Source: Armatimonadetes bacterium Uphvl-Ar1
GTDB taxonomy: Bacteria; Armatimonadota; Fimbriimonadia; Fimbriimonadales; Fimbriimonadaceae
Length of the DNA stretch: 64,000 nt
Direction of reading: 5' to 3'
Assembly (NCBI GenBank): GCA_002162075.1
Contig: CP021423.1
Location: 2,046,001 to 2,110,000, forward strand
Shown here: positions 1 to 64,000 of the stretch, piece after piece
Position numbering within the stretch: the first letter of the stretch is position 1
Layout: each line of letters begins with the position of its first letter
Notes under the pieces: generated by a model
What the model saw: only the letters and a program-made list of their open reading frames with translations
Databases searched by the model: none
What the model was told of the DNA's origin: nothing
Translations under genes and position numbers: made by a program

Positions 1-631
1 GCGGCTCCAAATCACCCAAGAAATCAATAATCTCCGAGTTCCATATCACCTCGATCTTAGGATTATCAAGCACGCGCTGTTGCATCACCTTGCTCGCCCG
101 GAACGAATCGCGCCGGTGAATCACAAAGACCTTATCTGCATGGCGAGTCAAATAATTCGCCTCTTCCATTGCCGTATCTCCACCCCCAACCACTATCACT
201 TGCTTCCCACGGAAGAAGAACCCGTCGCAAGTCGCACACGCACTCACGCCGTATCCTCCAAACGTAACTTCACCCTCCAAGCCAAGCCACTTCGCGGAGG
301 CACCAGTTGAAATAATCACCGTTTCGGCTTCCCATAGCTCATCCTCACACCAAATCTTCTTGGGCGAACTGAGCAGATCAACTTTCGTAACCGTCTTTTG
401 CTCAACCCGGGCCCCAAATCGCTCGGCTTGCTCCCGGAACAGCTTCATCATTTCCGGCCCCATCACCCCCTCCGGAAAGCCCGGATAGTTCTCGACGTCG
501 GTCGTAATCATCAACTGACCGCCCGGCTCGGGACCAGCAAACACCAGGGGACTCAAATCCGCCCGCGCCGCATAAAGAGCCGCCGTGTAACCCGCTGGCC
601 CTGTTCCTATAATCACAACTCGTTCCGCCAT
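1..631 (-). CDS. trxB: Thioredoxin reductase, N-terminal two thirds (cut by window start)
   Basis: FAD- and NADPH-dependent reductase of thioredoxin in the cytoplasm. The start codon is at 631 and the frame stays open to base 1, giving about 210 residues of a family usually near 310-320. The N-terminus has the FAD-binding motif GTGPAGYTAA, then GGQL, the redox-active SACATCDG disulfide motif, and the NADPH-binding GGGDTAMEEA followed by HRRDSFRAS. It is divergent from the PAS/GGDEF gene starting at 713, so the roughly 80 bp between them should hold both promoters. A thioredoxin gene (trxA) lies at 47764. Family assignment is firm; only the C-terminal part is missing because of the window edge. 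Confidence 0.95.
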   Translation of the reverse strand, partial: MAERVVIIGTGPAGYTAALYAARADLSPLVFAGPEPGGQLMITTDVENYPGFPEGVMGPEMMKLFREQAERFGARVEQKTVTKVDLLSSPKKIWCEDELWEAETVIISTGASAKWLGLEGEVTFGGYGVSACATCDGFFFRGKQVIVVGGGDTAMEEANYLTRHADKVFVIHRRDSFRASKVMQQRVLDNPKIEVIWNSEIIDFLGDLEP

Positions 632-712
632 ATCCGTTCCAATCAGGTTACCAGCCGATCAGTTCCGCAAAGCCACCCATCGGCCCATGTCACGGGCACA
701 TCAAAAAATTTC

Positions 713-3625
713 ATGGACAACTCTGGAGATTCTATATCGAGAAAACCAATAATCCCACCAGTGGAGCCGGAGAACATCCAAACCACCGAGTCCAAAAAAG
801 TGGGACACTTAGCCAGCTTGCGCCTGTGCGCGGCTGGACTCGTCATATCACTTTTAACTATCATTGGATCGCTCATCTTAGGTTCAAAATCGGCGGTTCC
901 GATCATTGCGACAATTGCTCTAGTACCAATTTTCAGTTACATCTATACCCTTGTTAATAAGTCATTGCAAGCCGCCGCTCAATCCGAATCAAGGCTCCAA
1001 GAACTGATCGCCGAGAATGCCGACCTGATCGAGCGCAGTGCCGAATTCCAACAGCAAAACGCCGAACACGAGGAGCAAGAGACAGAACTCCGTGAAGCCC
1101 TCGAGCTAGCCGAAATCCAAAAGGCGATGCAAGAACACGCCTCCCGCCGATTCCAATCTCTCTTCGAAGGTCTACCGATAGGCGCAACAACTTTCGATAA
1201 CGAAGGCACCATTTTTGAGTGGAATCAAAAAATGACCGAAGTCATGGATGTCCCCGCCCACTTCGCCATTCTCCACCCCCTCGCAAACGCAATCCATTCC
1301 GAAGATAATCCTGAAGTTGTCCTCAATATCCTCGACTCAATTTTTGTGAAAGGCGAAATGATCGCCTTCAACCACACATTCACATCCAAAGACAAAAAGA
1401 AAACCATCGCCCTCAAATTCTTCCCTCTCCGAAACAAAGAGGGAGCAATTCTCGGTGGCATCGGCTGCGGAATTGATGTCACCGAAGAACTCGAAACTCA
1501 ACTCCAAATAGCCGCCATGGCCGAGCTACAAAGAGCCGTCCTCGACAGCACAGAATACGCAATCATCTGGTCAAACCCGCAATGCGAAGTCATCGGGATG
1601 AACCGAGCCGCCGAAGAAATACTCGGATTCCCTGCAGAAGAATGCATCAACAAGAAAAGCCTCGCCGACTTCCACCTACCCACCGAAATTTTCCTACGTA
1701 ACGTCGAACTCGAAGCGCAAACTGGTGAAAAAATTGACTCAGACATTGAGCTGTTCCAATACCTTTCCCAGAATCCCACAGAGTCCGAGTGGCAATACCT
1801 CAAAGCTGACGACACTGTCGTCGACGTTGGTATGAGCATCTCCGCTTTGACCAACTCCCATGGCGAACTCACCGGATTTCTCACCGTCGCTAAAGACATC
1901 ACTGAGCAAAAAGCAAACGCAGAACGGCTGAAAATGCTCAGCATGGTTGCCAAAGAATCCATGAACAGCGTCGCAATCCTCGATGCAAGCGGGCATGTCA
2001 TCTTCACCAATCCCGCATTCGCTCGACTCACTTTATTCGATTCCGATTCAGTCATCGGAAAAACTCCGTTTGAATTCCGAACATCTTCCGATACAAGCTC
2101 AGAAACTCTCAGCGAAATCAAAGAAATTATCCGCAAACAGTCCAGTGGACGAACCGAACTGCGTCTCATCCGACCGGATGAATCCGAATATTGGTCTAGT
2201 ATCACCATTTCCCCCGTCAAAGGCGAAAGTGGCTTCTGCACCCACATCGTCATCATTGAAGATGACATCACTGAGAAAAAACAGACTCAATTGCTCGTCG
2301 AAGAGTCTGAATCCCGATTCCGAGACGTTGTGGAAGCCGCTGGAGAATACATATGGGAAGTCGACGCTGACTTCCGATTCACCTATGCCAGCCATAAAAT
2401 TGCTCAAGTGCTTGGCTACGCCCCCGAGGATGTACTCGGCCACTCCCCTCTCGATTTCGTCAATAAAGACCAAGTCAAAGAAGTTCAAAACCTCATCGCG
2501 TCCTCGGTCTTAGATCGAGAGCCCGTGACAAATCTCATCCTGCGAACAACCGGAAAGTGGGGACAACAAGTCTGGCAAAAATTCAACGCCGTCCCGTTCT
2601 TCGATTCACAAAACGAACTCAAAGGATTCCGAGGCACCGGACTCGATATCACTGACCAAAAAGTTGCGGAAGATGCACTTGATGCCGCAAATACACGCGT
2701 CAAAAACATTCTCGAAAGCATTAACGACTCATTCTATTCGCTCAATCCATTCAACCAGTTCACTTACATCAACCAGTCCGCTCTCAACACCATCGGTTGT
2801 CAACTGGGAGAAATAATCGGAACAGATATTGAAGCAAGTCACTCCGAAGCCCACTGGCAGCCGCTACTCCAAATCCTGAACGAAGTCCGGCAATCAGGCG
2901 AAGCTGATTCCATTGAGCTCTTCAACGCTTCCAAAGCAGAATGGTATGACTATCGGGTCTATCCGAACCAAGACGGCGGAGTGAGCGTTTTCTTCCAAAA
3001 CATCACCGACCGAAAAGCCATTCAAAAACAGCTCGAAACGCAAATGGCTGAAATCAATGAGGCCAACGTCCAACTCGAAATCCAACAGTATAAACTCGAG
3101 GAAGCCAACCTAAAGCTCCTCAACCTTGCTTCCACAGACGGACTCACTGGGCTAAAAAATCATAAAACATTCCAAGAATTCCTCTCCGACAAAATGGAAA
3201 TGTCCACCATGACGGGAATTCCCATCGGAGTCATCCTCATGGATGTTGATAAATTTAAATCTTTCAATGATGATTTTGGACACCTCGCCGGAGATGAAGT
3301 CCTCAAAGGAGTTGCCCGAACCCTGCAGCAATGCATCACCGAACCCCATTTCGTCGCCCGATACGGCGGAGAAGAATTCGTTATCGTCGGTGTCGGCCTC
3401 GATAAAACAGATATGTACTACCTCGCCGATGAGTGTCGTATTGCCTTAGAAGACCAAGACTGGCCAAATCGCCAAGTCACCGCCAGCTTTGGTGTTGCAA
3501 TGTTCAATTCGGATGTACCAGACAAAGCAACCCTGATTGATCGCGCCGACCAAGCCCTATACGCCTCAAAAGAAGCCGGACGAAACCGGGTCACTCAGTA
3601 CGAAAACCTCAAAAAAGCTGCGTAA
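713..3625 (+). CDS. Membrane-anchored multi-PAS diguanylate cyclase
   Basis: Predicted c-di-GMP synthase of 970 residues. Two membrane segments lie at about residues 35-85, followed by a coiled coil (about 85-145), five PAS-like modules (starting near 150, 275, 400, 525 and 655), a second coiled coil and a C-terminal GGDEF domain beginning at STDGLTGLKNH. The active-site signature is GGEEF at about 885-889, so catalysis is expected. The usual RxxD inhibitory site upstream reads TEPH, so product inhibition through the I-site is probably absent. The frame is open further upstream to 398, but that part lies antisense to trxB; the ATG at 713 is the first plausible start. The ligands of the PAS modules cannot be told from sequence. 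Confidence 0.9.
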   Translation: MDNSGDSISRKPIIPPVEPENIQTTESKKVGHLASLRLCAAGLVISLLTIIGSLILGSKSAVPIIATIALVPIFSYIYTLVNKSLQAAAQSESRLQELIAENADLIERSAEFQQQNAEHEEQETELREALELAEIQKAMQEHASRRFQSLFEGLPIGATTFDNEGTIFEWNQKMTEVMDVPAHFAILHPLANAIHSEDNPEVVLNILDSIFVKGEMIAFNHTFTSKDKKKTIALKFFPLRNKEGAILGGIGCGIDVTEELETQLQIAAMAELQRAVLDSTEYAIIWSNPQCEVIGMNRAAEEILGFPAEECINKKSLADFHLPTEIFLRNVELEAQTGEKIDSDIELFQYLSQNPTESEWQYLKADDTVVDVGMSISALTNSHGELTGFLTVAKDITEQKANAERLKMLSMVAKESMNSVAILDASGHVIFTNPAFARLTLFDSDSVIGKTPFEFRTSSDTSSETLSEIKEIIRKQSSGRTELRLIRPDESEYWSSITISPVKGESGFCTHIVIIEDDITEKKQTQLLVEESESRFRDVVEAAGEYIWEVDADFRFTYASHKIAQVLGYAPEDVLGHSPLDFVNKDQVKEVQNLIASSVLDREPVTNLILRTTGKWGQQVWQKFNAVPFFDSQNELKGFRGTGLDITDQKVAEDALDAANTRVKNILESINDSFYSLNPFNQFTYINQSALNTIGCQLGEIIGTDIEASHSEAHWQPLLQILNEVRQSGEADSIELFNASKAEWYDYRVYPNQDGGVSVFFQNITDRKAIQKQLETQMAEINEANVQLEIQQYKLEEANLKLLNLASTDGLTGLKNHKTFQEFLSDKMEMSTMTGIPIGVILMDVDKFKSFNDDFGHLAGDEVLKGVARTLQQCITEPHFVARYGGEEFVIVGVGLDKTDMYYLADECRIALEDQDWPNRQVTASFGVAMFNSDVPDKATLIDRADQALYASKEAGRNRVTQYENLKKAA

Positions 3626-3652
3626 TCTGCGCGTCAAAGGTAAAACGGGCTC

Positions 3653-4708
3653 ATGAACGTAGAGCTCCTCAAAGAACTAACCGAAGCCGCCGGAGTCCCC
3701 GGACAAGAAGACCTCATCCGACGAATCGTTTACCGCGAGCTCAAAGATATCTGCGACGAAATCACTACCGACGCCCTCGGCAACCTCATCTGCATCAAAA
3801 AAGGATCCGGAAACGGCAAAAAACTGATGCTCGCCGCGCACATGGATGAAATTGGCTTCGTCGTCAAATACATCGACGACAACGGATTCCTCCGCATTCA
3901 TCCCCTCGGCGGATTCGACCCCCGCATGATGGCCGCCCAACGCGTCATCGTGCACGCCAAATCGGGCCCCCGCAACGGCCTCCTTATGCTTGGCACCAAG
4001 CCCAAGCACATGCTCAGCCCCACCGAAGCCAATGCCGGCCCCAAACTGGAAGATTACTTCGTGGACACCGGGCTCACCAAAGACGAAGCCAAATCGCAAA
4101 TCCGAATCGGCGACATGGTCACCATGAACCGAGACTTCCAAACCATGGGCGATCTCTACACTTGTAAATCCATGGATGACCGATGCGCCGTCTTCGTCAT
4201 GATCGAAGCTGTCAAGGCCGCCAAATCCCACGATGTTGACGTCTATGCCGTAGCCACAACCCAGGAAGAAATTGGACTCCGAGGCGCAACGGCCGCCGGA
4301 AGCGGTCTCAAGCCCAACTTCTGTGTCGCCCTCGATGTCACCCTCGCCAATGACTTCCCCGGCATCCCTGCCGAGTACTGCGTCACCAAACTCGGTGAAG
4401 GCACCGCCATCAAAGTCCTCGATTCATCCCTCATTTGTCACCCCAAAATGGTTGAGCACTTCGAAGACCTCGCCATCAAGAACAATATCAAATACCAACT
4501 CGAACTTCTCACTGCAGGAGGAACAGACGCAGGGGGCGTTCAACGCCAAAACGGAGGAGTCCCCAGCTTCACCCTCTCCATCCCCACTCGGTACATCCAC
4601 ACCGTCAACGAAACTGTCCACAAAGACGATGTCCAAGCCAGCATCGACCTCCTCGCTCGCTACATCGAAGACTGCGGCTCCCGCGACTACGCCTTCAAAC
4701 TCGACTAG
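3653..4708 (+). CDS. M42 family metallopeptidase (glutamyl/deblocking aminopeptidase type)
   Basis: Cytosolic dinuclear-metal aminopeptidase of 351 residues, the normal length for family M42 (FrvX/PepA-like). Metal-ligand and catalytic motifs are present in order: AHMDEIG near residue 61 (His and Asp), SMDDR, the QEEIGLRG glutamate pair, ALDVT aspartate, and RYIHT histidine near the C-terminus. These enzymes trim N-terminal residues from peptides and often form dodecameric shells. The gene starts 27 bp after the diguanylate cyclase on the same strand, so co-transcription is possible. It is sometimes annotated as endoglucanase M, an old misnomer for the family. Substrate preference cannot be determined here. 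Confidence 0.93.
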   Translation: MNVELLKELTEAAGVPGQEDLIRRIVYRELKDICDEITTDALGNLICIKKGSGNGKKLMLAAHMDEIGFVVKYIDDNGFLRIHPLGGFDPRMMAAQRVIVHAKSGPRNGLLMLGTKPKHMLSPTEANAGPKLEDYFVDTGLTKDEAKSQIRIGDMVTMNRDFQTMGDLYTCKSMDDRCAVFVMIEAVKAAKSHDVDVYAVATTQEEIGLRGATAAGSGLKPNFCVALDVTLANDFPGIPAEYCVTKLGEGTAIKVLDSSLICHPKMVEHFEDLAIKNNIKYQLELLTAGGTDAGGVQRQNGGVPSFTLSIPTRYIHTVNETVHKDDVQASIDLLARYIEDCGSRDYAFKLD

Positions 4709-4914
4709 GTAGATTAATGGAGTGCTTCATTGCTCAAGTTATCGCAAGGCAATGGTTGCAACAGATGAATAGAACCCGACTAAAGAAGTGGATTTTCTTT
4801 ATCGAAGCAAACTAATCTAGCGAACGATAGAAAGGTCATTTTAAAGCTGCACCTAAAGCCTACGGTAACGTAATCCAGCTAGATCAAGCGCATTAAGCTA
4901 AGTACTTATCAAGT

Positions 4915-6309
4915 CTACTTAATAACAACCGGGAAATCCTGCCTCATGTTAGTCGAAAAGAATACTACTTTCTCATCACCTCGCTTATCAAAAAAATTGT
5001 AGAGCGACTTCCAGTTTGAAACTGCAACAGCGGATTTACCTGGGTATCTCACGGACTTTATTACCTCACCAACTTTAAATGAGCTATCTTTTTGCACCCA
5101 CCCGACAACACACATGTTTTGATATTGCAAATTAGGAACAAATCCTAGATTTGGCAATCCACGCGAAAACATTATGTCTGGCAAAAATGATAACAGATCA
5201 ACACTCATAACTTCTCTCTGCCCAAAAACGAACTTGAAATACATGCTCAGAGATTCATTAAATTTCCCGTCGCTTGTTAGCAAATTCTCCCATGCCTCAT
5301 CGCGGGCCGAACGATTTGAACCATAGTTTATCTCAATCAAGTACTTTGCTCTTGAGTTACAGTATTCAAGTCCGCTATTCAACATGTCTGAAACATATTT
5401 CCACTGCTCTTCATTCCGATTAGAACCAAATGGCGGATTCGACAAAGATGAGACTACTTCCAGCCTAAATTGATCAAGAAGATCATAAATTTGCACGGGA
5501 TCACCCTTGTAATTCTGCATCTTTATCCACATAGAATTGTGTGCTCGAAAAATCCCGTTCATAGAGCGTTGATAGTACTCCCGAATAGAGTCTGCGCTTG
5601 GTGCACTCTCACTAGATTCTTTCCCTTTCGATTCGCTAACATCCGCAATTACAGCCTTCTCTCTTCTTAAAAAATCATCGTAGTTTTGAAATTCTCGCCA
5701 AAGCAACGTTTTTAAGTTTCCTGATGAAACTGCAATATTCACGTTCTGCCCCTCGGTGAAAGAGAATGTAACTACCCCCAAAACTTTACCCTGCTCATTC
5801 AGTAAAGGGCCACCAGAGTTTCCCTGACTGACTGGGGCAGTAAACTGAACGAAGTCGCCTGTTCCAATTCGCCGGATTCCACTTACAATGCCGTCGGAAA
5901 TACTTCTTTCCAAGAATCCGAGAGTGTTTCCAATGACCAATATTTTTGATCCGATTTTGACATCATCTTGAGATACGAGTATCAGATTTTTGTATCCAGA
6001 GCCTTCGCGGAGCCGCAAAATTGCAAGGTCATTTTCAACGTCCACTACAACAGCTTGAATTCCAAGTTCTTTTCCATCTGATCCAAATAATTTGATTTTA
6101 TTGGAGCCTTTAATGACGTGATATGCAGTTGCAACATGCCTATCATCCTTTACAAAAAAACCTGTGCCAGTAGACACTCCATTCGCAGATTCGGATTCGA
6201 CTGTCACAATTGATGGCGACACCCTTTTGTACAATGTTTCAGGTTCAAATTGGCCCCCTGAGCTGACAGCGCAAACAAGTAGCGAAATGGGCAGAATAGA
6301 ATTCCTCAT
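4915..6309 (-). CDS. Secreted trypsin-like (S1C/HtrA-type) serine protease with unknown C-terminal region
   Basis: 464 residues with an N-terminal signal peptide (about 1-20). The protease core carries the complete catalytic triad: His64 in TAYHVIKG, Asp94 in ENDLAIL, Ser165 in GNSGGPL. It resembles the DegP/HtrA fold, but no PDZ domain is recognisable; residues from about 210 to 464 are of unknown function. The gene is visibly richer in A and T than its neighbours and uses different third-position bases, which suggests later acquisition or relaxed selection. A TAGAAT element sits 6 nt before the ATG with no Shine-Dalgarno sequence, as in several other genes here. It probably acts in the periplasm or outside the cell; its substrate is unknown. 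Confidence 0.85.
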   Translation of the reverse strand: MRNSILPISLLVCAVSSGGQFEPETLYKRVSPSIVTVESESANGVSTGTGFFVKDDRHVATAYHVIKGSNKIKLFGSDGKELGIQAVVVDVENDLAILRLREGSGYKNLILVSQDDVKIGSKILVIGNTLGFLERSISDGIVSGIRRIGTGDFVQFTAPVSQGNSGGPLLNEQGKVLGVVTFSFTEGQNVNIAVSSGNLKTLLWREFQNYDDFLRREKAVIADVSESKGKESSESAPSADSIREYYQRSMNGIFRAHNSMWIKMQNYKGDPVQIYDLLDQFRLEVVSSLSNPPFGSNRNEEQWKYVSDMLNSGLEYCNSRAKYLIEINYGSNRSARDEAWENLLTSDGKFNESLSMYFKFVFGQREVMSVDLLSFLPDIMFSRGLPNLGFVPNLQYQNMCVVGWVQKDSSFKVGEVIKSVRYPGKSAVAVSNWKSLYNFFDKRGDEKVVFFSTNMRQDFPVVIK

Positions 6310-6315
6310 GCCAAT

Positions 6316-6321
6316 ATTCTA
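6316..6321 (-). promoter_or_regulatory. TANNNT -10 element of a probably leaderless transcript (protease gene)
   Basis: Read on the minus strand, TAGAAT is preceded by TG and followed by exactly 6 nt and then the ATG at 6309. That spacing would put the transcription start at or next to the A of ATG. Confidence 0.55.
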
Positions 6322-6346
6322 CATCAAAATTGTAATTTTTGCTTTG

Positions 6347-7956
6347 CTACATCCGGAATAAGCTAAATCCTGGCTCCTCAACCCGCGCATTCCGCGCCGC
6401 TTCAATCCCCAAAGCCACAACTCGCCGCGTATCCACCGGATCAATTATCCCATCGTCCCACAGCCGCGCCGAAGCATAGTAAGCGCTCGCCTCCTCCGCA
6501 TACTTCGCCAAAGTCGGAGCCTTGAACTCCGCCTGCTCATCCGCCGAGAGCGTTTGACCCGAAGCTGCCAACTGATCCATCTTCACCGTGAGCAAAACAT
6601 TTGCCGCCTGTTCACCTCCCATGACTGATATTTGTGCATTCGGCCACATCCAAAGCTGGCGTGGACCATAAGCTCGCCCGCACATCCCATAATTCCCCGC
6701 CCCATAAGAACCACCAACAATCACCGTGAATTTCGGTACGTTTGCCGTACTCACCGCCGTAACCAACTTCGCCCCGTTCTTGGCAATCCCCTCGTTCTCA
6801 TACTTCCGCCCCACCATGAACCCCGTGATGTTCTGCAAAAACAGAATCGGAATCTGCCTCTGGCAGCACAACTCAATAAAATGCGCCCCCTTCAAAGCAC
6901 TCTCGCTGAACAAAATCCCGTCGTTGGCCAAGATTCCAACTTGGTGCCCGTGCATCCGCGCAAATCCACAGATCAAAGTCGTCCCGTACCGAGACTTGAA
7001 CTCATGGAACCGACTCCCGTCCGTGATCCTCGCCAAGATTCCCCGCATGTCCATTGGCGTCTTCGAGTCCGCCGGCACCAACGAATACAAATCCTCCACC
7101 GGGTAAATCGGATCCTCGCCCGCTACCGGATCACTCAAATTCAAACTCGATCGTCCCCCCAAATTCTCAACGATATTCCGAACAATCTCCAACGCATGGT
7201 GATCATCTTCCGCAAAGTGATCCGCTACTCCACTCAACCGAGTGTGAACATCCGCCCCTCCCAAATCTTCTGCCGAAACTTCCTCTCCCGTCGCTGCCTT
7301 CACCAGCGGCGGACCTCCCAAAAAATCGTCGCCTGATCGCGCACCATGACCGTCTCGTCGCTCATCGCCGGAACATAAGCTCCCCCCGCCGTACAACTCC
7401 CCATCACCGCTGCAATCTGAGGAATCCCCCGCGCCGACAAATTCGCTTGGTTATAGAAAATACGCCCAAAGTGGTCTTTATCCGGAAACACTTCGGCTTG
7501 CAACGGTAAAAATGCCCCGCCACTATCCACCAAATAAATGCACGGCAAATGGTTCTCCAGCGCGATCTCCTGCGCCCGCAAATGCTTCTTAACGGTAATC
7601 GGAAAATAGGTGCCACCCTTGACCGTAGCATCATTCGCTACGATGACGCATTCTCGCCCATGGATCCGACCAATCCCCGTAACGACCCCCGCCCCCGGAG
7701 CCGCATCGCCATACATCCCCCAAGCCGCAAAGCTAGAAAACTCCAAGAACGGAGCCCCCGCATCAATCAGTGCATCAATCCGCTCCCTTGCCAGGAGTTT
7801 CCCACGCCCTTGATGCTTCGCGACTGCATCTGACCCGCCCCCCTGCATCACTTTGGACAGTCGACTCCGGTAATCCACCATCACCGCGTCCATCACGGCC
7901 CGGTTCGCCTTGTGCGCCGCATCACCAACATTCACATTCGACTGAATCACTTCCAT
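6347..7956 (-). CDS. Acyl-CoA carboxylase carboxyltransferase subunit (methylcrotonyl/propionyl-CoA carboxylase beta), interrupted by one frameshift
   Basis: Biotin-dependent carboxyltransferase beta subunit, closest in motif pattern to methylcrotonyl-CoA carboxylase. It would transfer carboxyl from biotin to an acyl-CoA in leucine or odd-chain acid metabolism. The first part runs to MVRDQATIF; the second continues with [22 protein letters not shown] in the next frame. The reading breaks at a run of six A on the plus strand (7320-7325); one more base restores a single protein of about 535 residues, the usual family length. Start ATG at 7956 (MEVIQSNVN) is preferred over GTG at 7995 because it has a GAGG ribosome site and matches where the family begins. 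No biotin carboxylase alpha gene is in the window. Confidence 0.85.
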
Positions 7957-8028
7957 TGCAACCTCGCCAGAATACTCTCTCTTCAACTCTCCCACCCATC
8001 GACTTGCGGTGCATTCTCCTTAACAATG

Positions 8029-8034
8029 TAGAAT
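8029..8034 (+). promoter_or_regulatory. TANNNT -10 element 6 nt before gene at 8041
   Basis: TAGAAT, preceded by TG, lies 6 nt before the ATG at 8041, with no Shine-Dalgarno sequence. The layout is identical to that of the protease gene at 6309. Confidence 0.55.
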
Positions 8035-8040
8035 CGGCTC

Positions 8041-8700
8041 ATGATTTCAACCTTCTTGCTAACCGCAATTCTCGTCAATCAGTCGAATGAACCAGTCCCG
8101 GATGTCCGTGTCCTCCAAGAAGTCAGCATGGGCCAGTTCGTCAACACCTGCACAATCACCCGAACTCCCCGGCCCGACAAAGGGTTGGTTTGGGAAGAGA
8201 AGTCAGTGGATGACCAAAAGTCATCTTGGACTTATCGATCAGAATACGACCGAAATGGAAATTTTGTAATTGCATCGGCCGAATTCAAAAATCCGAAAGA
8301 AAGTCTCTGGCAACTCTATTCCGAAGACGGTGCAATCTCTCTGATTACCGCCAAATACAACGGTGAAACGCTCAACCAACGGGAACAATATGAATTCAAT
8401 TCCGAAGATATGGGCAACAAGGCAATGCTCTGGTGGTACACCCAACTGCCAACCAAAAGTGAAACTGTGGCAAGTGCCCAATTCGTCCCACTCAACGGAC
8501 TGTTCCGGATCAAAACAACCTACGAAGGTGACGAAACCCTCACCATTAAAGGAAAGACTTACGAAACTCATCGCATAAAACGCGAACTCGGCATCCGAAC
8601 AGAAATTTGGTGGCTCGACAACAAAGGGCTTCCCGTTCAACGCCACTTCACAATGGAAGGCTCATCTAAACCCCACCGCATAGACACAATCAAAAGTTAA
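8041..8700 (+). CDS. Secreted protein of unknown function
   Basis: 219 residues. A short hydrophobic N-terminus (MISTFLLTAILV) suggests export, possibly through an uncleaved anchor or short signal. The rest looks like beta-rich material with alternating polar and hydrophobic residues and a tryptophan-rich patch (LWWYTQLP near 136). The second half, with a threonine-rich stretch followed by EIWWLDNKGLPVQ, resembles outer-membrane or periplasmic beta-sandwich proteins of the DUF3108 sort, but this is only an impression. It is monocistronic; the next gene at 8747 has its own promoter-like element. No catalytic motif is seen. Confidence 0.7.
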   Translation: MISTFLLTAILVNQSNEPVPDVRVLQEVSMGQFVNTCTITRTPRPDKGLVWEEKSVDDQKSSWTYRSEYDRNGNFVIASAEFKNPKESLWQLYSEDGAISLITAKYNGETLNQREQYEFNSEDMGNKAMLWWYTQLPTKSETVASAQFVPLNGLFRIKTTYEGDETLTIKGKTYETHRIKRELGIRTEIWWLDNKGLPVQRHFTMEGSSKPHRIDTIKS

Positions 8701-8734
8701 TCCGCAACCCCTAGTAATTTCGGGGCAATTCCTG

Positions 8735-8740
8735 TAAGAT
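8735..8740 (+). promoter_or_regulatory. TANNNT -10 element 6 nt before gene at 8747
   Basis: TAAGAT, preceded by TG, with exactly 6 nt to the ATG at 8747. Confidence 0.5.
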
Positions 8741-8746
8741 CGTGGA

Positions 8747-9322
8747 ATGCGATTACTTGCAATGTCTTTCTTGACACTTGGAGCGGTTGGCGCTTTTGCC
8801 ACAAATTTGACATTTCACGGCGTAGCCGATGACTTCTTCGACGCTTAAATCTCAACCGATGACACGGTTCAGGGAACCCTTTTCGCGAGTCAAACCGCAA
8901 CCTGGCAAAGTGGTGGTGCCGGTGGAACCGTTGCCCTCGCTTCCGGAGTGGACAACTACCTCCATGTCCGAGCGCGAGACGTCTTCGGAGCCCCGTCTAT
9001 GTTCATCGCGACTGCGTCTCTCAGCGACACAGCGTTCAAATTCGCCAACCAAACCCAACAAATTAACACCAATGCAACGGACTGGCAGTTGAGCCTTACC
9101 GGTTTCGGTCAGAACTATTTCGCTCCGACTGACCTCGGCAAAAACGGAACCCTCGTTTGGGGCAATCTTGCCCTCGTCGACTCCAATGCCCGCCACCTCT
9201 GGTCGCAACAGACATCAGGAGAGCACTATTTCAGCCTCAAAATCGAATCCGTTCCGGAGCCGCTCACGCTACTCGCCCTCCCCGCACTCCTTGTACTTCG
9301 ACGAAAAAAGAAGTCAATCTAA
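8747..9322 (+). pseudogene. PEP-CTERM protein gene interrupted by an in-frame TAA
   Basis: From the ATG at 8747 the frame encodes a signal peptide (MRLLAMSFLTLGAVGAFA) and continues to DDFFDA, then hits TAA at 8846-8848. It resumes in the same frame with ISTDDTVQGTLF and stays open to 9322, ending with the sorting signal VPEP, a leucine/alanine-rich segment and RRKKKSI. Without the stop it would be a 191-residue exported protein with a C-terminal anchor for exosortase-type processing. No frame change is involved, so this is a substitution (for instance a TAC tyrosine codon turned to TAA) or a base-call error. As written, only a 33-residue peptide would be made. An internal start downstream would lack a signal peptide. 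Confidence 0.75.
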
Positions 9323-9324
9323 AC

Positions 9325-10463
9325 TTACGGACACAGTAACACCGCCACTTCCGAACAGAAGTGGCGGCCTTTTTTTGTCAAGCCCAACCGACCCTTTTCA
9401 ACTTCAACCCATTCCCTCTCGACAGCCTTCCTGAGCCCCGCTTCATCAACATTTACGCCCGCCAACTCCAGACCCTCATTGAGCCGAATCCCCATCATGA
9501 TCCGCTCAAAATTCCGATCCCCCCCGCTCAGAACCTCATTCTCAAATGCAACGGTCGGCCCTCCTCAACCGCCGAAGAATATCCCTCGGGATGCTTCAAA
9601 TTCGTGAAACGATACCGCCCATCTTCTCGGTCATAACATCCCACCGCCCCCGGCCCATAAGCCAAATACTCTTCCGACCGCCAATAAGCCAAATTGTGGC
9701 GGCTCTCCCACCCCGGTTTCCCGAAATTCGAAATCTCATACTGCTGCAGCCCCGCTGCCTCGCACCTCTCAACCGCCAAATCATACATCGCCGTTTGCCG
9801 CTCATCATCCGGCAAAGCCAGCATCCCCCGCAAGTTCTGCCGATAAAATCGAGTATTTTGCTCAATAGTTAAACAATACAAGCTCAAATGTTCAGTACCC
9901 AATGCCAGGGCCGTTGCCAAATTAGTCTCCCAAGCCTTCAGCGATTGACCTGGCAAAGCAAACATCAAATCAAGATTCACATTGTCAAACCCCGCCCGTC
10001 TCGCCTTCTGTACAGCTTCCGCAATATGTGTCGGCGCATGAACCCGCCCGAGTTGAATCAAATCATGCGTCTGGAATGATTGCGCCCCCAGGGACAGGCG
10101 ATTAAATCCCGCCGCTCGCATCGCCTCAAACTTCGGAAAGTCAATCGTCCCCGGGTTCGCCTCACTTGTGATCTCGCAGCCGTCCACCGGCGGATGAACG
10201 TCCATCACCGTCTCCAATATCGCCACCAGTTGCTCAGTCGGCAAGTAAGTGGGCGTCCCACCTCCCACAAATATCGTTTTTGCCGGTCGCCCAACATGCG
10301 GACTCTCCCGAATCTCACGCACCGTCGTCGCCGTCGTCCGCTCCATAATCTCTCCGCTCATCGCATAACTATTAAAATCGCAATACCCGCACTTACTCGG
10401 ACAAAACGGGGTGTGAATATAAACGGCAACGGGTGAAGATTCGATACCCCCATTATCCCCCAC
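9325..10463 (-). CDS. hemW: Radical SAM heme chaperone HemW, interrupted by one frameshift
   Basis: HemW-family radical SAM protein (older name: oxygen-independent coproporphyrinogen oxidase-like). It carries the iron-sulfur motif CPSKCGYC close to the N-terminus, then GGGTPTYL and SLGAQSF, family hallmarks. The frame stops early after AVEEGRPLHLRMRF. In the neighbouring frame the C-terminal domain continues (FERIMMGIRLNEGLE ... LGLTKKGRHFCSEVAVLL) to TAA at 9325. A missing base between about 9541 and 9561, most simply in the GGG run at 9559-9561, explains the break. The longest frame opens at a TTG (10535) that lies inside a palindromic repeat; GTG at 10463 gives a more usual 14-residue lead to the cysteine motif, so I chose it. 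The gene is convergent with the PEP-CTERM gene. Confidence 0.88.
9342..9376 (+). terminator. Rho-independent terminator of the PEP-CTERM gene, inside the 3' end of hemW
   Basis: A perfect 9-bp stem CCGCCACTT/AAGTGGCGG with an 8-nt loop, followed by seven T on the plus strand. The same DNA encodes part of the last codons of hemW on the other strand. Confidence 0.85.
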
Positions 10464-10489
10464 CGCTATCAGGGAGAAGTTGGCGGAAT

Positions 10490-10532
10490 CCCCCCTCTCC
10501 GTTTTAATGGAGAGGGGGTTAGGGGGTGAGGT
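10490..10532. repeat. Palindromic interspersed repeat, copy 1
   Basis: C6TCTCC, GTTTTAAT, GGAGAGGGGG, then TTAGGGGGTGAGGT. The stem CCCCCTCTCC/GGAGAGGGGG is perfect with an 8-nt loop. It overlaps the upstream end of the hemW frame. Confidence 0.75.
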
Positions 10533-10606
10533 CAACTCATCTCAATTCCTTCAAACCATCCTCATCCAACTTCCTTAAAACTGGCCCCACGATAGCTCTC
10601 AAACTT

Positions 10607-10649
10607 CCCTCCCCAAGTCTGGGGAGGGTGGCCCGAAGGGCGGGAGGGG
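10607..10649. repeat. Palindromic GC-rich repeat, copy 2 (variant)
   Basis: CCCTCCCC and GGGGAGGG surround AAGTCT, followed by TGGCCCGAAGGGCGGGAGGGG. It is a variant of the same family, 75 bp from copy 1 in the hemW to DUF4870 intergenic region. Confidence 0.6.
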
Positions 10650-10769
10650 TTACCCCAAAAATCAGCCATCCCGACGCCCTCGCCCAGACAAAAGCACCCA
10701 GATACAAACATCCCATGGGCCCCCCGCAACCTCCTGTCTCCAAAACAAGTCCCATACTCAAGAGCAAAC

Positions 10770-11219
10770 ATGGCCCTCCAACCCAACGGCCCCGAAACCA
10801 CCCAATCCGAGCGTAACACCGCCGCTCTGATCCATATCATCAGTATCTTCACCCCCCTCTGGGTACCCGCCATCGCGTGGTTTATGCACCGCAACACCTC
10901 TCGGTTCATCGCCGCCCACTCCTGGCAAGAAATCGTTGATGGCATTCTCTGGAAAGCCCTCCTCCTCCTCGTGATGCTCGGCGGACTCGGAGTCACCATC
11001 TCCCGACTTGTTTACCACTTCCAAACCAACTGGGAAACCTTCACTTGGCAAGAAATCATCATTCGCCTCGCAATCAGTCTCACACTATTCATCGTGCTTT
11101 TCACCTGGAACCTCATCCAGGCTCTGAACCAAGCCCGAAAAGCCCGCGCCGGAATCTGGCCCAAACGTGAACTCAAAAAACTCGCCCGCGCCAATCCCTC
11201 CCAAACCCCCCTTCCCTGA
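10770..11219 (+). CDS. DUF4870-type small membrane protein
   Basis: 149 residues with three to four hydrophobic segments (about 20-42, 60-80 and 95-118) and a basic C-terminal tail. The opening pattern of a Ser/Thr-Glu-Arg-Asn segment running into ALIHIISIFTPLWVPAIAW, then a helix with NTSRFIAAHSWQE, fits the DUF4870 family (Tic20-like membrane proteins of unknown role). It lies alone between hemW and purD, flanked on both sides by copies of the GC-rich repeat. No partner gene is evident. The family call is moderate because the family is poorly conserved. Confidence 0.7.
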   Translation: MALQPNGPETTQSERNTAALIHIISIFTPLWVPAIAWFMHRNTSRFIAAHSWQEIVDGILWKALLLLVMLGGLGVTISRLVYHFQTNWETFTWQEIIIRLAISLTLFIVLFTWNLIQALNQARKARAGIWPKRELKKLARANPSQTPLP

Positions 11220-11243
11220 AAAAGCCTCGCCCCACCAAAATTC

Positions 11244-11276
11244 GTTTAGGGAGAGGGAGATTGGAGGGGGTGGGTT
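11244..11276. repeat. Degenerate copy of the GC-rich repeat
   Basis: GTTTAGGGAGAGGGAGATTGGAGGGGGTGGGTT resembles the right half of the repeat (GAGAGGGGG, spacer, GGGGGTGAGGT), but the left arm is lost. It lies between the DUF4870 gene and purD. Confidence 0.35.
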
Positions 11277-11292
11277 CATTGTTCCTGAAGAA

Positions 11293-12540
11293 CTATCGTC
11301 CAATATCCTTCCGGTAAACCATCCCCTCAAACCGCACCCCCCCAACGCCCGCATAAGCCTTCGCCCTCGCTTCCTCACCATCCGCTCCCGTCGCCGAAAC
11401 CGCAACCACCCGACCCCCACTCGTTATAAGCTCTTCGTTCACAATCGCCGTCCCCGCATGGAACACCTCAACCCCGTCCAACAACTCACCAATCTCAACC
11501 GACCGACCCTTTTCATATTCCCCCGGATATCCTTCGCTCGCCACGACGACCGTACAAACTGCCTCATCCAGAACCGGAACCTCCGGAATCACTTCTCCCT
11601 TGGCACACGCGAGGAGCGCCTCGGCGAACCCTTCTCCCAACCGCCGGACCACACTCTGAGTCTCCGGGTCACCAAACCGCACATTGTATTCAAGGCAAAT
11701 TGGGTCCCCATCCACAACCATCAATCCACTAAACAACACTCCTCGATATCCAATTTCCAAATCAGCCAACGAAGCCAAAATCGGCCGGACAACTTCATCC
11801 TCCGCCCGACGAACAAGCTCTTCAGAAACCCAATCCACGGGTGAATACGTCCCCATGCCCCCCGTATTCAGCCCTGTATCGCCATCTCCAATTCGCTTGT
11901 AGTCTTGCGCCACCGGAAGGCTCAAAATTTCTTGCCCACTCACCAAAGTCAAAAGAGAAAATTCCTGACCGTGAAGTCGTTCCTCAACCACAATCGTCCG
12001 CCCCGCTTCCCCGAATTCCATCCCCACCAACATCCCATCAATCGCCAAATTGGCATCTTCAACCGAATCACAAAGAATCACACCCTTCCCCAAAGCCGCA
12101 CCGCTCGCCTTCACCACGACTGAGCGACCCGCCCCGTACTCCGTTGCAACGTAATCTTTCGCCGCGCCCGGATCACTAAAACTCTGATAGCGAGCTGTAG
12201 GAATCCCCGCTCGCTTCATCATATCTTTGCTAAACGACTTACTTCCTTCAAGCCGCGCCGCCGCCTGATCCGGCCCAAATACCGCAAACCCATGCTCCCG
12301 AAACATATCCCCCATTCCCGCAATCAAGGGATCTTCCGGCCCAATCACAATCAAATCGGGCTGGGCTTGGTTCGCCGCATCCAAAAGCGCTTTCCGGTCA
12401 TTGACCGCCACCGGAAAAACATGCGCCACTTCGTGAATCCCCGGATTCCCCGGTGCACAAAAAACCTCATGCCCTTCCTGGTCAAACTTCCAACAGAGCG
12501 CGTGTTCGCGTCCACCACCACCAATCACGAAAATCTTCAT
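11293..12540 (-). CDS. purD: Phosphoribosylamine-glycine ligase (GAR synthetase)
   Basis: ATP-grasp enzyme of step two in purine synthesis, joining glycine to phosphoribosylamine. At 415 residues it is full length. The N-terminal domain opens with MKIFVIGGGGREHAL, then APGNPGI and VIGPEDPL. The ATP-grasp part has KSFSKDMMKRAGIPTA, VVKASGAALGKGV and the metal-binding LEYNVRFGDPETQ. It begins 3 nt after the end of recR, so it is the last gene of a dnaX-ybaB-recR-purD operon. The head of the operon is conserved in many bacteria; attachment of purD is unusual. Confidence 0.97.
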   Translation of the reverse strand: MKIFVIGGGGREHALCWKFDQEGHEVFCAPGNPGIHEVAHVFPVAVNDRKALLDAANQAQPDLIVIGPEDPLIAGMGDMFREHGFAVFGPDQAAARLEGSKSFSKDMMKRAGIPTARYQSFSDPGAAKDYVATEYGAGRSVVVKASGAALGKGVILCDSVEDANLAIDGMLVGMEFGEAGRTIVVEERLHGQEFSLLTLVSGQEILSLPVAQDYKRIGDGDTGLNTGGMGTYSPVDWVSEELVRRAEDEVVRPILASLADLEIGYRGVLFSGLMVVDGDPICLEYNVRFGDPETQSVVRRLGEGFAEALLACAKGEVIPEVPVLDEAVCTVVVASEGYPGEYEKGRSVEIGELLDGVEVFHAGTAIVNEELITSGGRVVAVSATGADGEEARAKAYAGVGGVRFEGMVYRKDIGR

Positions 12541-12543
12541 GTC

Positions 12544-13137
12544 CTAAATCTCCCTTCTGTATTCTAGTGCACTCAAGAGGGTCGCTGTGTCCGCATAATC
12601 CAATTCCCCGCCGACCGGCATTCCATGGGCCAACCGCGTGACCTTGATCTCCAACGGCTTGATCAGTTTTGCCAAATAGAACGCCGTCGTATCCCCTTCC
12701 ACTGTCGGATTTGTTGCAACAATCACTTCCGAGACACCATTGGCAAGGCGCTGAATCAGCTCCCTCACTTTCAATTGCTCCGGACCAATCCCATCAATCG
12801 GGTTCAAAAGCCCATGCAATACGTGGTATTTCCCTCGAAACTCATTGAGACGCTCCATCGCCGTAATATCCCTCGCTTCTCCCACCACACAGATCACATC
12901 GTCTGTGCGTCTTGGATCAGAGCAAATCTCACACCGCTCCCCTTCGCTAATGTTCTGGCACACATCGCAAAGCCGCAGACTTCGTTTCGCCACCAGCAAA
13001 CTTTCACTCAATCGTCGGACATCATCATCCGCCATTCGCAAAATGTGAAAAGCCAAGCGCTGAGCCGATTTCGGCCCCACACCTGGCAACTTCTCAAGCT
13101 GAGCAATCAACTCCGCCAACGGGCGGGCAAACTGCAT
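12544..13137 (-). CDS. recR: Recombination protein RecR
   Basis: RecFOR-pathway protein that helps load RecA at gaps. The 197 residues match the family. Features in order are the helix-hairpin-helix LPGVGPKSAQRLAFHIL (about 17-33), a four-cysteine zinc finger (CDVC...CEIC, about 57-72) and the Toprim domain (ICVVGEARDI onward, with NPTVEGDTTAFYL). The C-terminal Walker-B-like ARGLPVG motif appears as AHGMPVGGELDYAD. It starts 5 nt after ybaB, and purD starts 3 nt after its end. Confidence 0.97.
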   Translation of the reverse strand: MQFARPLAELIAQLEKLPGVGPKSAQRLAFHILRMADDDVRRLSESLLVAKRSLRLCDVCQNISEGERCEICSDPRRTDDVICVVGEARDITAMERLNEFRGKYHVLHGLLNPIDGIGPEQLKVRELIQRLANGVSEVIVATNPTVEGDTTAFYLAKLIKPLEIKVTRLAHGMPVGGELDYADTATLLSALEYRREI

Positions 13138-13142
13138 TCCTA

Positions 13143-13478
13143 TTAAAACCCGAGTTTGTCCAGACCCGGCACGTTCGGCATGATCTCTTTCACTTTTGAG
13201 TCTCGAGATTCTGTTGCCTTCGCAAAGCCATCCTTCACTGCCGCAACAATCATGTCTTCCAAAAGCTCAAGATCGTCGGGATCAACGACGGACTTGTCAA
13301 TCTTCAACGACTGCAATTCACCCAGTCCGTTGAATGTGCACTTGACCCCATTCTTATCAACATCAAACCGCTCTTCGGCCAGTTCCGCATCCAAGTTTTG
13401 CGCCCGTGCCATTGCCTCTTGTGCTTGGGCCATCATGTTGCCCATGCTCTGTCCACCAAAATTCTTCGGGAGTTTCAT
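13143..13478 (-). CDS. YbaB/EbfC family nucleoid-associated protein
   Basis: 111-residue DNA-binding protein. The N-terminus [27 protein letters not shown] gives the usual Gln/Met-rich helix; the core has VKCTFNGLGELQSLKID and the family's VVDPDDLELLEDMIVAA. The start codon overlaps the dnaX stop by 4 nt (ATGA), showing translational coupling. It sits between dnaX and recR, the classical position for this family. Confidence 0.95.
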   Translation of the reverse strand: MKLPKNFGGQSMGNMMAQAQEAMARAQNLDAELAEERFDVDKNGVKCTFNGLGELQSLKIDKSVVDPDDLELLEDMIVAAVKDGFAKATESRDSKVKEIMPNVPGLDKLGF

Positions 13479-15140
13479 GCTGTGTTTTCCGTATCGTCCG
13501 ACGCCGTGCCAAAGATCCGCTTTGCGGCCTCTGCCAACCGGTCACCTTCCAGGGGAGATTCTACCGAAACCCCTTCCATTGTTGGGGCCGACTTACTCCG
13601 ATTCCCCATTGCCACAAACTCAAAATCTGCTTCTTCACTCGTGAATTTCCGCCACGACTCCCGAATCGCCTGAATCAGCGGCTTCTTTCCCTTCACCCAA
13701 TCTGCATTCACTTGCGTTTTGCAACCAACCCGAACAACATTCCCAACCAAATCTAACCCCTGACTCTGAGCCAAATGAATCGCCGCAGTTTTTGAGATCC
13801 CACTGATCTCTCGACTCACCTTTTGCCAATGCCCATTGACCTCCGGATCGCCACCAGCATCTTGTTCGCCAACCTCGCTTGGTGGTGGCTCACCTCCCCC
13901 GCCACCACGATCAGAATCGGTCGGAACAGGAATGCTACTCTCAGTCTCAGCAGCTGGAGCCGCTACCGCAACCGTCTCAACTTTCTGTTCAACCACCGCC
14001 GCCTTTACGGGTTCCCGAACAACCCCCGGTTCCCGTTTCACTGCGACCGCAACCGGTGCTCGCAAATCCAGCGCAATCTTCAATAACTCCGCCTCCAACC
14101 ACACCCTAGGGATCGTCACATCCTTCACTCCCTTAAGCCGACCCGATACCTCGGCCCGCAGTCGCAAAAGCAAATCCTGCCCGATCCGCGCCCCCGTCGC
14201 CGCTAACGCCGCATCAACCGCTGCATCACCAGAACCAGTCCCCGCCGAAAGCACCGCCCGTGTCAAATCCGCCAGCCGGTACATCAAGCTCTCCAAAATC
14301 GCTAACGGGTCACGGCCCCGTTGATAAATGGACTCCAACTGATTCACGACCGACCCCAAATCCCCTCGAGCCACCGCCTGGAGCAATTCGTCCGTTACCT
14401 CATCTGAAATCAATCCCAATTGGTGATAGACATGACCCAAGGTCAACGCCCCATCGGTCGTGATCACCGCCTGCTCAAGCAACGTCAACGAATCGCGATA
14501 CCCCCGTCGCTCAACCTCGCAATCGCCGTGATTGCCGCCGGTTCTGCTTCAATCCCCTCCGCCGCAATCACATGATTCAGCTGCTTAACCAAGTTCGCAA
14601 TGCTTCCCCGGTGGAACTCATACTTCTGGCAGCGACTTCTGATCGTGGGCGGAACCTTATGGAACTCCGTTGTCGCGAGAATGAAAATTGCATGGGCCGG
14701 AGGCTCCTCAATCGTCTTCAGTAAAGCGTCAAACGCCTTGGCACTTAAATCGTGAACTTCGTCAATGATAAACACTCGGTACCGACAATTCGCGGGCTGA
14801 TATTCACTCGCCTCAACAATATGTTCCCGAACTTTCTCAACCCCTGCTTCACTCGCCGCATCCATCTCCAATACATCCATACAATTTCCTGCAGTAATTT
14901 CTGCACAAATCGGACAATCAAAAGGGAGATCAGTGCTCGGCCCCCCGTACAATTCAAAGCCTTAGCCAAGAGTCGCGCCGTCGAAGTCTTCCCCGTCCCC
15001 CGTGGACCAGTAAACAAATAGGCCTGCGCAATCTTCCCTTTCGCAATCGAATTCCGCAAGGTCTGGACAACATGATCCTGCCCGACCAAGTCGTCAAACG
15101 ACTGACTCCGATATTTGCGAAAAAGCGCCTGGTAACTCAC
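13475..15140 (-). CDS. dnaX: DNA polymerase III subunit gamma/tau, interrupted by two frameshifts
   Basis: Clamp-loader ATPase. Part 1 starts at a GTG (15140, GAGGATGGAG upstream) and has the Walker A motif [10 protein letters not shown] up to ALNCT. Part 2, in another frame, has the zinc-cysteine region (CPIC), Walker B-like [11 protein letters not shown] and the sensor [16 protein letters not shown]. Part 3 holds the collar domain and a long variable tau-like tail. One base missing from a run of six C (14941-14946) and one from five C (14501-14505) would join all three into about 555 residues. Neither site is a dnaX-type programmed slippery sequence, and the first lies just after Walker A, where a shift would be destructive. 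The gene follows the SRP RNA, as in Bacillus. Confidence 0.92.
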
Positions 15141-15217
15141 AACTCCATCCTCAGTTTTACTTCAAATCCGCGCGTTCCCCATCAAATCTCTCCCCAATCA
15201 AATGAACAAAAAGCCAA

Positions 15218-15345
15218 GTGCCGGGAATTCCGTGTCACCCAGTCCTTTGATTTACCGCTGCTGCCTTCCGGCCCTGACGGGGTTCACCAAATTCCTGCTG
15301 CACAGCTCCCGGCGGCAGAGTTCAAACCCTGCCGCCAAAAGGCAC
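15218..15345 (-). ncRNA. ffs: Signal recognition particle RNA (4.5S type)
   Basis: On the minus strand the conserved SRP domain IV appears as GTCAGGGCCGGAAGGCAGCAGC, with the GGAA tetraloop region and the asymmetric AGCAG internal loop. The flanks GCCGGGA and TCCCGGC pair to close a long hairpin of roughly 100 nt. A further hairpin, GGCGGCAG/CTGCCGCC, sits at the 5' side (15319-15342) and may be part of a longer transcript or a processing feature. A T-run follows at about 15206-15210. The location just upstream of dnaX is a known conserved arrangement. Exact ends are estimated. Confidence 0.9.
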
Positions 15346-15370
15346 TCAGCTTGTCAGTCCAAAGATCAGC

Positions 15371-16741
15371 TTACTGACCTTCTTGCACATCGTTCCGCAG
15401 ACCCGGAACATTGATCACTTCTTCTGTATTGCGTGCGCCCGTCGGAATAAATCCAATCGTCCGCTTGACCGGAGTCCGCGTTGCCCATTCACCTTGGCGG
15501 AGCAACTCATCGCGAGAAATCTCCAACTGAGCGTAAATCACCCGCTGACCTTCCCGGACGTCTGTGTTCAAGTAATTCTTATCCGTCATCCCCTCGCCAT
15601 TAAAGCCAAATCGGTCTTGAATGTGCGGTGGAGCCGATCGTGGATTGTAGTAGAACTCAATCACATAGTTGTCCGAGTTAAACGGATACATCGTCGGGTC
15701 GCGGGCCATGTCAATTCTGCGGAAGAATGCTTGGTTCTTAACAAACAAACCATCCTGCATGAAGGTCATGTCCTTCTCCGGTTCCAAATCAACGGAAGTT
15801 CCTTGATCCCACTTCAACGCCGCCGGTCGCAAATTCGGCTTATCCTTATCGCGCAAAACGATTCGAACCCGAGTCCCGACTGGCTGAACGTTCCAAGTCC
15901 CTTCAACCCGCAAAATCTTGGAGTCTTCAACCGTTACCTGAGCCGTAAAACCAACATCGTAAGGCGGTCGAGTGTCATAGTCGTACTGGTCGTAAGTACC
16001 GTTCTCAATCGCGAAGTTGCCCCGCTGAGCAAGGCGAACCAGCAAGTTATCTAAGTTCACCTCAAGCGTGTCAACATTCTGGCGCGCTTGGAAATCATTG
16101 GGATTCTTGTCAAAGTTATCGCTGGCTGCATTCCAAAGCTCTTCGTAATGCTCAATTGCCCCCGTCATGTTGCCATCGCGCAGATATGCCATCGCCAGAA
16201 TGTTCTTCCGGGCGGTTTGCATATCTTTCCGCTTGTTTGCTTCTTCCCACCACTTCGCCGCGTTGGAATAATCGTCGTCAATCTTGTGATACCAAAGCCA
16301 TCCCGTCTCAAAGAACAACTCATATGTGTAATCGTTGTTCTTCGATCCTTCTGCGCCAAGGGCCAAAGCTGACGGAATATACCGACGGTCAGAACGGCTC
16401 TGCTCATCCGTGAAGTTATAGGCAATGTGCCACATTCCCGTTGCATAAACATCAATCTGCTTCGGGTCGAGCATCGTCACCAGGCGAATAATCGGCAGAA
16501 TGGCGTCGTAGTTTCCTTCGTCAAAAAACGTGTCTGCGCGAACCCAGAGGATCCCCGCGACCATCTCGCGGAAACCCGCCAAAGCAATCAAAAGTTGATC
16601 ACCGCTTAACCCGCGAAGGTCACTGTCCTTTCGAGGCGAGAAATTCTCTTGCCAGAGCGGATAGTTCATGCGGTTGACAATCGCGCCTCCCGCAATACAG
16701 ACCGCAAGGCCCGCCAACATCAAACTTCGATTCATTCGCAT
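15371..16741 (-). CDS. Membrane-anchored TPR-like protein encoded with an ABC exporter
   Basis: 456 residues. One N-terminal membrane segment (about 8-24) is followed by a region with tetratricopeptide-like helices (about 55-215: FFDEGNYDAILPIIRLVTMLDP, then NAAKWWEEANK, then AMAYLRDGNMTGAIEHYEELW). The C-terminal half is probably beta-rich and extracytoplasmic. It is the third gene of a compact operon: ATPase (17541), permease (16748, 1 nt downstream of the ATPase) and this gene (6 nt after the permease). A role as a periplasmic accessory of the exporter is inferred from the operon alone; no enzymatic motif is seen. Confidence 0.7.
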   Translation of the reverse strand: MRMNRSLMLAGLAVCIAGGAIVNRMNYPLWQENFSPRKDSDLRGLSGDQLLIALAGFREMVAGILWVRADTFFDEGNYDAILPIIRLVTMLDPKQIDVYATGMWHIAYNFTDEQSRSDRRYIPSALALGAEGSKNNDYTYELFFETGWLWYHKIDDDYSNAAKWWEEANKRKDMQTARKNILAMAYLRDGNMTGAIEHYEELWNAASDNFDKNPNDFQARQNVDTLEVNLDNLLVRLAQRGNFAIENGTYDQYDYDTRPPYDVGFTAQVTVEDSKILRVEGTWNVQPVGTRVRIVLRDKDKPNLRPAALKWDQGTSVDLEPEKDMTFMQDGLFVKNQAFFRRIDMARDPTMYPFNSDNYVIEFYYNPRSAPPHIQDRFGFNGEGMTDKNYLNTDVREGQRVIYAQLEISRDELLRQGEWATRTPVKRTIGFIPTGARNTEEVINVPGLRNDVQEGQ

Positions 16742-16747
16742 CGCTTC

Positions 16748-17539
16748 TTAAACCTCTTTACGGTCGAAAATCATCATTCCCGCAATCAAGAACGCCGCAA
16801 TGTAGAACAACGCGTAAACCACGATCTGCACGTAGTACAACTCAATTGAGCGCAACTCCGGCCCTTGGTTGATAATCCCACCCTGAATATTGTACTGAGC
16901 AAAGTTTGGCACAATCGAGTGAATGACCGTCGCTGCTCCCTTCACCGCTGCTGGCAAAGTCTGGTTGTTACTCAAGTCTTGGAAAACCGGACTGAACAAC
17001 GTCCCAACCAGATAAACACCACCCGACAAGAAGAAGTTCACGATCGGGGAAACAAATGTCGAGAAGAACATCGCAACCGCCGCCAGCAAACTCATCTGGA
17101 CAAAGAAGAAGATCGGTGCCGTTGCCAATTGCAAAACATCGTCCATTGATGCCTGTTGTTGCATGATCCGGAAGACCAATACAAGCACCGTTGACATCAA
17201 CAGCATCATCATGCCAAGCGCGCCAACCGCACCGAGATACTTCCCAAGCAGGAAGTGCCACCGGTAAACCGGCTTACTCAGAATGGTGTAGATCGTCCGT
17301 CTCTCCACTTCATTCGGAAGCAGATAGACCGTCAAGACAATCGCAATGACCGCACTGGTGAGTTGGATAACCCCCAGCGTAAAGCTCGTCAGAACTGTGT
17401 AATTTTGTCGCAAAGACAAAACGCTCAGACCCGGAGCAATGACCAAGAACAAAACGCCGACCAAAAGAATGACCAGCAGAACCCGTCGGCGAATTGCTTC
17501 ACCAATTGTCGTTTTCGCAATGGAAAGAATCGCACCCAT
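16748..17539 (-). CDS. ABC-2 type transporter permease
   Basis: 263 residues with six predicted membrane helices: a first pair (VILLVGVLFLVIAPGLSVL; VIQLTSAVIAIVLTVYLL), two central helices, a hairpin around LSLLAAVAMFFSTFVSP and a C-terminal helix (IVVYALFYIAAFLIAGMMI). The segment NEVERRTIYTILSKPVYRWHFLLGKYLG is the typical cytosolic loop of ABC-2 permeases (ABC2_membrane). It begins 1 nt after the ATPase gene. The substrate is not identifiable from sequence. Confidence 0.88.
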   Translation of the reverse strand: MGAILSIAKTTIGEAIRRRVLLVILLVGVLFLVIAPGLSVLSLRQNYTVLTSFTLGVIQLTSAVIAIVLTVYLLPNEVERRTIYTILSKPVYRWHFLLGKYLGAVGALGMMMLLMSTVLVLVFRIMQQQASMDDVLQLATAPIFFFVQMSLLAAVAMFFSTFVSPIVNFFLSGGVYLVGTLFSPVFQDLSNNQTLPAAVKGAATVIHSIVPNFAQYNIQGGIINQGPELRSIELYYVQIVVYALFYIAAFLIAGMMIFDRKEV

Positions 17540-17540
17540 C

Positions 17541-18536
17541 TTAGTTCGCCCCCTCTTCCTTCGCCACTTCCACAGCCTCGGCCGCGTTGTGATCGTCCGT
17601 CATCTTGCTCATCTTACGACCCTTCAAGACGTTATCTCCAGCAACTGACTCAAGGAACAAGTCTTCAAGCCGCTTTCGTCGCGGAATCACGCTCACAATG
17701 TCACCATTCGCCGCACGGATCGCATCCAGCATTTCGCCCGGATGAGCCGAATCAGGAATGTCTGCAATCAAACGTCCATTCTTAAAGCTAACCGTGAAGT
17801 CATCGCCTCGGAATTTATTCGCAACATCCTCAGTCAAATTGTCCGCCGTGATCTCAATCCGACCACCGCTCAACAACTGATCCAAGCGACCCTGGTGAAC
17901 CAACTCACCCTTATTGATGATCGCCACTCGGTCACAGATCCGCTCGACGTCGCTCAACTCGTGCGAGCTAATGAAAACGGTTCGTCCCTCATCGCGGAAC
18001 TTCAAAATCAAGTCCCGGATTTCAATGTGCGCAATCGGGTCAAGACCACCCGTTGGCTCGTCCAAGAACAACAGCTCCGGATCATTCAAAAGGCTCTGCG
18101 CCAATCCAATCCGCTGTTGCATCCCCTTGGAATACTGGCTGATCGGTCGGTTCATATCGTTGCCAAGGTTCACTCGGTTCAACAATCGTTCACAAAGATC
18201 ACGATCCTTAATGCCAAAGAGCGATGCATAAAACTGCATGATCTCAACCCCGGTCATGTGCTCGTAGTAATACGGCTTCTCCGGTAGGTAGCTCAGCTTC
18301 TTGTGACTCTCGATATCCCCTGCCGGATTGCCCAGAACACTGGCCTCTCCACTGGTTGAATCAATAATCCCAAGCAGGATCTTGATGGTCGTTGTCTTTC
18401 CTGCCCCGTTAGGGCCAAGAAATCCGAAAATTTCGCCACGTTCGACCTGCAAATCCAAATTCTTAACCACACTCTGTGGGCCAGAACTCGTTTTGTAGGT
18501 TTTCGTTAAATCTTTTGTTTCAATTGCCAGGTTCAA
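17541..18536 (-). CDS. ABC transporter ATP-binding protein
   Basis: Cytosolic ATPase of an ABC-2 exporter. Motifs are all intact: Walker A GPNGAGKTTTIK, Q-loop region LSYLPEKPYYYEHMT, signature YSKGMQQRIGLAQ, Walker B LLFLDEPTGGLDP and the H-switch FISSHEL. After about residue 225 there is a C-terminal extension of about 100 residues ending in an acidic, alanine-rich tail. The frame opens at TTG 18545; TTG at 18536 is preferred because a GGAGG ribosome site lies 10 nt before it. A TATAAT box precedes it at 18569-18574. It heads the three-gene operon with 16748 and 15371. Confidence 0.92.
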   Translation of the reverse strand: MNLAIETKDLTKTYKTSSGPQSVVKNLDLQVERGEIFGFLGPNGAGKTTTIKILLGIIDSTSGEASVLGNPAGDIESHKKLSYLPEKPYYYEHMTGVEIMQFYASLFGIKDRDLCERLLNRVNLGNDMNRPISQYSKGMQQRIGLAQSLLNDPELLFLDEPTGGLDPIAHIEIRDLILKFRDEGRTVFISSHELSDVERICDRVAIINKGELVHQGRLDQLLSGGRIEITADNLTEDVANKFRGDDFTVSFKNGRLIADIPDSAHPGEMLDAIRAANGDIVSVIPRRKRLEDLFLESVAGDNVLKGRKMSKMTDDHNAAEAVEVAKEEGAN

Positions 18537-18568
18537 AGGACGCAAGCCTCCAGGAAAATTGCGATGCG

Positions 18569-18574
18569 ATTATA
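18569..18574 (-). promoter_or_regulatory. Consensus -10 box of the ABC exporter operon
   Basis: Minus strand GGTATAATCG about 30 nt upstream of the ribosome site and start of the ATPase gene. A clear -35 hexamer is not seen. Confidence 0.55.
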
Positions 18575-18668
18575 CCAACGACTCGCACCACCGACGTGCC
18601 AATCGCCCGCCGCCACGTTAATCAACGCAACTCTCCTCCAATTCATTCCCAATGCTCTAGAAAAATAT

Positions 18669-18718
18669 CCTCCCCCCTAGCCGTTTCAATAGAGATGAGG
18701 GTTAAGGGAGTGAGTTAG
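18669..18718. repeat. Palindromic repeat family, degenerate copy 4
   Basis: CCTCCCCCCTAGCCGTTTCAATAGAGATGAGGGTTAAGGGAGTGAG: same architecture as copy 5 next to it, with several mismatches in the right arm. Confidence 0.6.
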
Positions 18719-18724
18719 TTGTAT

Positions 18725-18768
18725 CTCCCCCTCTCCGTTTCAATGGAGAGGGGGCCGGGGGGTGAGGT
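18725..18768. repeat. Palindromic repeat family, best-preserved copy 5
   Basis: CTCCCCCTCTCC, GTTTCAAT, GGAGAGGGGG, then CCGGGGGGTGAGGT. It forms a perfect 10-bp stem. Together with copy 4 it fills the 235-bp gap between the ABC operon and trpF; no gene is seen in that gap. Confidence 0.8.
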
Positions 18769-18780
18769 AGACAAAAACAA

Positions 18781-19446
18781 CTACCATTTATTCCGAAAAA
18801 CCGCCGCCTCATCCCACAAATCCTGCTGCGACCGCCCATGCGCCTCAATCAAACCCGCCCACGCCTCCCGAACATATTCCCCAACTTTGTCCAAATCTTT
18901 CACCCCCGGAGACACCTCCAAGCGACTACTCGCATCCACTCCAAACGGCTTCACAACCCGAATCGCCTCTCGCACGTTCTCCGGCCCCAAGCCACCCGCA
19001 AGAATAACTTTTCCCGAAAATTCATTCACAAATCGCGCCGCTAGATCCCAGTCAACCGTCTCTCCCGTCCCACCCGCCATTCCCGCATGAAACGGATCGA
19101 GCAAACACCAATCCCACCCCTGCGTTTCAGCCAACCACTCTTCAACCTCCATCCCCTCTTGGGGCCGAAATACCGGCATCCACGGTTTTCCAATTCCTTG
19201 ATCAGAACCAAACGCCTGAACAACTTGAAATAGTTGCAGAACATCGACACACAGTCCTGCCCTATAATCTCCCATCACACCTACCATTGAAACTCCGCCT
19301 AGACTTCCAATCAGATACCAAGGTTTCGCACCAACGAAACGTGCGCTACTTGGCTCTAAAATCCATCCGCAAGCATCTGCTTCCTCAATTGCTGACGCAA
19401 AGGCGTCACTCCATTTTGTGAGCCCGCAAACCTTCACCCGCCACAT
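18781..19446 (-). CDS. trpF: Phosphoribosylanthranilate isomerase
   Basis: TIM-barrel enzyme of tryptophan synthesis, isomerising PRA to CdRP. 221 residues. The N-terminal motif VKVCGLT holds the catalytic Cys; the C-terminal half has VILAGGLGPENVREAI and FGVDASSRLEVSPGVKD with the catalytic Asp. The central segment (about 60-110) is less conserved than usual. It starts directly after trpC (no gap), in the order trpD-trpC-trpF. trpE, trpB and trpA are not in the window. Confidence 0.95.
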   Translation of the reverse strand: MWRVKVCGLTKWSDAFASAIEEADACGWILEPSSARFVGAKPWYLIGSLGGVSMVGVMGDYRAGLCVDVLQLFQVVQAFGSDQGIGKPWMPVFRPQEGMEVEEWLAETQGWDWCLLDPFHAGMAGGTGETVDWDLAARFVNEFSGKVILAGGLGPENVREAIRVVKPFGVDASSRLEVSPGVKDLDKVGEYVREAWAGLIEAHGRSQQDLWDEAAVFRNKW

Positions 19447-20229
19447 CTAACCCCACCCCATAATCCGCCGCACCGCACTCTCTATATCATCTTCTCGGCA
19501 AAAAGCTGTACCGATCAAAACTGACCGTGCCCCTGCATCACCGACCCGCTGAACATCTTGATGTGTCCGAATCGAACTCTCACTCACGAGCAAACAGTCC
19601 CCCCCAAATTTCGGCAAAATCGCTTCCGTCGTCCCCAAATTCTCACCAAAAGAATGTAAATCCCGGTTATTCACCCCCAATATCTTCGCCCCAATCGAAA
19701 GCGCAACCTCCGCCTCCGTCATCGTGTGAACTTCAACCAAAACATCCATCCCCAGTTCCCAGGCCAGATCCTGGAAATCCGAAAGCTGCTGCCGCCCTAA
19801 CCCCGCAACGATTAATAAAATTGCATCCGCCCCCATCGCCCGCGCTTCATAAACATCATATTCATCCACCGTAAAGTCTTTCCTCAGCATTGGTAAATCC
19901 ACTGCCGACCGCACCGCTCGAAAATACTCCTCACTCCCTCCAAACCACCTCTCATCCGTCAAAACGCTCAAACAATCCACTCCCGCTGACTGATAAGCCT
20001 GCGCCACCCCAACTGGATCAAAGTCTTCTCGAATCACCCCCTGACTCGGACTCATCCTTTTGACTTCCGCAATCAAAGAAGGGTGGTGATGACTCCCTGC
20101 CAGCTTTGCCGCAAAACCTCGTACAGAATCAGAATCCTTGGCCCGTGCCTTCATTTCCACCAAGCCAGATCCCTTGACCGAAGCAACTCGCGCCCGCTTC
20201 GCCGCAAAAATCTCCTCTAAAATTGTCAT
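19447..20229 (-). CDS. trpC: Indole-3-glycerol phosphate synthase
   Basis: 260-residue TIM-barrel enzyme closing the indole ring from CdRP. It shows the family's LIAEVKRMSPSQGVIREDFDP (substrate-binding Lys), SVLTDERWFGGSEEYF, MLRKDFTVDEYDVYEARAMGADAILLI, LGVNNRDLHSF and LLVSESSIRTHQDV motifs in order. Its start overlaps the trpD stop by 4 nt and trpF follows without a gap, so the three are translationally coupled. Confidence 0.97.
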   Translation of the reverse strand: MTILEEIFAAKRARVASVKGSGLVEMKARAKDSDSVRGFAAKLAGSHHHPSLIAEVKRMSPSQGVIREDFDPVGVAQAYQSAGVDCLSVLTDERWFGGSEEYFRAVRSAVDLPMLRKDFTVDEYDVYEARAMGADAILLIVAGLGRQQLSDFQDLAWELGMDVLVEVHTMTEAEVALSIGAKILGVNNRDLHSFGENLGTTEAILPKFGGDCLLVSESSIRTHQDVQRVGDAGARSVLIGTAFCREDDIESAVRRIMGWG

Positions 20230-21230
20230 CGAGCCGCCAAACGGTCAAGCAACCGCCCTGCCTCGCCGGAAGCCACCGCCGCCCTCGCCAAATCTGCCCC
20301 TTCACTTACAGAAGAAGCAACTCCTGCCAAGACCAAAGTCACTGCCGTATTCGGTATGAGCGCCGCACTTTTTACACTTGCTGATTCCGTCAAAGCCTCT
20401 CTCAAAATTTCTGCATTCTCAGCAATCCCATCACCATGATCCAGATCCGCCGGGGCCAAAGCTTCCATCCCAAAGTCGCTCGGCCGCCAAACTCCCGCCG
20501 AAATTTCGGACCCCTTAACTTCGCGATAATCAGTGCCCGCGCAAGGTGAAACTTCATCCATTCCATCCTGGCCATGCACCACAAAAGCATGCTCCGCCCC
20601 CAAAATCTGCAATGCCTTGGCAACAACGTCAAGATTTCTCACATCAAAAACGCCGATCATCTGCCGCTTCGCCCCCGCCGGGTTCGCAAGCGGCCCCAAT
20701 AGATTAAAGTACGTACGCACTCCCAAAGCCTTGCGCACCGGTGCAACATGACGCACTGCCGGATGATGACTCGGTGCATAAAGAAAAACCAATCCCGTAT
20801 CCGCAAGCCGCTTTTTTTGCTCGTCCAGATTCCCTTCAATCGGCACCCCCAATGCCTCAAGGACATCCGCACTCCCACATTTACTCGTCACCGCCCGGTT
20901 ACCATGCTTTGCCACCTTGGCCCCGCACGCTGCCGCCAAAATCGCTGCCCCCGTACTCAAGTTAAAAGTCGCCCGACCACCTCCTGTTCCGCAAGTATCT
21001 ACTAAGTTGCCAACTCCAAAATCAAACTGAACCGCCTGGCGCCTCATCCCCCGGGCAAATCCCGCAAGCTCTTCACCGGTGACCCCCTTAACCTGCATCC
21101 CCACCAAAAATCCGCCGATCACCCCATGATGCACTTCCCCAAGCATCAAATTCGACATCACTCGCTCTGCCTCCTCTGCGGTCAAATTCACCCCGCCAAT
21201 GATTCGCATCAACGCTTCTTCAACTCTCAT
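20226..21230 (-). CDS. trpD: Anthranilate phosphoribosyltransferase
   Basis: 334 residues, complete. It attaches phosphoribosyl to anthranilate. Seen in order are the glycine-rich PRPP loop [16 protein letters not shown], the [21 protein letters not shown] anthranilate-site region, and [20 protein letters not shown]. It heads trpDCF; a TAAACT element on the minus strand lies 8 nt before the ATG. It diverges from nuoA, whose start is 51 bp away, so the two promoters are very close or overlap. Confidence 0.97.
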
Positions 21231-21267
21231 CAGGACTAAGTTTACATCGCCTCAATTCCGAGCCTGG

Positions 21268-21273
21268 TAACAT
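21268..21273 (+). promoter_or_regulatory. TANNNT -10 element before nuoA
   Basis: TAACAT lies 7 nt before the ATG at 21281, with no Shine-Dalgarno sequence in between. Confidence 0.5.
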
Positions 21274-21280
21274 TCATCCC

Positions 21281-21739
21281 ATGTTCGGGGAATATCTGCC
21301 AATCCTCATGATGATGGGTGTCGCCGCAGTGATCTGCACCGTGATGGTGCTTGGAAGCTACATCCTTGGCCCAAAGCGAGTTACAAAGTATAAATCTTCA
21401 CCCTACGAGTGTGGTGTTGCCCCCCTCGGTGATGCCTTCGAGCGGGTTCCAATCAAATTCTATCTCGTCGCAATTCTGTTCGTCCTCTTTGATATCGAAG
21501 TCGTTTTCCTCTGGTCGTGGCTCACCGTTTTCAAAGACTCCCCCCTCGATTTCAAAATCTTCACTGGCGTTGCCCTGCTGATCTACATGATTCTGTGGAT
21601 CATCGGTGATGCGTATGTCATCAAGGTCGGTGCCATCGAGTGGGATGAGTCAACATCTCTAGCCCCTGAAAAACTGATTGACTCCAAACCCATCACGGTC
21701 AACACACCCGCAGTTCCCCAAACTATCGAGGCCCAATAA
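21281..21739 (+). CDS. nuoA: NADH-quinone oxidoreductase subunit A
   Basis: Membrane subunit of complex I. 152 residues with three membrane helices (about 5-27, 62-82 and 90-110). Family motif [41 protein letters not shown] is fully present (split here by many substitutions elsewhere), including the conserved Glu-Cys and FDIE. The C-terminal 35 residues form an extra polar tail longer than in most homologues. nuoC begins at the next base after its stop; nuoB, usually between them, is missing. Divergent from trpD. Confidence 0.95.
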
Positions 21740-22339
21740 ATGAGCACCGAAACTTCACGACCCGATCTCGATCTCCTCAACAAAAAATTCAGCAAACTCA
21801 TCCTCAAGCAATTTGAGAACCGAGGCGATCAATACATTTGCGTCAAGCCTGCCGACCTTCCTACCGTCGTCGAAGCTCTCAAAAACGATCCTTCAACGAA
21901 ATACGATTACTTCGTTGAATGCGTCGGAGTGGACTACCTCACCTGGCAACATCCCCGCGACATCGAAGGCCGATTCGAAGTCGTCTACAACCTCTATAGT
22001 CTGCACCTCAACGAACGACTTTTCATCAAAACCGCCGTCAACGAAGGCGAAACAATTCCAACTCTTAAAGAAATTTTCCTGGGCGCCGAATACCCCGAAC
22101 GAGAAATCCAAGACCTTTACGGCGTGATCTTCGCCGGAAACGAGCCCGTCGAAGGTGAGCGATTCCTCCTCCCCGACGATTGGGTCGGCTTCCCCCTCCG
22201 CAAAGATGTCGGTCTCGGCGGCGAAGATGTCGTCTTCCACGATGGAACCGAAGGCCCCGCCGTCGAAGATATTCAGATGCCCCACGCCGGAGAAAGCTTC
22301 GAGGGAACAACCGGCTCGTCCGAAATCTCAGGTCGTTGA
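21740..22339 (+). CDS. nuoC: NADH-quinone oxidoreductase subunit C
   Basis: 199-residue peripheral-arm subunit (30-kDa family). Recognised by YFVECVGVDYLTW, FEVVYNLYSLHLNERLFIKTAV and the C-terminal signature AEYPEREIQDLYGVIFAGNE followed by LLPDDWVGFPLRKD. It has a poorly conserved acidic tail of about 45 residues. It follows nuoA without any gap. A strong terminator at 22393 ends this short nuoA-nuoC unit, so nuoD, further on, must be transcribed separately. Confidence 0.95.
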   Translation: MSTETSRPDLDLLNKKFSKLILKQFENRGDQYICVKPADLPTVVEALKNDPSTKYDYFVECVGVDYLTWQHPRDIEGRFEVVYNLYSLHLNERLFIKTAVNEGETIPTLKEIFLGAEYPEREIQDLYGVIFAGNEPVEGERFLLPDDWVGFPLRKDVGLGGEDVVFHDGTEGPAVEDIQMPHAGESFEGTTGSSEISGR

Positions 22340-22392
22340 AATTTTTAAAATGAAGGAACTCTCCCTCGCAACTTAAGTGTAAGGACTTTTGG

Positions 22393-22448
22393 AGACAGTC
22401 AGCAATGGGCGCATTTTCAAAATGCACCCATTGTGAGCTGTCTTTTTT
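22393..22448 (+). terminator. Strong terminator after nuoC
   Basis: Long nearly perfect hairpin: AGACAG, then GCAATGGG and GCATTTT pairing with AAAATGC, CCCATTG and CTGTCT, followed by seven T. A weak inner mismatch is present. Confidence 0.88.
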
Positions 22449-22582
22449 TGCGTTTGGCCCAAGACCACTTGGAGTTCACAGCGAAAGTGGCCGTTCCATT
22501 TTCAGATTTTCTGAATTCAAACCGCCATCAGAAGCTCTGATATTCATGTGAATTGCGCCAAACCAATTGGAGCAATTATAAA

Positions 22583-23503
22583 ATGAAAAAAGCATTCACA
22601 TTGATTGAACTGCTGGTCGTAATCGCGATCATCGCAATCCTCGCGGCAATCCTCTTCCCTGTCTTCGCACAAGCAAAAGAAGCGGCAAAGAAAACCCAAT
22701 CCCTCAGCAACGCCAAACAAACTGGCACCTCATTGCTGATCTACTCTGCAGACTACGACGACCTGTTCCCCAATGCAAACCGCGTGGATGGAATTGCAGG
22801 TACCTACACCCCGTTCTTCGTCATCGACACACCCGCAGATTGGAGATCAACCAATGCACGATGGGTAGATGCAGGCAACAGTGTTTATCCAAACAACGTC
22901 TACCCGTACACTAAGAACACGCAAATCTTGGAAGCCGCCGGTGCATCAAAAGAATCAACGTTTGCCAGTACAACAACTGGTGCTGCACGTCTCAAAACAC
23001 CGACCAACAACAGTCTTACGATGAACGGTTTCATGTCAGGCTACAGCCAAACTGCCGTCAATGAAGTCTCGCGCATCACGCTGCTCTGGTACGGATTAGG
23101 CAAACAAAATGTGGAAGGGTATGCCGTCAGCAATCCTAAACTCGGATGCGCCGGAGTCATCACCAATCCGTGTGTCTTCAATCCAGGTGGATTGCCGACT
23201 CCCACCAGCGCGTTTGGTGCAACTCTGGGAGGAGCGACATTCAGCATGGCGGTCCCTAATCCCGTTACGACTTACGTCCACGGCCAAGGAACAATCAATG
23301 TGCGCGCAGACAGCAGTGCCAAATTTACGCAGCTCGCTCGCCCGAACACCGGACCAAACCTCACGTTTGTTGACCCCTATGCGTTCTACAACGCATCCGG
23401 CGTCGGATCTTCGTTCTACGACTGCCAAATCAGCGCAACGGCTCCCGGATACAGCTGTATCTTCCGGCCCGACTTTGACTTCAACTACAACAATTGGTTC
23501 TAA
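22583..23503 (+). CDS. Pseudopilin-type protein of cassette 1
   Basis: 306 residues with a class III signal [11 protein letters not shown], cleaved before Phe with Glu at +5, followed by one hydrophobic helix ending [15 protein letters not shown]. Such proteins are processed by prepilin peptidase and form pilus-like or type II secretion filaments. The C-terminal domain has DYDDLFP, a variable cysteine-containing beta region and the ending DFDFNYNNWF shared with the protein at 24082. ATG at 22583 has GGAG 10 nt upstream; the frame also runs 10 codons further up. A lipoprotein gene follows 5 nt later. The first 120 bp are nearly identical to those of the gene at 24082, including silent positions. 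Confidence 0.88.
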   Translation: MKKAFTLIELLVVIAIIAILAAILFPVFAQAKEAAKKTQSLSNAKQTGTSLLIYSADYDDLFPNANRVDGIAGTYTPFFVIDTPADWRSTNARWVDAGNSVYPNNVYPYTKNTQILEAAGASKESTFASTTTGAARLKTPTNNSLTMNGFMSGYSQTAVNEVSRITLLWYGLGKQNVEGYAVSNPKLGCAGVITNPCVFNPGGLPTPTSAFGATLGGATFSMAVPNPVTTYVHGQGTINVRADSSAKFTQLARPNTGPNLTFVDPYAFYNASGVGSSFYDCQISATAPGYSCIFRPDFDFNYNNWF

Positions 23504-23508
23504 ATCAA

Positions 23509-23736
23509 ATGAGGAAATTGAATAAGAGCGCACTTGCAGTAACTGTCCTGGGTTTCCTCCTGCTCGTTGGAGCAGGAGGATGCGCCCAAGCAGAACCAGC
23601 CTCGGAACCAGCTCCCGAAGTGTCTGAAGAAGCTCGAGAGCGACTTCAACCAAACGCAACACCTGGAACCGAGGCTAACGCGGCCGCATCAACAAATAGT
23701 GCACCGCCGCCTGCCCCACCCTCAGACGGCAATTAA
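23509..23736 (+). CDS. Small lipoprotein of cassette 1
   Basis: 75 residues: a hydrophobic signal ending LLLVGAGGC gives a lipobox-like Cys near residue 25, although position -3 is Ala rather than the usual Leu. The rest is low-complexity, rich in Ala, Pro and Glu, with SEEARERLQ and the ending PPPAPPSDGN, both shared with the lipoprotein at 24980. It follows the pseudopilin by 5 nt. Probably membrane-anchored at the cell surface or periplasm; function unknown. Confidence 0.75.
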   Translation: MRKLNKSALAVTVLGFLLLVGAGGCAQAEPASEPAPEVSEEARERLQPNATPGTEANAAASTNSAPPPAPPSDGN

Positions 23737-24081
23737 ACAAGAATTACTGGGACTCTATCCAAATTGAGTCCCAGCAACGATTTAGAACGTAGGCTAGTCG
23801 TTTAACGATCAACCAAAGTTGATCCATCAAACGCCTTCGGTTCAACTTTCCAATGTTCACTTGGATCGCCAAAAGACCCACTACTGACCTGTACACTCGG
23901 ATTGTTTGCAGATTTTGAATTCGTATTCATCGTTCAAATCTCGCCCGAGAGACCGCTTCATGAAAAATCGGGGAACTTTTCGTTTACAGATTTCGACATA
24001 ATACGTAATCCAAGGGAGACCTTGGAGCAATCATTCCGATCACCTGATTCAGGGGATCGAATCTGGAGACAGCCAAATAAA
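23737..24081 (+). other. 345-bp intergenic region between cassettes 1 and 2
   Basis: No gene is seen. A 9-bp hairpin CTGGGACTC/GAGTCCCAG (23747-23774) lacks a T-run and may be a weak terminator. Nearer the second cassette are two inverted repeats: CCAAGG, GAGA, CCTTGG (24013-24028) and GATCACCTGA/TTCAGGGGATC (24038-24058), placed 25-70 nt before the next start, where a regulator could bind or where leader RNA could fold. Confidence 0.5.
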
Positions 24082-24972
24082 ATGAAAAAAGCATTTACAT
24101 TGATTGAACTGCTGGTCGTAATCGCGATCATCGCAATCCTCGCTGCAATCCTCTTCCCTGTCTTCGCACAAGCAAAAGAAGCGGCAAAGAAAACCCAGTC
24201 GCTCTCAAACTTGAAGCAAGCTGGTACGTCAAGCATCATCTATGCTTCTGACTACGATGACTTGTTCCCCTTGATGACCTACTGGAACGGAACAAACTGG
24301 CAAGCCGGTATCGTCCACGACGTTCCTGCTGACTGGCGATCCACCAACGCTGCGTGGGTTGATCGAATGGGCACCCGATGGGGCAACTCGCTTCAGCCGT
24401 ACATGAAGAACTACGATATGCTTCAGTCCGCTGGCGCACCCAACACTGATCCGTTCAATGGTGGAACCCCGCTCGCAGGTAAAACCCCGCGAAACATCGG
24501 CTACTCCTACAACGGATTGCTGCAAGCCTATTCGCAAACGGCAGTCAACGACGTTTCCCGAACCGCTTTGTTCGTGCAAGCTACTGGTAAGCAAAACGTT
24601 CGCGGATTTGCTTACGGTCCTCAACTGCGATGCTCTGGCACCGGAAGCTGTGTGTTTCGCCCTGGTGCTATGCCTGACGGCGGTACCGGTACCAACGGTA
24701 GCTTCTTCGGCAACGTCAACGGCGGTGCTGCTGCTGCAGTCCACTCTGGCGGAATCATCTACACCAGAACGGATACCTCAGCAAAGTGGTACCGAATTGC
24801 ACAACCGGGTAGTTCCAACGTCCTCGACTACGTGACGCCATGGGCAAATATCGCTGCAGGATCAGGAACTGGAACTGCATACTTCATTTGCCGCGAAACA
24901 CCAACTACAGCAACGGCCTACCACTGCTTGTTCCGACCTGACTTTGACTTCAACTACAACAACTGGTTCTAA
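24082..24972 (+). CDS. Pseudopilin-type protein of cassette 2
   Basis: 296 residues with the same class III signal and helix as the gene at 22583. The mature domain has DYDDLFPLM, PADWRSTNAAWVD, YSQTAVNDVSRT, a cysteine pair, and ends DFDFNYNNWF. Start ATG at 24082 has GGAG 12 nt upstream. The two proteins share N-terminus, several short motifs and C-terminus but differ in the middle, as expected of paralogues exposed to diversifying pressure. A lipoprotein gene follows after 7 nt. Predicted product: minor pilin or filament subunit. Confidence 0.88.
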   Translation: MKKAFTLIELLVVIAIIAILAAILFPVFAQAKEAAKKTQSLSNLKQAGTSSIIYASDYDDLFPLMTYWNGTNWQAGIVHDVPADWRSTNAAWVDRMGTRWGNSLQPYMKNYDMLQSAGAPNTDPFNGGTPLAGKTPRNIGYSYNGLLQAYSQTAVNDVSRTALFVQATGKQNVRGFAYGPQLRCSGTGSCVFRPGAMPDGGTGTNGSFFGNVNGGAAAAVHSGGIIYTRTDTSAKWYRIAQPGSSNVLDYVTPWANIAAGSGTGTAYFICRETPTTATAYHCLFRPDFDFNYNNWF

Positions 24973-24979
24973 AAGAAAA

Positions 24980-25216
24980 ATGAAACGAACACTACAAGTG
25001 ACCGGAATTATCGTCATTCTCGCTCTCGGAGCACTTCTCGGTGGATGCGCAGCTGAATCCGGGGGAGATGCCGGAGCCAACGCAAGTCTCGGCGGTGAGA
25101 AAGTCAGCGAAGAGACCAAAGGGCGACTTCAAGCCGCGGATGACTCAGCAGCAGGCGGAGGCGGAGCGTCGGACTCAGCATCGGCAGCTACCCCACCCCC
25201 ACCTGACGGGAACTAA
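24980..25216 (+). CDS. Small lipoprotein of cassette 2
   Basis: 78 residues. Signal with a good lipobox, LLGGC (Cys at about 23). The remainder is Gly/Ala/Ser-rich with VSEETKGRLQ and ending PPPPDGN, clearly paralogous to the lipoprotein at 23509. ATG at 24980 lies 7 nt after the pseudopilin stop. A strong terminator follows, closing the two-gene unit. Confidence 0.78.
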   Translation: MKRTLQVTGIIVILALGALLGGCAAESGGDAGANASLGGEKVSEETKGRLQAADDSAAGGGGASDSASAATPPPPDGN

Positions 25217-25240
25217 AACCCTGTTCGTTTGAAGTCAACG

Positions 25241-25272
25241 AGGCCCAACCTATCCAGGTTGGGCCTCTTTTT
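25241..25272 (+). terminator. Terminator of cassette 2
   Basis: Perfect 11-bp stem AGGCCCAACCT/AGGTTGGGCCT with a 4-nt loop, followed by CTTTTT. Confidence 0.92.
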
Positions 25273-25315
25273 GCATAGGAGCCGCCTCAAAGCCTACGGT
25301 AATATACAAGGAGCA

Positions 25316-26530
25316 ATGAGCCAGACCTTCATCCCCTCAACCGAAACCGTGTTTGAAAAAACCGGCGAGAACACGATGATCGTCAACATGGGGCCACAAC
25401 ACCCATCCACCCACGGAGTCCTCCGTGTTATCTGCGAGCTCGAAGGCGAAACCATCGTCCGCTGTAAATGTGTCATCGGCTACCTCCACACCGGGATGGA
25501 AAAAGAAGCCGAATACCAAACTTATCACAAATGCGTCGTCATGACCGACCGCATGGATTATCTCAACGCCAATGGCAACAACCTCGCCCACGCCCTTGCC
25601 GTCGAAAAACTCATCGGATGCGAAGTCCCCAAGCGTGGTCAATACCTGCGCGTTATCCTTGCCGAGCTGTCCCGAATCGCCTCCCACTGCGTCTGGCTCG
25701 GAACTGGTGCCCTCGACCTCGGCGCCATGACCCCCTTCTTTTACATCATGCAACAACGCGAAATGATTCTCGACATGTTCGAGATGTTCAGCGGTGTGCG
25801 CATGATGCCCTCCTGGATCGTCCCCGGTGGACTTCGCGGCGACATTCCCCCCGGCCTAGAAACCAAACTGCGCAAATTCCTGGTCGAATTCCCCAAGGAA
25901 CTCAAAGTCATCGAAGACCTCCTGGTCGACAACCCCATCTGGAAGGAAAGAACCCAAGATGTCGGCATCCTCTCTGGCGCCGAAGCCCTCGCCCTCGGTT
26001 GCTCGGGGCCAATCGCCCGCGCTTCTGGCGTTCCCTTCGACCTCCGCAAAGCCAAACCCTATTCCAGCTACGAAGACTTCGATTTTGAAATCCCCGTCGG
26101 CTCCGTCGGCGACGTCTACGATCGATTCCTCGTCCGCATCGCCGAAATGAAGGAATCCTGTCGCATCCTTGAGCAAGCAATCAATGGCCTCCCCGAAGGA
26201 CCCTACAACACCCTCGACCGAAAAATCGCCCCGCCCCCACGCCAAGAACTCGATAACAGCATGGAGTCGGTCATCCACCACTTCAAACTCTACACCGAAG
26301 GTTTCCGCGCCCCCGCCGGAGAAGCTTATGCCGGAATCGAAGGCTCCAAAGGCGAACTCGGCTTCTATGTCATCGGCGATGGATCCAACCGCCCCTACCG
26401 CTGGCACGAACGCCCGTCCAGCTTCATGAACCTCAAATCGCTGGAAGTCCTCTCCGTCGGTCGTATGATCGCAGACGTAATCGCCATCATCGGCTCCATC
26501 GACATCGTCCTCGGCGAAATCGACCGATAA
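25316..26530 (+). CDS. nuoD: NADH-quinone oxidoreductase subunit D
   Basis: 404-residue complex I subunit (49-kDa type) forming the quinone site. Motifs: NMGPQHPSTHGVLR, the YLHTGMEKEAE region, CVVMTDRMDYLNAN, LAELSRIASHCVW, PGGLRGDIPPG and the C-terminal SVGRMIADVIAIIGSIDIVLGEIDR. The frame is open 29 codons further up, but ATG at 25316 has an ideal AAGGAG 3 nt before the spacer, so it is preferred. It stands alone between cassette 2 and an acetyltransferase gene. Confidence 0.96.
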   Translation: MSQTFIPSTETVFEKTGENTMIVNMGPQHPSTHGVLRVICELEGETIVRCKCVIGYLHTGMEKEAEYQTYHKCVVMTDRMDYLNANGNNLAHALAVEKLIGCEVPKRGQYLRVILAELSRIASHCVWLGTGALDLGAMTPFFYIMQQREMILDMFEMFSGVRMMPSWIVPGGLRGDIPPGLETKLRKFLVEFPKELKVIEDLLVDNPIWKERTQDVGILSGAEALALGCSGPIARASGVPFDLRKAKPYSSYEDFDFEIPVGSVGDVYDRFLVRIAEMKESCRILEQAINGLPEGPYNTLDRKIAPPPRQELDNSMESVIHHFKLYTEGFRAPAGEAYAGIEGSKGELGFYVIGDGSNRPYRWHERPSSFMNLKSLEVLSVGRMIADVIAIIGSIDIVLGEIDR

Positions 26531-26574
26531 GCTACTCGATCATTCAAAAACGGCAATGGAGTGATGCAACCAGC

Positions 26575-27183
26575 GTGACTCGACCCCATATCCGCACCGC
26601 AACTGCAGCCGACGCCCCCTATATCGCCGCCATCAAGCTCGAATCCTGGCGCGAAGCCTACGCCAAAATCCTCCGCCCCGAAACCCTCGCCCGACTCAAT
26701 CTCCAAGAAGAAACCGCCAAGCAACTAGATCGCATCAAGAATCAGGAACACATTTTCGTTTCGACATCACCCGAAAACACTCCCGTTGCCTACGCCCACT
26801 GGATCGATCTCAAAAACCCGAATCCCCCCCTCTCCGCGCAAGTGGAGAAGGGCCCGGGGGGTGAGGTTAAAAATTCCCTCATCCAAACCAACTGGCCCCA
26901 CCCCAATATGCTCGTCGCCCTCTATGTCCACCCCAACAACTACCGCCAGGGGCACGGAACTGCCCTCATCGCCAAATGCGCTCAGCTCGCGATATCCCAG
27001 GGCCACCAAGGAATGATGATCGGGGTCTTCCAGGCCAACACCCGCGCCCATAACCTCTACACAAAACTCGGCGCGACGTTATTCCGATCGGGACACTACG
27101 AAGTGGATGGCACCGATTATCCTGACTACCTTCTGAGGTTCGATAACCTTCTCACCCTTGCCAAAATGAATCATTTTGACTAG
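26575..27183 (+). CDS. GNAT family N-acetyltransferase with a repeat-derived insert
   Basis: 202 residues starting at GTG with GGAG upstream. The GNAT fold is recognised from RTATAADAPYIAAI, then ALYVHPNNYRQGHGTALIAKC (acetyl-CoA loop with the RQGHGT version of RxxGxG) and NTRAHNLYTKLGATLF. Between them, about residues 82-98 (NPPLSAQVEKGPGGEV), lies an in-frame copy of the palindromic repeat found between genes elsewhere in the window. It falls between beta strands, where an insertion could be tolerated. The acetyl acceptor is unknown. It lies 44 bp after nuoD. Confidence 0.87.
   Translation: MTRPHIRTATAADAPYIAAIKLESWREAYAKILRPETLARLNLQEETAKQLDRIKNQEHIFVSTSPENTPVAYAHWIDLKNPNPPLSAQVEKGPGGEVKNSLIQTNWPHPNMLVALYVHPNNYRQGHGTALIAKCAQLAISQGHQGMMIGVFQANTRAHNLYTKLGATLFRSGHYEVDGTDYPDYLLRFDNLLTLAKMNHFD
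26824..26866. repeat. Palindromic repeat copy inside the acetyltransferase gene
   Basis: C7TCTCC, GCGCAAGT, GGAGAAGGG, CCCGGGGGGTGAGGT. It matches intergenic copy 5 in arms and right tail and keeps the reading frame open. Confidence 0.75.
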
Positions 27184-27274
27184 AATAGTTGACCTTCACA
27201 ACAATTTGTGATACAGTGTTGTCGTAGGGAATTTGAGCCGAGTTGGTTCACCCTTCAACTGGACAGGAGCACAA

Positions 27275-28129
27275 ATGAATAAATTCACAGTCACGGGCCT
27301 CGCGCTCGCATTTGCCGTCGTTGGTCACGCACAAGTTTTCTCTAACAACGGAGGAACGGGCGACAACTTCACCAATGCTGGAGGGTCAAACCAAGGTCAA
27401 CTCGTCGGAACGACCGGTTGGGCCTATAACAACGTTCGCAACAACGGCAGCGTCGGAATCTCAACCGCCAACCCTTACAACGGCAACGGTTCAGTCCGAT
27501 TCGAAGGAACTCAAGGACCAGGCGGCTCAAGTTCAAAGTCCGACATTGAGTACCTTGTCAACCCAGTCGCATCTGGTGGAAACTACTTTTCAACTGGATC
27601 CCTGGGCAAACTCAATGACCTTGTTGGTATGAGCTATCGCTACTACCGCGATAGTTCGAGCACAAACGATCCCGGTCAAATGGTCGCTGCTCGAATCCTC
27701 ATTGATGCCGATGGTGACCTGAACACCACCGGCGATCGCGGAGGACTCGTCTGGGAACTTGCCTATAACGGTGGGGGAGCCGCTCCCCTCGACCAATGGG
27801 TTCTCATGGGCCTCGGCGGAAACACCAATGTTTGGAATTTTGGAGCCGGAATGGCTACCGCAACCGGTGGATACAACGTAACGCTCAACCAATGGAAAGC
27901 AGGAAATGGCACTGTCAACGGCAATTCTGCAATCATCGGCTTCAGCTACGGAGTTGGCTCCGGTTGGGGACCCAATCTCATGTTCCTCGATGACGCCGCG
28001 TGGCAACTCGATAACGGAATCACTAATCAAACAACCTCGAGTAATTTCGAGGTCGTCCCCGAACCAATGACCATGACCGTCCTCGCCCTTGCCGCCTTCG
28101 TCGCAAAACGAAAACGCAAGCAAAAGTAA
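27275..28129 (+). CDS. PEP-CTERM exported protein
   Basis: 284 residues. Signal peptide (MNKFTVTGLALAFAVVGHA), then an Asn/Gly-rich, beta-strand-rich domain (NNVRNNGSVGISTANPYNGNGSVRFEG) of the kind seen in extracellular lectin-like or carbohydrate-associated proteins, and a C-terminal VPEP, hydrophobic helix and KRKRKQK tail for exosortase-type sorting. ATG at 27275 has AGGAG upstream and is preferred over the longer frame. A terminator follows at 28147. It separates the nuoD/acetyltransferase pair from nuoE. Confidence 0.85.
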   Translation: MNKFTVTGLALAFAVVGHAQVFSNNGGTGDNFTNAGGSNQGQLVGTTGWAYNNVRNNGSVGISTANPYNGNGSVRFEGTQGPGGSSSKSDIEYLVNPVASGGNYFSTGSLGKLNDLVGMSYRYYRDSSSTNDPGQMVAARILIDADGDLNTTGDRGGLVWELAYNGGGAAPLDQWVLMGLGGNTNVWNFGAGMATATGGYNVTLNQWKAGNGTVNGNSAIIGFSYGVGSGWGPNLMFLDDAAWQLDNGITNQTTSSNFEVVPEPMTMTVLALAAFVAKRKRKQK

Positions 28130-28146
28130 GCAACTCAAACGTAGGA

Positions 28147-28183
28147 AAAGCCCCGGCAAGAACAAATTTCTCCGGGGCTTTCC
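28147..28183 (+). terminator. Terminator of PEP-CTERM gene
   Basis: Stem AAAGCCCCGG/CCGGGGCTTT with about 15 nt in the loop, then TCCC. Confidence 0.7.
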
Positions 28184-28213
28184 CACGCCCAAAACTTCCC
28201 CATTCAAAAACAG

Positions 28214-28219
28214 TAGAAT
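28214..28219 (+). promoter_or_regulatory. TAGAAT -10 element before nuoE
   Basis: AGTAGAATAAG lies 10 nt before the nuoE ATG. The same 11-mer occurs before nuoF (31460), and no Shine-Dalgarno sequence is visible. Confidence 0.5.
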
Positions 28220-28229
28220 AAGAAAACCG

Positions 28230-28841
28230 ATGAGCGACCTGATTCAACTCGGAGCCGTAAACGAACGGCCAAAAGCACCCCGACCCGAAGAACTCGAACT
28301 CAAGTTCTCCCAAACCGCCATCGATCAGCTCGAAGCCCTCAAAACCCACTACCCCAACGAAAAAGCGTGCATCCTCCCCTGCCTTTGGATCGCTCAAAGA
28401 GAATACGGCGGATACCTCAGCAGCAACGCTATCGCCGAAGTCGCCCACAGGCTCAACCGCTCTTATGCCGAGATCGAAGGCGTTGCAACGTTCTATAGCA
28501 TGTACAACACCGCTCACAGTGTTGGCAAACATATAATCGAAGTCTGTACATGCCTCACCTGCCACATGTGCGGAGCATATCGAATTGGCGATTATCTCAA
28601 AGAAAAACTCGGAGTTGACTTCGGCGAAACCACCCCCGACGGACTCTTCACCCTCCACGAAGTCGAATGCCTTAACGCCTGCGATCGAGCCCCACTTCTC
28701 CAAGTCGGCGATCAATACCATGGCCCCGTCGACCACGCTTATGTGGACAACCTCCTCGCTGAACTCAAAACCCAAGAGTCAACCGTTACCAAACTCGCCG
28801 ACGAAATTGTCAAAGTCCATCTGCAAGATGGTCAAAAATAG
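28230..28841 (+). CDS. nuoE: NADH-quinone oxidoreductase subunit E
   Basis: 203-residue 24-kDa-type subunit carrying a [2Fe-2S] cluster. Typical segments: ILPCLWIAQREYGGYLS, ATFYSMY, the first cysteine region VCTCLTCHMCGA and the second ECLNACDRAPLLQV, which hold the four cluster ligands. ATG at 28230 is chosen over longer upstream frames because of the -10 element placement and family length. Next to it on the other strand are the lipoprotein and pseudopilin of cassette 3. Confidence 0.95.
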   Translation: MSDLIQLGAVNERPKAPRPEELELKFSQTAIDQLEALKTHYPNEKACILPCLWIAQREYGGYLSSNAIAEVAHRLNRSYAEIEGVATFYSMYNTAHSVGKHIIEVCTCLTCHMCGAYRIGDYLKEKLGVDFGETTPDGLFTLHEVECLNACDRAPLLQVGDQYHGPVDHAYVDNLLAELKTQESTVTKLADEIVKVHLQDGQK

Positions 28842-28873
28842 AAGGCTTCCGAGTCGCCATTGACTCGGAAGCC
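28834..28873. terminator. Shared terminator of nuoE and cassette 3
   Basis: Perfect 12-bp stem GGCTTCCGAGTC/GACTCGGAAGCC with a 6-nt loop. Read on the minus strand it is followed by TTCTATTTTT, so it best fits the lipoprotein gene at 28894; on the plus strand the T-run is weak. Confidence 0.75.
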
Positions 28874-28893
28874 ATAGCTTCTTTGACAGGAAA

Positions 28894-29118
28894 CTACCTG
28901 CCGCGTTCTCCAGCCGTATTTGCCGATCCTTTTCCAGAACCTAGAGCTGGTGCTTCTGCAGTTCCAACCGCCCCATCGGCTCCAACTGGAGCACCAACAG
29001 ACGGATTGTCCGATGCCGTCGGACCCGACGGCTCATAGGGTTCCTCTTTCTCACCACATCCGATGAGGCCCGCACTCAAGCAGGCCACCAAAGTTGCAAT
29101 TAATATCAAGCGAGACAT
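28894..29118 (-). CDS. Small lipoprotein of cassette 3
   Basis: 74 residues with signal and lipobox SAGLIGC (Cys at about 21), then an acidic stretch and a Gly/Ala/Pro-rich low-complexity tail ending GERGR. The start overlaps the end of the pseudopilin gene by a few bases (stop at 29120), giving strong coupling. The longer frame to 29286 lies inside that pseudopilin in another frame and is rejected. Function unknown. Confidence 0.75.
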   Translation of the reverse strand: MSRLILIATLVACLSAGLIGCGEKEEPYEPSGPTASDNPSVGAPVGADGAVGTAEAPALGSGKGSANTAGERGR

Positions 29119-29119
29119 C

Positions 29120-30031
29120 TCAGTATTGATCTCGATCCGGTCGGAAGTAGCACCAATACTGAACACCAGATGTTGTTCCAGGCGCATAGCATGGATAGAA
29201 CGACCACTCAATTCCAACATTGTCGTATGTCGCAAACGGATCACCAAATGGATTGTTGTTTCCAACAGTTCGGCTTGGTGAACCAACCCGGATATTCCTT
29301 ACCGAAGAATCCGTTCGAACAATCGGGTAACCCTTGGCATAGATCCAGTAGGTGTAGTCACCGCCGTTATCCGTGTACCACATGGCTCCACTCATCAAGC
29401 CTGTCGTCTGGCCTTGAGGTCCGGCTCCCGGGCTGAACCGACAACCCAAAGTGCTCGAAAAACATGCGAGATAAGGACTTGAGTAGGCAATACCCGTGTG
29501 GTTCGCGCTACCATGTGCAGGCCAAAGGAGAGGAACAATGGAAACATCGCCAATCGCGGTTCCTGAGTACGTATGGAGCAAGCCATTCATACCCATTGAG
29601 ATTTTGTTCGGTTGGGGCCCGCCAGTTCGCTGAGTCGTAAACGAGGCACGTCCTTCAGTAGGAACACCAGCAAACTCGGTGATCTGAGGGTTCTTGCGAT
29701 ACGGCTCGGTACTGTTCGACCAGTGGAAGTAGTCCTCATCATCCCGGTAAAAGCCGTTGTTACACCATCCTGTAGGATAAGCACCACCGTAGCCAACCCA
29801 CAATCCTTGCTGAGTACCGTTCCGACGAGAATAGGCACTAGGCATCAAATCATCGTAGTCCGCCATGTAAATCATGAAGCCCGTAGCCGTTTGCTTCAGG
29901 TTGCTGACAGATTGAGTTTTCTTTGCCGAAGTTTTTGCCTGGGCAAAAACAGGGAATAGAATTGCCGCCAAGATCGCAATGATCGCAATCACGACCAGCA
30001 ATTCAATCAATGTGAATGCAGTTCGTTTCAT
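29120..30031 (-). CDS. Pseudopilin-type protein of cassette 3
   Basis: 303 residues; [12 protein letters not shown] signal and the same FPVFAQAK helix end as the two plus-strand pseudopilins. Mature part: MADYDDLMPSA, aromatic- and Gly-rich middle with cysteines, C-terminus FRPDRDQY. ATG at 30031 has GAGG and the leader GGACTTATT shared with the gene at 31312. An extended -10 (TGATATAAT) lies about 50 nt upstream. Transcribed convergently with nuoE. Confidence 0.87.
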   Translation of the reverse strand: MKRTAFTLIELLVVIAIIAILAAILFPVFAQAKTSAKKTQSVSNLKQTATGFMIYMADYDDLMPSAYSRRNGTQQGLWVGYGGAYPTGWCNNGFYRDDEDYFHWSNSTEPYRKNPQITEFAGVPTEGRASFTTQRTGGPQPNKISMGMNGLLHTYSGTAIGDVSIVPLLWPAHGSANHTGIAYSSPYLACFSSTLGCRFSPGAGPQGQTTGLMSGAMWYTDNGGDYTYWIYAKGYPIVRTDSSVRNIRVGSPSRTVGNNNPFGDPFATYDNVGIEWSFYPCYAPGTTSGVQYWCYFRPDRDQY

Positions 30032-30078
30032 CTGAAATAAGTCCTCGAAGGCATTCAAATGCGACTGCCTCCAAAAAC

Positions 30079-30084
30079 ATTATA
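30079..30084 (-). promoter_or_regulatory. Extended -10 promoter of cassette 3
   Basis: Minus strand TGATATAAT (TGn-TATAAT), 48 nt before the pseudopilin start. Confidence 0.6.
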
Positions 30085-30136
30085 TCAGACTTTAGGCCCA
30101 AATATCGAACTTTTTCAGATCGAATGGATGAGTAAG

Positions 30137-30176
30137 GTAGGGAGGAGATCGCGTCGCGCCTCAACCCTACCTTCGT
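30137..30176 (-). terminator. Possible terminator of cassette 4
   Basis: 9-bp stem AAGGTAGGG/CCCTACCTT with a GC-rich inner loop, located just after the lipoprotein stop at 30186. It lacks a long T-run. Confidence 0.5.
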
Positions 30177-30185
30177 GATTACACG

Positions 30186-30401
30186 CTACCTGCTACCGCG
30201 CTGAGTCGGATCATTCGGATCCATCCCGGAAGCCGCCGCCTTTTCTTGCCCACGTGCTTCCGCCGCCGCGCCAGAATCTCCTTCGAGATCCTTCGCGACT
30301 TCTGCAGAACCGCTCTTGGGAGCCTCGTCGCCCTGGTTACAACCTACCAGAGCAACGAGCGCAAAGCAACCAATCAATGCTGTCCAAAGCAAGTTTTTCA
30401 T
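30186..30401 (-). CDS. Small lipoprotein of cassette 4
   Basis: 71 residues; signal with lipobox LVALVGC (Cys at about 21). Tail rich in Ala, Gly and Glu, ending DPTQRGSR, reminiscent of the GERGR end of the lipoprotein at 28894. It starts 2 nt after the stop of its pseudopilin gene (30404). Predicted membrane-anchored accessory; no known domain. Confidence 0.76.
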   Translation of the reverse strand: MKNLLWTALIGCFALVALVGCNQGDEAPKSGSAEVAKDLEGDSGAAAEARGQEKAAASGMDPNDPTQRGSR

Positions 30402-30403
30402 GC

Positions 30404-31312
30404 TTAGTAAGCCGCGATTGGGTTTCCTGTAACTGTCGATCCGTCCCAGTCCGGTCGGAACAAGAAAGCATGGCAGTAGTTTTGGTCATACCAGTTCAGC
30501 AACGGTGCTGAAATACCATTGCTCGTCGGATAGTTTGCAAACGGATCTGTTCTAAAGTCAGTCCGCGTTCCCGCACCAAAGTTCATACCAAGTCGTCGCG
30601 TCTTAGCACTACTGTCTGCAAACACCCATGTTTGGGTATTCCCATAGATGTGCTGGGACGCGTATGGTGTAAACCAGTAGGAAATTGAACCTGCACCACC
30701 GCATGTTGGGGAAGTTGGAACGTAAGAGCAATTCGCCGCTGTCGGGCATGACAGCGCAGGAAATGGGCCTGTGTCAAATCCGACCACGTTATCTCGTCCA
30801 CCAGCTTGCGTCAACAATGGCGTTGTCGATACGCTTGCGATTGCCGTTGCCGAGTATGTGTGGAGCAAGCCGTTATATCCGTAACCAACTTTCGCTGGAT
30901 TCTTGACTCGTGTTGCATTCAACGTGTTGTAGAAAGCAATCGTCAAGTCCTGCCCTGCAGGTGATTCCAACATTTGAAGGTTCTTGACGTACGGAGCCGT
31001 CACGTTGTGGAACGAGCCTTGCGACCACTGCTGAACGCCGCCCGTATTGTTGCTCCAGTCGGCTGGTACAGCATGCCAGCTCGACCACGCCCACGTTCCG
31101 GTCGCAAATCGTCCGAAGGCTGTCGGCATAACATCATCGTAATCAGCGAGATAAATTTGAGTCGCGGTTCCCAACTGTTTAACGTTGCTCAAAGACTGCG
31201 TCTTCTTCGCTGCTGTCTTCGCTTGCGCAAAGACCGGGAACAAAATTGCCGCCAAAATCGCGATAATCGCAATCACGACCAGCAGTTCAATCAATGTAAA
31301 TGCTTTCTTCAT
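30404..31312 (-). CDS. Pseudopilin-type protein of cassette 4
   Basis: 302 residues with [11 protein letters not shown] and the FPVFAQAK helix end. The mature domain contains [26 protein letters not shown], a cysteine-rich stretch and FRPDWDG near the C-terminus. ATG at 31312 follows the leader GGACTTATTCAC, almost the same as in cassette 3, suggesting a shared translational signal. The longer frame to 31408 has no typical start context. Diverges from nuoF across about 160 bp. Confidence 0.87.
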
Positions 31313-31459
31313 GTGAATAAGTCCTTCTTGTCTCAGACCGAAGCCAGAGACAAAGAAACAGCCAGAGCACGTGGGTGAAGAACCTACGAGCCCAGGCTGT
31401 CTCATCAACCAATACCTTCAGACCCACCCCGCCCGCCAACTCAAACCACCTATCCCGAG

Positions 31460-31465
31460 TAGAAT
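31460..31465 (+). promoter_or_regulatory. TAGAAT -10 element before nuoF
   Basis: GAGTAGAATAAG, the same box as in front of nuoE, lies 9 nt before the ATG at 31475. Confidence 0.5.
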
Positions 31466-31474
31466 AAGCAACCG

Positions 31475-32803
31475 ATGGCCGAATACAAGCTTCTATTCGA
31501 ACACTCCCACGACCCTGAGTTCAAAACCCTTCGAGGCTATCAAGCCAAAGGCGGATACAAAGGGCTCGAAAAAGCCTTCCGAATGGAACGCCAAGCCATC
31601 ATCGACGAAATCAAAGCCTCCGGTCTCCGCGGACGAGGCGGTGCCGGATTCCCCACCTGGATCAAGTGGAACGGAATCCCCAAAGAAAAAACCCAAACCC
31701 ACTACGTTCTTTGCAACGCCGACGAAGGCGAACCCGGCACGTTCAAAGACAAGCAAATCATGGAAACAACCCCCTTCGTTCTGATCGAAGGGATGACCAT
31801 CGCCGCATTTGCGACCCAAGCCGAAGTCGGTTACATCTACGTCCGCGCCGAATTCGTTGACGCCTGCCGATCCCTCCGCCAAGCCATCGATGAAGCCTAC
31901 GCCGGCGGCTTCCTCGGCAAAAACATCCAAGGCTCCGGATTCGATTTTGACCTCTATCTCCACCTCGGTGCTGGCTCCTACGAATGCGGCGAAGAATCCG
32001 CCCTCATGAGTTCCCTCATGGGCGAACGCGGAATGCCCCGCCTCAAATTTCCCCACGCCCCCCTCCCCACTATCAGCGGTCTCTTTGAACGACCGACCGT
32101 TATCAACAACGTTGAATCTTACGCCTGCGCCCCTTACATCGTGGAAAAAGGCGGAGAGTGGTATGCCACCCTCGGCGCATCCACCAAAAACTCCCGGGGA
32201 ACCAAACTCTTCAGCGTTTCCGGTCACGTCAACAAACCCGGAAACTACGAAATCGAATTCGGCACCACCCTCACCGAACTCCTCGAACTCTCCGGCGGAA
32301 TGAAAGGCGGCAAACTCAAAGCCTGCGTCCCCGGCGGCTCGTCCGTCCCCATCATCAATGCCGAAGCCGTCAGCGAAGCCATCATCGGCTACGAAGAAAT
32401 GGCCGAAGTCCAATCAATGGTCGGCTCCGGCGCCTGTATGTTCCTCAACGAACACACCTGCATCGTCAGCTTCATCTGGCGCACCGCCTATTTCTATGCC
32501 ATGGAATCATGCGGAAAATGCACCCCCTGCCGCGAAGGCACAAAGTGGATGGAGCAAATCCTCCGCCGAATTATCATGGGCAACGGACAACCTGGCGACA
32601 TGGATCTCCTCCTCCAAATCACCCAACAAATTGATGGTCGTAGCTTCTGCGGACTTGGTGACGCCGCCGCCTGGCCCGTCGCCGCTGCCATCCGCGTCTT
32701 CCCCGAAGAGTTCGAGTACTACATCAAGCACGGAAAATCAATGGTCAACACCCCCGAAGCCCGCGCCCTCGCCCCATCTTGGCAACAACCTGTCCTGGTC
32801 TAA
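31475..32803 (+). CDS. nuoF: NADH-quinone oxidoreductase subunit F
   Basis: 442-residue 51-kDa-type subunit, the NADH and FMN site of complex I. Motifs: GLRGRGGAGFPTWIKW (NADH site), CNADEGEPGTFKD (FMN), GAGSYECGEESALMSSLMG, and the [4Fe-4S] cluster motif SCGKCTPCREG plus a later SFCGLGDAA. Complete. It is the last nuo gene in the window; nuoG and the membrane subunits H-N are not next to it, since the following gene is a PEP-CTERM protein. Confidence 0.96.
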   Translation: MAEYKLLFEHSHDPEFKTLRGYQAKGGYKGLEKAFRMERQAIIDEIKASGLRGRGGAGFPTWIKWNGIPKEKTQTHYVLCNADEGEPGTFKDKQIMETTPFVLIEGMTIAAFATQAEVGYIYVRAEFVDACRSLRQAIDEAYAGGFLGKNIQGSGFDFDLYLHLGAGSYECGEESALMSSLMGERGMPRLKFPHAPLPTISGLFERPTVINNVESYACAPYIVEKGGEWYATLGASTKNSRGTKLFSVSGHVNKPGNYEIEFGTTLTELLELSGGMKGGKLKACVPGGSSVPIINAEAVSEAIIGYEEMAEVQSMVGSGACMFLNEHTCIVSFIWRTAYFYAMESCGKCTPCREGTKWMEQILRRIIMGNGQPGDMDLLLQITQQIDGRSFCGLGDAAAWPVAAAIRVFPEEFEYYIKHGKSMVNTPEARALAPSWQQPVLV

Positions 32804-32965
32804 ACTTACCAACCATTTCAACTGAACTGAGTGGGGCAGGTGCTCAAATGCCGTCCCTCCAGTCCAACTAGATTGCCTACTGATGATCCATTTCACGATC
32901 ATTTCACGATCATCGTTTACACTGTCCTAGCTGGGTTTCCCCAGTCAAACAAGAGGACACAAACC

Positions 32966-33730
32966 ATGAAAACACATCTAACCCTGGCAATCATCGCCAT
33001 CGCGTCATTCGCCAACGCCGACTTCGTCTACAACGAATTCTCATCCCCAGCCGATCTCCAACTCAACGGCACTGCCGCGACTTTCGGATCTGTTCTCCGA
33101 ATGACCGAAGCAGACGTCTCCGGTCAAACCGCAACCGCATGGCACACCAACCTTCAAGACCTTTCAAACGGTTTCGCCGTTGTCGCCGTCTTCAACGGTA
33201 ACGGAACCTCCGATCTCGGAAACTGGGGCCCAAATAGCGGTGCCGATGGCCTCGCCTTCGCTTTCCAAAGCGATTCAACCACTGCAATCGGCAACGGCGG
33301 TGGAGATAACGGAATCGGAGGGATCGCCAATATGGTCGCAATCTCGTACCGAACATTCTGGAACGATATCAAACTCATCACCACCGATAGCAATGGAGAT
33401 ATCGTAGACGAACTCACCTGGAACTACAACTTCGACGACAACATCAATTACGCCCTCGCCGCAACCTGGAACCCCAACTCAACAACCTGGAATATCTTCG
33501 CCGGACTAACCCAAAACGGGCTGAGTCTTGTGGGCTCCGCAAATCTCGATACCTCCAGCTACTTCGCCAATCCGGTCTATGCTGGTCTCGGATCAGGCAC
33601 CGGCGGAGCAGATAACAATAATGACGTTCTCGCCTGGTCGGTGACCGCCGAAGCCGTCCCAGAACCCGCAACCATGACCATCCTCGGCCTCGCCGCCATC
33701 GCTGCCCTTCGCAAAAAGCGCAACGCTTAG
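32966..33730 (+). CDS. PEP-CTERM exported protein, lectin-like
   Basis: 254 residues. Signal peptide ending ANA; the mature domain resembles L-type lectin-like beta sandwiches (NGTAATFGSVLRMT, GADGLAFAFQSD, MVAISYRTFWNDI), followed by VPEPATMTILGLAAIAALRKKRNA for sorting and cleavage. ATG at 32966 has GAGG upstream; the upstream frame is rejected. Terminator at 33737. A short tandem ATTTCACGATC pair precedes it (about 32889), possibly regulatory. Confidence 0.86.
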   Translation: MKTHLTLAIIAIASFANADFVYNEFSSPADLQLNGTAATFGSVLRMTEADVSGQTATAWHTNLQDLSNGFAVVAVFNGNGTSDLGNWGPNSGADGLAFAFQSDSTTAIGNGGGDNGIGGIANMVAISYRTFWNDIKLITTDSNGDIVDELTWNYNFDDNINYALAATWNPNSTTWNIFAGLTQNGLSLVGSANLDTSSYFANPVYAGLGSGTGGADNNNDVLAWSVTAEAVPEPATMTILGLAAIAALRKKRNA

Positions 33731-33736
33731 GAAATT

Positions 33737-33773
33737 GTAAGCGAGAATGGCTCGGTCCATTCTCGCTTACTTT
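33737..33773 (+). terminator. Terminator of the PEP-CTERM gene
   Basis: 14-bp perfect stem GTAAGCGAGAATGG/CCATTCTCGCTTAC with a 6-nt loop, followed by TTT. Confidence 0.85.
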
Positions 33774-33894
33774 CCGACATGAATTACATAACCATTACAT
33801 AAAATCCAACGAATCGATAAATTCTCGAATTCTCGCAAAACTACCTGGCCCATAAAGACAAACTGAGCTTGAAAGTCGCTAAACTAGAGCAATC

Positions 33895-34553
33895 ATGAGA
33901 GGAATCACGTTTACCCTTGCAGTAGTTGCTGCGGGAATCTCGCAAGCCGCTGGGTTCAACTTCACCTTCGACGATAACAACCAAGATTGGACTCGTGGAA
34001 ACTTTGGCGACGGTTTTGCAAATATCAATACAAATTCCAACGGCGCAGCAACGATGGTCGGCGGTGGCGAATTCGGCGGCTACATCGCCGGAACTGATCA
34101 CGGCGGATACGCCTACCACTTCTCGCCAAATCTGGGCGGGGGTCACGGTGCTCTCTTTGGTCAAACGCTCAGTTTCGATTTCCAATCAGCTGGAAATGGC
34201 GGTGAAGACCCCTGCTTGTCCTCATGTCTTCAACTGATTTCCTCGTCGTAGAGCGCACTGTAACTGCCGGAACGTCATTTACAAATTGGCAATTCTCACT
34301 TGACACTTCAACCAATTTCTATTTCAACAGCAGTCAATACAACGACGGAGCGAGTGCTGTTTTCGCAACCAACGCTGATATCCAAAATGTCTTGAATGAC
34401 CTCAGATTCGTAGGAATCTCGACAGATATTGCGAACGGGGGAGATACGACGCGCCTCGACAACGTTACCGCCGAAGCCGTCCCCGAGCCTGCAACCATGA
34501 CCATCCTCGGTCTCGCCGCCCTCACCGCTCTTCGCAAAAAGCGCAAAGCATAA
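33895..34553 (+). CDS. PEP-CTERM exported protein, interrupted by one frameshift
   Basis: The first frame has a signal peptide ending SQA and a domain with FNFTFDDNNQDWTRGNFGDGF, then leaves the family pattern after GNGGEDP. The next frame supplies LLVLMSSTDFLVVERTVTAG and runs to VPEPATMTILGLAALTALRKKRKA. One base missing from the four-C run at 34209-34212 joins them into about 219 residues. A TAAACT element lies 9 nt before the ATG, and a terminator at 34568 follows. Related in ending to the gene at 32966; both may be sorted by the same exosortase, which is not in the window. Confidence 0.8.
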
Positions 34554-34567
34554 TCAGCCCAATAACG

Positions 34568-34600
34568 AGAAAGCGAGAGTCACCCAGGCTCTCGCTTTCT
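34568..34600 (+). terminator. Terminator of the second PEP-CTERM gene
   Basis: 12-bp perfect stem AGAAAGCGAGAG/CTCTCGCTTTCT with a 9-nt loop. Confidence 0.8.
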
Positions 34601-34654
34601 TACGTCTCACCCCAAAAGAATCCTTCGAGAGAAAAAACAACTCTGTCCTTTCAC

Positions 34655-35434
34655 ATGCTCGAAATCTTCGGCTGGATCGGTACCTTTCTCGTCGGATTCG
34701 TCCTCGGACTCCTCGGAGGCGGAGGATCGATCCTCATTGTCCCTGTCCTCGTCTACCTGTTCCGACTCTCCGCCGAAATCAGCACATCCCTCTCCCTCCT
34801 TGTCGTTGGCCTCGCCTCCGCGATCGGCCTGACTCTCACCCCCGCCAAAAAAGAAATCCACTGGCCTACCGCCATCGCCTTTGCCATCCCAAGCGGAATC
34901 GGCGCATTCCTCGCCCGCCGATTCTTCGTCCCCGCCACCCCTGACCCAATCCTCGGCCTCAGTAAAGATGCCTTCCTCCTTGTTCTCTTCGCCGCCCTCA
35001 TGCTGATCATCAGCATCCGCATGATCCGCCCCGACAAATCCCCTTCGCCAACCCAACAGTCCCCCAAAACCGACTTTCTCAGATCAACCCCCGCGGGACT
35101 CCTCGTCGGCACCACCGCCGGTTACCTCGGAGCCGGTGGCGGCTTTCTCATTGTCCCCGCCCTCACCCAAATCCTCCGCCTCTCCATCACCACCGCCATC
35201 CCAACTTCACTTGCCATCATCGCCGCCCAATCTCTCATCGGCTTTTCCGGTGCCCTTGGCCAACCAATCGACTACCCCTTTGCCTTCATCCTGACCACCG
35301 TCGCGATCACCGGAGTCATTGCCGGATCATCTGCAAAGTCCAAAATCAACCCCGCAAAGCTCAAACCGATCTTCGGCTATTTCGTTCTCATCGTAGGCAT
35401 TTTCATGCTCAGCCAAGAACTCATTCTCAAATAG
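34655..35434 (+). CDS. TSUP family permease (TauE/SafE type)
   Basis: 259 residues with about eight membrane helices. The N-terminal half has the family's glycine-rich segment LGLLGGGGSILIVPVLVYLF; the second half repeats it as GYLGAGGGFLIVPAL. TSUP proteins move sulfite, organosulfonates or other sulfur anions. It is followed by a rhodanese and a persulfide dioxygenase gene, so export of sulfite or thiosulfate made by the dioxygenase is the likely role (inference from context). Confidence 0.9.
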   Translation: MLEIFGWIGTFLVGFVLGLLGGGGSILIVPVLVYLFRLSAEISTSLSLLVVGLASAIGLTLTPAKKEIHWPTAIAFAIPSGIGAFLARRFFVPATPDPILGLSKDAFLLVLFAALMLIISIRMIRPDKSPSPTQQSPKTDFLRSTPAGLLVGTTAGYLGAGGGFLIVPALTQILRLSITTAIPTSLAIIAAQSLIGFSGALGQPIDYPFAFILTTVAITGVIAGSSAKSKINPAKLKPIFGYFVLIVGIFMLSQELILK

Positions 35435-35490
35435 TCCCAGCCCCCAGAATCCATTTTTCGACGTATTGACTCTCCCTTGATAACAACGCA

Positions 35491-36039
35491 ATGAACATCA
35501 CACTTCAGCAACTCGACCAGCTCCAAACAAGCCCGACCAAGCCCCAACTCATCGACGTCCGTGGGCCCTCAGAATTCGCGGCGGGACACATCCCCGGCGC
35601 AATCAACATCCCCATGGATCAAATCGAATCCCGACTGGCGGATCTTCACGAAGAAGACGTGGTCCTCGTCTGCCAATCTGGACGCCGCGCCGGGATGACC
35701 TGCGAACTGATCCAACACCAGCACCCAAAGCTCAAAGTTCTCGATGGCGGAACGGTCGCCTGGCAATCCGCCAACCGACCCGTAGTTTCCAGCACCCAAA
35801 CCCGATGGTCGCTTGATCGCCAAGTTCGCCTCGGTGCCGGACTCCTCATTCTTACCGGAATGTCCCTCGGCTACTTCCTCAACCCCGGCTGGTACGGACT
35901 CGCCGCATTTGTCGGCGCCGGACTCACTTTTGCCGGATTAACCGATATCTGCGGCATGGCTTTTGTCCTCGCTAAACTGCCCTGGAACAAGCCCGCCTCA
36001 TGTCAAAACCCGACCAACCAAAAGGTACAAAACTCATGA
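35491..36039 (+). CDS. Rhodanese-DUF2892 membrane protein
   Basis: 182 residues: a rhodanese domain (about 1-100) with the intact active-site Cys in LVCQSGRRAGM, then two membrane helices in a DUF2892-type domain (RLGAGLLILTGMSLGYFLNPGWYGLAAFVGAGL, TDICGMAFVLAKLPWN). It would pass sulfane sulfur at the membrane. Its stop overlaps the start of the dioxygenase gene by 4 nt (ATGA). Confidence 0.9.
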   Translation: MNITLQQLDQLQTSPTKPQLIDVRGPSEFAAGHIPGAINIPMDQIESRLADLHEEDVVLVCQSGRRAGMTCELIQHQHPKLKVLDGGTVAWQSANRPVVSSTQTRWSLDRQVRLGAGLLILTGMSLGYFLNPGWYGLAAFVGAGLTFAGLTDICGMAFVLAKLPWNKPASCQNPTNQKVQNS

Positions 36040-37433
36040 TCCTCAAACGATTCTATGACGAAAAACTCGCCCACGCCAGCTATCTCGTGGGATGCCCCGG
36101 TGCTGGAGAAGCCTGCATCATCGACCCGAACAGAGACCTCAACCAATACATCGTCGCCGCCCAAGCCGAGGGACTGCGAATCACAAAAGTTACCGAGACT
36201 CATATCCATGCCGATTACCTCAGCGGCTCCCAAGAACTCGCCGAAATCACAGGAGCCGAACTCCTCGTTTCCGACGAAGGCGACGCAGACTGGAAATATG
36301 ACGCAACCATCAATGCCACTCTCCTCAAAGAAGGCGATTCGATCCGAATCGGAGCCCTGAGATTCGATATCTGGCACACTCCCGGACACACGCCGGAGCA
36401 CATCACCCACATACTCACTGACGAAGCAACCTCTCCCGAGCCAGTTGCCGCTTTCACCGGGGACCTCGTCTTCGTCGGCGACGTCGGTCGACCTGACCTT
36501 TTGGAGGAAGCCGCCGGAATTACTGGAACCGCTGAACCGGGAGCTCGCCGACTGTTCCAAACTCTTGAACGATTCAAGAAACTTCCCGACCACATTATCA
36601 TTTGGCCCGCTCACGGGGCCGGATCAGCATGCGGAAAATCACTCGGCGGGTCACCCGTCAGCAGTCTCGGATACGAAAAACTCACCAACTGGGGACTCCG
36701 CCATTCGGTTGAATCTGAATTCGTCAAGGACGTGCTCGCTGGTCAACCAGAACCACCGGCATATTTCGCGCAAATGAAAGCCCGAAACAAGCAAAAATTT
36801 GCGAGCATCACCCATCGACCTCAAGCCACTCTCCTGACCGACCCAGCCATCGCATCCGGAAGAGTCATTCTCGACGTCCGACCCAGCATCAATTATCTGG
36901 GTGAACACATTTACGGATCGCTCCACGCACCTGTCCAGGCTCAAGGATTCATCACCTGGGCTGGCTGGTTCGTCCCATACGACCAACCAATCGTCCTGAT
37001 AAGCCAATCACAAGCCGATGCTGAACGAGCCATCAAAGACCTTCGCCAAATTGGACTCGACCAAGTGGTGGGATACTACCTTCCTTCTTCGATTCCCCAT
37101 TTTAGCGGTAGTGGATCTGAATTGACCAGCACGATCAGCATTCCCGCCGAAAGTTGCAATATCGATCAAGGACACCTTCTCGATATCCGTGGGCTCGGCG
37201 AATACGTCCTCCACAACCACCCAGCAAGCACTCACATTCCCATGGGATATCTGCGAAAAAATCAAGACAAACTCAAGAAGGAAAGCCAAACCTTTGTGCA
37301 CTGCCAAGGCGGAACGCGGTCACCCGTTGCAATTTCCGTTCTCGAGCATCTAGGGCACAGAAATCTCGTCAATGTCCAAGATGGAATTCTCGGCTTCAAC
37401 CTAACGGTGAACGAACCGATCTGCGCCCGATAA
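36036..37433 (+). CDS. Persulfide dioxygenase-rhodanese fusion (CstB-like)
   Basis: 465 residues. N-terminal metallo-beta-lactamase domain of ETHE1 type: THIHADYLSG (His/Asp metal ligands), HTPGHTPEHI, FTGDLVFVGDVGRPDLL and PAHGAGSACG. Two rhodanese domains follow. The first (from about 280) lacks a catalytic Cys at the expected site (LISQSQAD); the second has FVHCQGGTRSP with the active Cys. The arrangement matches CstB proteins, which oxidise persulfide and release thiosulfate or sulfite. ATG at 36036 fits the family N-terminus better than 36000, with AAAGG upstream. Operon with 35491 and probably 34655. Confidence 0.9.
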   Translation: MILKRFYDEKLAHASYLVGCPGAGEACIIDPNRDLNQYIVAAQAEGLRITKVTETHIHADYLSGSQELAEITGAELLVSDEGDADWKYDATINATLLKEGDSIRIGALRFDIWHTPGHTPEHITHILTDEATSPEPVAAFTGDLVFVGDVGRPDLLEEAAGITGTAEPGARRLFQTLERFKKLPDHIIIWPAHGAGSACGKSLGGSPVSSLGYEKLTNWGLRHSVESEFVKDVLAGQPEPPAYFAQMKARNKQKFASITHRPQATLLTDPAIASGRVILDVRPSINYLGEHIYGSLHAPVQAQGFITWAGWFVPYDQPIVLISQSQADAERAIKDLRQIGLDQVVGYYLPSSIPHFSGSGSELTSTISIPAESCNIDQGHLLDIRGLGEYVLHNHPASTHIPMGYLRKNQDKLKKESQTFVHCQGGTRSPVAISVLEHLGHRNLVNVQDGILGFNLTVNEPICAR

Positions 37434-37442
37434 CAATTGCCT

Positions 37443-37480
37443 GTGCCCCAACTCCGTGAAAGGAGATGGGGCACTATTTT
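37443..37480. terminator. Terminator between the sulfur operon and tpiA
   Basis: 8-bp stem GTGCCCCA/TGGGGCAC followed by TATTTTATT. It can serve the plus-strand operon; the region is shared with convergent tpiA. Confidence 0.65.
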
Positions 37481-38273
37481 ATTCCGCTGCAACAATAATC
37501 TGATAGAAGTCTTTGGCAACCATACTCGCACCGCCGACCAAACCACCGTCGATGTTTGGCATTCGGAATAACTCCGCCGCATTATCTGATTTCACGGAAC
37601 CACCATAAAGAATACGGATATTCTCCGATGTCTCCTCATCCGCAATCTGACCCAAACAACCGCGAATCATCCCGCAAACTCGCTCTGCTTCCGCCGCATC
37701 ACACACCTTTCCCGTACCAATCGCCCAAACCGGCTCGTACGCCACCACCAGGCCATACACCTCCGCTGGTTCAATTCCCGCCAAAGCTCCTCGGAGTTGA
37801 TCTTCAATCACCGCATCAGTACTCCCAGCTTCTCTTTCCGCAAGGGTTTCCCCAACGCACAGAATCGGGGTCATACCTTGGTAGAACAACGCTTTCAATT
37901 TCAAATTGATCGTCTCATTCGTTTCCGAAAAAAGTCCAACCGTCGACTCCGGAATCTCTAATTTCCCAAATTTCCCTCTCGTCTCCGAATGCCCGACAAT
38001 GCAGTAATCAACATGAAACTCGGCCAACTGAGTCGGGCTGACTTGTCCCGTAAAAGCTCCTTTATCCATCCAAAAACAGTTCTGCGCCCCGAGCTTAACT
38101 CTCGACCGACGACACACATCCGCAATCTTCGGAATCGCCAAAAACGACGGACAAACAACAACATCAATCTTAAAGTTATCCGCCGCCAAATGCAGGACTT
38201 CCGTTACCAGTGCCTCGCCCTCCGCCGAGGTCAAGTTCATCTTCCAATTACCAGCAACAAGCGGACTGCGCAT
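37479..38273 (-). CDS. tpiA: Triose-phosphate isomerase
   Basis: 264-residue glycolytic enzyme. Signature: AGNWKMN (Lys near residue 11), GAQNCFWMDKGAFTGQVSP, IVGHSETRG (catalytic His), AYEPVWAIGTG (catalytic Glu) and the ILYGGSVKSDNAAE phosphate loop with GGLVGGASM. Complete. Lies alone, convergent with the sulfur operon; the OsmC gene starts further upstream on the same strand. Confidence 0.97.
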   Translation of the reverse strand: MRSPLVAGNWKMNLTSAEGEALVTEVLHLAADNFKIDVVVCPSFLAIPKIADVCRRSRVKLGAQNCFWMDKGAFTGQVSPTQLAEFHVDYCIVGHSETRGKFGKLEIPESTVGLFSETNETINLKLKALFYQGMTPILCVGETLAEREAGSTDAVIEDQLRGALAGIEPAEVYGLVVAYEPVWAIGTGKVCDAAEAERVCGMIRGCLGQIADEETSENIRILYGGSVKSDNAAELFRMPNIDGGLVGGASMVAKDFYQIIVAAE

Positions 38274-38316
38274 GGGCAGAGTTTACGCTAAACCTGCCCC
38301 CTTGCGCCAAATTCAA

Positions 38317-38772
38317 TTAACCGCGAACAATCGTAGGCTCAACCGCAATCGCAACTTTGTCGCGCACTGCATTGGTGATAATGCAATAAAGATCAGCCTT
38401 GTGCGCCATCTGGTCTGCCAATGCAACGTGCTCGTCCGTCGCATCCGCCGCCAAAGTGATCGTCGGCCGAATCGTGATGGACTTATATGTGAACTGCGGC
38501 CCGTTTTCCTCGACTTCGCCCACTGCATGAGTTTCAATCTTCAAAAATGGCAACCGCCGTGCCTCGGCAACAATCCCAAAGGTGATGCTATAGCACCCCG
38601 CAACTGCCTTCGAAAGCAACTCTTCCGGGTTCGTTCCCTGTCCTGGCCCTCCGAATTCTTCCGGAACGCTGAGCGGACTGCTCACTCCACTCCGGTCACC
38701 TTTCACCGTCCCCGCACCACCGCGCGATCCCGACCATTCCACCGTCACCGGATACTCATGCAACTTTGCCAT
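38317..38772 (-). CDS. OsmC/Ohr family protein
   Basis: 151 residues. OsmC-type peroxide-reducing fold: NPEELLSKAVAGCYSITFGIVAEARRL carries one conserved Cys; a second Cys lies in DLYCIITNAV. This places it closer to the OsmC subgroup than to short-chain hydroperoxide Ohr. Cytosolic hydroperoxide detoxification is the expected role. ATG at 38772 (MAKLHEYPVTVEW) is the natural start; the frame to 38799 adds nine non-conserved residues. Confidence 0.88.
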   Translation of the reverse strand: MAKLHEYPVTVEWSGSRGGAGTVKGDRSGVSSPLSVPEEFGGPGQGTNPEELLSKAVAGCYSITFGIVAEARRLPFLKIETHAVGEVEENGPQFTYKSITIRPTITLAADATDEHVALADQMAHKADLYCIITNAVRDKVAIAVEPTIVRG

Positions 38773-38863
38773 ACCTCCCCATTCTACGCAAAACCCCATC
38801 CTGCATTACGAACAGCTACTAGACTCATAGTTCTTACTACCCCAAATGATCTCTACCACTCAC

Positions 38864-38899
38864 AAAAAAGCTCTCTGATCTCAACCAGATCAGAGAGCT
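38864..38899 (-). terminator. Terminator of tRNA-fMet
   Basis: On the minus strand, AGCTCTCTGATCT pairs with ATCAGAGAGCT, followed by six T. It begins directly after the CCA end of the tRNA. Confidence 0.92.
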
Positions 38900-38976
<77 letters not shown>

Positions 38977-39013
38977 CAGGAATGATAGCCCCTAACCATT
39001 CCTTAACCCAGGA

Positions 39014-39757
39014 CTATTTCAACTCACCAAACGGGAAATTCGACTCCCGTGGACCCATATAAAACGGATCGCACGGCTCAACTCCCATGTGCCGAGATTC
39101 GTCAAACACATCCCCGGTCAAATAACGAACCTCCGCTCCCGCCTCGCGGCAAAGCAATATCCCCGCCGCACAGTCATAAAGCCGAATCGTCCCCGTCATC
39201 AAAGCTCGGTACCGCTGGGTCGCCACAAAGGCACTCTCCACCACAAAGCTCCCAATGTGCCGCATCTTTCCCGGGGTCTGCCCCAAAAAATGAATCTGGC
39301 TATCTGAATTGCCCAAAAGCTCGGTTTCCGCAATCGCCCCGCCTGGAATATCCGCCAACCGCTCTCCATTCAAAAACGCCCCGCCCTCCCGGCTCGCCAA
39401 ATACATCTCACCCAATTCCGGCAAAAAAATCGCCCCGGATTCAATCACCCCGTTGCGCAAAAACGCCGCCGTAATCCCCCAGAGCGGCTGACCGAACGCA
39501 AAATTCGATGTCCCATCCACTGGGTCAACCACCCAATAACCCGCCTCTGTCCCCGCCGTATGCCCGTACTCTTCCCCGTAGAACCCTGCCCCCGGAGTCA
39601 TCTCCAAAAGCCTCGGTTTCAAAAACTGCTCAATCGCCCGGTCAACGTTCGTCACGAGCGACGAATCCTTCTTCTGCTCAACCAAGAGGCCCCGCCGCAA
39701 CTCCACCGCAATCGCCGCCGCCTCTCTCAGCAAAGGCTCCAGGCTGTCGGTGATCAT
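39014..39757 (-). CDS. Inositol monophosphatase family protein
   Basis: 247 residues. Mg-dependent sugar-phosphate phosphatase (SuhB/CysQ superfamily). Metal-site motifs: GEEYG (Glu), then WVVDPVDGTSNFAFG (DPIDGT-type), and the late AAGILLCREAGAEV in place of the usual WDxAAG, where Trp-Asp reads YDCAAG. Start at 39757 (MITDSLEPLL) is favoured over 39820. It lies between the two tRNA genes. Substrate not determinable. Confidence 0.88.
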   Translation of the reverse strand: MITDSLEPLLREAAAIAVELRRGLLVEQKKDSSLVTNVDRAIEQFLKPRLLEMTPGAGFYGEEYGHTAGTEAGYWVVDPVDGTSNFAFGQPLWGITAAFLRNGVIESGAIFLPELGEMYLASREGGAFLNGERLADIPGGAIAETELLGNSDSQIHFLGQTPGKMRHIGSFVVESAFVATQRYRALMTGTIRLYDCAAGILLCREAGAEVRYLTGDVFDESRHMGVEPCDPFYMGPRESNFPFGELK

Positions 39758-39812
39758 CGCAGTTGAACTCACTGCTCCATTAAACCCCTTTAGGCCCAAC
39801 TTGTGGGGCCTG

Positions 39813-39841
39813 TTGCACAAACCAAGAACCTAGGGTATATT
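39813..39841 (+). promoter_or_regulatory. Sigma-70-type promoter of tRNA-Gly
   Basis: TTGCAC, 17-nt spacer, TATATT; predicted start about 6 nt before the tRNA. Confidence 0.75.
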
Positions 39842-39853
39842 TCTGTCTCCCGA

Positions 39854-39928
39854 GCGGGAATAGCTCAGTGGTAGAGCATCTCGTTGCCAACGAGAGGGTC
39901 GGGAGTTCGAATCTCCTTTCCCGCTCCA
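39854..39928 (+). tRNA. tRNA-Gly (GCC)
   Basis: 75 nt with encoded CCA. Acceptor GCGGGAA/TTCCCGC, anticodon GCC in the loop TTGCCAA, T-arm GAGTTCGAATCTC, U73 discriminator. D-arm AGCTCAGTGGTAGAGC. Confidence 0.96.
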
Positions 39929-39938
39929 AAAAGAATTC

Positions 39939-39960
39939 AACCGGCGTAAGCCGGTTTTTT
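39939..39960 (+). terminator. Terminator of tRNA-Gly
   Basis: Stem AACCGGC/GCCGGTT with loop GTAA, then TTTT. Lies just before the end of convergent birA. Confidence 0.88.
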
Positions 39961-39974
39961 CATTTCAAAGCTCT

Positions 39975-40684
39975 TTAAGTCAACGTATCTGGCCCAAACA
40001 AAGCCTCTGCCGCCATCACCGAAGTCGTCTCTCCGTCCACACTCACCAAGAGCTGACCATCCGGACCCACTCCAATCGCTGTCCCCACCTCCCCGTTTGC
40101 CATCTTGAACCGTTTCCCCGGCGTCGCATCAAACAAGCGCCACGCTGGTTCAAGCTCCCCCACCCATTAGGTTCCGGCGCATCCACCAGCCTCCGGATAA
40201 CTTCCCGCCCTAACTCCTCCGCATCCCACTCATGGCCAAAAGCCATCCGCAAGCTCGTCGCCCGCTCCGCAATCTCGGCCGGAAACAAAACCTGGTTCAA
40301 GTTGATCCCAATCCCCACGACCGGAACTTTTCGGCCCTCAAGTTCAACCATCTCCGTCAAAATCCCCCCCACCTTCTTCCCACCAATGACCAAATCATTG
40401 GGCCACTGAATCTGAGAGCGAATAGCCCCTGCCACCGCAACCGCTGTGCTCATCCCGATCAACCAAGGTCGGGGGCAGTCTGCATATTCTAAAAGAACCA
40501 CACTCATCGTGAGCGAATCCCCAAATGTCGAAATCCATTCTCGCCCAAACCTCCCCCGACCAGCCTCCTGATGATGCGAAAAAACAACCAGCGGATTCTC
40601 GCCGATTTCTAATCGCTCTCGGGCAATGTCCTGAGTGCTCGCCACACTCGGATAAACCGCAAATTCTCCCACGTGCAGTTTCAT
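39975..40684 (-). CDS. birA: Biotin-[acetyl-CoA-carboxylase] ligase, interrupted by one frameshift
   Basis: Biotin protein ligase without a DNA-binding domain. The catalytic part has GRGRFGREWIS (biotinyl-AMP loop, GRGRxxR), WPNDLVIGGKKVGGIL and GIGINLN. After EPNGWG the frame changes: the C-terminal domain ELEPAWRLFDATPGKRF continues in the next frame to 39975. One base missing from the five-C run at 40157-40161 restores about 236 residues. It overlaps the nadC stop by 4 nt. It should modify the biotin carrier partner of the carboxylase at 6347. Confidence 0.9.
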
Positions 40685-41538
40685 TCCACTTCCAAATGCA
40701 GACTCAGAGCCTTAGCGGAATGAGTTAGGGCTCCCACCGAAATTGCATCAACTCCCGTCTGCGCCACACCGCGCACCGTATCAATGGTGATCCCCCCGCT
40801 TGCTTCTAGTCGCACTTTCCCTTTGTATGCTTTCACAATCTCCGCCATCAAGAACGGATCCATGTTGTCCAGCATCACGATGTCCGCTCCTGCCATCACT
40901 GCTTCGTCAACCATCTCCCGGGTTTCGCATTCAACTTCAATCAGCACCATGTGCCCGGCAACTTCCTTAGCCCGCTTGACCGCTTCGCTGATCGATCCAA
41001 TCGCCCGAATGTGATTGTCTTTCAGCATAATCCCATCGTAGAGGCCCATCCGGTGATTCTGACCGCCCCCGCATCGCACCGCATACTTCTGCAAATACCG
41101 CAATCCCGGCGTCGTCTTCCTGGTGTCAACAATCCGACAATCATATTCCGACACCCGATCAACAAATTGCCTCGTCAAAGTCGCAATTCCACTCAAATGC
41201 ATCAAGAAATTCAACGCCGTTCGTTCTTTTGTGAGCAAACGCGTCGGTGAAAGTCGACCCGTAATAACCACATCACCCGCGCGAACAAATTCACCATCGG
41301 TCTTGTGAAGTTCCGCAAAGCAATCTTCCGGTTCTTCCGATTCTGGCTGAAGTAAATAGCCCGCAATCCCCACTCCACAGATCACGCCATCAGCCTGAGC
41401 CTCAATACGGTAATTTGCCGTCGACCATTCGGAAAACAACGCCGTTGTCGGATCACCGCTCCCCAAATCCTCCGCCATCGCCGCCCACAATTGCTCAATC
41501 CACCCCTCCGGCACCGGTTGCTTAAATCCGTCTTTCAT
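40681..41538 (-). CDS. nadC: Nicotinate-nucleotide pyrophosphorylase (quinolinate phosphoribosyltransferase)
   Basis: 285-residue NAD-synthesis enzyme. Conserved segments: LGSGDPTTALF, ERTALNFLMHLSGIATLT, IVDTRKTTPGLRYLQKYAVRCGGGQNHRMGLYDGIMLKDNHI (split by other residues), EVECETREMVDEA and LEASGGITIDTVRGVAQTGVDAISVGALTHS. Coupled by 4-nt overlaps to the unknown gene upstream (41535) and to birA downstream. Confidence 0.96.
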   Translation of the reverse strand: MKDGFKQPVPEGWIEQLWAAMAEDLGSGDPTTALFSEWSTANYRIEAQADGVICGVGIAGYLLQPESEEPEDCFAELHKTDGEFVRAGDVVITGRLSPTRLLTKERTALNFLMHLSGIATLTRQFVDRVSEYDCRIVDTRKTTPGLRYLQKYAVRCGGGQNHRMGLYDGIMLKDNHIRAIGSISEAVKRAKEVAGHMVLIEVECETREMVDEAVMAGADIVMLDNMDPFLMAEIVKAYKGKVRLEASGGITIDTVRGVAQTGVDAISVGALTHSAKALSLHLEVE

Positions 41539-42025
41539 TCCGCAATGATCTCAACGCCGCAACGACCACTCAGTTCCTCAATCAAAGTCAAAAAAGGAAC
41601 CTCAATCCCGTTGCGCCGCCAGCCTACCGGAACCCGATATTTCCCCGCCACCAAGTGGGCCACCGGCTTGACCATCAAACTCCCCCCGTTGTACAGAACT
41701 TGGTACCGATCCCCGCCTTCGCCACGATCTGTCGCACCTGAGAATAATCCACCTTGATCCGTTTGGTCAGATCAATAAACTCGAATCCCGCATCAAAGAA
41801 ATCAACTCGCGTTTCTTCCGCCTGCTTTTGGACAACGCTACCATAGGCCCCCTTTGTCATCGAGATCGCCGCTGTCGCTGCTTGCTTCAATCCAGGGATC
41901 AATCCCTCTTCATTCGCCGCCCGTGCAATATCCCGTGTTTGCGCCTTCGCCATAGCATTCGTTCGTTTCGATTCAGTATCGAACCAATGCATCACTTCCG
42001 CCGGCTGGTAAGTCACTTGCGCCAT
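41535..42025 (-). CDS. Conserved-looking protein of unknown function, interrupted by one frameshift
   Basis: About 163 residues if repaired. Start MAQVTYQPAEVMHWFDTESK at 42025. Body rich in Ala, Lys and Gln (RTNAMAKAQTRDIARAANEEG), a helical region, then DFFDAGFEFIDLTKRIKVDYSQVRQIV. The frame stops after GTKFCTTGGV; the neighbouring frame continues (SLMVKPVAHLVAGKYRVPVG ... GVEIIAE) to a TGA overlapping the nadC start. One base missing from the six-C run at 41682-41687 is the simplest cause. Lies 25 bp after the McsB-like gene. I do not recognise the family. Confidence 0.7.
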
Positions 42026-42050
42026 CGTCAAAACCTCATACGCAAAACCA

Positions 42051-43067
42051 TCAAACGAGGTTTTCCAATTTCCCTCGCAAACTGTCCGCCCTCTGCCTTG
42101 CCGCAACTTCCGCGCTTTGAGTACCAAAAACTTCCATTTCGGTGATCCATCCGTCTACCTCGCGATGATTCATCTCAAATCCGGACAGATTCATCGCCGC
42201 TGCCCAACGGACATATCCCAAAACAAGAAGCGCATCGCGCATCGTCATCTGGGCCGACATCACCGCAAATTCTGCTGCACTAACTGCCTTTTCCCGAATC
42301 ACATCCCGAGAAACTTCATCTCTAGCCAATCGCTCTTCACGAATCAAATGTTGACAAGCCCCCACAAATTCACTATCACTAATTTTAGTGCCTGAAACTT
42401 GAACAAACGAAGCAACCCCTCGCGAAGACTCACCGAACAACCCCCGCGTCGTCACTCCCATGTGATGCATGGACTGAATCATCCTGTTAAGCCGTCCCTG
42501 GGTTGCCAATCCCACCAAATGGAACAGTGCTGATCGTCGTTTCCCTCCCCCAAGATTGGTCGGACTCGCCGTTAAAAAGCCCAATTCCGAATGGTACTGA
42601 AATGGAAGTTTCCGCCCCAAATTCTCGGCTACCCGCTCCCCCTCCCGCACGGCTGTCTGAATAGACCAACCCGCACTCACCGCTTGTATCCGCAAGTGAT
42701 CTTCCTCATTGACCATGATACTGACAAGTCTCTGCTCATCGAGCAACACCATGCGACCCGGAGCCGAGTGCTCAAACTCCGGCGAAATCAACCGCGCTCC
42801 CAAAAGATAATCCCGCTCTGCCTCCGTCACATTGGATTGCGTTGAAAGGGCCATCCCATCCACCGCAGATCTCACGCGATGGGCAACCTCCACCAAGTCC
42901 GCATTCTCAGCCCGATGTGGATAGAAAAAGCCCACCAAATTCCGCGCAAGTCGATACCGACTCGAAATAACAATATCCCCTTCTGGCGCATCTGCCGCAA
43001 GCCAAGCGGGCGGCTGCATCGAGCGCAACACCATCTTTTTCCAAGCTTCCGAAGATCCGCCCGACAT
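42051..43067 (-). CDS. McsB-like protein arginine kinase homologue with altered active site
   Basis: 338 residues of the ATP:guanido phosphotransferase fold. Matches: VISSRYRLARNLVGFFYP (nucleotide-binding arginines), NEEDHLRIQ, and SELGFLTASPTNLGGGKRRSALFHL, equivalent to the family's TxCPTNxGTGLRAS. At residue 168 the catalytic-loop Cys is replaced by Ser, and GTGLRAS reads GGGKRRS. McsB phosphorylates arginines to mark proteins for ClpCP, but mcsA and clpC are not next to it. The changes may mean altered or lost kinase activity. First gene of an operon with 41535, nadC and birA. Confidence 0.85.
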   Translation of the reverse strand: MSGGSSEAWKKMVLRSMQPPAWLAADAPEGDIVISSRYRLARNLVGFFYPHRAENADLVEVAHRVRSAVDGMALSTQSNVTEAERDYLLGARLISPEFEHSAPGRMVLLDEQRLVSIMVNEEDHLRIQAVSAGWSIQTAVREGERVAENLGRKLPFQYHSELGFLTASPTNLGGGKRRSALFHLVGLATQGRLNRMIQSMHHMGVTTRGLFGESSRGVASFVQVSGTKISDSEFVGACQHLIREERLARDEVSRDVIREKAVSAAEFAVMSAQMTMRDALLVLGYVRWAAAMNLSGFEMNHREVDGWITEMEVFGTQSAEVAARQRADSLRGKLENLV

Positions 43068-43091
43068 CCACCTTCATTATGCCGAACTCAG

Positions 43092-43097
43092 TATCAT
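43092..43097 (+). promoter_or_regulatory. TANNNT -10 element before the VOC gene
   Basis: TATCAT with 6 nt to the ATG at 43104. Confidence 0.5.
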
Positions 43098-43103
43098 CTC
43101 CCT

Positions 43104-43466
43104 ATGTTCTCCGCCGGCATCACCTTCCTTCCCACCAAAAACCTTGTACTTACAAGCAAATTTTATAGAGAAACCCTCGGCCTTCCTCTCCGCCTTGATC
43201 AAGGCTCCTGTCACATCTTTCAGATCACTCAAGAATCCCACATTGGATTCTGCACCGGGCTCAAAGCAGTTGATCAACCAAATGAAATCATTATCACTCT
43301 CGTGACCGATGATGTTGAAGCCGCTTTCCAATCGTTAGTTGCAAACGGTGCCCAAGCCGATGCCCCACCCCGAATCAACGATCAATTCCAAATCCACCAC
43401 TTCTTCATCTCCGACCCCAACGGCTACAGAGTCGAGATCCAAAAATTTCTCGACCCCCGCTGGTAA
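43104..43466 (+). CDS. VOC family (glyoxalase/dioxygenase superfamily) protein
   Basis: 120 residues with the vicinal oxygen chelate pattern: TFLPTKNLVLTSKFYRETLGL at the N-terminus, IIITLVTDDVEAAFQSLVANGA in the middle and FFISDPNGYRVEIQKF at the end, with Glu as a possible metal ligand. A metal ligand at the N-terminal His position is not evident, so activity is uncertain. Diverges from the McsB-like gene. Its stop directly abuts the stop of the convergent peroxiredoxin-like gene. Confidence 0.85.
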   Translation: MFSAGITFLPTKNLVLTSKFYRETLGLPLRLDQGSCHIFQITQESHIGFCTGLKAVDQPNEIIITLVTDDVEAAFQSLVANGAQADAPPRINDQFQIHHFFISDPNGYRVEIQKFLDPRW

Positions 43467-43964
43467 TCACCCTTCGCCCAGTGCCTGACCAATCGAATCA
43501 ACCGGTGCCGTATCCCCCGCATCCCTGTCACGATGTTCCCACGTCACCTCCCCTGATGAATTCAATACAAAAGTTCCCGAGAGCTGCAACGGATCACCAA
43601 CCGGAACCCCCACCCCATGCTTGCCCGCTCGAACCCCCGCCCGCCAAACATTTGGCCCAAAAAGCTGGACTAAACTCCCTCGCTTCAATCCAAAAACTTC
43701 GTACAGTTGCTTCCCCGGATCACAAACAAACCGATGGGGAGATTCCATTTTCAACCGAAATTTTTCCGCCTCCTCCGGCGGTGCCATGCAAACAAAAACG
43801 ACATTCCAATCTGCTTTCTCACGCAGCACCGCCACGTGTTTCCGGCAAAACGTTCATCCAAAATGACGAAGAAACACCAAACCGACTGGTTTTTCACTTG
43901 CCAGAACCCACAATGAAACACTTTCACCCGAGCTCAAAAGAATTTCACGATTGTCAATAATCAC
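43467..43964 (-). CDS. Peroxiredoxin-like (AhpC-TSA_2 type) protein with TGA at the redox-Cys codon
   Basis: 165 codons. From GTG at 43964 (10 nt after the rpoD stop) the frame reads a short N-terminus, then KPVGLVFLRHFG, TGA at 43856-43854 (codon 37), then TFCRKHVAVLREK and on to the stop at 43467. In this family the segment is FLRHFGCxFCR, so TGA sits exactly on the first redox Cys, giving UxxC if read as selenocysteine. The body (FVCDPGKQLYEVFGLKRG) is typical. Candidate hairpins after the TGA are weak: CTGC/GCAG with an 8-nt G-starting loop about 32 nt on. Otherwise it is a nonsense change or an error. Cytosolic peroxide reduction is expected. Confidence 0.7.
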
Positions 43965-43973
43965 ACCTGACTT

Positions 43974-44879
43974 CTACGCAAGCAAAACGCCCGAATCACA
44001 CTGTTTGAGCTTCTTTAATCCCCGCTGCTCAATCTGCCGAACCCGCTCCCTTGTGATTCTTAGCTGCTTCGCTACTTCCTCAAGCGTTAACTGGAGCCCA
44101 TCTTTCAAGCCATAGCGGAGGTTGAGCACCTCACGTTCCCGATCATCCAAAATCTCCATCACCTCGCGCACTGTCTGACGCATATGAGCCTGCTCCATTG
44201 CAACTCCTCCTTGATCATCATCCGGAATAACATCCTGTAAAGTCGAATCGTCTGTCCCTGCAAGCGGTGATTCCAAAGACATTGCGTCCGGAACCATTTT
44301 CAGCATCTCTGCCACTTTGCTGACTTCAATATCCGCCGCGCGAGCTACTTCATCCGACGATGGGTCGCGCCCGAGCTCCATAGAGAGACGAGCGGCGATC
44401 CGGCGAACTCTCATAGAACCCTCTACAACATGTACGGGCACCCTGATCAAACGCGATTGATCACTGATTGCCCGGCTGATCGCCTGACGGATCCACCACG
44501 TCGCATATGTCGAAAATCGAAACCCTTTATTCGGATCAAACTTCTCCACCGCCCGAATCAACCCGATATTCCCCTCTTGGATCAAATCATCCAAGCTCAT
44601 GCCCCGGCCCGAGTACTTCTTCGCTATATTAACCACCAATCGGTAATTCGCCTCGACCAGTTTCCGCCGACTTTCTTGACATCCTTCGCCAATCGCTTGG
44701 GCCAAAACAGCCTCTTGCTCGGCAGTAAGCAAAGGAGTACGTCCGACCGTAGCCAACCACAGTTTCAAACTGTCGTCGACTTGCCCCCGGTCACTAGCAT
44801 CGCCAGGCCCTCCATGTCCAACTGCAAATCCATTTGAAGACGCGCTCGTGCCAGTAAATTCGCCGTGAACCACTGCCAC
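43974..44879 (-). CDS. rpoD: Primary-type sigma factor RpoD/SigA
   Basis: About 301 residues (318 if TTG at 44933 is used). Region 1.2 appears as [22 protein letters not shown]; region 2 as [47 protein letters not shown] (interrupted by few changes), region 3 after [13 protein letters not shown] and region 4 as [17 protein letters not shown] ... [20 protein letters not shown]. The N-terminal region 1.1 is short. Follows dnaG with a 77-bp gap that contains TGTATACA, a possible own promoter. The peroxiredoxin-like gene starts 10 nt after its stop. Confidence 0.94.
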
Positions 44880-44956
44880 TCGATATGTCCCAGAGCAATC
44901 AAATGAGTGCCTAGATTGTTGTATACACCACAATTATCCAAATTCCAAACAAAAAG

Positions 44957-46723
44957 TTACTCTTTTATTACACCCTTAATCTTCCGAAGCCGGTCTCCAA
45001 TGGCTCTCAAAGCGTCGTCATCTGAGCCTTTCCCAACCAACTCCGCTTGCTTCCGCGCTTCCCTTGCTTCAAGTTCCTTCCCCAGACGATCAACCGCATC
45101 TTCCAAAGTTCGCCGCTCAATCGGCTCTGGATCCCCCATGCCCAGATCAAGGAGAACCAATTTCACTTCCTCGTCGGTCACTTCATGCAGCCACTCAGAT
45201 CCCGGTCGCGCCATTCCAACTGCTTTCACAGAATTTGCTATTTTTCTTGCGATCTCCGACTTCATCAAAGGCTCATGTCCCGAAAATTGCCACGCTTCCT
45301 CAAACAAGCTCGACGAAAACAAACTCAAAAAGATAATCCGCTCCGCCCCTACTAATTCGCTCGTTCGTAACGGAACCGCACGATCCTCACGCTCCGGCAA
45401 CGGCAACCGCTCGACTCTTTCCGCAACCCCCAATGATTTGGCCTTCTTTCGCTCCGCCGCAACCATCCTCTCAAGGGCCTTTGCAGCTGCCTGACGATCA
45501 CGGATTCCCGGATACTGTGCCGCCACTGGAATCAAATATTTTTGCAATTCGAGGGGTGTTTCTGCCGTCGCAAGAACCTGAACCACTTCCGTCCAGTAAC
45601 CGTCATCATCCGCCCCGAGTCGTTCGTTGAGCATCGCCATCCGAAAATCCATCGGGCTAACACCATGTTCCACGGCAAGTCTCACTGCCTGCGGCCCCTG
45701 ATCTCGCAAAAGCGTATCGGGATCCTCACCTTTCGGAGCTAAGGCAATCTTAACCGTCAGTCCCCCCGCTACCAAAAGCTGAGCCGCACGATCCGCCGCT
45801 TTTTTGCCTGCGTCATCAGCGTCATAAAGCACTACAACCTTGCTGCACCATCGCTTCAAAAGCCGCACATGATCATCTGCCAATGCTGTCCCAAGGCTCG
45901 CAATTGCTTCGGTCACCCCCGCCCGATGACAGGCAATCACATCAAGGTATCCCTCAACCAAAACTGCTTGGTCATTCTTGGCAATCGTCTCCTTAGCCCG
46001 ATGCATCCCAAAAAGAACCCGGCTCTTTGAATAAAGAGGAGTATCCGAACTATTTATGTATTTGGGATTACCCTGTCCAACGATTCGCCCCCCAAAAGCA
46101 ACAAGTTTGCCCCGTTCATCTCGAATGGGGAACATCAACCGACTGCGAAATCGGTCATAAAATCCACCTCGCCCATCCTGGTCAACCAAGAAAAGGCTCT
46201 GCCCGAGGGTCAGCGATATCCCTTTCTTTTTAAGTCGATATGCCAAGGCTTCGCCCATACTTGGCCCAAATCCCAGTTCCCAGTCATCAACAACTTTCGG
46301 ATCAAGTCCCCTTTCCACCAAATACTTCTGTGCTTCAGAATCTTCACGGAGTTGTTCGCGAAAAAACGCCTGGGCCTCGGCCATCGCCGCCTCCATTTGC
46401 TCATACTCTGACTGATCAGCTTTCTGAAATTCCGGCAGATCTACTCCGGTCTGCTGCGCCAAAATTTTGAGTGCCTCAATGAAGTCAACCCGCTGAGTCT
46501 CCATCACCCAATTAAAAACATCACCCTTGGCCCCGCAACTCCAACACCGATAATGCCCAAATTCTGATGAAACGATAAAACTGGGGTTCCTATCATCATG
46601 AAACGGGCAGAGACCTTTCCAGTTTCTGCCCGCCTTTTTCAGCGCAACTCTTTGACCAACAAGATCAACTAAGTCCGCTCGGCGACGAATTTCATCTTTT
46701 GCACGATCAAAATCGCCCGCCAC
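44957..46723 (-). CDS. dnaG: DNA primase
   Basis: 588 residues. Zinc-finger motif CPFHDDRNPSF ... GHYRCWSCGAKGD (cysteine and histidine ligands), the RNAP-like catalytic core with RSRLMFPIRDERGKLVAFGGRI, the Toprim segment AVLVEGYLDVIACHRAGV and the DDD motif YDADDAGKKAADR. The C-terminal helicase-interaction domain is present but divergent. Starts at GTG. Forms the dnaG-rpoD pair of the macromolecular synthesis operon; rpsU is not seen. Confidence 0.96.
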   Translation of the reverse strand: MAGDFDRAKDEIRRRADLVDLVGQRVALKKAGRNWKGLCPFHDDRNPSFIVSSEFGHYRCWSCGAKGDVFNWVMETQRVDFIEALKILAQQTGVDLPEFQKADQSEYEQMEAAMAEAQAFFREQLREDSEAQKYLVERGLDPKVVDDWELGFGPSMGEALAYRLKKKGISLTLGQSLFLVDQDGRGGFYDRFRSRLMFPIRDERGKLVAFGGRIVGQGNPKYINSSDTPLYSKSRVLFGMHRAKETIAKNDQAVLVEGYLDVIACHRAGVTEAIASLGTALADDHVRLLKRWCSKVVVLYDADDAGKKAADRAAQLLVAGGLTVKIALAPKGEDPDTLLRDQGPQAVRLAVEHGVSPMDFRMAMLNERLGADDDGYWTEVVQVLATAETPLELQKYLIPVAAQYPGIRDRQAAAKALERMVAAERKKAKSLGVAERVERLPLPEREDRAVPLRTSELVGAERIIFLSLFSSSLFEEAWQFSGHEPLMKSEIARKIANSVKAVGMARPGSEWLHEVTDEEVKLVLLDLGMGDPEPIERRTLEDAVDRLGKELEAREARKQAELVGKGSDDDALRAIGDRLRKIKGVIKE

Positions 46724-46749
46724 TTCTGTTCTTCAGACCTCCGCTGAGC

Positions 46750-47604
46750 TTAGGTCTTACCTGCAGCCACAACTACGCCAGTTACGACTTGGGGCTTATC
46801 CTTAACCAATCGGCTCAATCGGAATGCAACCCGATCTCGGACGAGGAAGCGGACGACCAAGTTATCACCACTTACTTCGTAACTATCCGGCGCATTGTAT
46901 GCCTTGATCAGACTTGCGAAGCTGGAACCGAATGTGATCCCGCGTCGGGTCTTGACCGAACTGTTCTTCATCCCAATTGCTTCAATTTGAATGACGCGGT
47001 TAAACTTGTCCATGACGAATGCATAGCGGCTGTTGTTGCGCTTGTACACCCACCGAGTGTAAATCACTTTGCCTGAAGAGCCGGCTGCTGCTCCTCCGCC
47101 ACTTCCAGGATCTCCTGTGTTGCCACCGCGACCTCCAGCTCCCGGAGCACCACCGCGACCACCTGGATCTCCATCCGTATCGTTAGTAGCTTGCGGCCCG
47201 CGCGCTTGCTTCCATTCCTTGCCGTCTCCAAATGGATCGCCAACAAGAAAATCACCTGGATTCGATGCGCTTGGTGGAGGCGGTGCCATCGTTCCTGGCG
47301 TACCACTTCCTCCCCCGCTAGCTCCACCGCCGCCGCGTGAGCCACCACCACCACCTTCACCACCAGCACCGCCAGCTCCACCAGCTGCTCCGCCACCTTC
47401 GCTCAAGCCCAAAATCTCATCCGGTGAACCGTAAAGACTGACGACTTTCGCGCCCGTGTCATATAGGCTGACACTAATCAACCGGTTCTCTGCTGTGCCT
47501 CGGCGGGCTTGCGGGGCTGACTGAGCAATAACCATTGCTGAACCAAGCGCCATCGCCGCGATCGTTGTTCCAATAAGTGCTTTCTTCACAGGTCTGAATT
47601 CCAT
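46750..47604 (-). CDS. Secreted glycine-rich protein of unknown function
   Basis: 284 residues. N-terminal membrane or signal helix (about 8-28). The centre (about 70-165) is almost pure Gly/Ala/Pro/Ser low complexity with PPPPS. The C-terminal 110 residues form a folded, basic domain (VIYTRWVYKRNNSRYAFVMDKFNRVIQIEAIG) which looks like a small lipoprotein-type domain used to follow a value between states. It sits directly upstream of dnaG but has no metabolic link to it. Antisense reading frames across the Gly repeats are not real genes. Confidence 0.7.
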   Translation of the reverse strand: MEFRPVKKALIGTTIAAMALGSAMVIAQSAPQARRGTAENRLISVSLYDTGAKVVSLYGSPDEILGLSEGGGAAGGAGGAGGEGGGGGSRGGGGASGGGSGTPGTMAPPPPSASNPGDFLVGDPFGDGKEWKQARGPQATNDTDGDPGGRGGAPGAGGRGGNTGDPGSGGGAAAGSSGKVIYTRWVYKRNNSRYAFVMDKFNRVIQIEAIGMKNSSVKTRRGITFGSSFASLIKAYNAPDSYEVSGDNLVVRFLVRDRVAFRLSRLVKDKPQVVTGVVVAAGKT

Positions 47605-47763
47605 CCCTCTTGTGGATTACGAACACACAGACGAGAACACTCAGCCAAATGGTTACAAACTTCTCCCCAATTATTCCCAACCAGGACCGCGAGGAACTTA
47701 ACCCCCACTCAACGTCTTAAAGCAGATACACTCATTACAAACTAGGAGTGAAACAGAAAAATC

Positions 47764-48087
47764 ATGGGAGCCAACCTCGCACTCGAAGCAAGCAAATTTG
47801 AAGCTGAAGTCCTTCAATCTGACCAAGCCGTACTCGTCGACTTCTGGGCCACCTGGTGCGGCCCCTGCGTCGCCATAACCCCTTCCGTCGAAGCAATCGC
47901 CGAAGAAATGAGCGGAACCGCAAAGGTCTTCAAAGTTGACGTTGATGCCAACCAAGAACTCGCCATGCAATACGACATCATGAGCATCCCAGCCCTCCTC
48001 GTATTCAAAGGCGGAAAAGAAGTTGACCGCATGGTCGGTGCAGGCTCAAAAGCCGACATCAAATCCATGCTCGAAAAGCACGTCTAA
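47764..48087 (+). CDS. trxA: Thioredoxin
   Basis: 107 residues with the active site WATWCGPC and cis-proline segment SIPALLVFKGG. SD TAGGAG lies before the start. Terminator at 48113. Partner of trxB at the left edge. Single-gene unit with its own promoter-like TACACT upstream at about 47728. Confidence 0.97.
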   Translation: MGANLALEASKFEAEVLQSDQAVLVDFWATWCGPCVAITPSVEAIAEEMSGTAKVFKVDVDANQELAMQYDIMSIPALLVFKGGKEVDRMVGAGSKADIKSMLEKHV

Positions 48088-48112
48088 TCATCGGCGAAGC
48101 TTATCAAACAGG

Positions 48113-48147
48113 AGCCCGGTGGCACAAATAGGTCACCGGGCTTTTTT
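48113..48147 (+). terminator. Terminator of trxA
   Basis: Stem AGCCCGGTG/CACCGGGCT with an 11-nt loop, then six T. The start of the next gene is 50 bp on. Confidence 0.93.
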
Positions 48148-48196
48148 GCAACTGAGCAACCCTGTTCCACCCTGTCTCGTCCCTAAAAGCAACCCT

Positions 48197-50011
48197 GTGA
48201 CCAAAATCCGACTGCTTCTCATCGCGACGCTTCTGGCTGTTGCATCTCTTCTCAGTGCGGACGACGGATTCAAAATCACAAAATACGACGTCCAACTCAC
48301 CGTTACCAAAGCCGCCGCAGTCGTTGTGAATGAGACAATTCAAGTCGAATTTCTCCAATTGCGCAGAGGAATCTTCCGCGACATTCCCACTCGCTACACC
48401 CTGCCCGATGGCACAACCAGACGTGTATATCTCTCTAATATCTCAGTTCCAAACTATGAGTCAAAAATTACTTCAGAAGGCTCCGACACACGGATTCGGA
48501 TTGGAAGCGAAAGCGTTTTCCACTCCCCTGGAACAACTCTAACATATACGATCAATTACACCGTATCAGGAGCAATCAACTGGTTTGCTGCCGATTCGAC
48601 GTGGGAAGATCGAGCGGAAATCTACTGGAATATCTACGGCCCCGGCTGGCCTGTCAATATCGAAAAAGGATCGTTCCAGATTGACTACCCGACCGGAAAG
48701 GAAACGACCGTTCCAATTCGTGTCTATCGAGGCACTCTCGGAAGCACTACATTTGTCACTGTTCCGGATAACAAAACAACTACCGACCGAACCGACAGTT
48801 ACACGTCTGAACCCGGACGCCTCATAGGCAAAATCTCCCAGCCCATTCCCGCCTACAACGCTCTAAGTGTCGTTATCGGCGTCCCCGCAGCTAACATTCC
48901 TCGGCCTCCATTCTGGATCACAATTCAGCAAGAGGTCTATCGAAACTGGGGCTACCTCCTCCCCGTATTTCTTTCTGTAATTCTAGGAGTGGTCTGGCTT
49001 GCCATCGGACGCGACCCCAAACTCGGACCACCCGGCGTTAGATTCGACCCTCCTCCCGGAATTGCACCATCATTCGCTGGTGTCCTCATTGATGACAAAG
49101 TTGACGGGCGAGACATCACCGCCGGAATCGTGAACCTAGCCGTAAAAGGCTATCTCAAATTTCAAACCGAGAATCCTCACGGTCGGTTTGAACCTGAAGA
49201 TTCCTACATTGTCAGCACTGGAAAACAAGCATCAACCGATATCACTCCGTTCGAGAAGTCACTCCTGGAGGTAATTAACCCTGGCACCGCTCGCCAACCA
49301 ATAGCAACACTGAACACCAAGCTTTCGACCGCCGGCCCCCGACTAGCCAAACAGCTCGAAGAAAAATTGATCAAATTTGGCTTCTACCGAACTCTCCCTC
49401 ATCAAGTGAAAAGCACCATGACGTCTATCCTGATTGGGTTCTTCTTCCTTATCTTTTGGTGCGGTGGAGGGATTTTCGTTTCTCTTGCTCAAACCCTGGG
49501 CGTCATGCCGACAACGGCAAGCCTATTTATCGGTGCCATCACATGTATCCCGATCTATATCATCTTCATGAACATCATGCCGGCTCGAACTCGACTCGGA
49601 GCAATCAAGCACAACGAATGCTTGGCGTTCTACGAAGCAATGAAGCGCCGGGCTCACTACAAGGAATGGTTCACAGAAACAAATCTCGATCAAGTCAAAT
49701 ACGAGCAATTCCTTCCCTATGCAATCGCCTTTAATCTCGTTGACGAGTGGGGCAAAATTTGCGATGGTGTAGTGACCGAGCCTCCATCGTTCATCGACAG
49801 CTCATACGACCGGAGCCTCTGGAACTACTACTATTTTCACAACAGCCTGAACCACACGTTCCACCATGTCAATTCTGATATGGCGTCAAGCATCGCCCCA
49901 CCATCCAGGTCAGATGGAGGTTCGTCCGGCTGGTCTGGCGGATCAGGATTCAGCGGCGGAGGAGGGTTCTCCGGCGGTGGCTTTGGTGGCGGTGGTGGCG
50001 GAAGCTGGTAG
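48197..50011 (+). CDS. DUF2207 family membrane protein
   Basis: 604 residues from GTG at 48197. Signal peptide ending LLSA; an N-terminal extracytoplasmic beta-rich domain (ITKYDVQLTVTKAAAVVVNETIQVEFLQLRRGIFRDIP) of the DUF2207 type; a membrane helix near 255-275 (LLPVFLSVILGVVWLAIG), two more near 415-470; then a cytosolic domain; and the C-terminal Gly/Ser repeat SGGSGFSGGGGFSGGGFGGG ending GGSW that is typical of the family. Role unknown. The longer upstream frame overlaps trxA and is rejected. Confidence 0.9.
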   Translation: MTKIRLLLIATLLAVASLLSADDGFKITKYDVQLTVTKAAAVVVNETIQVEFLQLRRGIFRDIPTRYTLPDGTTRRVYLSNISVPNYESKITSEGSDTRIRIGSESVFHSPGTTLTYTINYTVSGAINWFAADSTWEDRAEIYWNIYGPGWPVNIEKGSFQIDYPTGKETTVPIRVYRGTLGSTTFVTVPDNKTTTDRTDSYTSEPGRLIGKISQPIPAYNALSVVIGVPAANIPRPPFWITIQQEVYRNWGYLLPVFLSVILGVVWLAIGRDPKLGPPGVRFDPPPGIAPSFAGVLIDDKVDGRDITAGIVNLAVKGYLKFQTENPHGRFEPEDSYIVSTGKQASTDITPFEKSLLEVINPGTARQPIATLNTKLSTAGPRLAKQLEEKLIKFGFYRTLPHQVKSTMTSILIGFFFLIFWCGGGIFVSLAQTLGVMPTTASLFIGAITCIPIYIIFMNIMPARTRLGAIKHNECLAFYEAMKRRAHYKEWFTETNLDQVKYEQFLPYAIAFNLVDEWGKICDGVVTEPPSFIDSSYDRSLWNYYYFHNSLNHTFHHVNSDMASSIAPPSRSDGGSSGWSGGSGFSGGGGFSGGGFGGGGGGSW

Positions 50012-50069
50012 TTCAAAGAGAATCAGATGAATAGGTTAAGGTTCCCTTAATCACCAAACAACAAACTTC

Positions 50070-50075
50070 TATGGT
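50070..50075 (+). promoter_or_regulatory. TANNNT element before the MFS gene
   Basis: TATGGT with 5 nt to the ATG at 50081; spacing one short of the others. Confidence 0.35.
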
Positions 50076-50080
50076 TCGCC

Positions 50081-51334
50081 ATGGAAAGTCCAACCCGGTT
50101 CAACCGCAGTCAGATCGTCACCCTCTCACTCTTGGTGCTCGGATACATGGCCTTCTACGGAGCAAGAGCAAACCTCAGCGTTTCCACCACATCCATCATC
50201 GAAGAATTCGCCGCGGTCGGATTCACCAAAGAAACCCTCGGAGCCATCACCTCGGTCGGAACTCTCCTCTATGCCGCCGGAAAATTCTTTGGCGGATCAT
50301 TCGCCGACCGATTCACCGGCAAGAATTCGTTTCTGTTCGGTGCTGCGGGAGCAGCAATCGCCACAGTCCTGATGACATTTCTTGGCCCCGCCGCGCTCAT
50401 GTTCCTTTGGAGCACAAACCGCTTCACCCAGGCCATGGGCTGGCCCGGCATGGTCAGAGTAACCGGACACTGGTTTCCCAAATCCCAATTCGGAACTGCA
50501 ATGGGCATTGTGAGCCTGAGCTACCTATTTGGTCCATTTCTCTCAAAGACGCTCTACGGATATCTCTTTGATCTCGGCTATTCATGGCGAACAATCTTCT
50601 ATATCGCCGCCGCTGGATTAATCGTCATGTTCCTGGCAAACCTTGCAATCCTCAAGGAATCACCTGACCAATCCTCAAATCCCGAGCCATCAACCGAGCA
50701 AAATGAAATCCTTCCCGTCAGTCAAATTTTCCGATCTCTCTTCACAAACCGCAACTTCTGGGTAGTGTGCCTCCTCTCATTTGGATTCACTCTCATGCGA
50801 GAAACGTTCAATAACTGGACGCCTACTTACCTCGAAGAAATTGGCGGCCTCACGAAAGGAGATGCGAGCCGAAATGCCGGAATGTTCGATCTCTTCGGCG
50901 GCTTCTCCGTCCTCATCGCCGGAATCCTATCCGACCGACTCGGGCCAAAGGGCCGACCAACAATTATCACCATTGGACTCGCCGCAACCGCCGCATGCCT
51001 TTTTGTTCTCAGTCAGATTTCAACCGGATCCGGCACTTCTCTCATCCCAATCCTCATCCCCGCCATAGCCTTTCTCATGATCGGCCCCTACAGTTTCCTT
51101 GCCGGATCGCTCAGTCTCGACATGGGGGGTGCCAAAGGCGGCGCAACCGCAAGCGGTTGGATTGATGGCATTGGTTATATGGGCGGAATCTTAAGCGGAT
51201 GGTACATCGGCTCAATCGCTACGTCCGCCGGATGGGGCGCCGCATTCACAACCCTTACCATCACGGCAGTTTTGACATTCTTGGTCGCTCTCGTTTATCA
51301 GATCACAAGCCCAAAAACATCTGTCGCCACTTGA
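50081..51334 (+). CDS. MFS transporter, organophosphate:phosphate antiporter-like
   Basis: 417 residues, 12 predicted helices. N-terminal pattern YMAFYGARANLSVSTTSIIEEF, GKFFGGSFADRFTGKN and GWPGMVRVTGHWFPKSQFGTAMGI are typical of the GlpT/UhpC (OPA) branch. Next to a phosphonatase-type HAD and the FAD oxidoreductase, uptake of an organophosphonate is the best guess. Its last 37 nt overlap the end of the convergent hydrolase gene. Confidence 0.85.
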   Translation: MESPTRFNRSQIVTLSLLVLGYMAFYGARANLSVSTTSIIEEFAAVGFTKETLGAITSVGTLLYAAGKFFGGSFADRFTGKNSFLFGAAGAAIATVLMTFLGPAALMFLWSTNRFTQAMGWPGMVRVTGHWFPKSQFGTAMGIVSLSYLFGPFLSKTLYGYLFDLGYSWRTIFYIAAAGLIVMFLANLAILKESPDQSSNPEPSTEQNEILPVSQIFRSLFTNRNFWVVCLLSFGFTLMRETFNNWTPTYLEEIGGLTKGDASRNAGMFDLFGGFSVLIAGILSDRLGPKGRPTIITIGLAATAACLFVLSQISTGSGTSLIPILIPAIAFLMIGPYSFLAGSLSLDMGGAKGGATASGWIDGIGYMGGILSGWYIGSIATSAGWGAAFTTLTITAVLTFLVALVYQITSPKTSVAT

Positions 51335-51987
51335 CGAACGTTTCCCACCAAATGCGTCGGATCATAATCCAGAAGCTGCTCGCGCGTGTGAGTTCCTTCC
51401 CAAACTCCGATCACCCAACCACAACCTGCAGCATGGCCCTGATCCATGTCACTGGGCGTGTCGCCAACTTTAGCAACAAGAGCCGCATCGTCAACGTCAA
51501 GGACTCGCATTGCTGACTCAATCATGTCCGGATAAGGACGACCGCGAGCAACTTCGTCCGAAGTCACAGAGTAGTCAATCACGCGTTCCCCCCAGCCCAA
51601 TCGATCCAAAATCACATCCGCAATTGGACGGCTAAAGCCCGTATCCAGGGCAATCTTCACCCCATGCTCGCGCAAAACCCTAAAAACCTGCGAAGCTCCA
51701 TCAATCTCCCTCACCCTGGGGTCTTCATGATAAAACCGCAACATTTCCGCCAGAAAAACCTCGTGGACTTCATCAACAAAGGAAGCATCCACAAAACGGT
51801 CGTCTCCAATTTGTTCAAGTACTCGGGCAATCGCAATCGGCTTGGGAATTCCCATCAACGGATTAATGTGATCTATTTCAATCTCCACTCCCTTGGCCGC
51901 AAACCCATGAACCACTGCTAGATTCACAAAATCAGCATCGTGAACCGTTGTCCCCGCCATGTCAAAAACAACCAACTTTGGCAACAT
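51298..51987 (-). CDS. Phosphonatase-like HAD hydrolase, copy 1
   Basis: 229 residues. HAD core: FDMAGTTVHD (nucleophile Asp9), DTGFSRP, and AKVGDTPSDMDQGHAAGCGWVIGVWEGTHTREQL. In the cap the segment LMGIPKPIAIARVL keeps Lys49, which lines up with the Schiff-base Lys of phosphonoacetaldehyde hydrolase (MGLLKIDHV). Likely cleaves a C-P bond in phosphonoacetaldehyde or a relative. Divergent from the FAD oxidoreductase gene (start 60 bp away), suggesting joint control. Aligned without gaps at the N-terminus with copy 2 at 53157. Confidence 0.87.
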   Translation of the reverse strand: MLPKLVVFDMAGTTVHDADFVNLAVVHGFAAKGVEIEIDHINPLMGIPKPIAIARVLEQIGDDRFVDASFVDEVHEVFLAEMLRFYHEDPRVREIDGASQVFRVLREHGVKIALDTGFSRPIADVILDRLGWGERVIDYSVTSDEVARGRPYPDMIESAMRVLDVDDAALVAKVGDTPSDMDQGHAAGCGWVIGVWEGTHTREQLLDYDPTHLVGNVRQVATDVFGLVI

Positions 51988-52046
51988 TCCGTTGATTATT
52001 CAATCTTTCATTCCTTCTTAACATCAAGATCATAATCTCCAACGAA

Positions 52047-53168
52047 ATGGCTTCTCCTGATCTCGTGATTATTGGTTCCGGAATCCTCGGTCTGGCCCAC
52101 GCCCTCGCCGCCGCAAGGGCCGGTATGAGCGTCGAGGTCATTGAATCTACTGCCGCACCGCAAGGAGCCTCCATCCGCAACTTTGGCATGGTTTGGCCCA
52201 TTGGCCAACCCGCCGGAGAACTCCGCGACACCGCTCTCCGTTCCAGGGAAATTTGGCTGGAAGTAGCCGATCAAGCCAGCTTGTTCAACGACCCATGCGG
52301 GAGCCTCCACCTCGCTCTGCATCCAATCGAAGCGAAGCTCCTCAACGAGTTCCAATCTCAAAACCCAAATACAACAACGATCCTATCTCCCGAGGAAACC
52401 GTCGAGAGATTTCCGCTTGTGAATCCTGACGACCTCCAATCTGCCCTGTTCTCAACCACCGAACTTTGCGTCAATCCTCGGGAAGCATTGGCGCAACTCC
52501 CTAACTTTCTTAACACCGAGTACGGGATTCGCTTCTCTTTCGGAGAAACCGTCACAAAAATTGATGACAACGACATCAAAACAAATCTGCGGAATCTCTC
52601 CGCGAGCAAAATTTTCGTTTGCCCGGGAGCCAATTTCAAAATTCTCTTCCCTGATTTCTTCACTCGCCACGGTGTCCAACAATGCCAACTCCAAATGCTA
52701 CGAATTGAGCCGCCAATGCCCGAAACAAGACTCCAAATAATGATCGCGGGCGGACTCACTCTAAGCCACTACCTGAGCTTCCGGGATTGCCCAAGTTTTC
52801 CCCTCGTCAACCAACACCATTCTGATTACTATCCAGAATTTATGAAGCGCGGAATCCATGTCATGGCTTCTCAACACCAAAGCTCGGAAGTCACCATTGG
52901 CGATAGCCACACCTATGGACTGGATTTACCCCCGTTCACTGAAGAACACACCGATCAACTCATTCTTGGCTACCTCGCCAAGATGATCCAATCAGAGACT
53001 TGGCAAGTCTCGAGTCGCTGGCTCGGAAACTATTCCAAACACCCAACCGAACCGCTTCTTAAAGAGCAATTGTCAGACGCAACGACAATTTGCGCAAGCC
53101 CGGGCGGAGCTGGAATGACATTATCATTCGGTTGGGCCGAGCGAAATATTGCCGACCTAACTCAATAG
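52047..53168 (+). CDS. FAD-dependent oxidoreductase linked to phosphonate catabolism (TIGR03364 type)
   Basis: 373 residues of the DAO fold. N-terminal FAD motif VIGSGILGLAHALAAARAGMSVEV, conserved RNFGMVWPIGQPAG, and C-terminal ASPGGAGMTLSFGWAE. Family members near phosphonatase genes oxidise aminoethylphosphonate derivatives to phosphonoacetaldehyde, which fits the two flanking hydrolases and the MFS gene. A TAATCT element lies 8 nt before the ATG. The stop overlaps the end of hydrolase copy 2 by 12 nt. Confidence 0.85.
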   Translation: MASPDLVIIGSGILGLAHALAAARAGMSVEVIESTAAPQGASIRNFGMVWPIGQPAGELRDTALRSREIWLEVADQASLFNDPCGSLHLALHPIEAKLLNEFQSQNPNTTTILSPEETVERFPLVNPDDLQSALFSTTELCVNPREALAQLPNFLNTEYGIRFSFGETVTKIDDNDIKTNLRNLSASKIFVCPGANFKILFPDFFTRHGVQQCQLQMLRIEPPMPETRLQIMIAGGLTLSHYLSFRDCPSFPLVNQHHSDYYPEFMKRGIHVMASQHQSSEVTIGDSHTYGLDLPPFTEEHTDQLILGYLAKMIQSETWQVSSRWLGNYSKHPTEPLLKEQLSDATTICASPGGAGMTLSFGWAERNIADLTQ

Positions 53169-53831
53169 AATTTCGGGCAACGCATTCACATTTGCCACCA
53201 AATGAGTGTGCGGATAAGGAATCAATGCCTCCCGCGCGTGTGTCCCTTCCGTCACGCCGATCACCCAGCCACAACCCCCAATGTTCCCCATCATCAAGTC
53301 GTTTGGTGTATCTCCCACTTTCGCTACATGCGCCGGGTTGTCCACCGCAAACCGCTTCATTGATTCAAAAATCATGTCCGGTGACGGCTTCGGCCTATTG
53401 ACCTCATCACAAGTAATCGTGAAATCAATCACCCCGCCATGCCAACCGAGCTTGCCCAAAACGGCATCTGCAACCCGCCGATTCAACCCCGTATCCAAAA
53501 CGATAAACATCCCTTCCTGACGCAATTTCGTAAACACCGCCATTGCCCCCGGAACCGGGTTCCCCTCCGCCTCAAAGTGCTCAATCAACGCCCCGTCCAA
53601 CTTCTCGGAAACTTCCTTCAAAAACCCTGATTCTTCGGCCCGCTCATGACCAGCCCGTTTCATCCCATTTCTAACCGCCGTTACCGTCGGCATCCCCATC
53701 AAAGTGACAAAAGAACCTGGCCCCATATCTGCGCCGAACTCCCCAAACACTCGCGACATCACCTTCGCCACGCCACCCCGGTCAAACACAGTCGTCCCTG
53801 CCATATCAAACATGACCAGCTTCGGCTTCAT
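53157..53831 (-). CDS. Phosphonatase-like HAD hydrolase, copy 2 (family Lys replaced)
   Basis: 224 residues from ATG 53831 (MKPKLVMFDMAGTTVFD). Nucleophile Asp9, VLDTGLNRRVADAV and AKVGDTPNDLMMGNIGGCGWVIGVTEGTHAREAL are all as in copy 1, but the cap reads LMGMPTVTAVRNGM: Thr49 stands where copy 1 has Lys49. Without the Schiff-base Lys, phosphonoacetaldehyde cleavage by the classic route is not possible, so this copy may hydrolyse another phospho-compound. Convergent with the FAD oxidoreductase; the frame from 53876 adds 15 unrelated residues. Confidence 0.85.
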   Translation of the reverse strand: MKPKLVMFDMAGTTVFDRGGVAKVMSRVFGEFGADMGPGSFVTLMGMPTVTAVRNGMKRAGHERAEESGFLKEVSEKLDGALIEHFEAEGNPVPGAMAVFTKLRQEGMFIVLDTGLNRRVADAVLGKLGWHGGVIDFTITCDEVNRPKPSPDMIFESMKRFAVDNPAHVAKVGDTPNDLMMGNIGGCGWVIGVTEGTHAREALIPYPHTHLVANVNALPEILLS

Positions 53832-53918
53832 CGCTACCCAGTATGACCCAAACGAACGCGCTAAAGGTTCAAACATTGACTTAACCCCAGGTTAAACCCT
53901 GAGTGCAATGCTCAAGGA

Positions 53919-55478
53919 ATGATCGGACTTGTTGCCACACTACTCCTGAGCCAAAACTCTCTTCAAACCGATTTTCGAGTCACCCCTTACCTTCTTGCTC
54001 CCCATAATCAATCCATCACAATAACTTGGTTCTCGCATAGTAACCAGCCTGGCACCCTCACTGTTGCCAACCAAAAATTCACTACTCGCCCCACCAAAAC
54101 CTCAATCCTTGATTACCACTCAATCGAAGAAGCCGAGCGATCAAAGTTTCCTGACATGGCAACAGGAACCCCTTACAAACATCAGGTTATCGTCAAAAAT
54201 CTGACCCCAAATACCACCCAGAGATACACTGTCACCCAGGGGAAATCCACCTATTCTGCCTCATTCAGAACCGCCCCAAAAGCCGATTCCGCAACTCCAA
54301 TCCGCATCGTTGCCATCGCCGATTGTGAAACCGAACCTGACGGCCGCAATATCTATCGCGAGTGGAGCACCGGAACTCAGCATCCCGATTCCACCGGACG
54401 CCCTGCTGACCAAAAGAATTACCTTGTCACGGAAACCCAAGGATTCATCGAAAACCTCAAATTCATCCGTCAATCCAAACCCAACCTGATCATGCTCGCT
54501 GGTGACATTGTCCAAGGCGGTGGATATCAGCGTGCCTGGGATGAGTTCTTTTTCCACACTGCCGGAAAATTCGATGACATCCTGGGATCAACTCCTCTCA
54601 TCCCCGCGATCGGAAACTGGGAAAACTTTGGTGCTCGCGTCGGAGGTTACGAACCATGGGCCGTCAAACTCGCCCGAGACAAGTACGCATCCTATTTCGA
54701 TGCCCCCGCCAACAACGTCCGCGAATACAAGAACTTCTATCACCGTCAAGACTACGGCCCGGTGACAATCATCACCCTCGATTCATCCAACGGTCTGCCC
54801 GACAACACCGACAACGACACCAACAAGAACATCAACGAGTCCACCTATCCAGGCAACAACTTAACCGATCTGAACCCCGGTTCAGCCCAGTGGAATTGGT
54901 GTATGGATCAGCTCAAAGAAGCACGATCAAAAGGACAAATCATTCTTGTGCAATTCCATCACATCCCGTATTCGAGTGGGGGCCACTCCCTCCCAACCTC
55001 GCTTCCCGACTCGTCCGGCCAAAGCGGTCTCGCCATGCGGGCTTATACGCCCTACTTCCAAAAGTACGGAGTGTCCGCCATCATTTGTGGGCACAACGAA
55101 TCCTTCGAGCGATCCCAACTGGGTGATATCCAAATCTACGATGTTGGTGTCGCCGGAGACGGTCTTGGTTCCTCAATATCCGACCGAGACCCCCGTCGCT
55201 TGAACCCTTGGAGAAAGTGGGTTGCCCACGTTGACTCAACCGAACTCTGGCGAGGTTCGCAACTGATCGACGGCGGCAAACATTACGGACATCTGGAAAT
55301 CGACATCATTCCCAGCCCAACTGAAGCCACGTTAACGTTTACTCCCGTCTATTCCTTCCCCGTCACCAACGAACAGGGCAAAGTCACCAAATTCGAGAGA
55401 AGAGTCTATAACGACCAAGTCACTGTCAATCATCCTCGTCCCAAAAAGCCCCTGGAAATCAAAACTCCCGGAACATAA
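53919..55478 (+). CDS. Secreted purple acid phosphatase-like metallophosphoesterase
   Basis: 519 residues, with signal peptide MIGLVATLLLSQNSLQ, an N-terminal Ig/FN3-like domain (about 20-120) as in purple acid phosphatases, and a calcineurin-like catalytic domain. Motifs in order: VAIADCETE, LAGDIVQGG, AIGNWEN, QFHHIPY, ICGHNESFE. Two positions deviate from the family: GNH(D/E) has Trp for His, and GHxH ends in Glu. So metal binding may be changed. It follows the phosphonate cluster by 88 bp on the opposite strand to the last hydrolase. Extracytoplasmic phosphate release is the likely role. Confidence 0.82.
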   Translation: MIGLVATLLLSQNSLQTDFRVTPYLLAPHNQSITITWFSHSNQPGTLTVANQKFTTRPTKTSILDYHSIEEAERSKFPDMATGTPYKHQVIVKNLTPNTTQRYTVTQGKSTYSASFRTAPKADSATPIRIVAIADCETEPDGRNIYREWSTGTQHPDSTGRPADQKNYLVTETQGFIENLKFIRQSKPNLIMLAGDIVQGGGYQRAWDEFFFHTAGKFDDILGSTPLIPAIGNWENFGARVGGYEPWAVKLARDKYASYFDAPANNVREYKNFYHRQDYGPVTIITLDSSNGLPDNTDNDTNKNINESTYPGNNLTDLNPGSAQWNWCMDQLKEARSKGQIILVQFHHIPYSSGGHSLPTSLPDSSGQSGLAMRAYTPYFQKYGVSAIICGHNESFERSQLGDIQIYDVGVAGDGLGSSISDRDPRRLNPWRKWVAHVDSTELWRGSQLIDGGKHYGHLEIDIIPSPTEATLTFTPVYSFPVTNEQGKVTKFERRVYNDQVTVNHPRPKKPLEIKTPGT

Positions 55479-55505
55479 GTGAAACCACTGCCAAAATAGA
55501 CCATA

Positions 55506-56342
55506 GTGCAACACCTGACTTTCCCTATTCGAAGCGACAAGGTCACAATGACCGTCGCGATTTCCGAGCACATCGTCTCCGCAACGTCTCCATTCCAAAC
55601 CATAGATATCTACCAATCCACCGAACTCGGCCGCATGCTCTTCCTCGACGGTCACGTTCAACTTGCCGAATTTGACGAACACGCCTACCATGAATCCTTT
55701 GCTCACATCCCCCTCAGCGGAATGGATAAGCCCCAATCCGCTCTCATTGTCGGCGGTGGAGACGGTGCCCTCCTCCGAGAACTTTGTCGCCATGAATCCT
55801 TCACCACCATCCATATGGTCGAAATTGATGAGATGGTCGTCGACACCTGCCAAACTCACTATCCTGAACTCAACAACGGCGCATTTCAAGACCCCAGAGC
55901 AACCATCTTTTTCGAAGACGCGTTCGCATTCGTCAAAAACCCACCCCAAAAATACGACGCGATCTACATCGACGCTACCGATGTCTATGAAGAAGAAGAT
56001 GGATCCCTCTCCGAGCAACTCTTCACCGAAACGTTCTACCAAGATTGCGCCAAAGCCCTCACCGAGAACGGCATCTGCGTCACCCAAGCCGACAATCCCG
56101 TCTATTGCCCCTACTCCGCCGGCCCAATCCTGACCCAATTCGAGAAAGCCTTCGGCAAAGCCGGATTCTACTGGTGCCAAGTCCCCTCGTTCGGCGGATA
56201 TTCCGGATTCGTCTGGGGAAGCCCCAACCACCATCCTGACCCGGTGCGCAAACTCTCCGCCAACCTCCAACTCAAGTATCTCAACGATTTGAACTACGCT
56301 CTCGCTCTCTCACCAATCCCATTTGGCGATCTGAGCCAATAA
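55506..56342 (+). CDS. speE: Polyamine aminopropyltransferase (spermidine synthase)
   Basis: 278 residues, starting at GTG 27 bp after the phosphatase gene. Seen: STELGRMLFLDGHVQLAEFDEHAYHESFAHIPL, LIVGGGDGALLRELCRHES (nucleotide-binding), MVEIDEMVVDTC, FEDAFAFVKN, YDAIYIDATD and GFVWGSPNHHPD. Transfers aminopropyl from decarboxylated SAM to putrescine or a similar amine. speD and speA are not in the window. Confidence 0.95.
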   Translation: MQHLTFPIRSDKVTMTVAISEHIVSATSPFQTIDIYQSTELGRMLFLDGHVQLAEFDEHAYHESFAHIPLSGMDKPQSALIVGGGDGALLRELCRHESFTTIHMVEIDEMVVDTCQTHYPELNNGAFQDPRATIFFEDAFAFVKNPPQKYDAIYIDATDVYEEEDGSLSEQLFTETFYQDCAKALTENGICVTQADNPVYCPYSAGPILTQFEKAFGKAGFYWCQVPSFGGYSGFVWGSPNHHPDPVRKLSANLQLKYLNDLNYALALSPIPFGDLSQ

Positions 56343-56431
56343 AACCACTAGGTTAAGACTCACTCTCTGTCAAATACCGGGCTTCAAGCATCCCATCTAA
56401 GGAACACCCCATCAACTGAGGTTCCTTCGGA

Positions 56432-57235
56432 ATGTTTGCTGCCCTTCCTTTCACCCTTGCGCTCATCACTTCGCCCCAATCCGGTTGGGAGACCAAGTCC
56501 AATACAACCAAAATCCCGTTTGAAGTCCACAACGCGGTCGTCAAGGCCCTTCAGGAAGCAACTGAAGCCCAGACCAAACGCGATTACCAACTCAGCCTTG
56601 CCCTGCTCCACGGAATCATCTACAACGATGGAGTTAAAATTGCCGTCGACCCAGACGGCCTCACCCCTACCCCCGCTGCCCGCCAGGGTCTAACCAATGC
56701 TCTTAACTCCTGGGACAAAGCCCTCGAAAAAGACAACCCCATCCAATTTGTTTCCGATCCCAAAAAAGCCCATCTCACTCTTCAATTTGTTGACAAAGTC
56801 CCCCGCTCCGGTCACGACGCGTTGGGTCTGATCGAACTCAAAAAGCGGTACTCGTGGAACCGCTCTCGGTACGAAATCGAGATTAGCGGCACAATCTTTA
56901 TCCAGACCCACTACAATCGCATCCCCCTTTCCGCCAGTCAATTCACCGAGGTCATCGCCCACGAACTCGGACACCTTCTCGGGCTTGACGATCTCAATCA
57001 AACCGGTCAGCTCATGGGGCCGATGATCCTCGATCAACCCGTCAGCGGTCCAAACGCCCGCGAAACCTATGCTGTCCAGATCGTCCGCTACCACGCCAAA
57101 ACCCAGTGGAACACCGTCGTCGATCTCATCAATGCCAGCAAGCAATCACAACCTGAAGCAGAATTCTTGTCCTACGAACAAGAATATCTAGCAACTTGTA
57201 CAGTGGGACGCCCTTGCAAATACGGCAAACACTAA
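56432..57235 (+). CDS. Secreted matrixin-like zinc metalloprotease
   Basis: 267 residues. N-terminal signal-like segment (MFAALPFTLALITSP). Zinc-binding motif HELGHLLGLDD at 177-187, preceded by ITFV-like strand IFIQTHY. The third ligand position holds Asp (HExxHxxGxxD), as in snapalysin-like enzymes, rather than the His of classical matrixins. A GPM(I) sequence about 10 residues later may act as the Met-turn. The prodomain is unclear. Role unknown; acts outside the cytoplasm. Confidence 0.8.
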   Translation: MFAALPFTLALITSPQSGWETKSNTTKIPFEVHNAVVKALQEATEAQTKRDYQLSLALLHGIIYNDGVKIAVDPDGLTPTPAARQGLTNALNSWDKALEKDNPIQFVSDPKKAHLTLQFVDKVPRSGHDALGLIELKKRYSWNRSRYEIEISGTIFIQTHYNRIPLSASQFTEVIAHELGHLLGLDDLNQTGQLMGPMILDQPVSGPNARETYAVQIVRYHAKTQWNTVVDLINASKQSQPEAEFLSYEQEYLATCTVGRPCKYGKH

Positions 57236-57259
57236 CTAGAGTCCTTAGAGGTTCTCAAA

Positions 57260-57475
57260 ATGGTCAGCTCATCAACAACCGCAATGGTTTCGACACTGGC
57301 CGGCCTGAAACGCCTTGAAGCTCAAATTCAGCGCGCCATGCTGGAAACAAGCGGACAGGCGCCACAGATGCCGGAACAATCACCCGAGAAAGTGGCAGAC
57401 ATGATGGAACACGAAGCAGCAAAGACTGCCGCCCGTGCCAAATCCGTCATGAGCAGCCTCGACATCTCCGCGTGA
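57260..57475 (+). CDS. Small helical protein of unknown function
   Basis: 71 residues, hydrophilic, mostly helix-forming: AMVSTLAGLKRLEAQIQRAMLE then MPEQSPEKVADMMEHEAAKTAARAKSVMSSLDISA. Starts with ATG with GAGG upstream (TTAGAGG). Followed by a similar small gene 24 bp on. No known domain; length, Ala content and order remind me of flagellar or surface-appendage accessory peptides, but this is weak. Confidence 0.55.
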   Translation: MVSSSTTAMVSTLAGLKRLEAQIQRAMLETSGQAPQMPEQSPEKVADMMEHEAAKTAARAKSVMSSLDISA

Positions 57476-57499
57476 TCAAACCAGGAGAAAAACCAACAT

Positions 57500-57712
57500 A
57501 TGTCAATCAACGGAATCGGCCCCGCCCTTGCAAGCCTGCACTCAGCCCAGTCGCTCGCCGCAGGCGCGGCTCATTCCGTTGCCACCCAACCCGAGCAGCT
57601 CCCGGACGCGCTCATTCAGCTCAACCAGGCCCAGCTCCAAACCCAACTTGCGGCCAAAGTGATCCAAACATCCGATCAAATGACGAAATCGTTAATCGAC
57701 ATGATCGCTTAG
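57500..57712 (+). CDS. Small helical protein, possibly flagellar/appendage-related
   Basis: 70 residues: MSINGIGPALASLHSAQSLAAGA, ending AKVIQTSDQMTKSLIDMIA. The last segment resembles the conserved end of rod/hook-type flagellar proteins (AKVLKTADEMxxxLLDI), known for coiled-coil core packing. SD AGGAG is present. It lies between another small gene and a MarR regulator. Without other flagellar genes nearby the functional link is a guess. Confidence 0.5.
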   Translation: MSINGIGPALASLHSAQSLAAGAAHSVATQPEQLPDALIQLNQAQLQTQLAAKVIQTSDQMTKSLIDMIA

Positions 57713-57746
57713 CCTCCATTATCCCGTCCCTCAATCAACAAACCCC

Positions 57747-58220
57747 TTGAAAGCCAAATCTGTCCACACTCAGAGGCGGTACTCTCGGCCCGTGTCGGAT
57801 TCCCAACTCGGGCCCCTAGTGGCCACCCTTTACGAACTGCAATCTGCGTACCTTGAGCCAAAACTCAAGGCCGCCGGAATCCGCTGGACAACCTTCCAAC
57901 TCCTTGCCGCCGTCATCGGCGCTGGGGATCAAGCATCCCAAGCCGAAATTGCCCGCCGCCTGGCCGTTGCCCCTGCAACCCTGTCCGAAGCTGTTCAAAC
58001 CCACGTCCGCCAAGGCCTCTTGATCCAAGCCCCGGCACCTACCGACCGCCGCAAGAAAATCCTTCAACTCACACCCGAAGCAAAACGAAAAATGTCAAAG
58101 GTCGCCGTCCATGTCCAAACGCTGGAACAGCTCCTCACTGCGTCCATCAGCCCCAAACTTATCGCTGAAACGGAAACCGCTTTGGAGAAAATGGTGCAAA
58201 ACCTCGAAAATCATCTCTGA
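57747..58220 (+). CDS. MarR family transcriptional regulator
   Basis: 157 residues from TTG (a GTG at 57792 is an alternative start). The winged helix-turn-helix is in TTFQLLAAVIGAGDQASQAEIARRLAVAPATLSEAVQTHVRQGLLIQAPAPTDRRKKILQLT (interrupted here and there), including the DRR wing. C-terminal helices for dimerisation follow. Its target may be the flanking small genes; no operator is clear. Confidence 0.82.
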   Translation: MKAKSVHTQRRYSRPVSDSQLGPLVATLYELQSAYLEPKLKAAGIRWTTFQLLAAVIGAGDQASQAEIARRLAVAPATLSEAVQTHVRQGLLIQAPAPTDRRKKILQLTPEAKRKMSKVAVHVQTLEQLLTASISPKLIAETETALEKMVQNLENHL

Positions 58221-58328
58221 AGGACTGGACCCCAACCGAAAAATCCTGGTAAAAGTACAAGATCAGCGGCAACTCTTGGGTCCATCTCACCGTCCCTAGT
58301 TGCTACAGGCACTAACTGAAGGGCAAAA

Positions 58329-58697
58329 ATGATTCGGATCGTCGGAGTTCAACCAAACGAAAACATTGGTCAAGAATTCGTGTTGCTACAAAATCAAGGC
58401 AACATGCGCATCAATTTGCGCGGCTACGCTCTCATCGCCGATTCTAACCTCTCCGATCCCCCGGGCCTCCAAAACGTCTTTGTTATCAACGAAGACATCA
58501 GCATCCCTCCGGGACACCATGCCGCCATCCGAACCGGATCTGGTACCTCCAACTGGTGCCACAAGCACGACGGCTATCATGTCTTTCACTTTTTCCTTGG
58601 ACGCAACACTCCCATCTGGGAAGCAGAAACCACCGTCCACCTTCTCACCCCCACCCACAAATTCGCGACCAAAAAAGTGGAAGTCATCCCCGTTTGA
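58329..58697 (+). CDS. Small lamin-tail-like (LTD) domain protein
   Basis: 122 residues, no signal peptide. Pattern GQEFVLLQNQGNMRINLRGYALIAD, then a proline/glycine stretch and ISIPPGHHAAIRTGSG, GRNTPIWEAETTVHLLTP matches the Ig-like LTD fold, in which the strand order is I.x.L.N.g...L.G..l.d. Binding partner unknown. SD GAAGGG lies 8 nt before ATG. Confidence 0.65.
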   Translation: MIRIVGVQPNENIGQEFVLLQNQGNMRINLRGYALIADSNLSDPPGLQNVFVINEDISIPPGHHAAIRTGSGTSNWCHKHDGYHVFHFFLGRNTPIWEAETTVHLLTPTHKFATKKVEVIPV

Positions 58698-58745
58698 GTA
58701 GATTTATGTTTCTAACTGACTGAAACCCAATCGCCTTGTAGTGCG

Positions 58746-58751
58746 TAATTT
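58746..58751 (+). promoter_or_regulatory. TANNNT -10 element 6 nt before the GTG at 58758
   Basis: TAATTT, GCAATC, GTG: same geometry as in the protease and other leaderless candidates. Confidence 0.5.
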
Positions 58752-58757
58752 GCAATC

Positions 58758-59642
58758 GTGTATCCCGTCGACCTTTTGAGCCTCTTGAGTACTGGGGACT
58801 ACGACCAGTTTCTAGTAGAGGTTAAAGGGCTCGCAAATGAAACAAAAGATGAGTCGATTGTTGACTTGCTTTTTGAAAGTTCATTAATCCACGATCGCTG
58901 TCTATACCCCCATGAGTACACAACCTGGAGATCATTCATTATCTTTGATGAAATGCACAGACTATTCAGCTTCATCAAGAAGGATATAAAGAATCGGACA
59001 AAGTACTTGAGCGCTCTGCATAGATACGTCTGCAAAGACATCGACACTAGCGATCAAATTTCTTTGATGATGAAAATTCGAGCACTATATGCTTTGCATT
59101 ATTTTGAAAGTAGTAGCGAATACTTTGATATGTTCAACAAACTTGATTTATCACCATTGCCCGATTCTGTGGTGCAGAGGTTCGAAGGGAAAATGCTCTC
59201 CGCTCAAAGAGACCCAGCGGGAATCACCCTCTTGGAGTCTCTGGTCGAGCAAAGCCAGTCAAGTATACACGTGATTGATTTGGCCAACGCATACGAATGG
59301 ATACATGATGCAAGATATTCTTACGAAAGAGTACGGGCAGAATTGGTGAAACGTCCTAGTGATAGTAACTTAGGAAACCATCTCAACTTTTTGAGCAAGC
59401 AGCTAGATTTGCTCGATCATGACTTTCTGCTAATAGTCAACTCACTTGGAAACGCAAGGTCAAGTAACATGACATTCTGGATTGAATCGAGGTTCTACAA
59501 CTACGGTAAGCTGAAGGGTGTTGGCATAATACTGAAAAAGCTTCTTGATGGCACGGACTTCAAGCGAGAGTGGTCAACAACATACTGCAAGTACTCTAGG
59601 TTCTATATCAAGAATTCTCACAGTCAAGGAATCAAGCCATAA
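58758..59642 (+). CDS. Unknown AT-rich gene, helical protein
   Basis: 294 residues, GTG start. Probably all helical, with repeats of about 30-40 residues that could be TPR-like, no membrane segment and no catalytic motif. A and T are strongly preferred at third positions and rarer codons occur (ata, aga), unlike the housekeeping genes around it, so it is probably a recent arrival. It ends exactly where the next gene's TAATCT element begins. No recognised family; a defence role is possible but unsupported. Confidence 0.6.
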   Translation: MYPVDLLSLLSTGDYDQFLVEVKGLANETKDESIVDLLFESSLIHDRCLYPHEYTTWRSFIIFDEMHRLFSFIKKDIKNRTKYLSALHRYVCKDIDTSDQISLMMKIRALYALHYFESSSEYFDMFNKLDLSPLPDSVVQRFEGKMLSAQRDPAGITLLESLVEQSQSSIHVIDLANAYEWIHDARYSYERVRAELVKRPSDSNLGNHLNFLSKQLDLLDHDFLLIVNSLGNARSSNMTFWIESRFYNYGKLKGVGIILKKLLDGTDFKREWSTTYCKYSRFYIKNSHSQGIKP

Positions 59643-59645
59643 TCT
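59640..59645 (+). promoter_or_regulatory. TANNNT -10 element 6 nt before the SDR start
   Basis: TAATCT overlaps the stop codon of the previous gene; CAAGAC then ATG at 59652. Confidence 0.45.
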
Positions 59646-59651
59646 CAAGAC

Positions 59652-60430
59652 ATGGCAAAACCCGCCACCCTCATCACCGGCGCATCCGGAGGCATTGGAC
59701 TCGCCCTCGCCGAAATCTACGCCAAGAACTCCCACCCCCTCATCCTCGTCGCCCGTTCCGAAGACACCCTCAAAGAAATCGCGGGCCGACTCCAAAAGCG
59801 ATACGATATCCCCGTAAAACCAGTCGCCCTCGATCTTTCCGCCCCCGGTGCAACCGCCGAACTCAATAGCCAACTCGCCGCCGACCAAACCCCGATTGAT
59901 CAGCTGATCAACAACGCCGGGTTCGCCAACTACGGTTCGTTCCATTCAATCCCAACCGATCGCCAACTAGGACTGATCGACCTCAACGTCCGAGTCTTGA
60001 CCGATCTCAGCCAGCGATTCATCCCCATCCTCCTCCAATTCCCCAATTCGCGCCTCGTCAATGTCGCGAGCACCGCAGCATTCTTTCCCGGACCCCACAT
60101 GGCTGCTTATTACGCGAGCAAAGCCTATGTGCTCAGCCTCTCAGAAGCCCTCGCCGAAGAGTATCGAACGACCCATCTTGCCGTATGCGCTCTTTGCCCT
60201 GGCCCACAAAAACTGGCTTCCAAGACCGTGCCCAAATGCAACGTTCAAGGCTAATGCAAGGCCAATTCATGACCGCCGACCAAGTTGCTCACGCCGCCTA
60301 CCTCGGAATCCAGTCCGGCGACCCCATCATCATCCCCGGCACAATGAATAGGTTCCTCACCTGGCTCCCCCGCGTCATGCCCCGAACCGCCCTCGCCCGC
60401 ATCATCGCCGGCGCCCAAGAACCTGTTTAG
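59652..60430 (+). CDS. Short-chain dehydrogenase/reductase, interrupted by one frameshift
   Basis: NAD(P)-dependent SDR of about 259 residues. Part 1: TGASGGIGLALA (cofactor loop), LINNAGFANYG, then the catalytic Ser in NVASTAAF and YYASKAYV (YxxxK). After ALCPGP the frame changes; the remainder TKTGFQDRAQMQRS ... GAQEPV is in the other frame. One base missing from the three-C run at 60203-60205 restores it. The YxxxK site is intact. Its last 4 bases overlap the end of convergent alkA-type gene. Substrate unknown. Confidence 0.85.
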
Positions 60431-61074
60431 TCCGAACTGCGAGGCCCACTATCAACCGCCGGATCCTCCAATGACCGCCACAAATAGTAACTCGCCACCG
60501 TCCGAAAAGGACGCCACCGCTCCGTAAACGCCACCATTTCGACCGCCTTCGGCTTCTCCACCCCCATCATCGGCACCAGCGCCTTCTGCAAACCCAAATC
60601 CCCTGGCGAAAAAACATCCGGCCGGCACAAATAAAACATCAAAAACATCTCCACCGTCCAAGCCCCCACCCCTTTGATCGGCAACAACGCCTCCCGAACC
60701 GCATCGTCCGACATCTCAAAAAGCCGAACTGGTGTCAAATCCAACTCATGAAATCGCTCCGCAATATTCAGAATATAAGTCGCCTTCTGCCGAGACAAAC
60801 CAACCCCTCGCAAAGTCTCCACATCAAAACGCAAAACATCCTCTGGTGCCATCCCCGCGTCCGTTCCCACCAATCCCGCAAACCGACCAAAAATCGTCTC
60901 CGCCGCCTTCCCCGAAAGCTGCTGAAACGTGATAATCCGCGCCAGCGCTCGGAACGGATTCTCGACCAATTCAAAAACCGGGCGGTCGTGAACCGCCACG
61001 ACCGGCCCCAAAAACTCACAACCCTCCAACTCCAAAAGAGCTGAATTCAAAATTTCTCTATCGGCAAGCGTCAA
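60427..61074 (-). CDS. AlkA-type DNA-3-methyladenine glycosylase
   Basis: 215 residues. HhH-GPD superfamily: LLPIKGVGAWTVEMFLMF is the helix-hairpin-helix, and the catalytic Asp lies in DVFSPGDLGLQKAL. Removes alkylated bases in base excision repair. Small form lacking the N-terminal beta domain of E. coli AlkA. Its start overlaps the PagL gene stop by 4 nt. Confidence 0.9.
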   Translation of the reverse strand: MTLADREILNSALLELEGCEFLGPVVAVHDRPVFELVENPFRALARIITFQQLSGKAAETIFGRFAGLVGTDAGMAPEDVLRFDVETLRGVGLSRQKATYILNIAERFHELDLTPVRLFEMSDDAVREALLPIKGVGAWTVEMFLMFYLCRPDVFSPGDLGLQKALVPMMGVEKPKAVEMVAFTERWRPFRTVASYYLWRSLEDPAVDSGPRSSD

Positions 61075-61673
61075 AATCGAACTCCAATGCTGTACTGAAT
61101 CGCATTAAATCCTTGGTTATCGTTATTCGTCGCCCCATTCGACATATGATGCCACCGAATACTAAAAACATATTCCTGACCCAAATATTCCGTCATCACC
61201 CCAATCCCAAAAAACGGCGTGCTGTTCAACTGGTTCGGCAAATCTTGAGTTGTCCGCTCTGCATAACTCACCCCCCACCCCAAATCCAAAAATGTCGTCC
61301 AGCCCGGAATGTACTCGTTCCAATACCGCGCGCCCAGCTTCACTCCCCATGTGTACATCGTATTCGCTGGATTTCCGTCCAACGCCGCCGCTCGAGTCGG
61401 CATGAAATACACCCCATAGAGAGCCTGAGCGGGGTTCGACTTAAATCTGAGCCTTGGTTCAGGCTTCAAATAGGTGAGTTGGTAGATCGAACCGAACCGC
61501 GCATCCTCCGAGCCAATCCACGCTTTCCCCTCGCTATAACCCGCCTCAAACGTCCAAAGCGTCTCTTTCACTCGAAACGCCTGCCTGTCATCATCGGCCA
61601 ATCCAACCGCCGCAAAACCAACCACGCACCCCAACAACCCTAGTCTCATCCCTGATATCTCTCGCATCCTCAT
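61071..61673 (-). CDS. PagL-like lipid A deacylase (acyloxyacyl hydrolase)
   Basis: About 200 residues, signal peptide MRLGLLGCVVGFAAVGLA followed by an eight-stranded outer-membrane barrel pattern (alternating aromatics). The end RWHHMSNGATNNDNQGFNAIQYSIGVRF (split here) carries the His-Ser pair (HxSN) of PagL near the last two strands. It would trim a 3-O acyl chain from lipid A; that implies an LPS-bearing outer membrane. Start at 61673 is the first ATG with a signal peptide. Coupled to the glycosylase gene. Confidence 0.8.
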   Translation of the reverse strand: MRMREISGMRLGLLGCVVGFAAVGLADDDRQAFRVKETLWTFEAGYSEGKAWIGSEDARFGSIYQLTYLKPEPRLRFKSNPAQALYGVYFMPTRAAALDGNPANTMYTWGVKLGARYWNEYIPGWTTFLDLGWGVSYAERTTQDLPNQLNSTPFFGIGVMTEYLGQEYVFSIRWHHMSNGATNNDNQGFNAIQYSIGVRF

Positions 61674-61758
61674 CTCACGACGTTCAAAGGTTACCGAACT
61701 GTTCCCGAGGGCCGGGTCGTTCAATCTGTCACAATTTGACACCCCCACCGGAACTGTT

Positions 61759-63123
61759 ATGGCTCTCCGCTTGCCCACCCTTGTCATTGTCGGCCGACCC
61801 AACGTCGGCAAAAGCACAATGTTCAACCGACTCATCGGCTACCGCCTTGCCGTGGTCGAAGACACGCCGGGCGTCACCCGAGACCGTATTTATGCCGAAT
61901 CCAAATGGAAAGACTGGCAATACCGAGTCGTTGACACTGGCGGAATCCTCTTCGGCGATGACGATCCCCTCGTGGATCAAATCCGCACCCAAGCCGAAGT
62001 CGCCATGGCTGAAGCCGACGTCGTCCTCTTCGTCGTGGATGCCATCGATGGCGTCCACACCGCCGACTGGGATCTCGCTGAATACCTGCGCGGATTCAAC
62101 CGGCCAGTATTCATCGTCGTCAACAAAGCCGACAACCAAGACCGAGTAAACGCCAGCCCCGAATTCTATTCCCTGGGCGTGGGCGAAGAAGTTTTCCCCG
62201 TCTCCGCCCTCCAAGACAAAGGCTTTGACAAACTCCTCGCCGCCGTGTTCGATGGCCTCGCCAAACACATGGCCCCCGAAGCCAACCCCGACGAAGAACT
62301 CCGCCTCGCCATCATCGGCCGCCCTAACGTCGGAAAATCTTCAATGCTTAACGCTTTCAGCGGCGAGCAACGCGCCATCGTCAGCGACATCCCGGGAACA
62401 ACCCGCGATGCCATCGACTCGCTCGTCGAATTCAAGGGCCATAAAATCCGCCTCATCGACACCGCCGGTATCCGCCGCCGTGGCAAAGTCCAAGGCAGTA
62501 TCGAATTCTATATGGTGCTCCGCGCCCAACGCGCTCTCGAACGCGCCGAATGCGCCCTGCTCGTCATCGATGGCGAAGAGGGCCTCACCGATGGCGACAA
62601 GCGAGTCGCAAAAATGTCTCTCGACATGGGCAAACCACTCGTCATCGCCGTCAATAAATGGGATCTCATCGAACCCCCAACCGGGCAACTCGGCAAAACA
62701 ACCGACACCAAAAAAGAGTTCATGCGCCGAATCCACGACGAGCTCCCCGAAATGAGCTACGCCATCATTCGATTCACCAGCGCTCTCGAATCAAAAGGCA
62801 TGGATGGCGTCATGAAAGCCGTCTTCACCGCCGTAGATAGCTGGAACTTCCGCCTCCCTACTGGCCCTCTCAACCGTTTGGTTCAAGATGCTCAGTTCGA
62901 AAAGCCCCTCACTCGCAAGGGTCAGCCATTCCGCATCAAATTTGCCACCCAACCCCAGAGCCGTCCGCCCACATTCGTCATGTTCTGCAACAACCCCGAT
63001 CTGTTCCACTTTAGCTACCAACGCTACATCACCAATCAGATTCGCAAAAAATTCCCCCTCCCCGGCACCCCAATCACCGTCGTCGCCCGCAAATCCGGCG
63101 AAGACAAAGACGACAAAGAATAG
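61759..63123 (+). CDS. der: GTPase Der (EngA), ribosome assembly factor
   Basis: 454 residues, complete. Two tandem GTPase domains: GRPNVGKSTMFNRLIG with DTPGVTRDR and NKAD near the start; then GRPNVGKSSMLNAFSG, DIPGTTRDAID, DTAGIRRRGK and NKWDLIE; and a KH-like C-terminal domain with GTPITVVARKS. Single copy, essential for 50S assembly. TTGACA lies upstream at 61736 as a potential -35. Confidence 0.97.
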   Translation: MALRLPTLVIVGRPNVGKSTMFNRLIGYRLAVVEDTPGVTRDRIYAESKWKDWQYRVVDTGGILFGDDDPLVDQIRTQAEVAMAEADVVLFVVDAIDGVHTADWDLAEYLRGFNRPVFIVVNKADNQDRVNASPEFYSLGVGEEVFPVSALQDKGFDKLLAAVFDGLAKHMAPEANPDEELRLAIIGRPNVGKSSMLNAFSGEQRAIVSDIPGTTRDAIDSLVEFKGHKIRLIDTAGIRRRGKVQGSIEFYMVLRAQRALERAECALLVIDGEEGLTDGDKRVAKMSLDMGKPLVIAVNKWDLIEPPTGQLGKTTDTKKEFMRRIHDELPEMSYAIIRFTSALESKGMDGVMKAVFTAVDSWNFRLPTGPLNRLVQDAQFEKPLTRKGQPFRIKFATQPQSRPPTFVMFCNNPDLFHFSYQRYITNQIRKKFPLPGTPITVVARKSGEDKDDKE

Positions 63124-63346
63124 TTGCCAAGGGTGGCACTGGCAACGCTTGGACACACACCCGAGGTAGCGATGCAAAAGTAACTGCTGAATCGCCCGCC
63201 ACTTTCGCCGATACTTGGATCAATCAATCAATCATAATAGACAGACCATTATACCTATAGATTGATCAAGTTGAACCCGATTGGCGTGATGATTGGAGTC
63301 AAAACTCTTGGGGAAATTTCGCGTCCCCTCCAAATCAGGCTGAAGG

Positions 63347-63352
63347 TAAAAT
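63347..63352 (+). promoter_or_regulatory. TANNNT -10 element 6 nt before the gene at 63359
   Basis: TAAAAT, ATTCCA, then ATG; no Shine-Dalgarno sequence. This is the only promoter-like signal before the pair 63359/63875. Confidence 0.5.
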
Positions 63353-63358
63353 ATTCCA

Positions 63359-63874
63359 ATGGGTGAAAACAGAGAATTACCTGTTCAGCGTGTTAAAAGG
63401 ATTAAACCCCTTGCCGAACTAGCAGTAGAGCTAGTACCGTTATTGGCGGCATCGGATTCAGCTAGGTTAGAAACTGGCGCATACAATTCCGAGTATCCGA
63501 CCGATTCAGCGTTTAAAATGTATTTCGAGGACTTCAGAGACATCATTAGGCTAGTGTTTGATTACAAAGCATTGCTTCCTACCTCACTCCTAGAGTTAGG
63601 TGACGAGCTATTACAGTTTACAGATATTAAGTGTGACCCTAAGATCGGATATAGTAATATAGGATTGAAGTGTTGCCAGTTTGCAGTTGAACTGTATGAA
63701 CTCTGCTTTCTCATAAGCTCTCAAGAATATGGTGATACAAATCACTTCTATTCCAACAGCGAACTCTACAAAAAGCTGTTCGATGATGAAGGAGAATATG
63801 AGGGTTATCTTGACATTATTTTCAGACAGCGACTCAAAGAGTTAAGGGAACAAGAAGGGACTGATTCAGAATAG
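63359..63874 (+). CDS. Unknown protein coupled to a SIR2-like gene
   Basis: 171 residues, acidic, helical, without signal peptide (MGENRELPVQRVKRIKPLAELAVEL ... IIRLVFDYKALLPTSLLEL). AT-rich with rare codons compared with der. Its TAG stop is directly followed by the ATG of the next gene. Pairing with a SIR2-like effector suggests a regulatory or sensor partner of a defence system; this is an inference from position only. Confidence 0.65.
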   Translation: MGENRELPVQRVKRIKPLAELAVELVPLLAASDSARLETGAYNSEYPTDSAFKMYFEDFRDIIRLVFDYKALLPTSLLELGDELLQFTDIKCDPKIGYSNIGLKCCQFAVELYELCFLISSQEYGDTNHFYSNSELYKKLFDDEGEYEGYLDIIFRQRLKELREQEGTDSE

Positions 63875-64000
63875 ATGAAGTCGGGATCTCTCTTCAAAAA
63901 TCGAACAGTATTGCTAGGCGCGGGATTCTCCAAGAACTTTGGAGGGTTCCTTGCGAGCGAATTTCGTGAGATATTGCTGTCCGATCCCAAGATTATGTTC
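63875..64000 (+). CDS. SIR2-like domain protein, N-terminal 42 residues (cut by window end)
   Basis: Starts at ATG 63875 directly after the TAG of the previous gene, giving MKSGSLFKNRTVLLGAGFSKNFGGFLASEFREIL and onward. The VLLGAGFSKNFGGFLASEF segment is the nucleotide-loop entry of the SIR2_2 family (GAGFS/A-x-N/D-WGG-LAS), often found in bacterial NAD-depleting defence genes. The remaining domain(s) lie outside the window, so the effector type is not certain. Confidence 0.6.
   Translation, partial: MKSGSLFKNRTVLLGAGFSKNFGGFLASEFREILLSDPKIMF

Follow-up and report, generated by a model that had tools for sequence, protein, structure and literature searches.

The TGA codon in the middle of a minus-strand gene of Armatimonadetes bacterium Uphvl-Ar1 is very probably decoded as selenocysteine (Sec, U), which makes the gene a true selenoprotein gene of the catalogued SelL-related family. 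It lies in the window, the 64,000-nucleotide stretch of contig CP021423.1 that was analysed here (Table 1). When TGA is translated as U, the frame 43964-43467 gives one 165-residue thioredoxin-fold protein, VIIDNREILL...LVFLRHFG-U-TFCRKHVAVLREKADW...LGEG; the next codon is again TGA, here an ordinary stop. The motif around the in-frame TGA is RHFG-U-TFC (UxxC), and apart from TGA-37 the frame contains no in-frame stop or frameshift before its end. Under the standard code, only the part 3' of TGA-37 is open, and the product would be a 122-residue protein devoid of the active site; read with Sec at codon 37, the gene encodes a complete selenoenzyme.

Table 1. Features of the probable selenoprotein gene and its surroundings (positions in the window).
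Feature	Position	Strand	Basis
SelL-related peroxiredoxin-like selenoprotein gene (probable)	43467..43964	-	Translation with TGA=U, NF040769, PF13911
GTG start of the selenoprotein gene	43964-43962	-	GTG likewise kept in congener G006
Ordinary TGA stop (codon 166) of the selenoprotein gene	43469-43467	-	Translation
In-frame TGA at the first UxxC position (residue 37), inferred Sec codon	43854..43856	-	Translation; homologue column
TGC, Cys40, second UxxC residue, inferred resolving Cys	43845..43847	-	Translation; homologue alignment
SECIS-like hairpin CACGUGGC-GGU-GCUGCGUG	43820..43838	-	8 bp, loop GGU, folding
Upstream RpoD-like sigma factor gene	43974..44933	-	ORF list

The protein with the TGA read through matches PF13911 (AhpC-TSA_2) of Pfam with 49.6 bits and NCBIfam NF040769 (SelL-related redox protein) with 135.6 bits, above the curated cut-off of 120. 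The latter match covers residues 6-161; thus, the homology extends to both sides of the TGA. All 11 relatives tested match NF040769 as well. The first-pass annotation had placed the TGA on the first Cys of a CxxC in a peroxiredoxin-like frame, flanked on both sides by the AhpC-TSA_2 pattern, and had proposed a selenoprotein (UxxC). The translation and the profile matches bear out this placement, and the codon column, the congener's TGA and the selenocysteine machinery, described below, support the proposal.

An AlphaFold2 model constructed with Cys substituted for Sec has a thioredoxin-like fold (mean pLDDT 88.7), in which strand 27-31 is followed by residue 37 at the N-terminal start of helix 38-48. 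The active-site Cys of thioredoxin folds usually sits at this place. The best solved structural match is the human prostamide/prostaglandin F synthase (PDB 9us9, 9usa; VIA Z 18.4, rmsd 2.1 over 151 residues, 26% identity), whose FGCVVC pairs with FG-U-TFC in the profile alignment. The CxxC of the human protein is thus aligned with the UxxC of the window gene, but it belongs to a Cys-only enzyme. The likeness to catalytic peroxiredoxins seen in the model and in this match is one of fold, and substrate specificity would not be deducible from the match to the human synthase.

A search for homologues in 201 genomes gave matches in 63, and 50 sequences from 48 genomes were aligned. At the position of TGA-37, 15 of the 50 sequences, including the window gene, have TGA, 35 have TGC or TGT, and no other codon occurs; the in-frame TGA is therefore aligned with a conserved Cys of the homologues. 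The recurrence of TGA in the identical column of relatives excludes a chance occurrence. The nearest relative, the congener G006 (PNMZ01000001.1, bacterium isolate BC.035), was assembled separately; its protein is 87% identical, and its gene shares the in-frame TGA, the hairpin and the start at GTG with that of the window. In only two of the 50 sequences does Ala (GCG) stand in place of the second motif Cys: that of G046, where the motif is UxxA, and that of G021, where it is CxxA (loci L035 and L060). The resolving Cys can therefore be lost, and one-Cys/one-Sec chemistry may operate in these proteins. In two genomes, G184 (L052/L067) and G124 (L053/L068), the family is represented by two paralogues, one with TGA and one with Cys.

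The genome of Uphvl-Ar1, a single 2.99-Mb contig with a completeness of 98.8%, encodes SelA (381.8 bits), a full-length SelB above the cut-off (351.7 bits), SelD (347.7 bits) and tRNA-Sec (73.9 bits), the anticodon of the latter being TCA according to ARAGORN. All four components, which the first-pass annotation had suggested looking for, are thus present in one genome. The selD gene (L010 1501-2424) likewise contains a TGA in frame, located at the position expected for Sec (KCAGUASK within VKCAGUASKL), and after this codon lies a hairpin of 8 bp whose 3-nt loop is GUU. UxxK is the motif given for SelD selenoproteins (PMC13188914), and the TGA of this selD fits it; by its sequence, selD appears itself to be a selenoprotein gene. 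Counting that of the peroxiredoxin-like gene, TGA thus occurs at least twice in this genome where Sec is expected. As for formate dehydrogenase as a further selenoprotein, the best match is below the family cut-off and has no in-frame stop. SelA and SelB are above the cut-off in all 15 TGA-bearing genomes. SelA is found in 17 of the 33 Cys-only genomes versus 15 of the 15 TGA genomes (Fisher p = 0.0007, a value that overstates independence, the genomes compared being related). tRNA-Sec was detected in 14 of the 15 TGA genomes (in relatives at E <= 1e-11), and in the remaining one, G124, the search gave none at this threshold.

These data bear on four other explanations of the codon. A sequencing or assembly error in a true TGC or TGT would need one base change, and TGY is the codon of most homologues (35/50); however, the same TGA is present on the separate contig of the congener and in the identical column of 13 further genomes, each TGA genome having SelA and SelB. 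Alignment of relatives, another check suggested at first pass, gave TGC/TGT in some and TGA in others, the separately assembled congener among them, so the codon can be explained without a base error, which we regard as extremely improbable. The stop codon in frame at position 37 could also be a nonsense mutation that inactivated the enzyme. Against such a pseudogene, the frame is otherwise uninterrupted, and divergent relatives with intact frames have the TGA in common. Moreover, comparison with the G006 gene gives dN/dS of ~0.15 upstream of the TGA (dS 0.83) and 0.24 downstream (dS 0.23), and these low values indicate that both sides are under purifying selection. Inactivation is therefore very unlikely.

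Termination at TGA-37 accompanied by a separate 122-residue ORF starting from the internal GTG at 43835 agrees with the ORF list, where 43467-43835 is given with a GTG start. Its product, however, would have neither the core strand nor the active-site motif conserved upstream of the TGA, and translation of this kind would account neither for the alternation of TGA and TGY in the column nor for the association with SelA, so that there is hardly any case for this arrangement. Nothing specific favours reading of the TGA as some other amino acid, for example Trp. As had been stated at first pass, TGA is also an ordinary stop: it terminates 17 of the 58 long, largely non-overlapping ORFs of the window. 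In addition, the column holds nothing but Cys codons in the relatives without TGA, and the tRNA-Sec of the genome has the TCA anticodon; decoding other than by Sec seems scarcely credible. Insertion of Sec at codon 37 thus remains the explanation that we prefer.

The first-pass annotation had considered the downstream folds weak. This turned out to be wrong, as it had missed the best of them, the 8-bp hairpin CACGUGGC-GGU-GCUGCGUG, the 3-nt loop of which begins 23 nt past the UGA (-9.0 kcal/mol). Published rules for bSECIS elements specify a loop of 3-9 nt, a stem of 4-16 bp, G in the first two loop positions, a spacing of 16-37 nt and an MFE <= -7.5 kcal/mol (PMC13188914), and the window hairpin has all of these properties. 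The G006 hairpin, GCUACGUG, is the same except for a single synonymous stem change, CTG -> CTA, which converts a U·G pair to U-A. In G008, the 8-bp stem is identical and the loop is GGA.

Taken alone, these general bSECIS rules carry little weight: hairpins that conform to them also follow 21 of the 218 Cys codons in the window ORFs (~10%) and occur in ~25% of synonymous recodings of the stretch after the UGA. No recoding (0/400) had matching stability at the exact place of the hairpin, but 50 of the 400 (57/400 for G006) formed a hairpin just as good at some position within the permitted range. In our implementation, the rule holds for 9 of the 15 TGA homologues versus 8 of the 35 Cys homologues (Fisher p = 0.02) and fails for the other six TGA homologues. 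The difference in energy of the hairpin after the codon, compared freely, is modest, -10.7 (TGA) versus -8.4 kcal/mol (Cys homologues), p = 0.012. Given this modest difference and these proportions, the hairpin is supporting rather than decisive evidence. No SECIS-type Rfam family was found in the region, as may be expected from the divergence of bacterial SECIS elements.

The following mechanism can be proposed. SelB carrying Sec-tRNA would bind the hairpin of the coding sequence 23 nt downstream of UGA-37, which would be decoded as Sec, whereas UGA at codon 166 would terminate the protein. Sec37 would act as the nucleophile of a thioredoxin-fold, peroxiredoxin-like oxidoreductase, the substrate of which may be a peroxide or a disulfide; Cys40 would resolve it as a selenenylsulfide, and a thiol reductant would recycle it. 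The Sec37-Cys40 pair would thereby alternate between the selenol/thiol and selenenylsulfide states, like the CxxC of the Cys forms.

The RpoD-like sigma factor gene ends 9 nt before the GTG start and is probably a transcriptional neighbour of the selenoprotein gene. A sigma-type C-terminus is also encoded upstream on the same strand in G006, G002, G008, G069 and G083; together with the 9-nt gap, this points to possible co-transcription, and the two genes may share a transcript. Elsewhere in the window, at 15216-15314 (-), a bacterial small SRP RNA was found (Rfam RF00169, 69.7 bits).

Among known systems, the window protein is most directly comparable with NF040769, since its score is above the cut-off and nothing excludes membership. 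The search result for this family does not indicate which members carry Sec, and no mention of it was found in the literature searched. SelL of fish, invertebrates and marine bacteria is described as a Prx-like protein with a diselenide (PMC2397514, citing Shchedrina et al. 2007) and has two Sec residues near each other (PMC3316567). The window protein resembles SelL in its Prx-like thioredoxin fold and in Sec at the redox motif, and bacterial SelL members have already been reported. Unlike SelL as described there (UxxU, two Sec residues two positions apart, diselenide), the window gene has one Sec and one Cys (UxxC). It is therefore not SelL sensu stricto, as only codon 37 is TGA and position 40 is TGC. 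AhpC/TSA selenoproteins of PF13911 with UxxS have also been described (PMC9312934; as cd02970 in PMC13188914). Their Pfam family and Sec position are the same as those of the window gene, but their motif is UxxS rather than UxxC. The UxxC form is thus added beside the known UxxU (SelL) and UxxS (AhpC/TSA) selenoproteins.

In the IQ-TREE phylogeny of the 50 proteins, the TGA forms require at least seven changes on well-supported (starred) branches. Parsimony on this tree gives 12 Sec/Cys changes, which is about equal to the number obtained with shuffled labels. Sec and Cys thus appear to have been swapped repeatedly in the SelL-related family. In the clade of the window gene, the starred order begins with G008 (U), continues with G002 (C) and ends with G000 and G006 (U). 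G002, a Cys form from the same genus as the window, retains SelA. Its position may reflect one Sec-to-Cys change, the alternative being two gains. Sec-to-Cys changes in prokaryotes are rarely documented (PMC13188914, a 2026 review). It is conceivable, and we suggest it tentatively, that the exchange is frequent enough to serve as a natural experiment on Sec gain and loss, which may include the Sec-to-Cys change in G002. With its patchy distribution of Sec and Cys across close relatives whose machinery status is known, the family would be useful for studies of Sec gain and loss.
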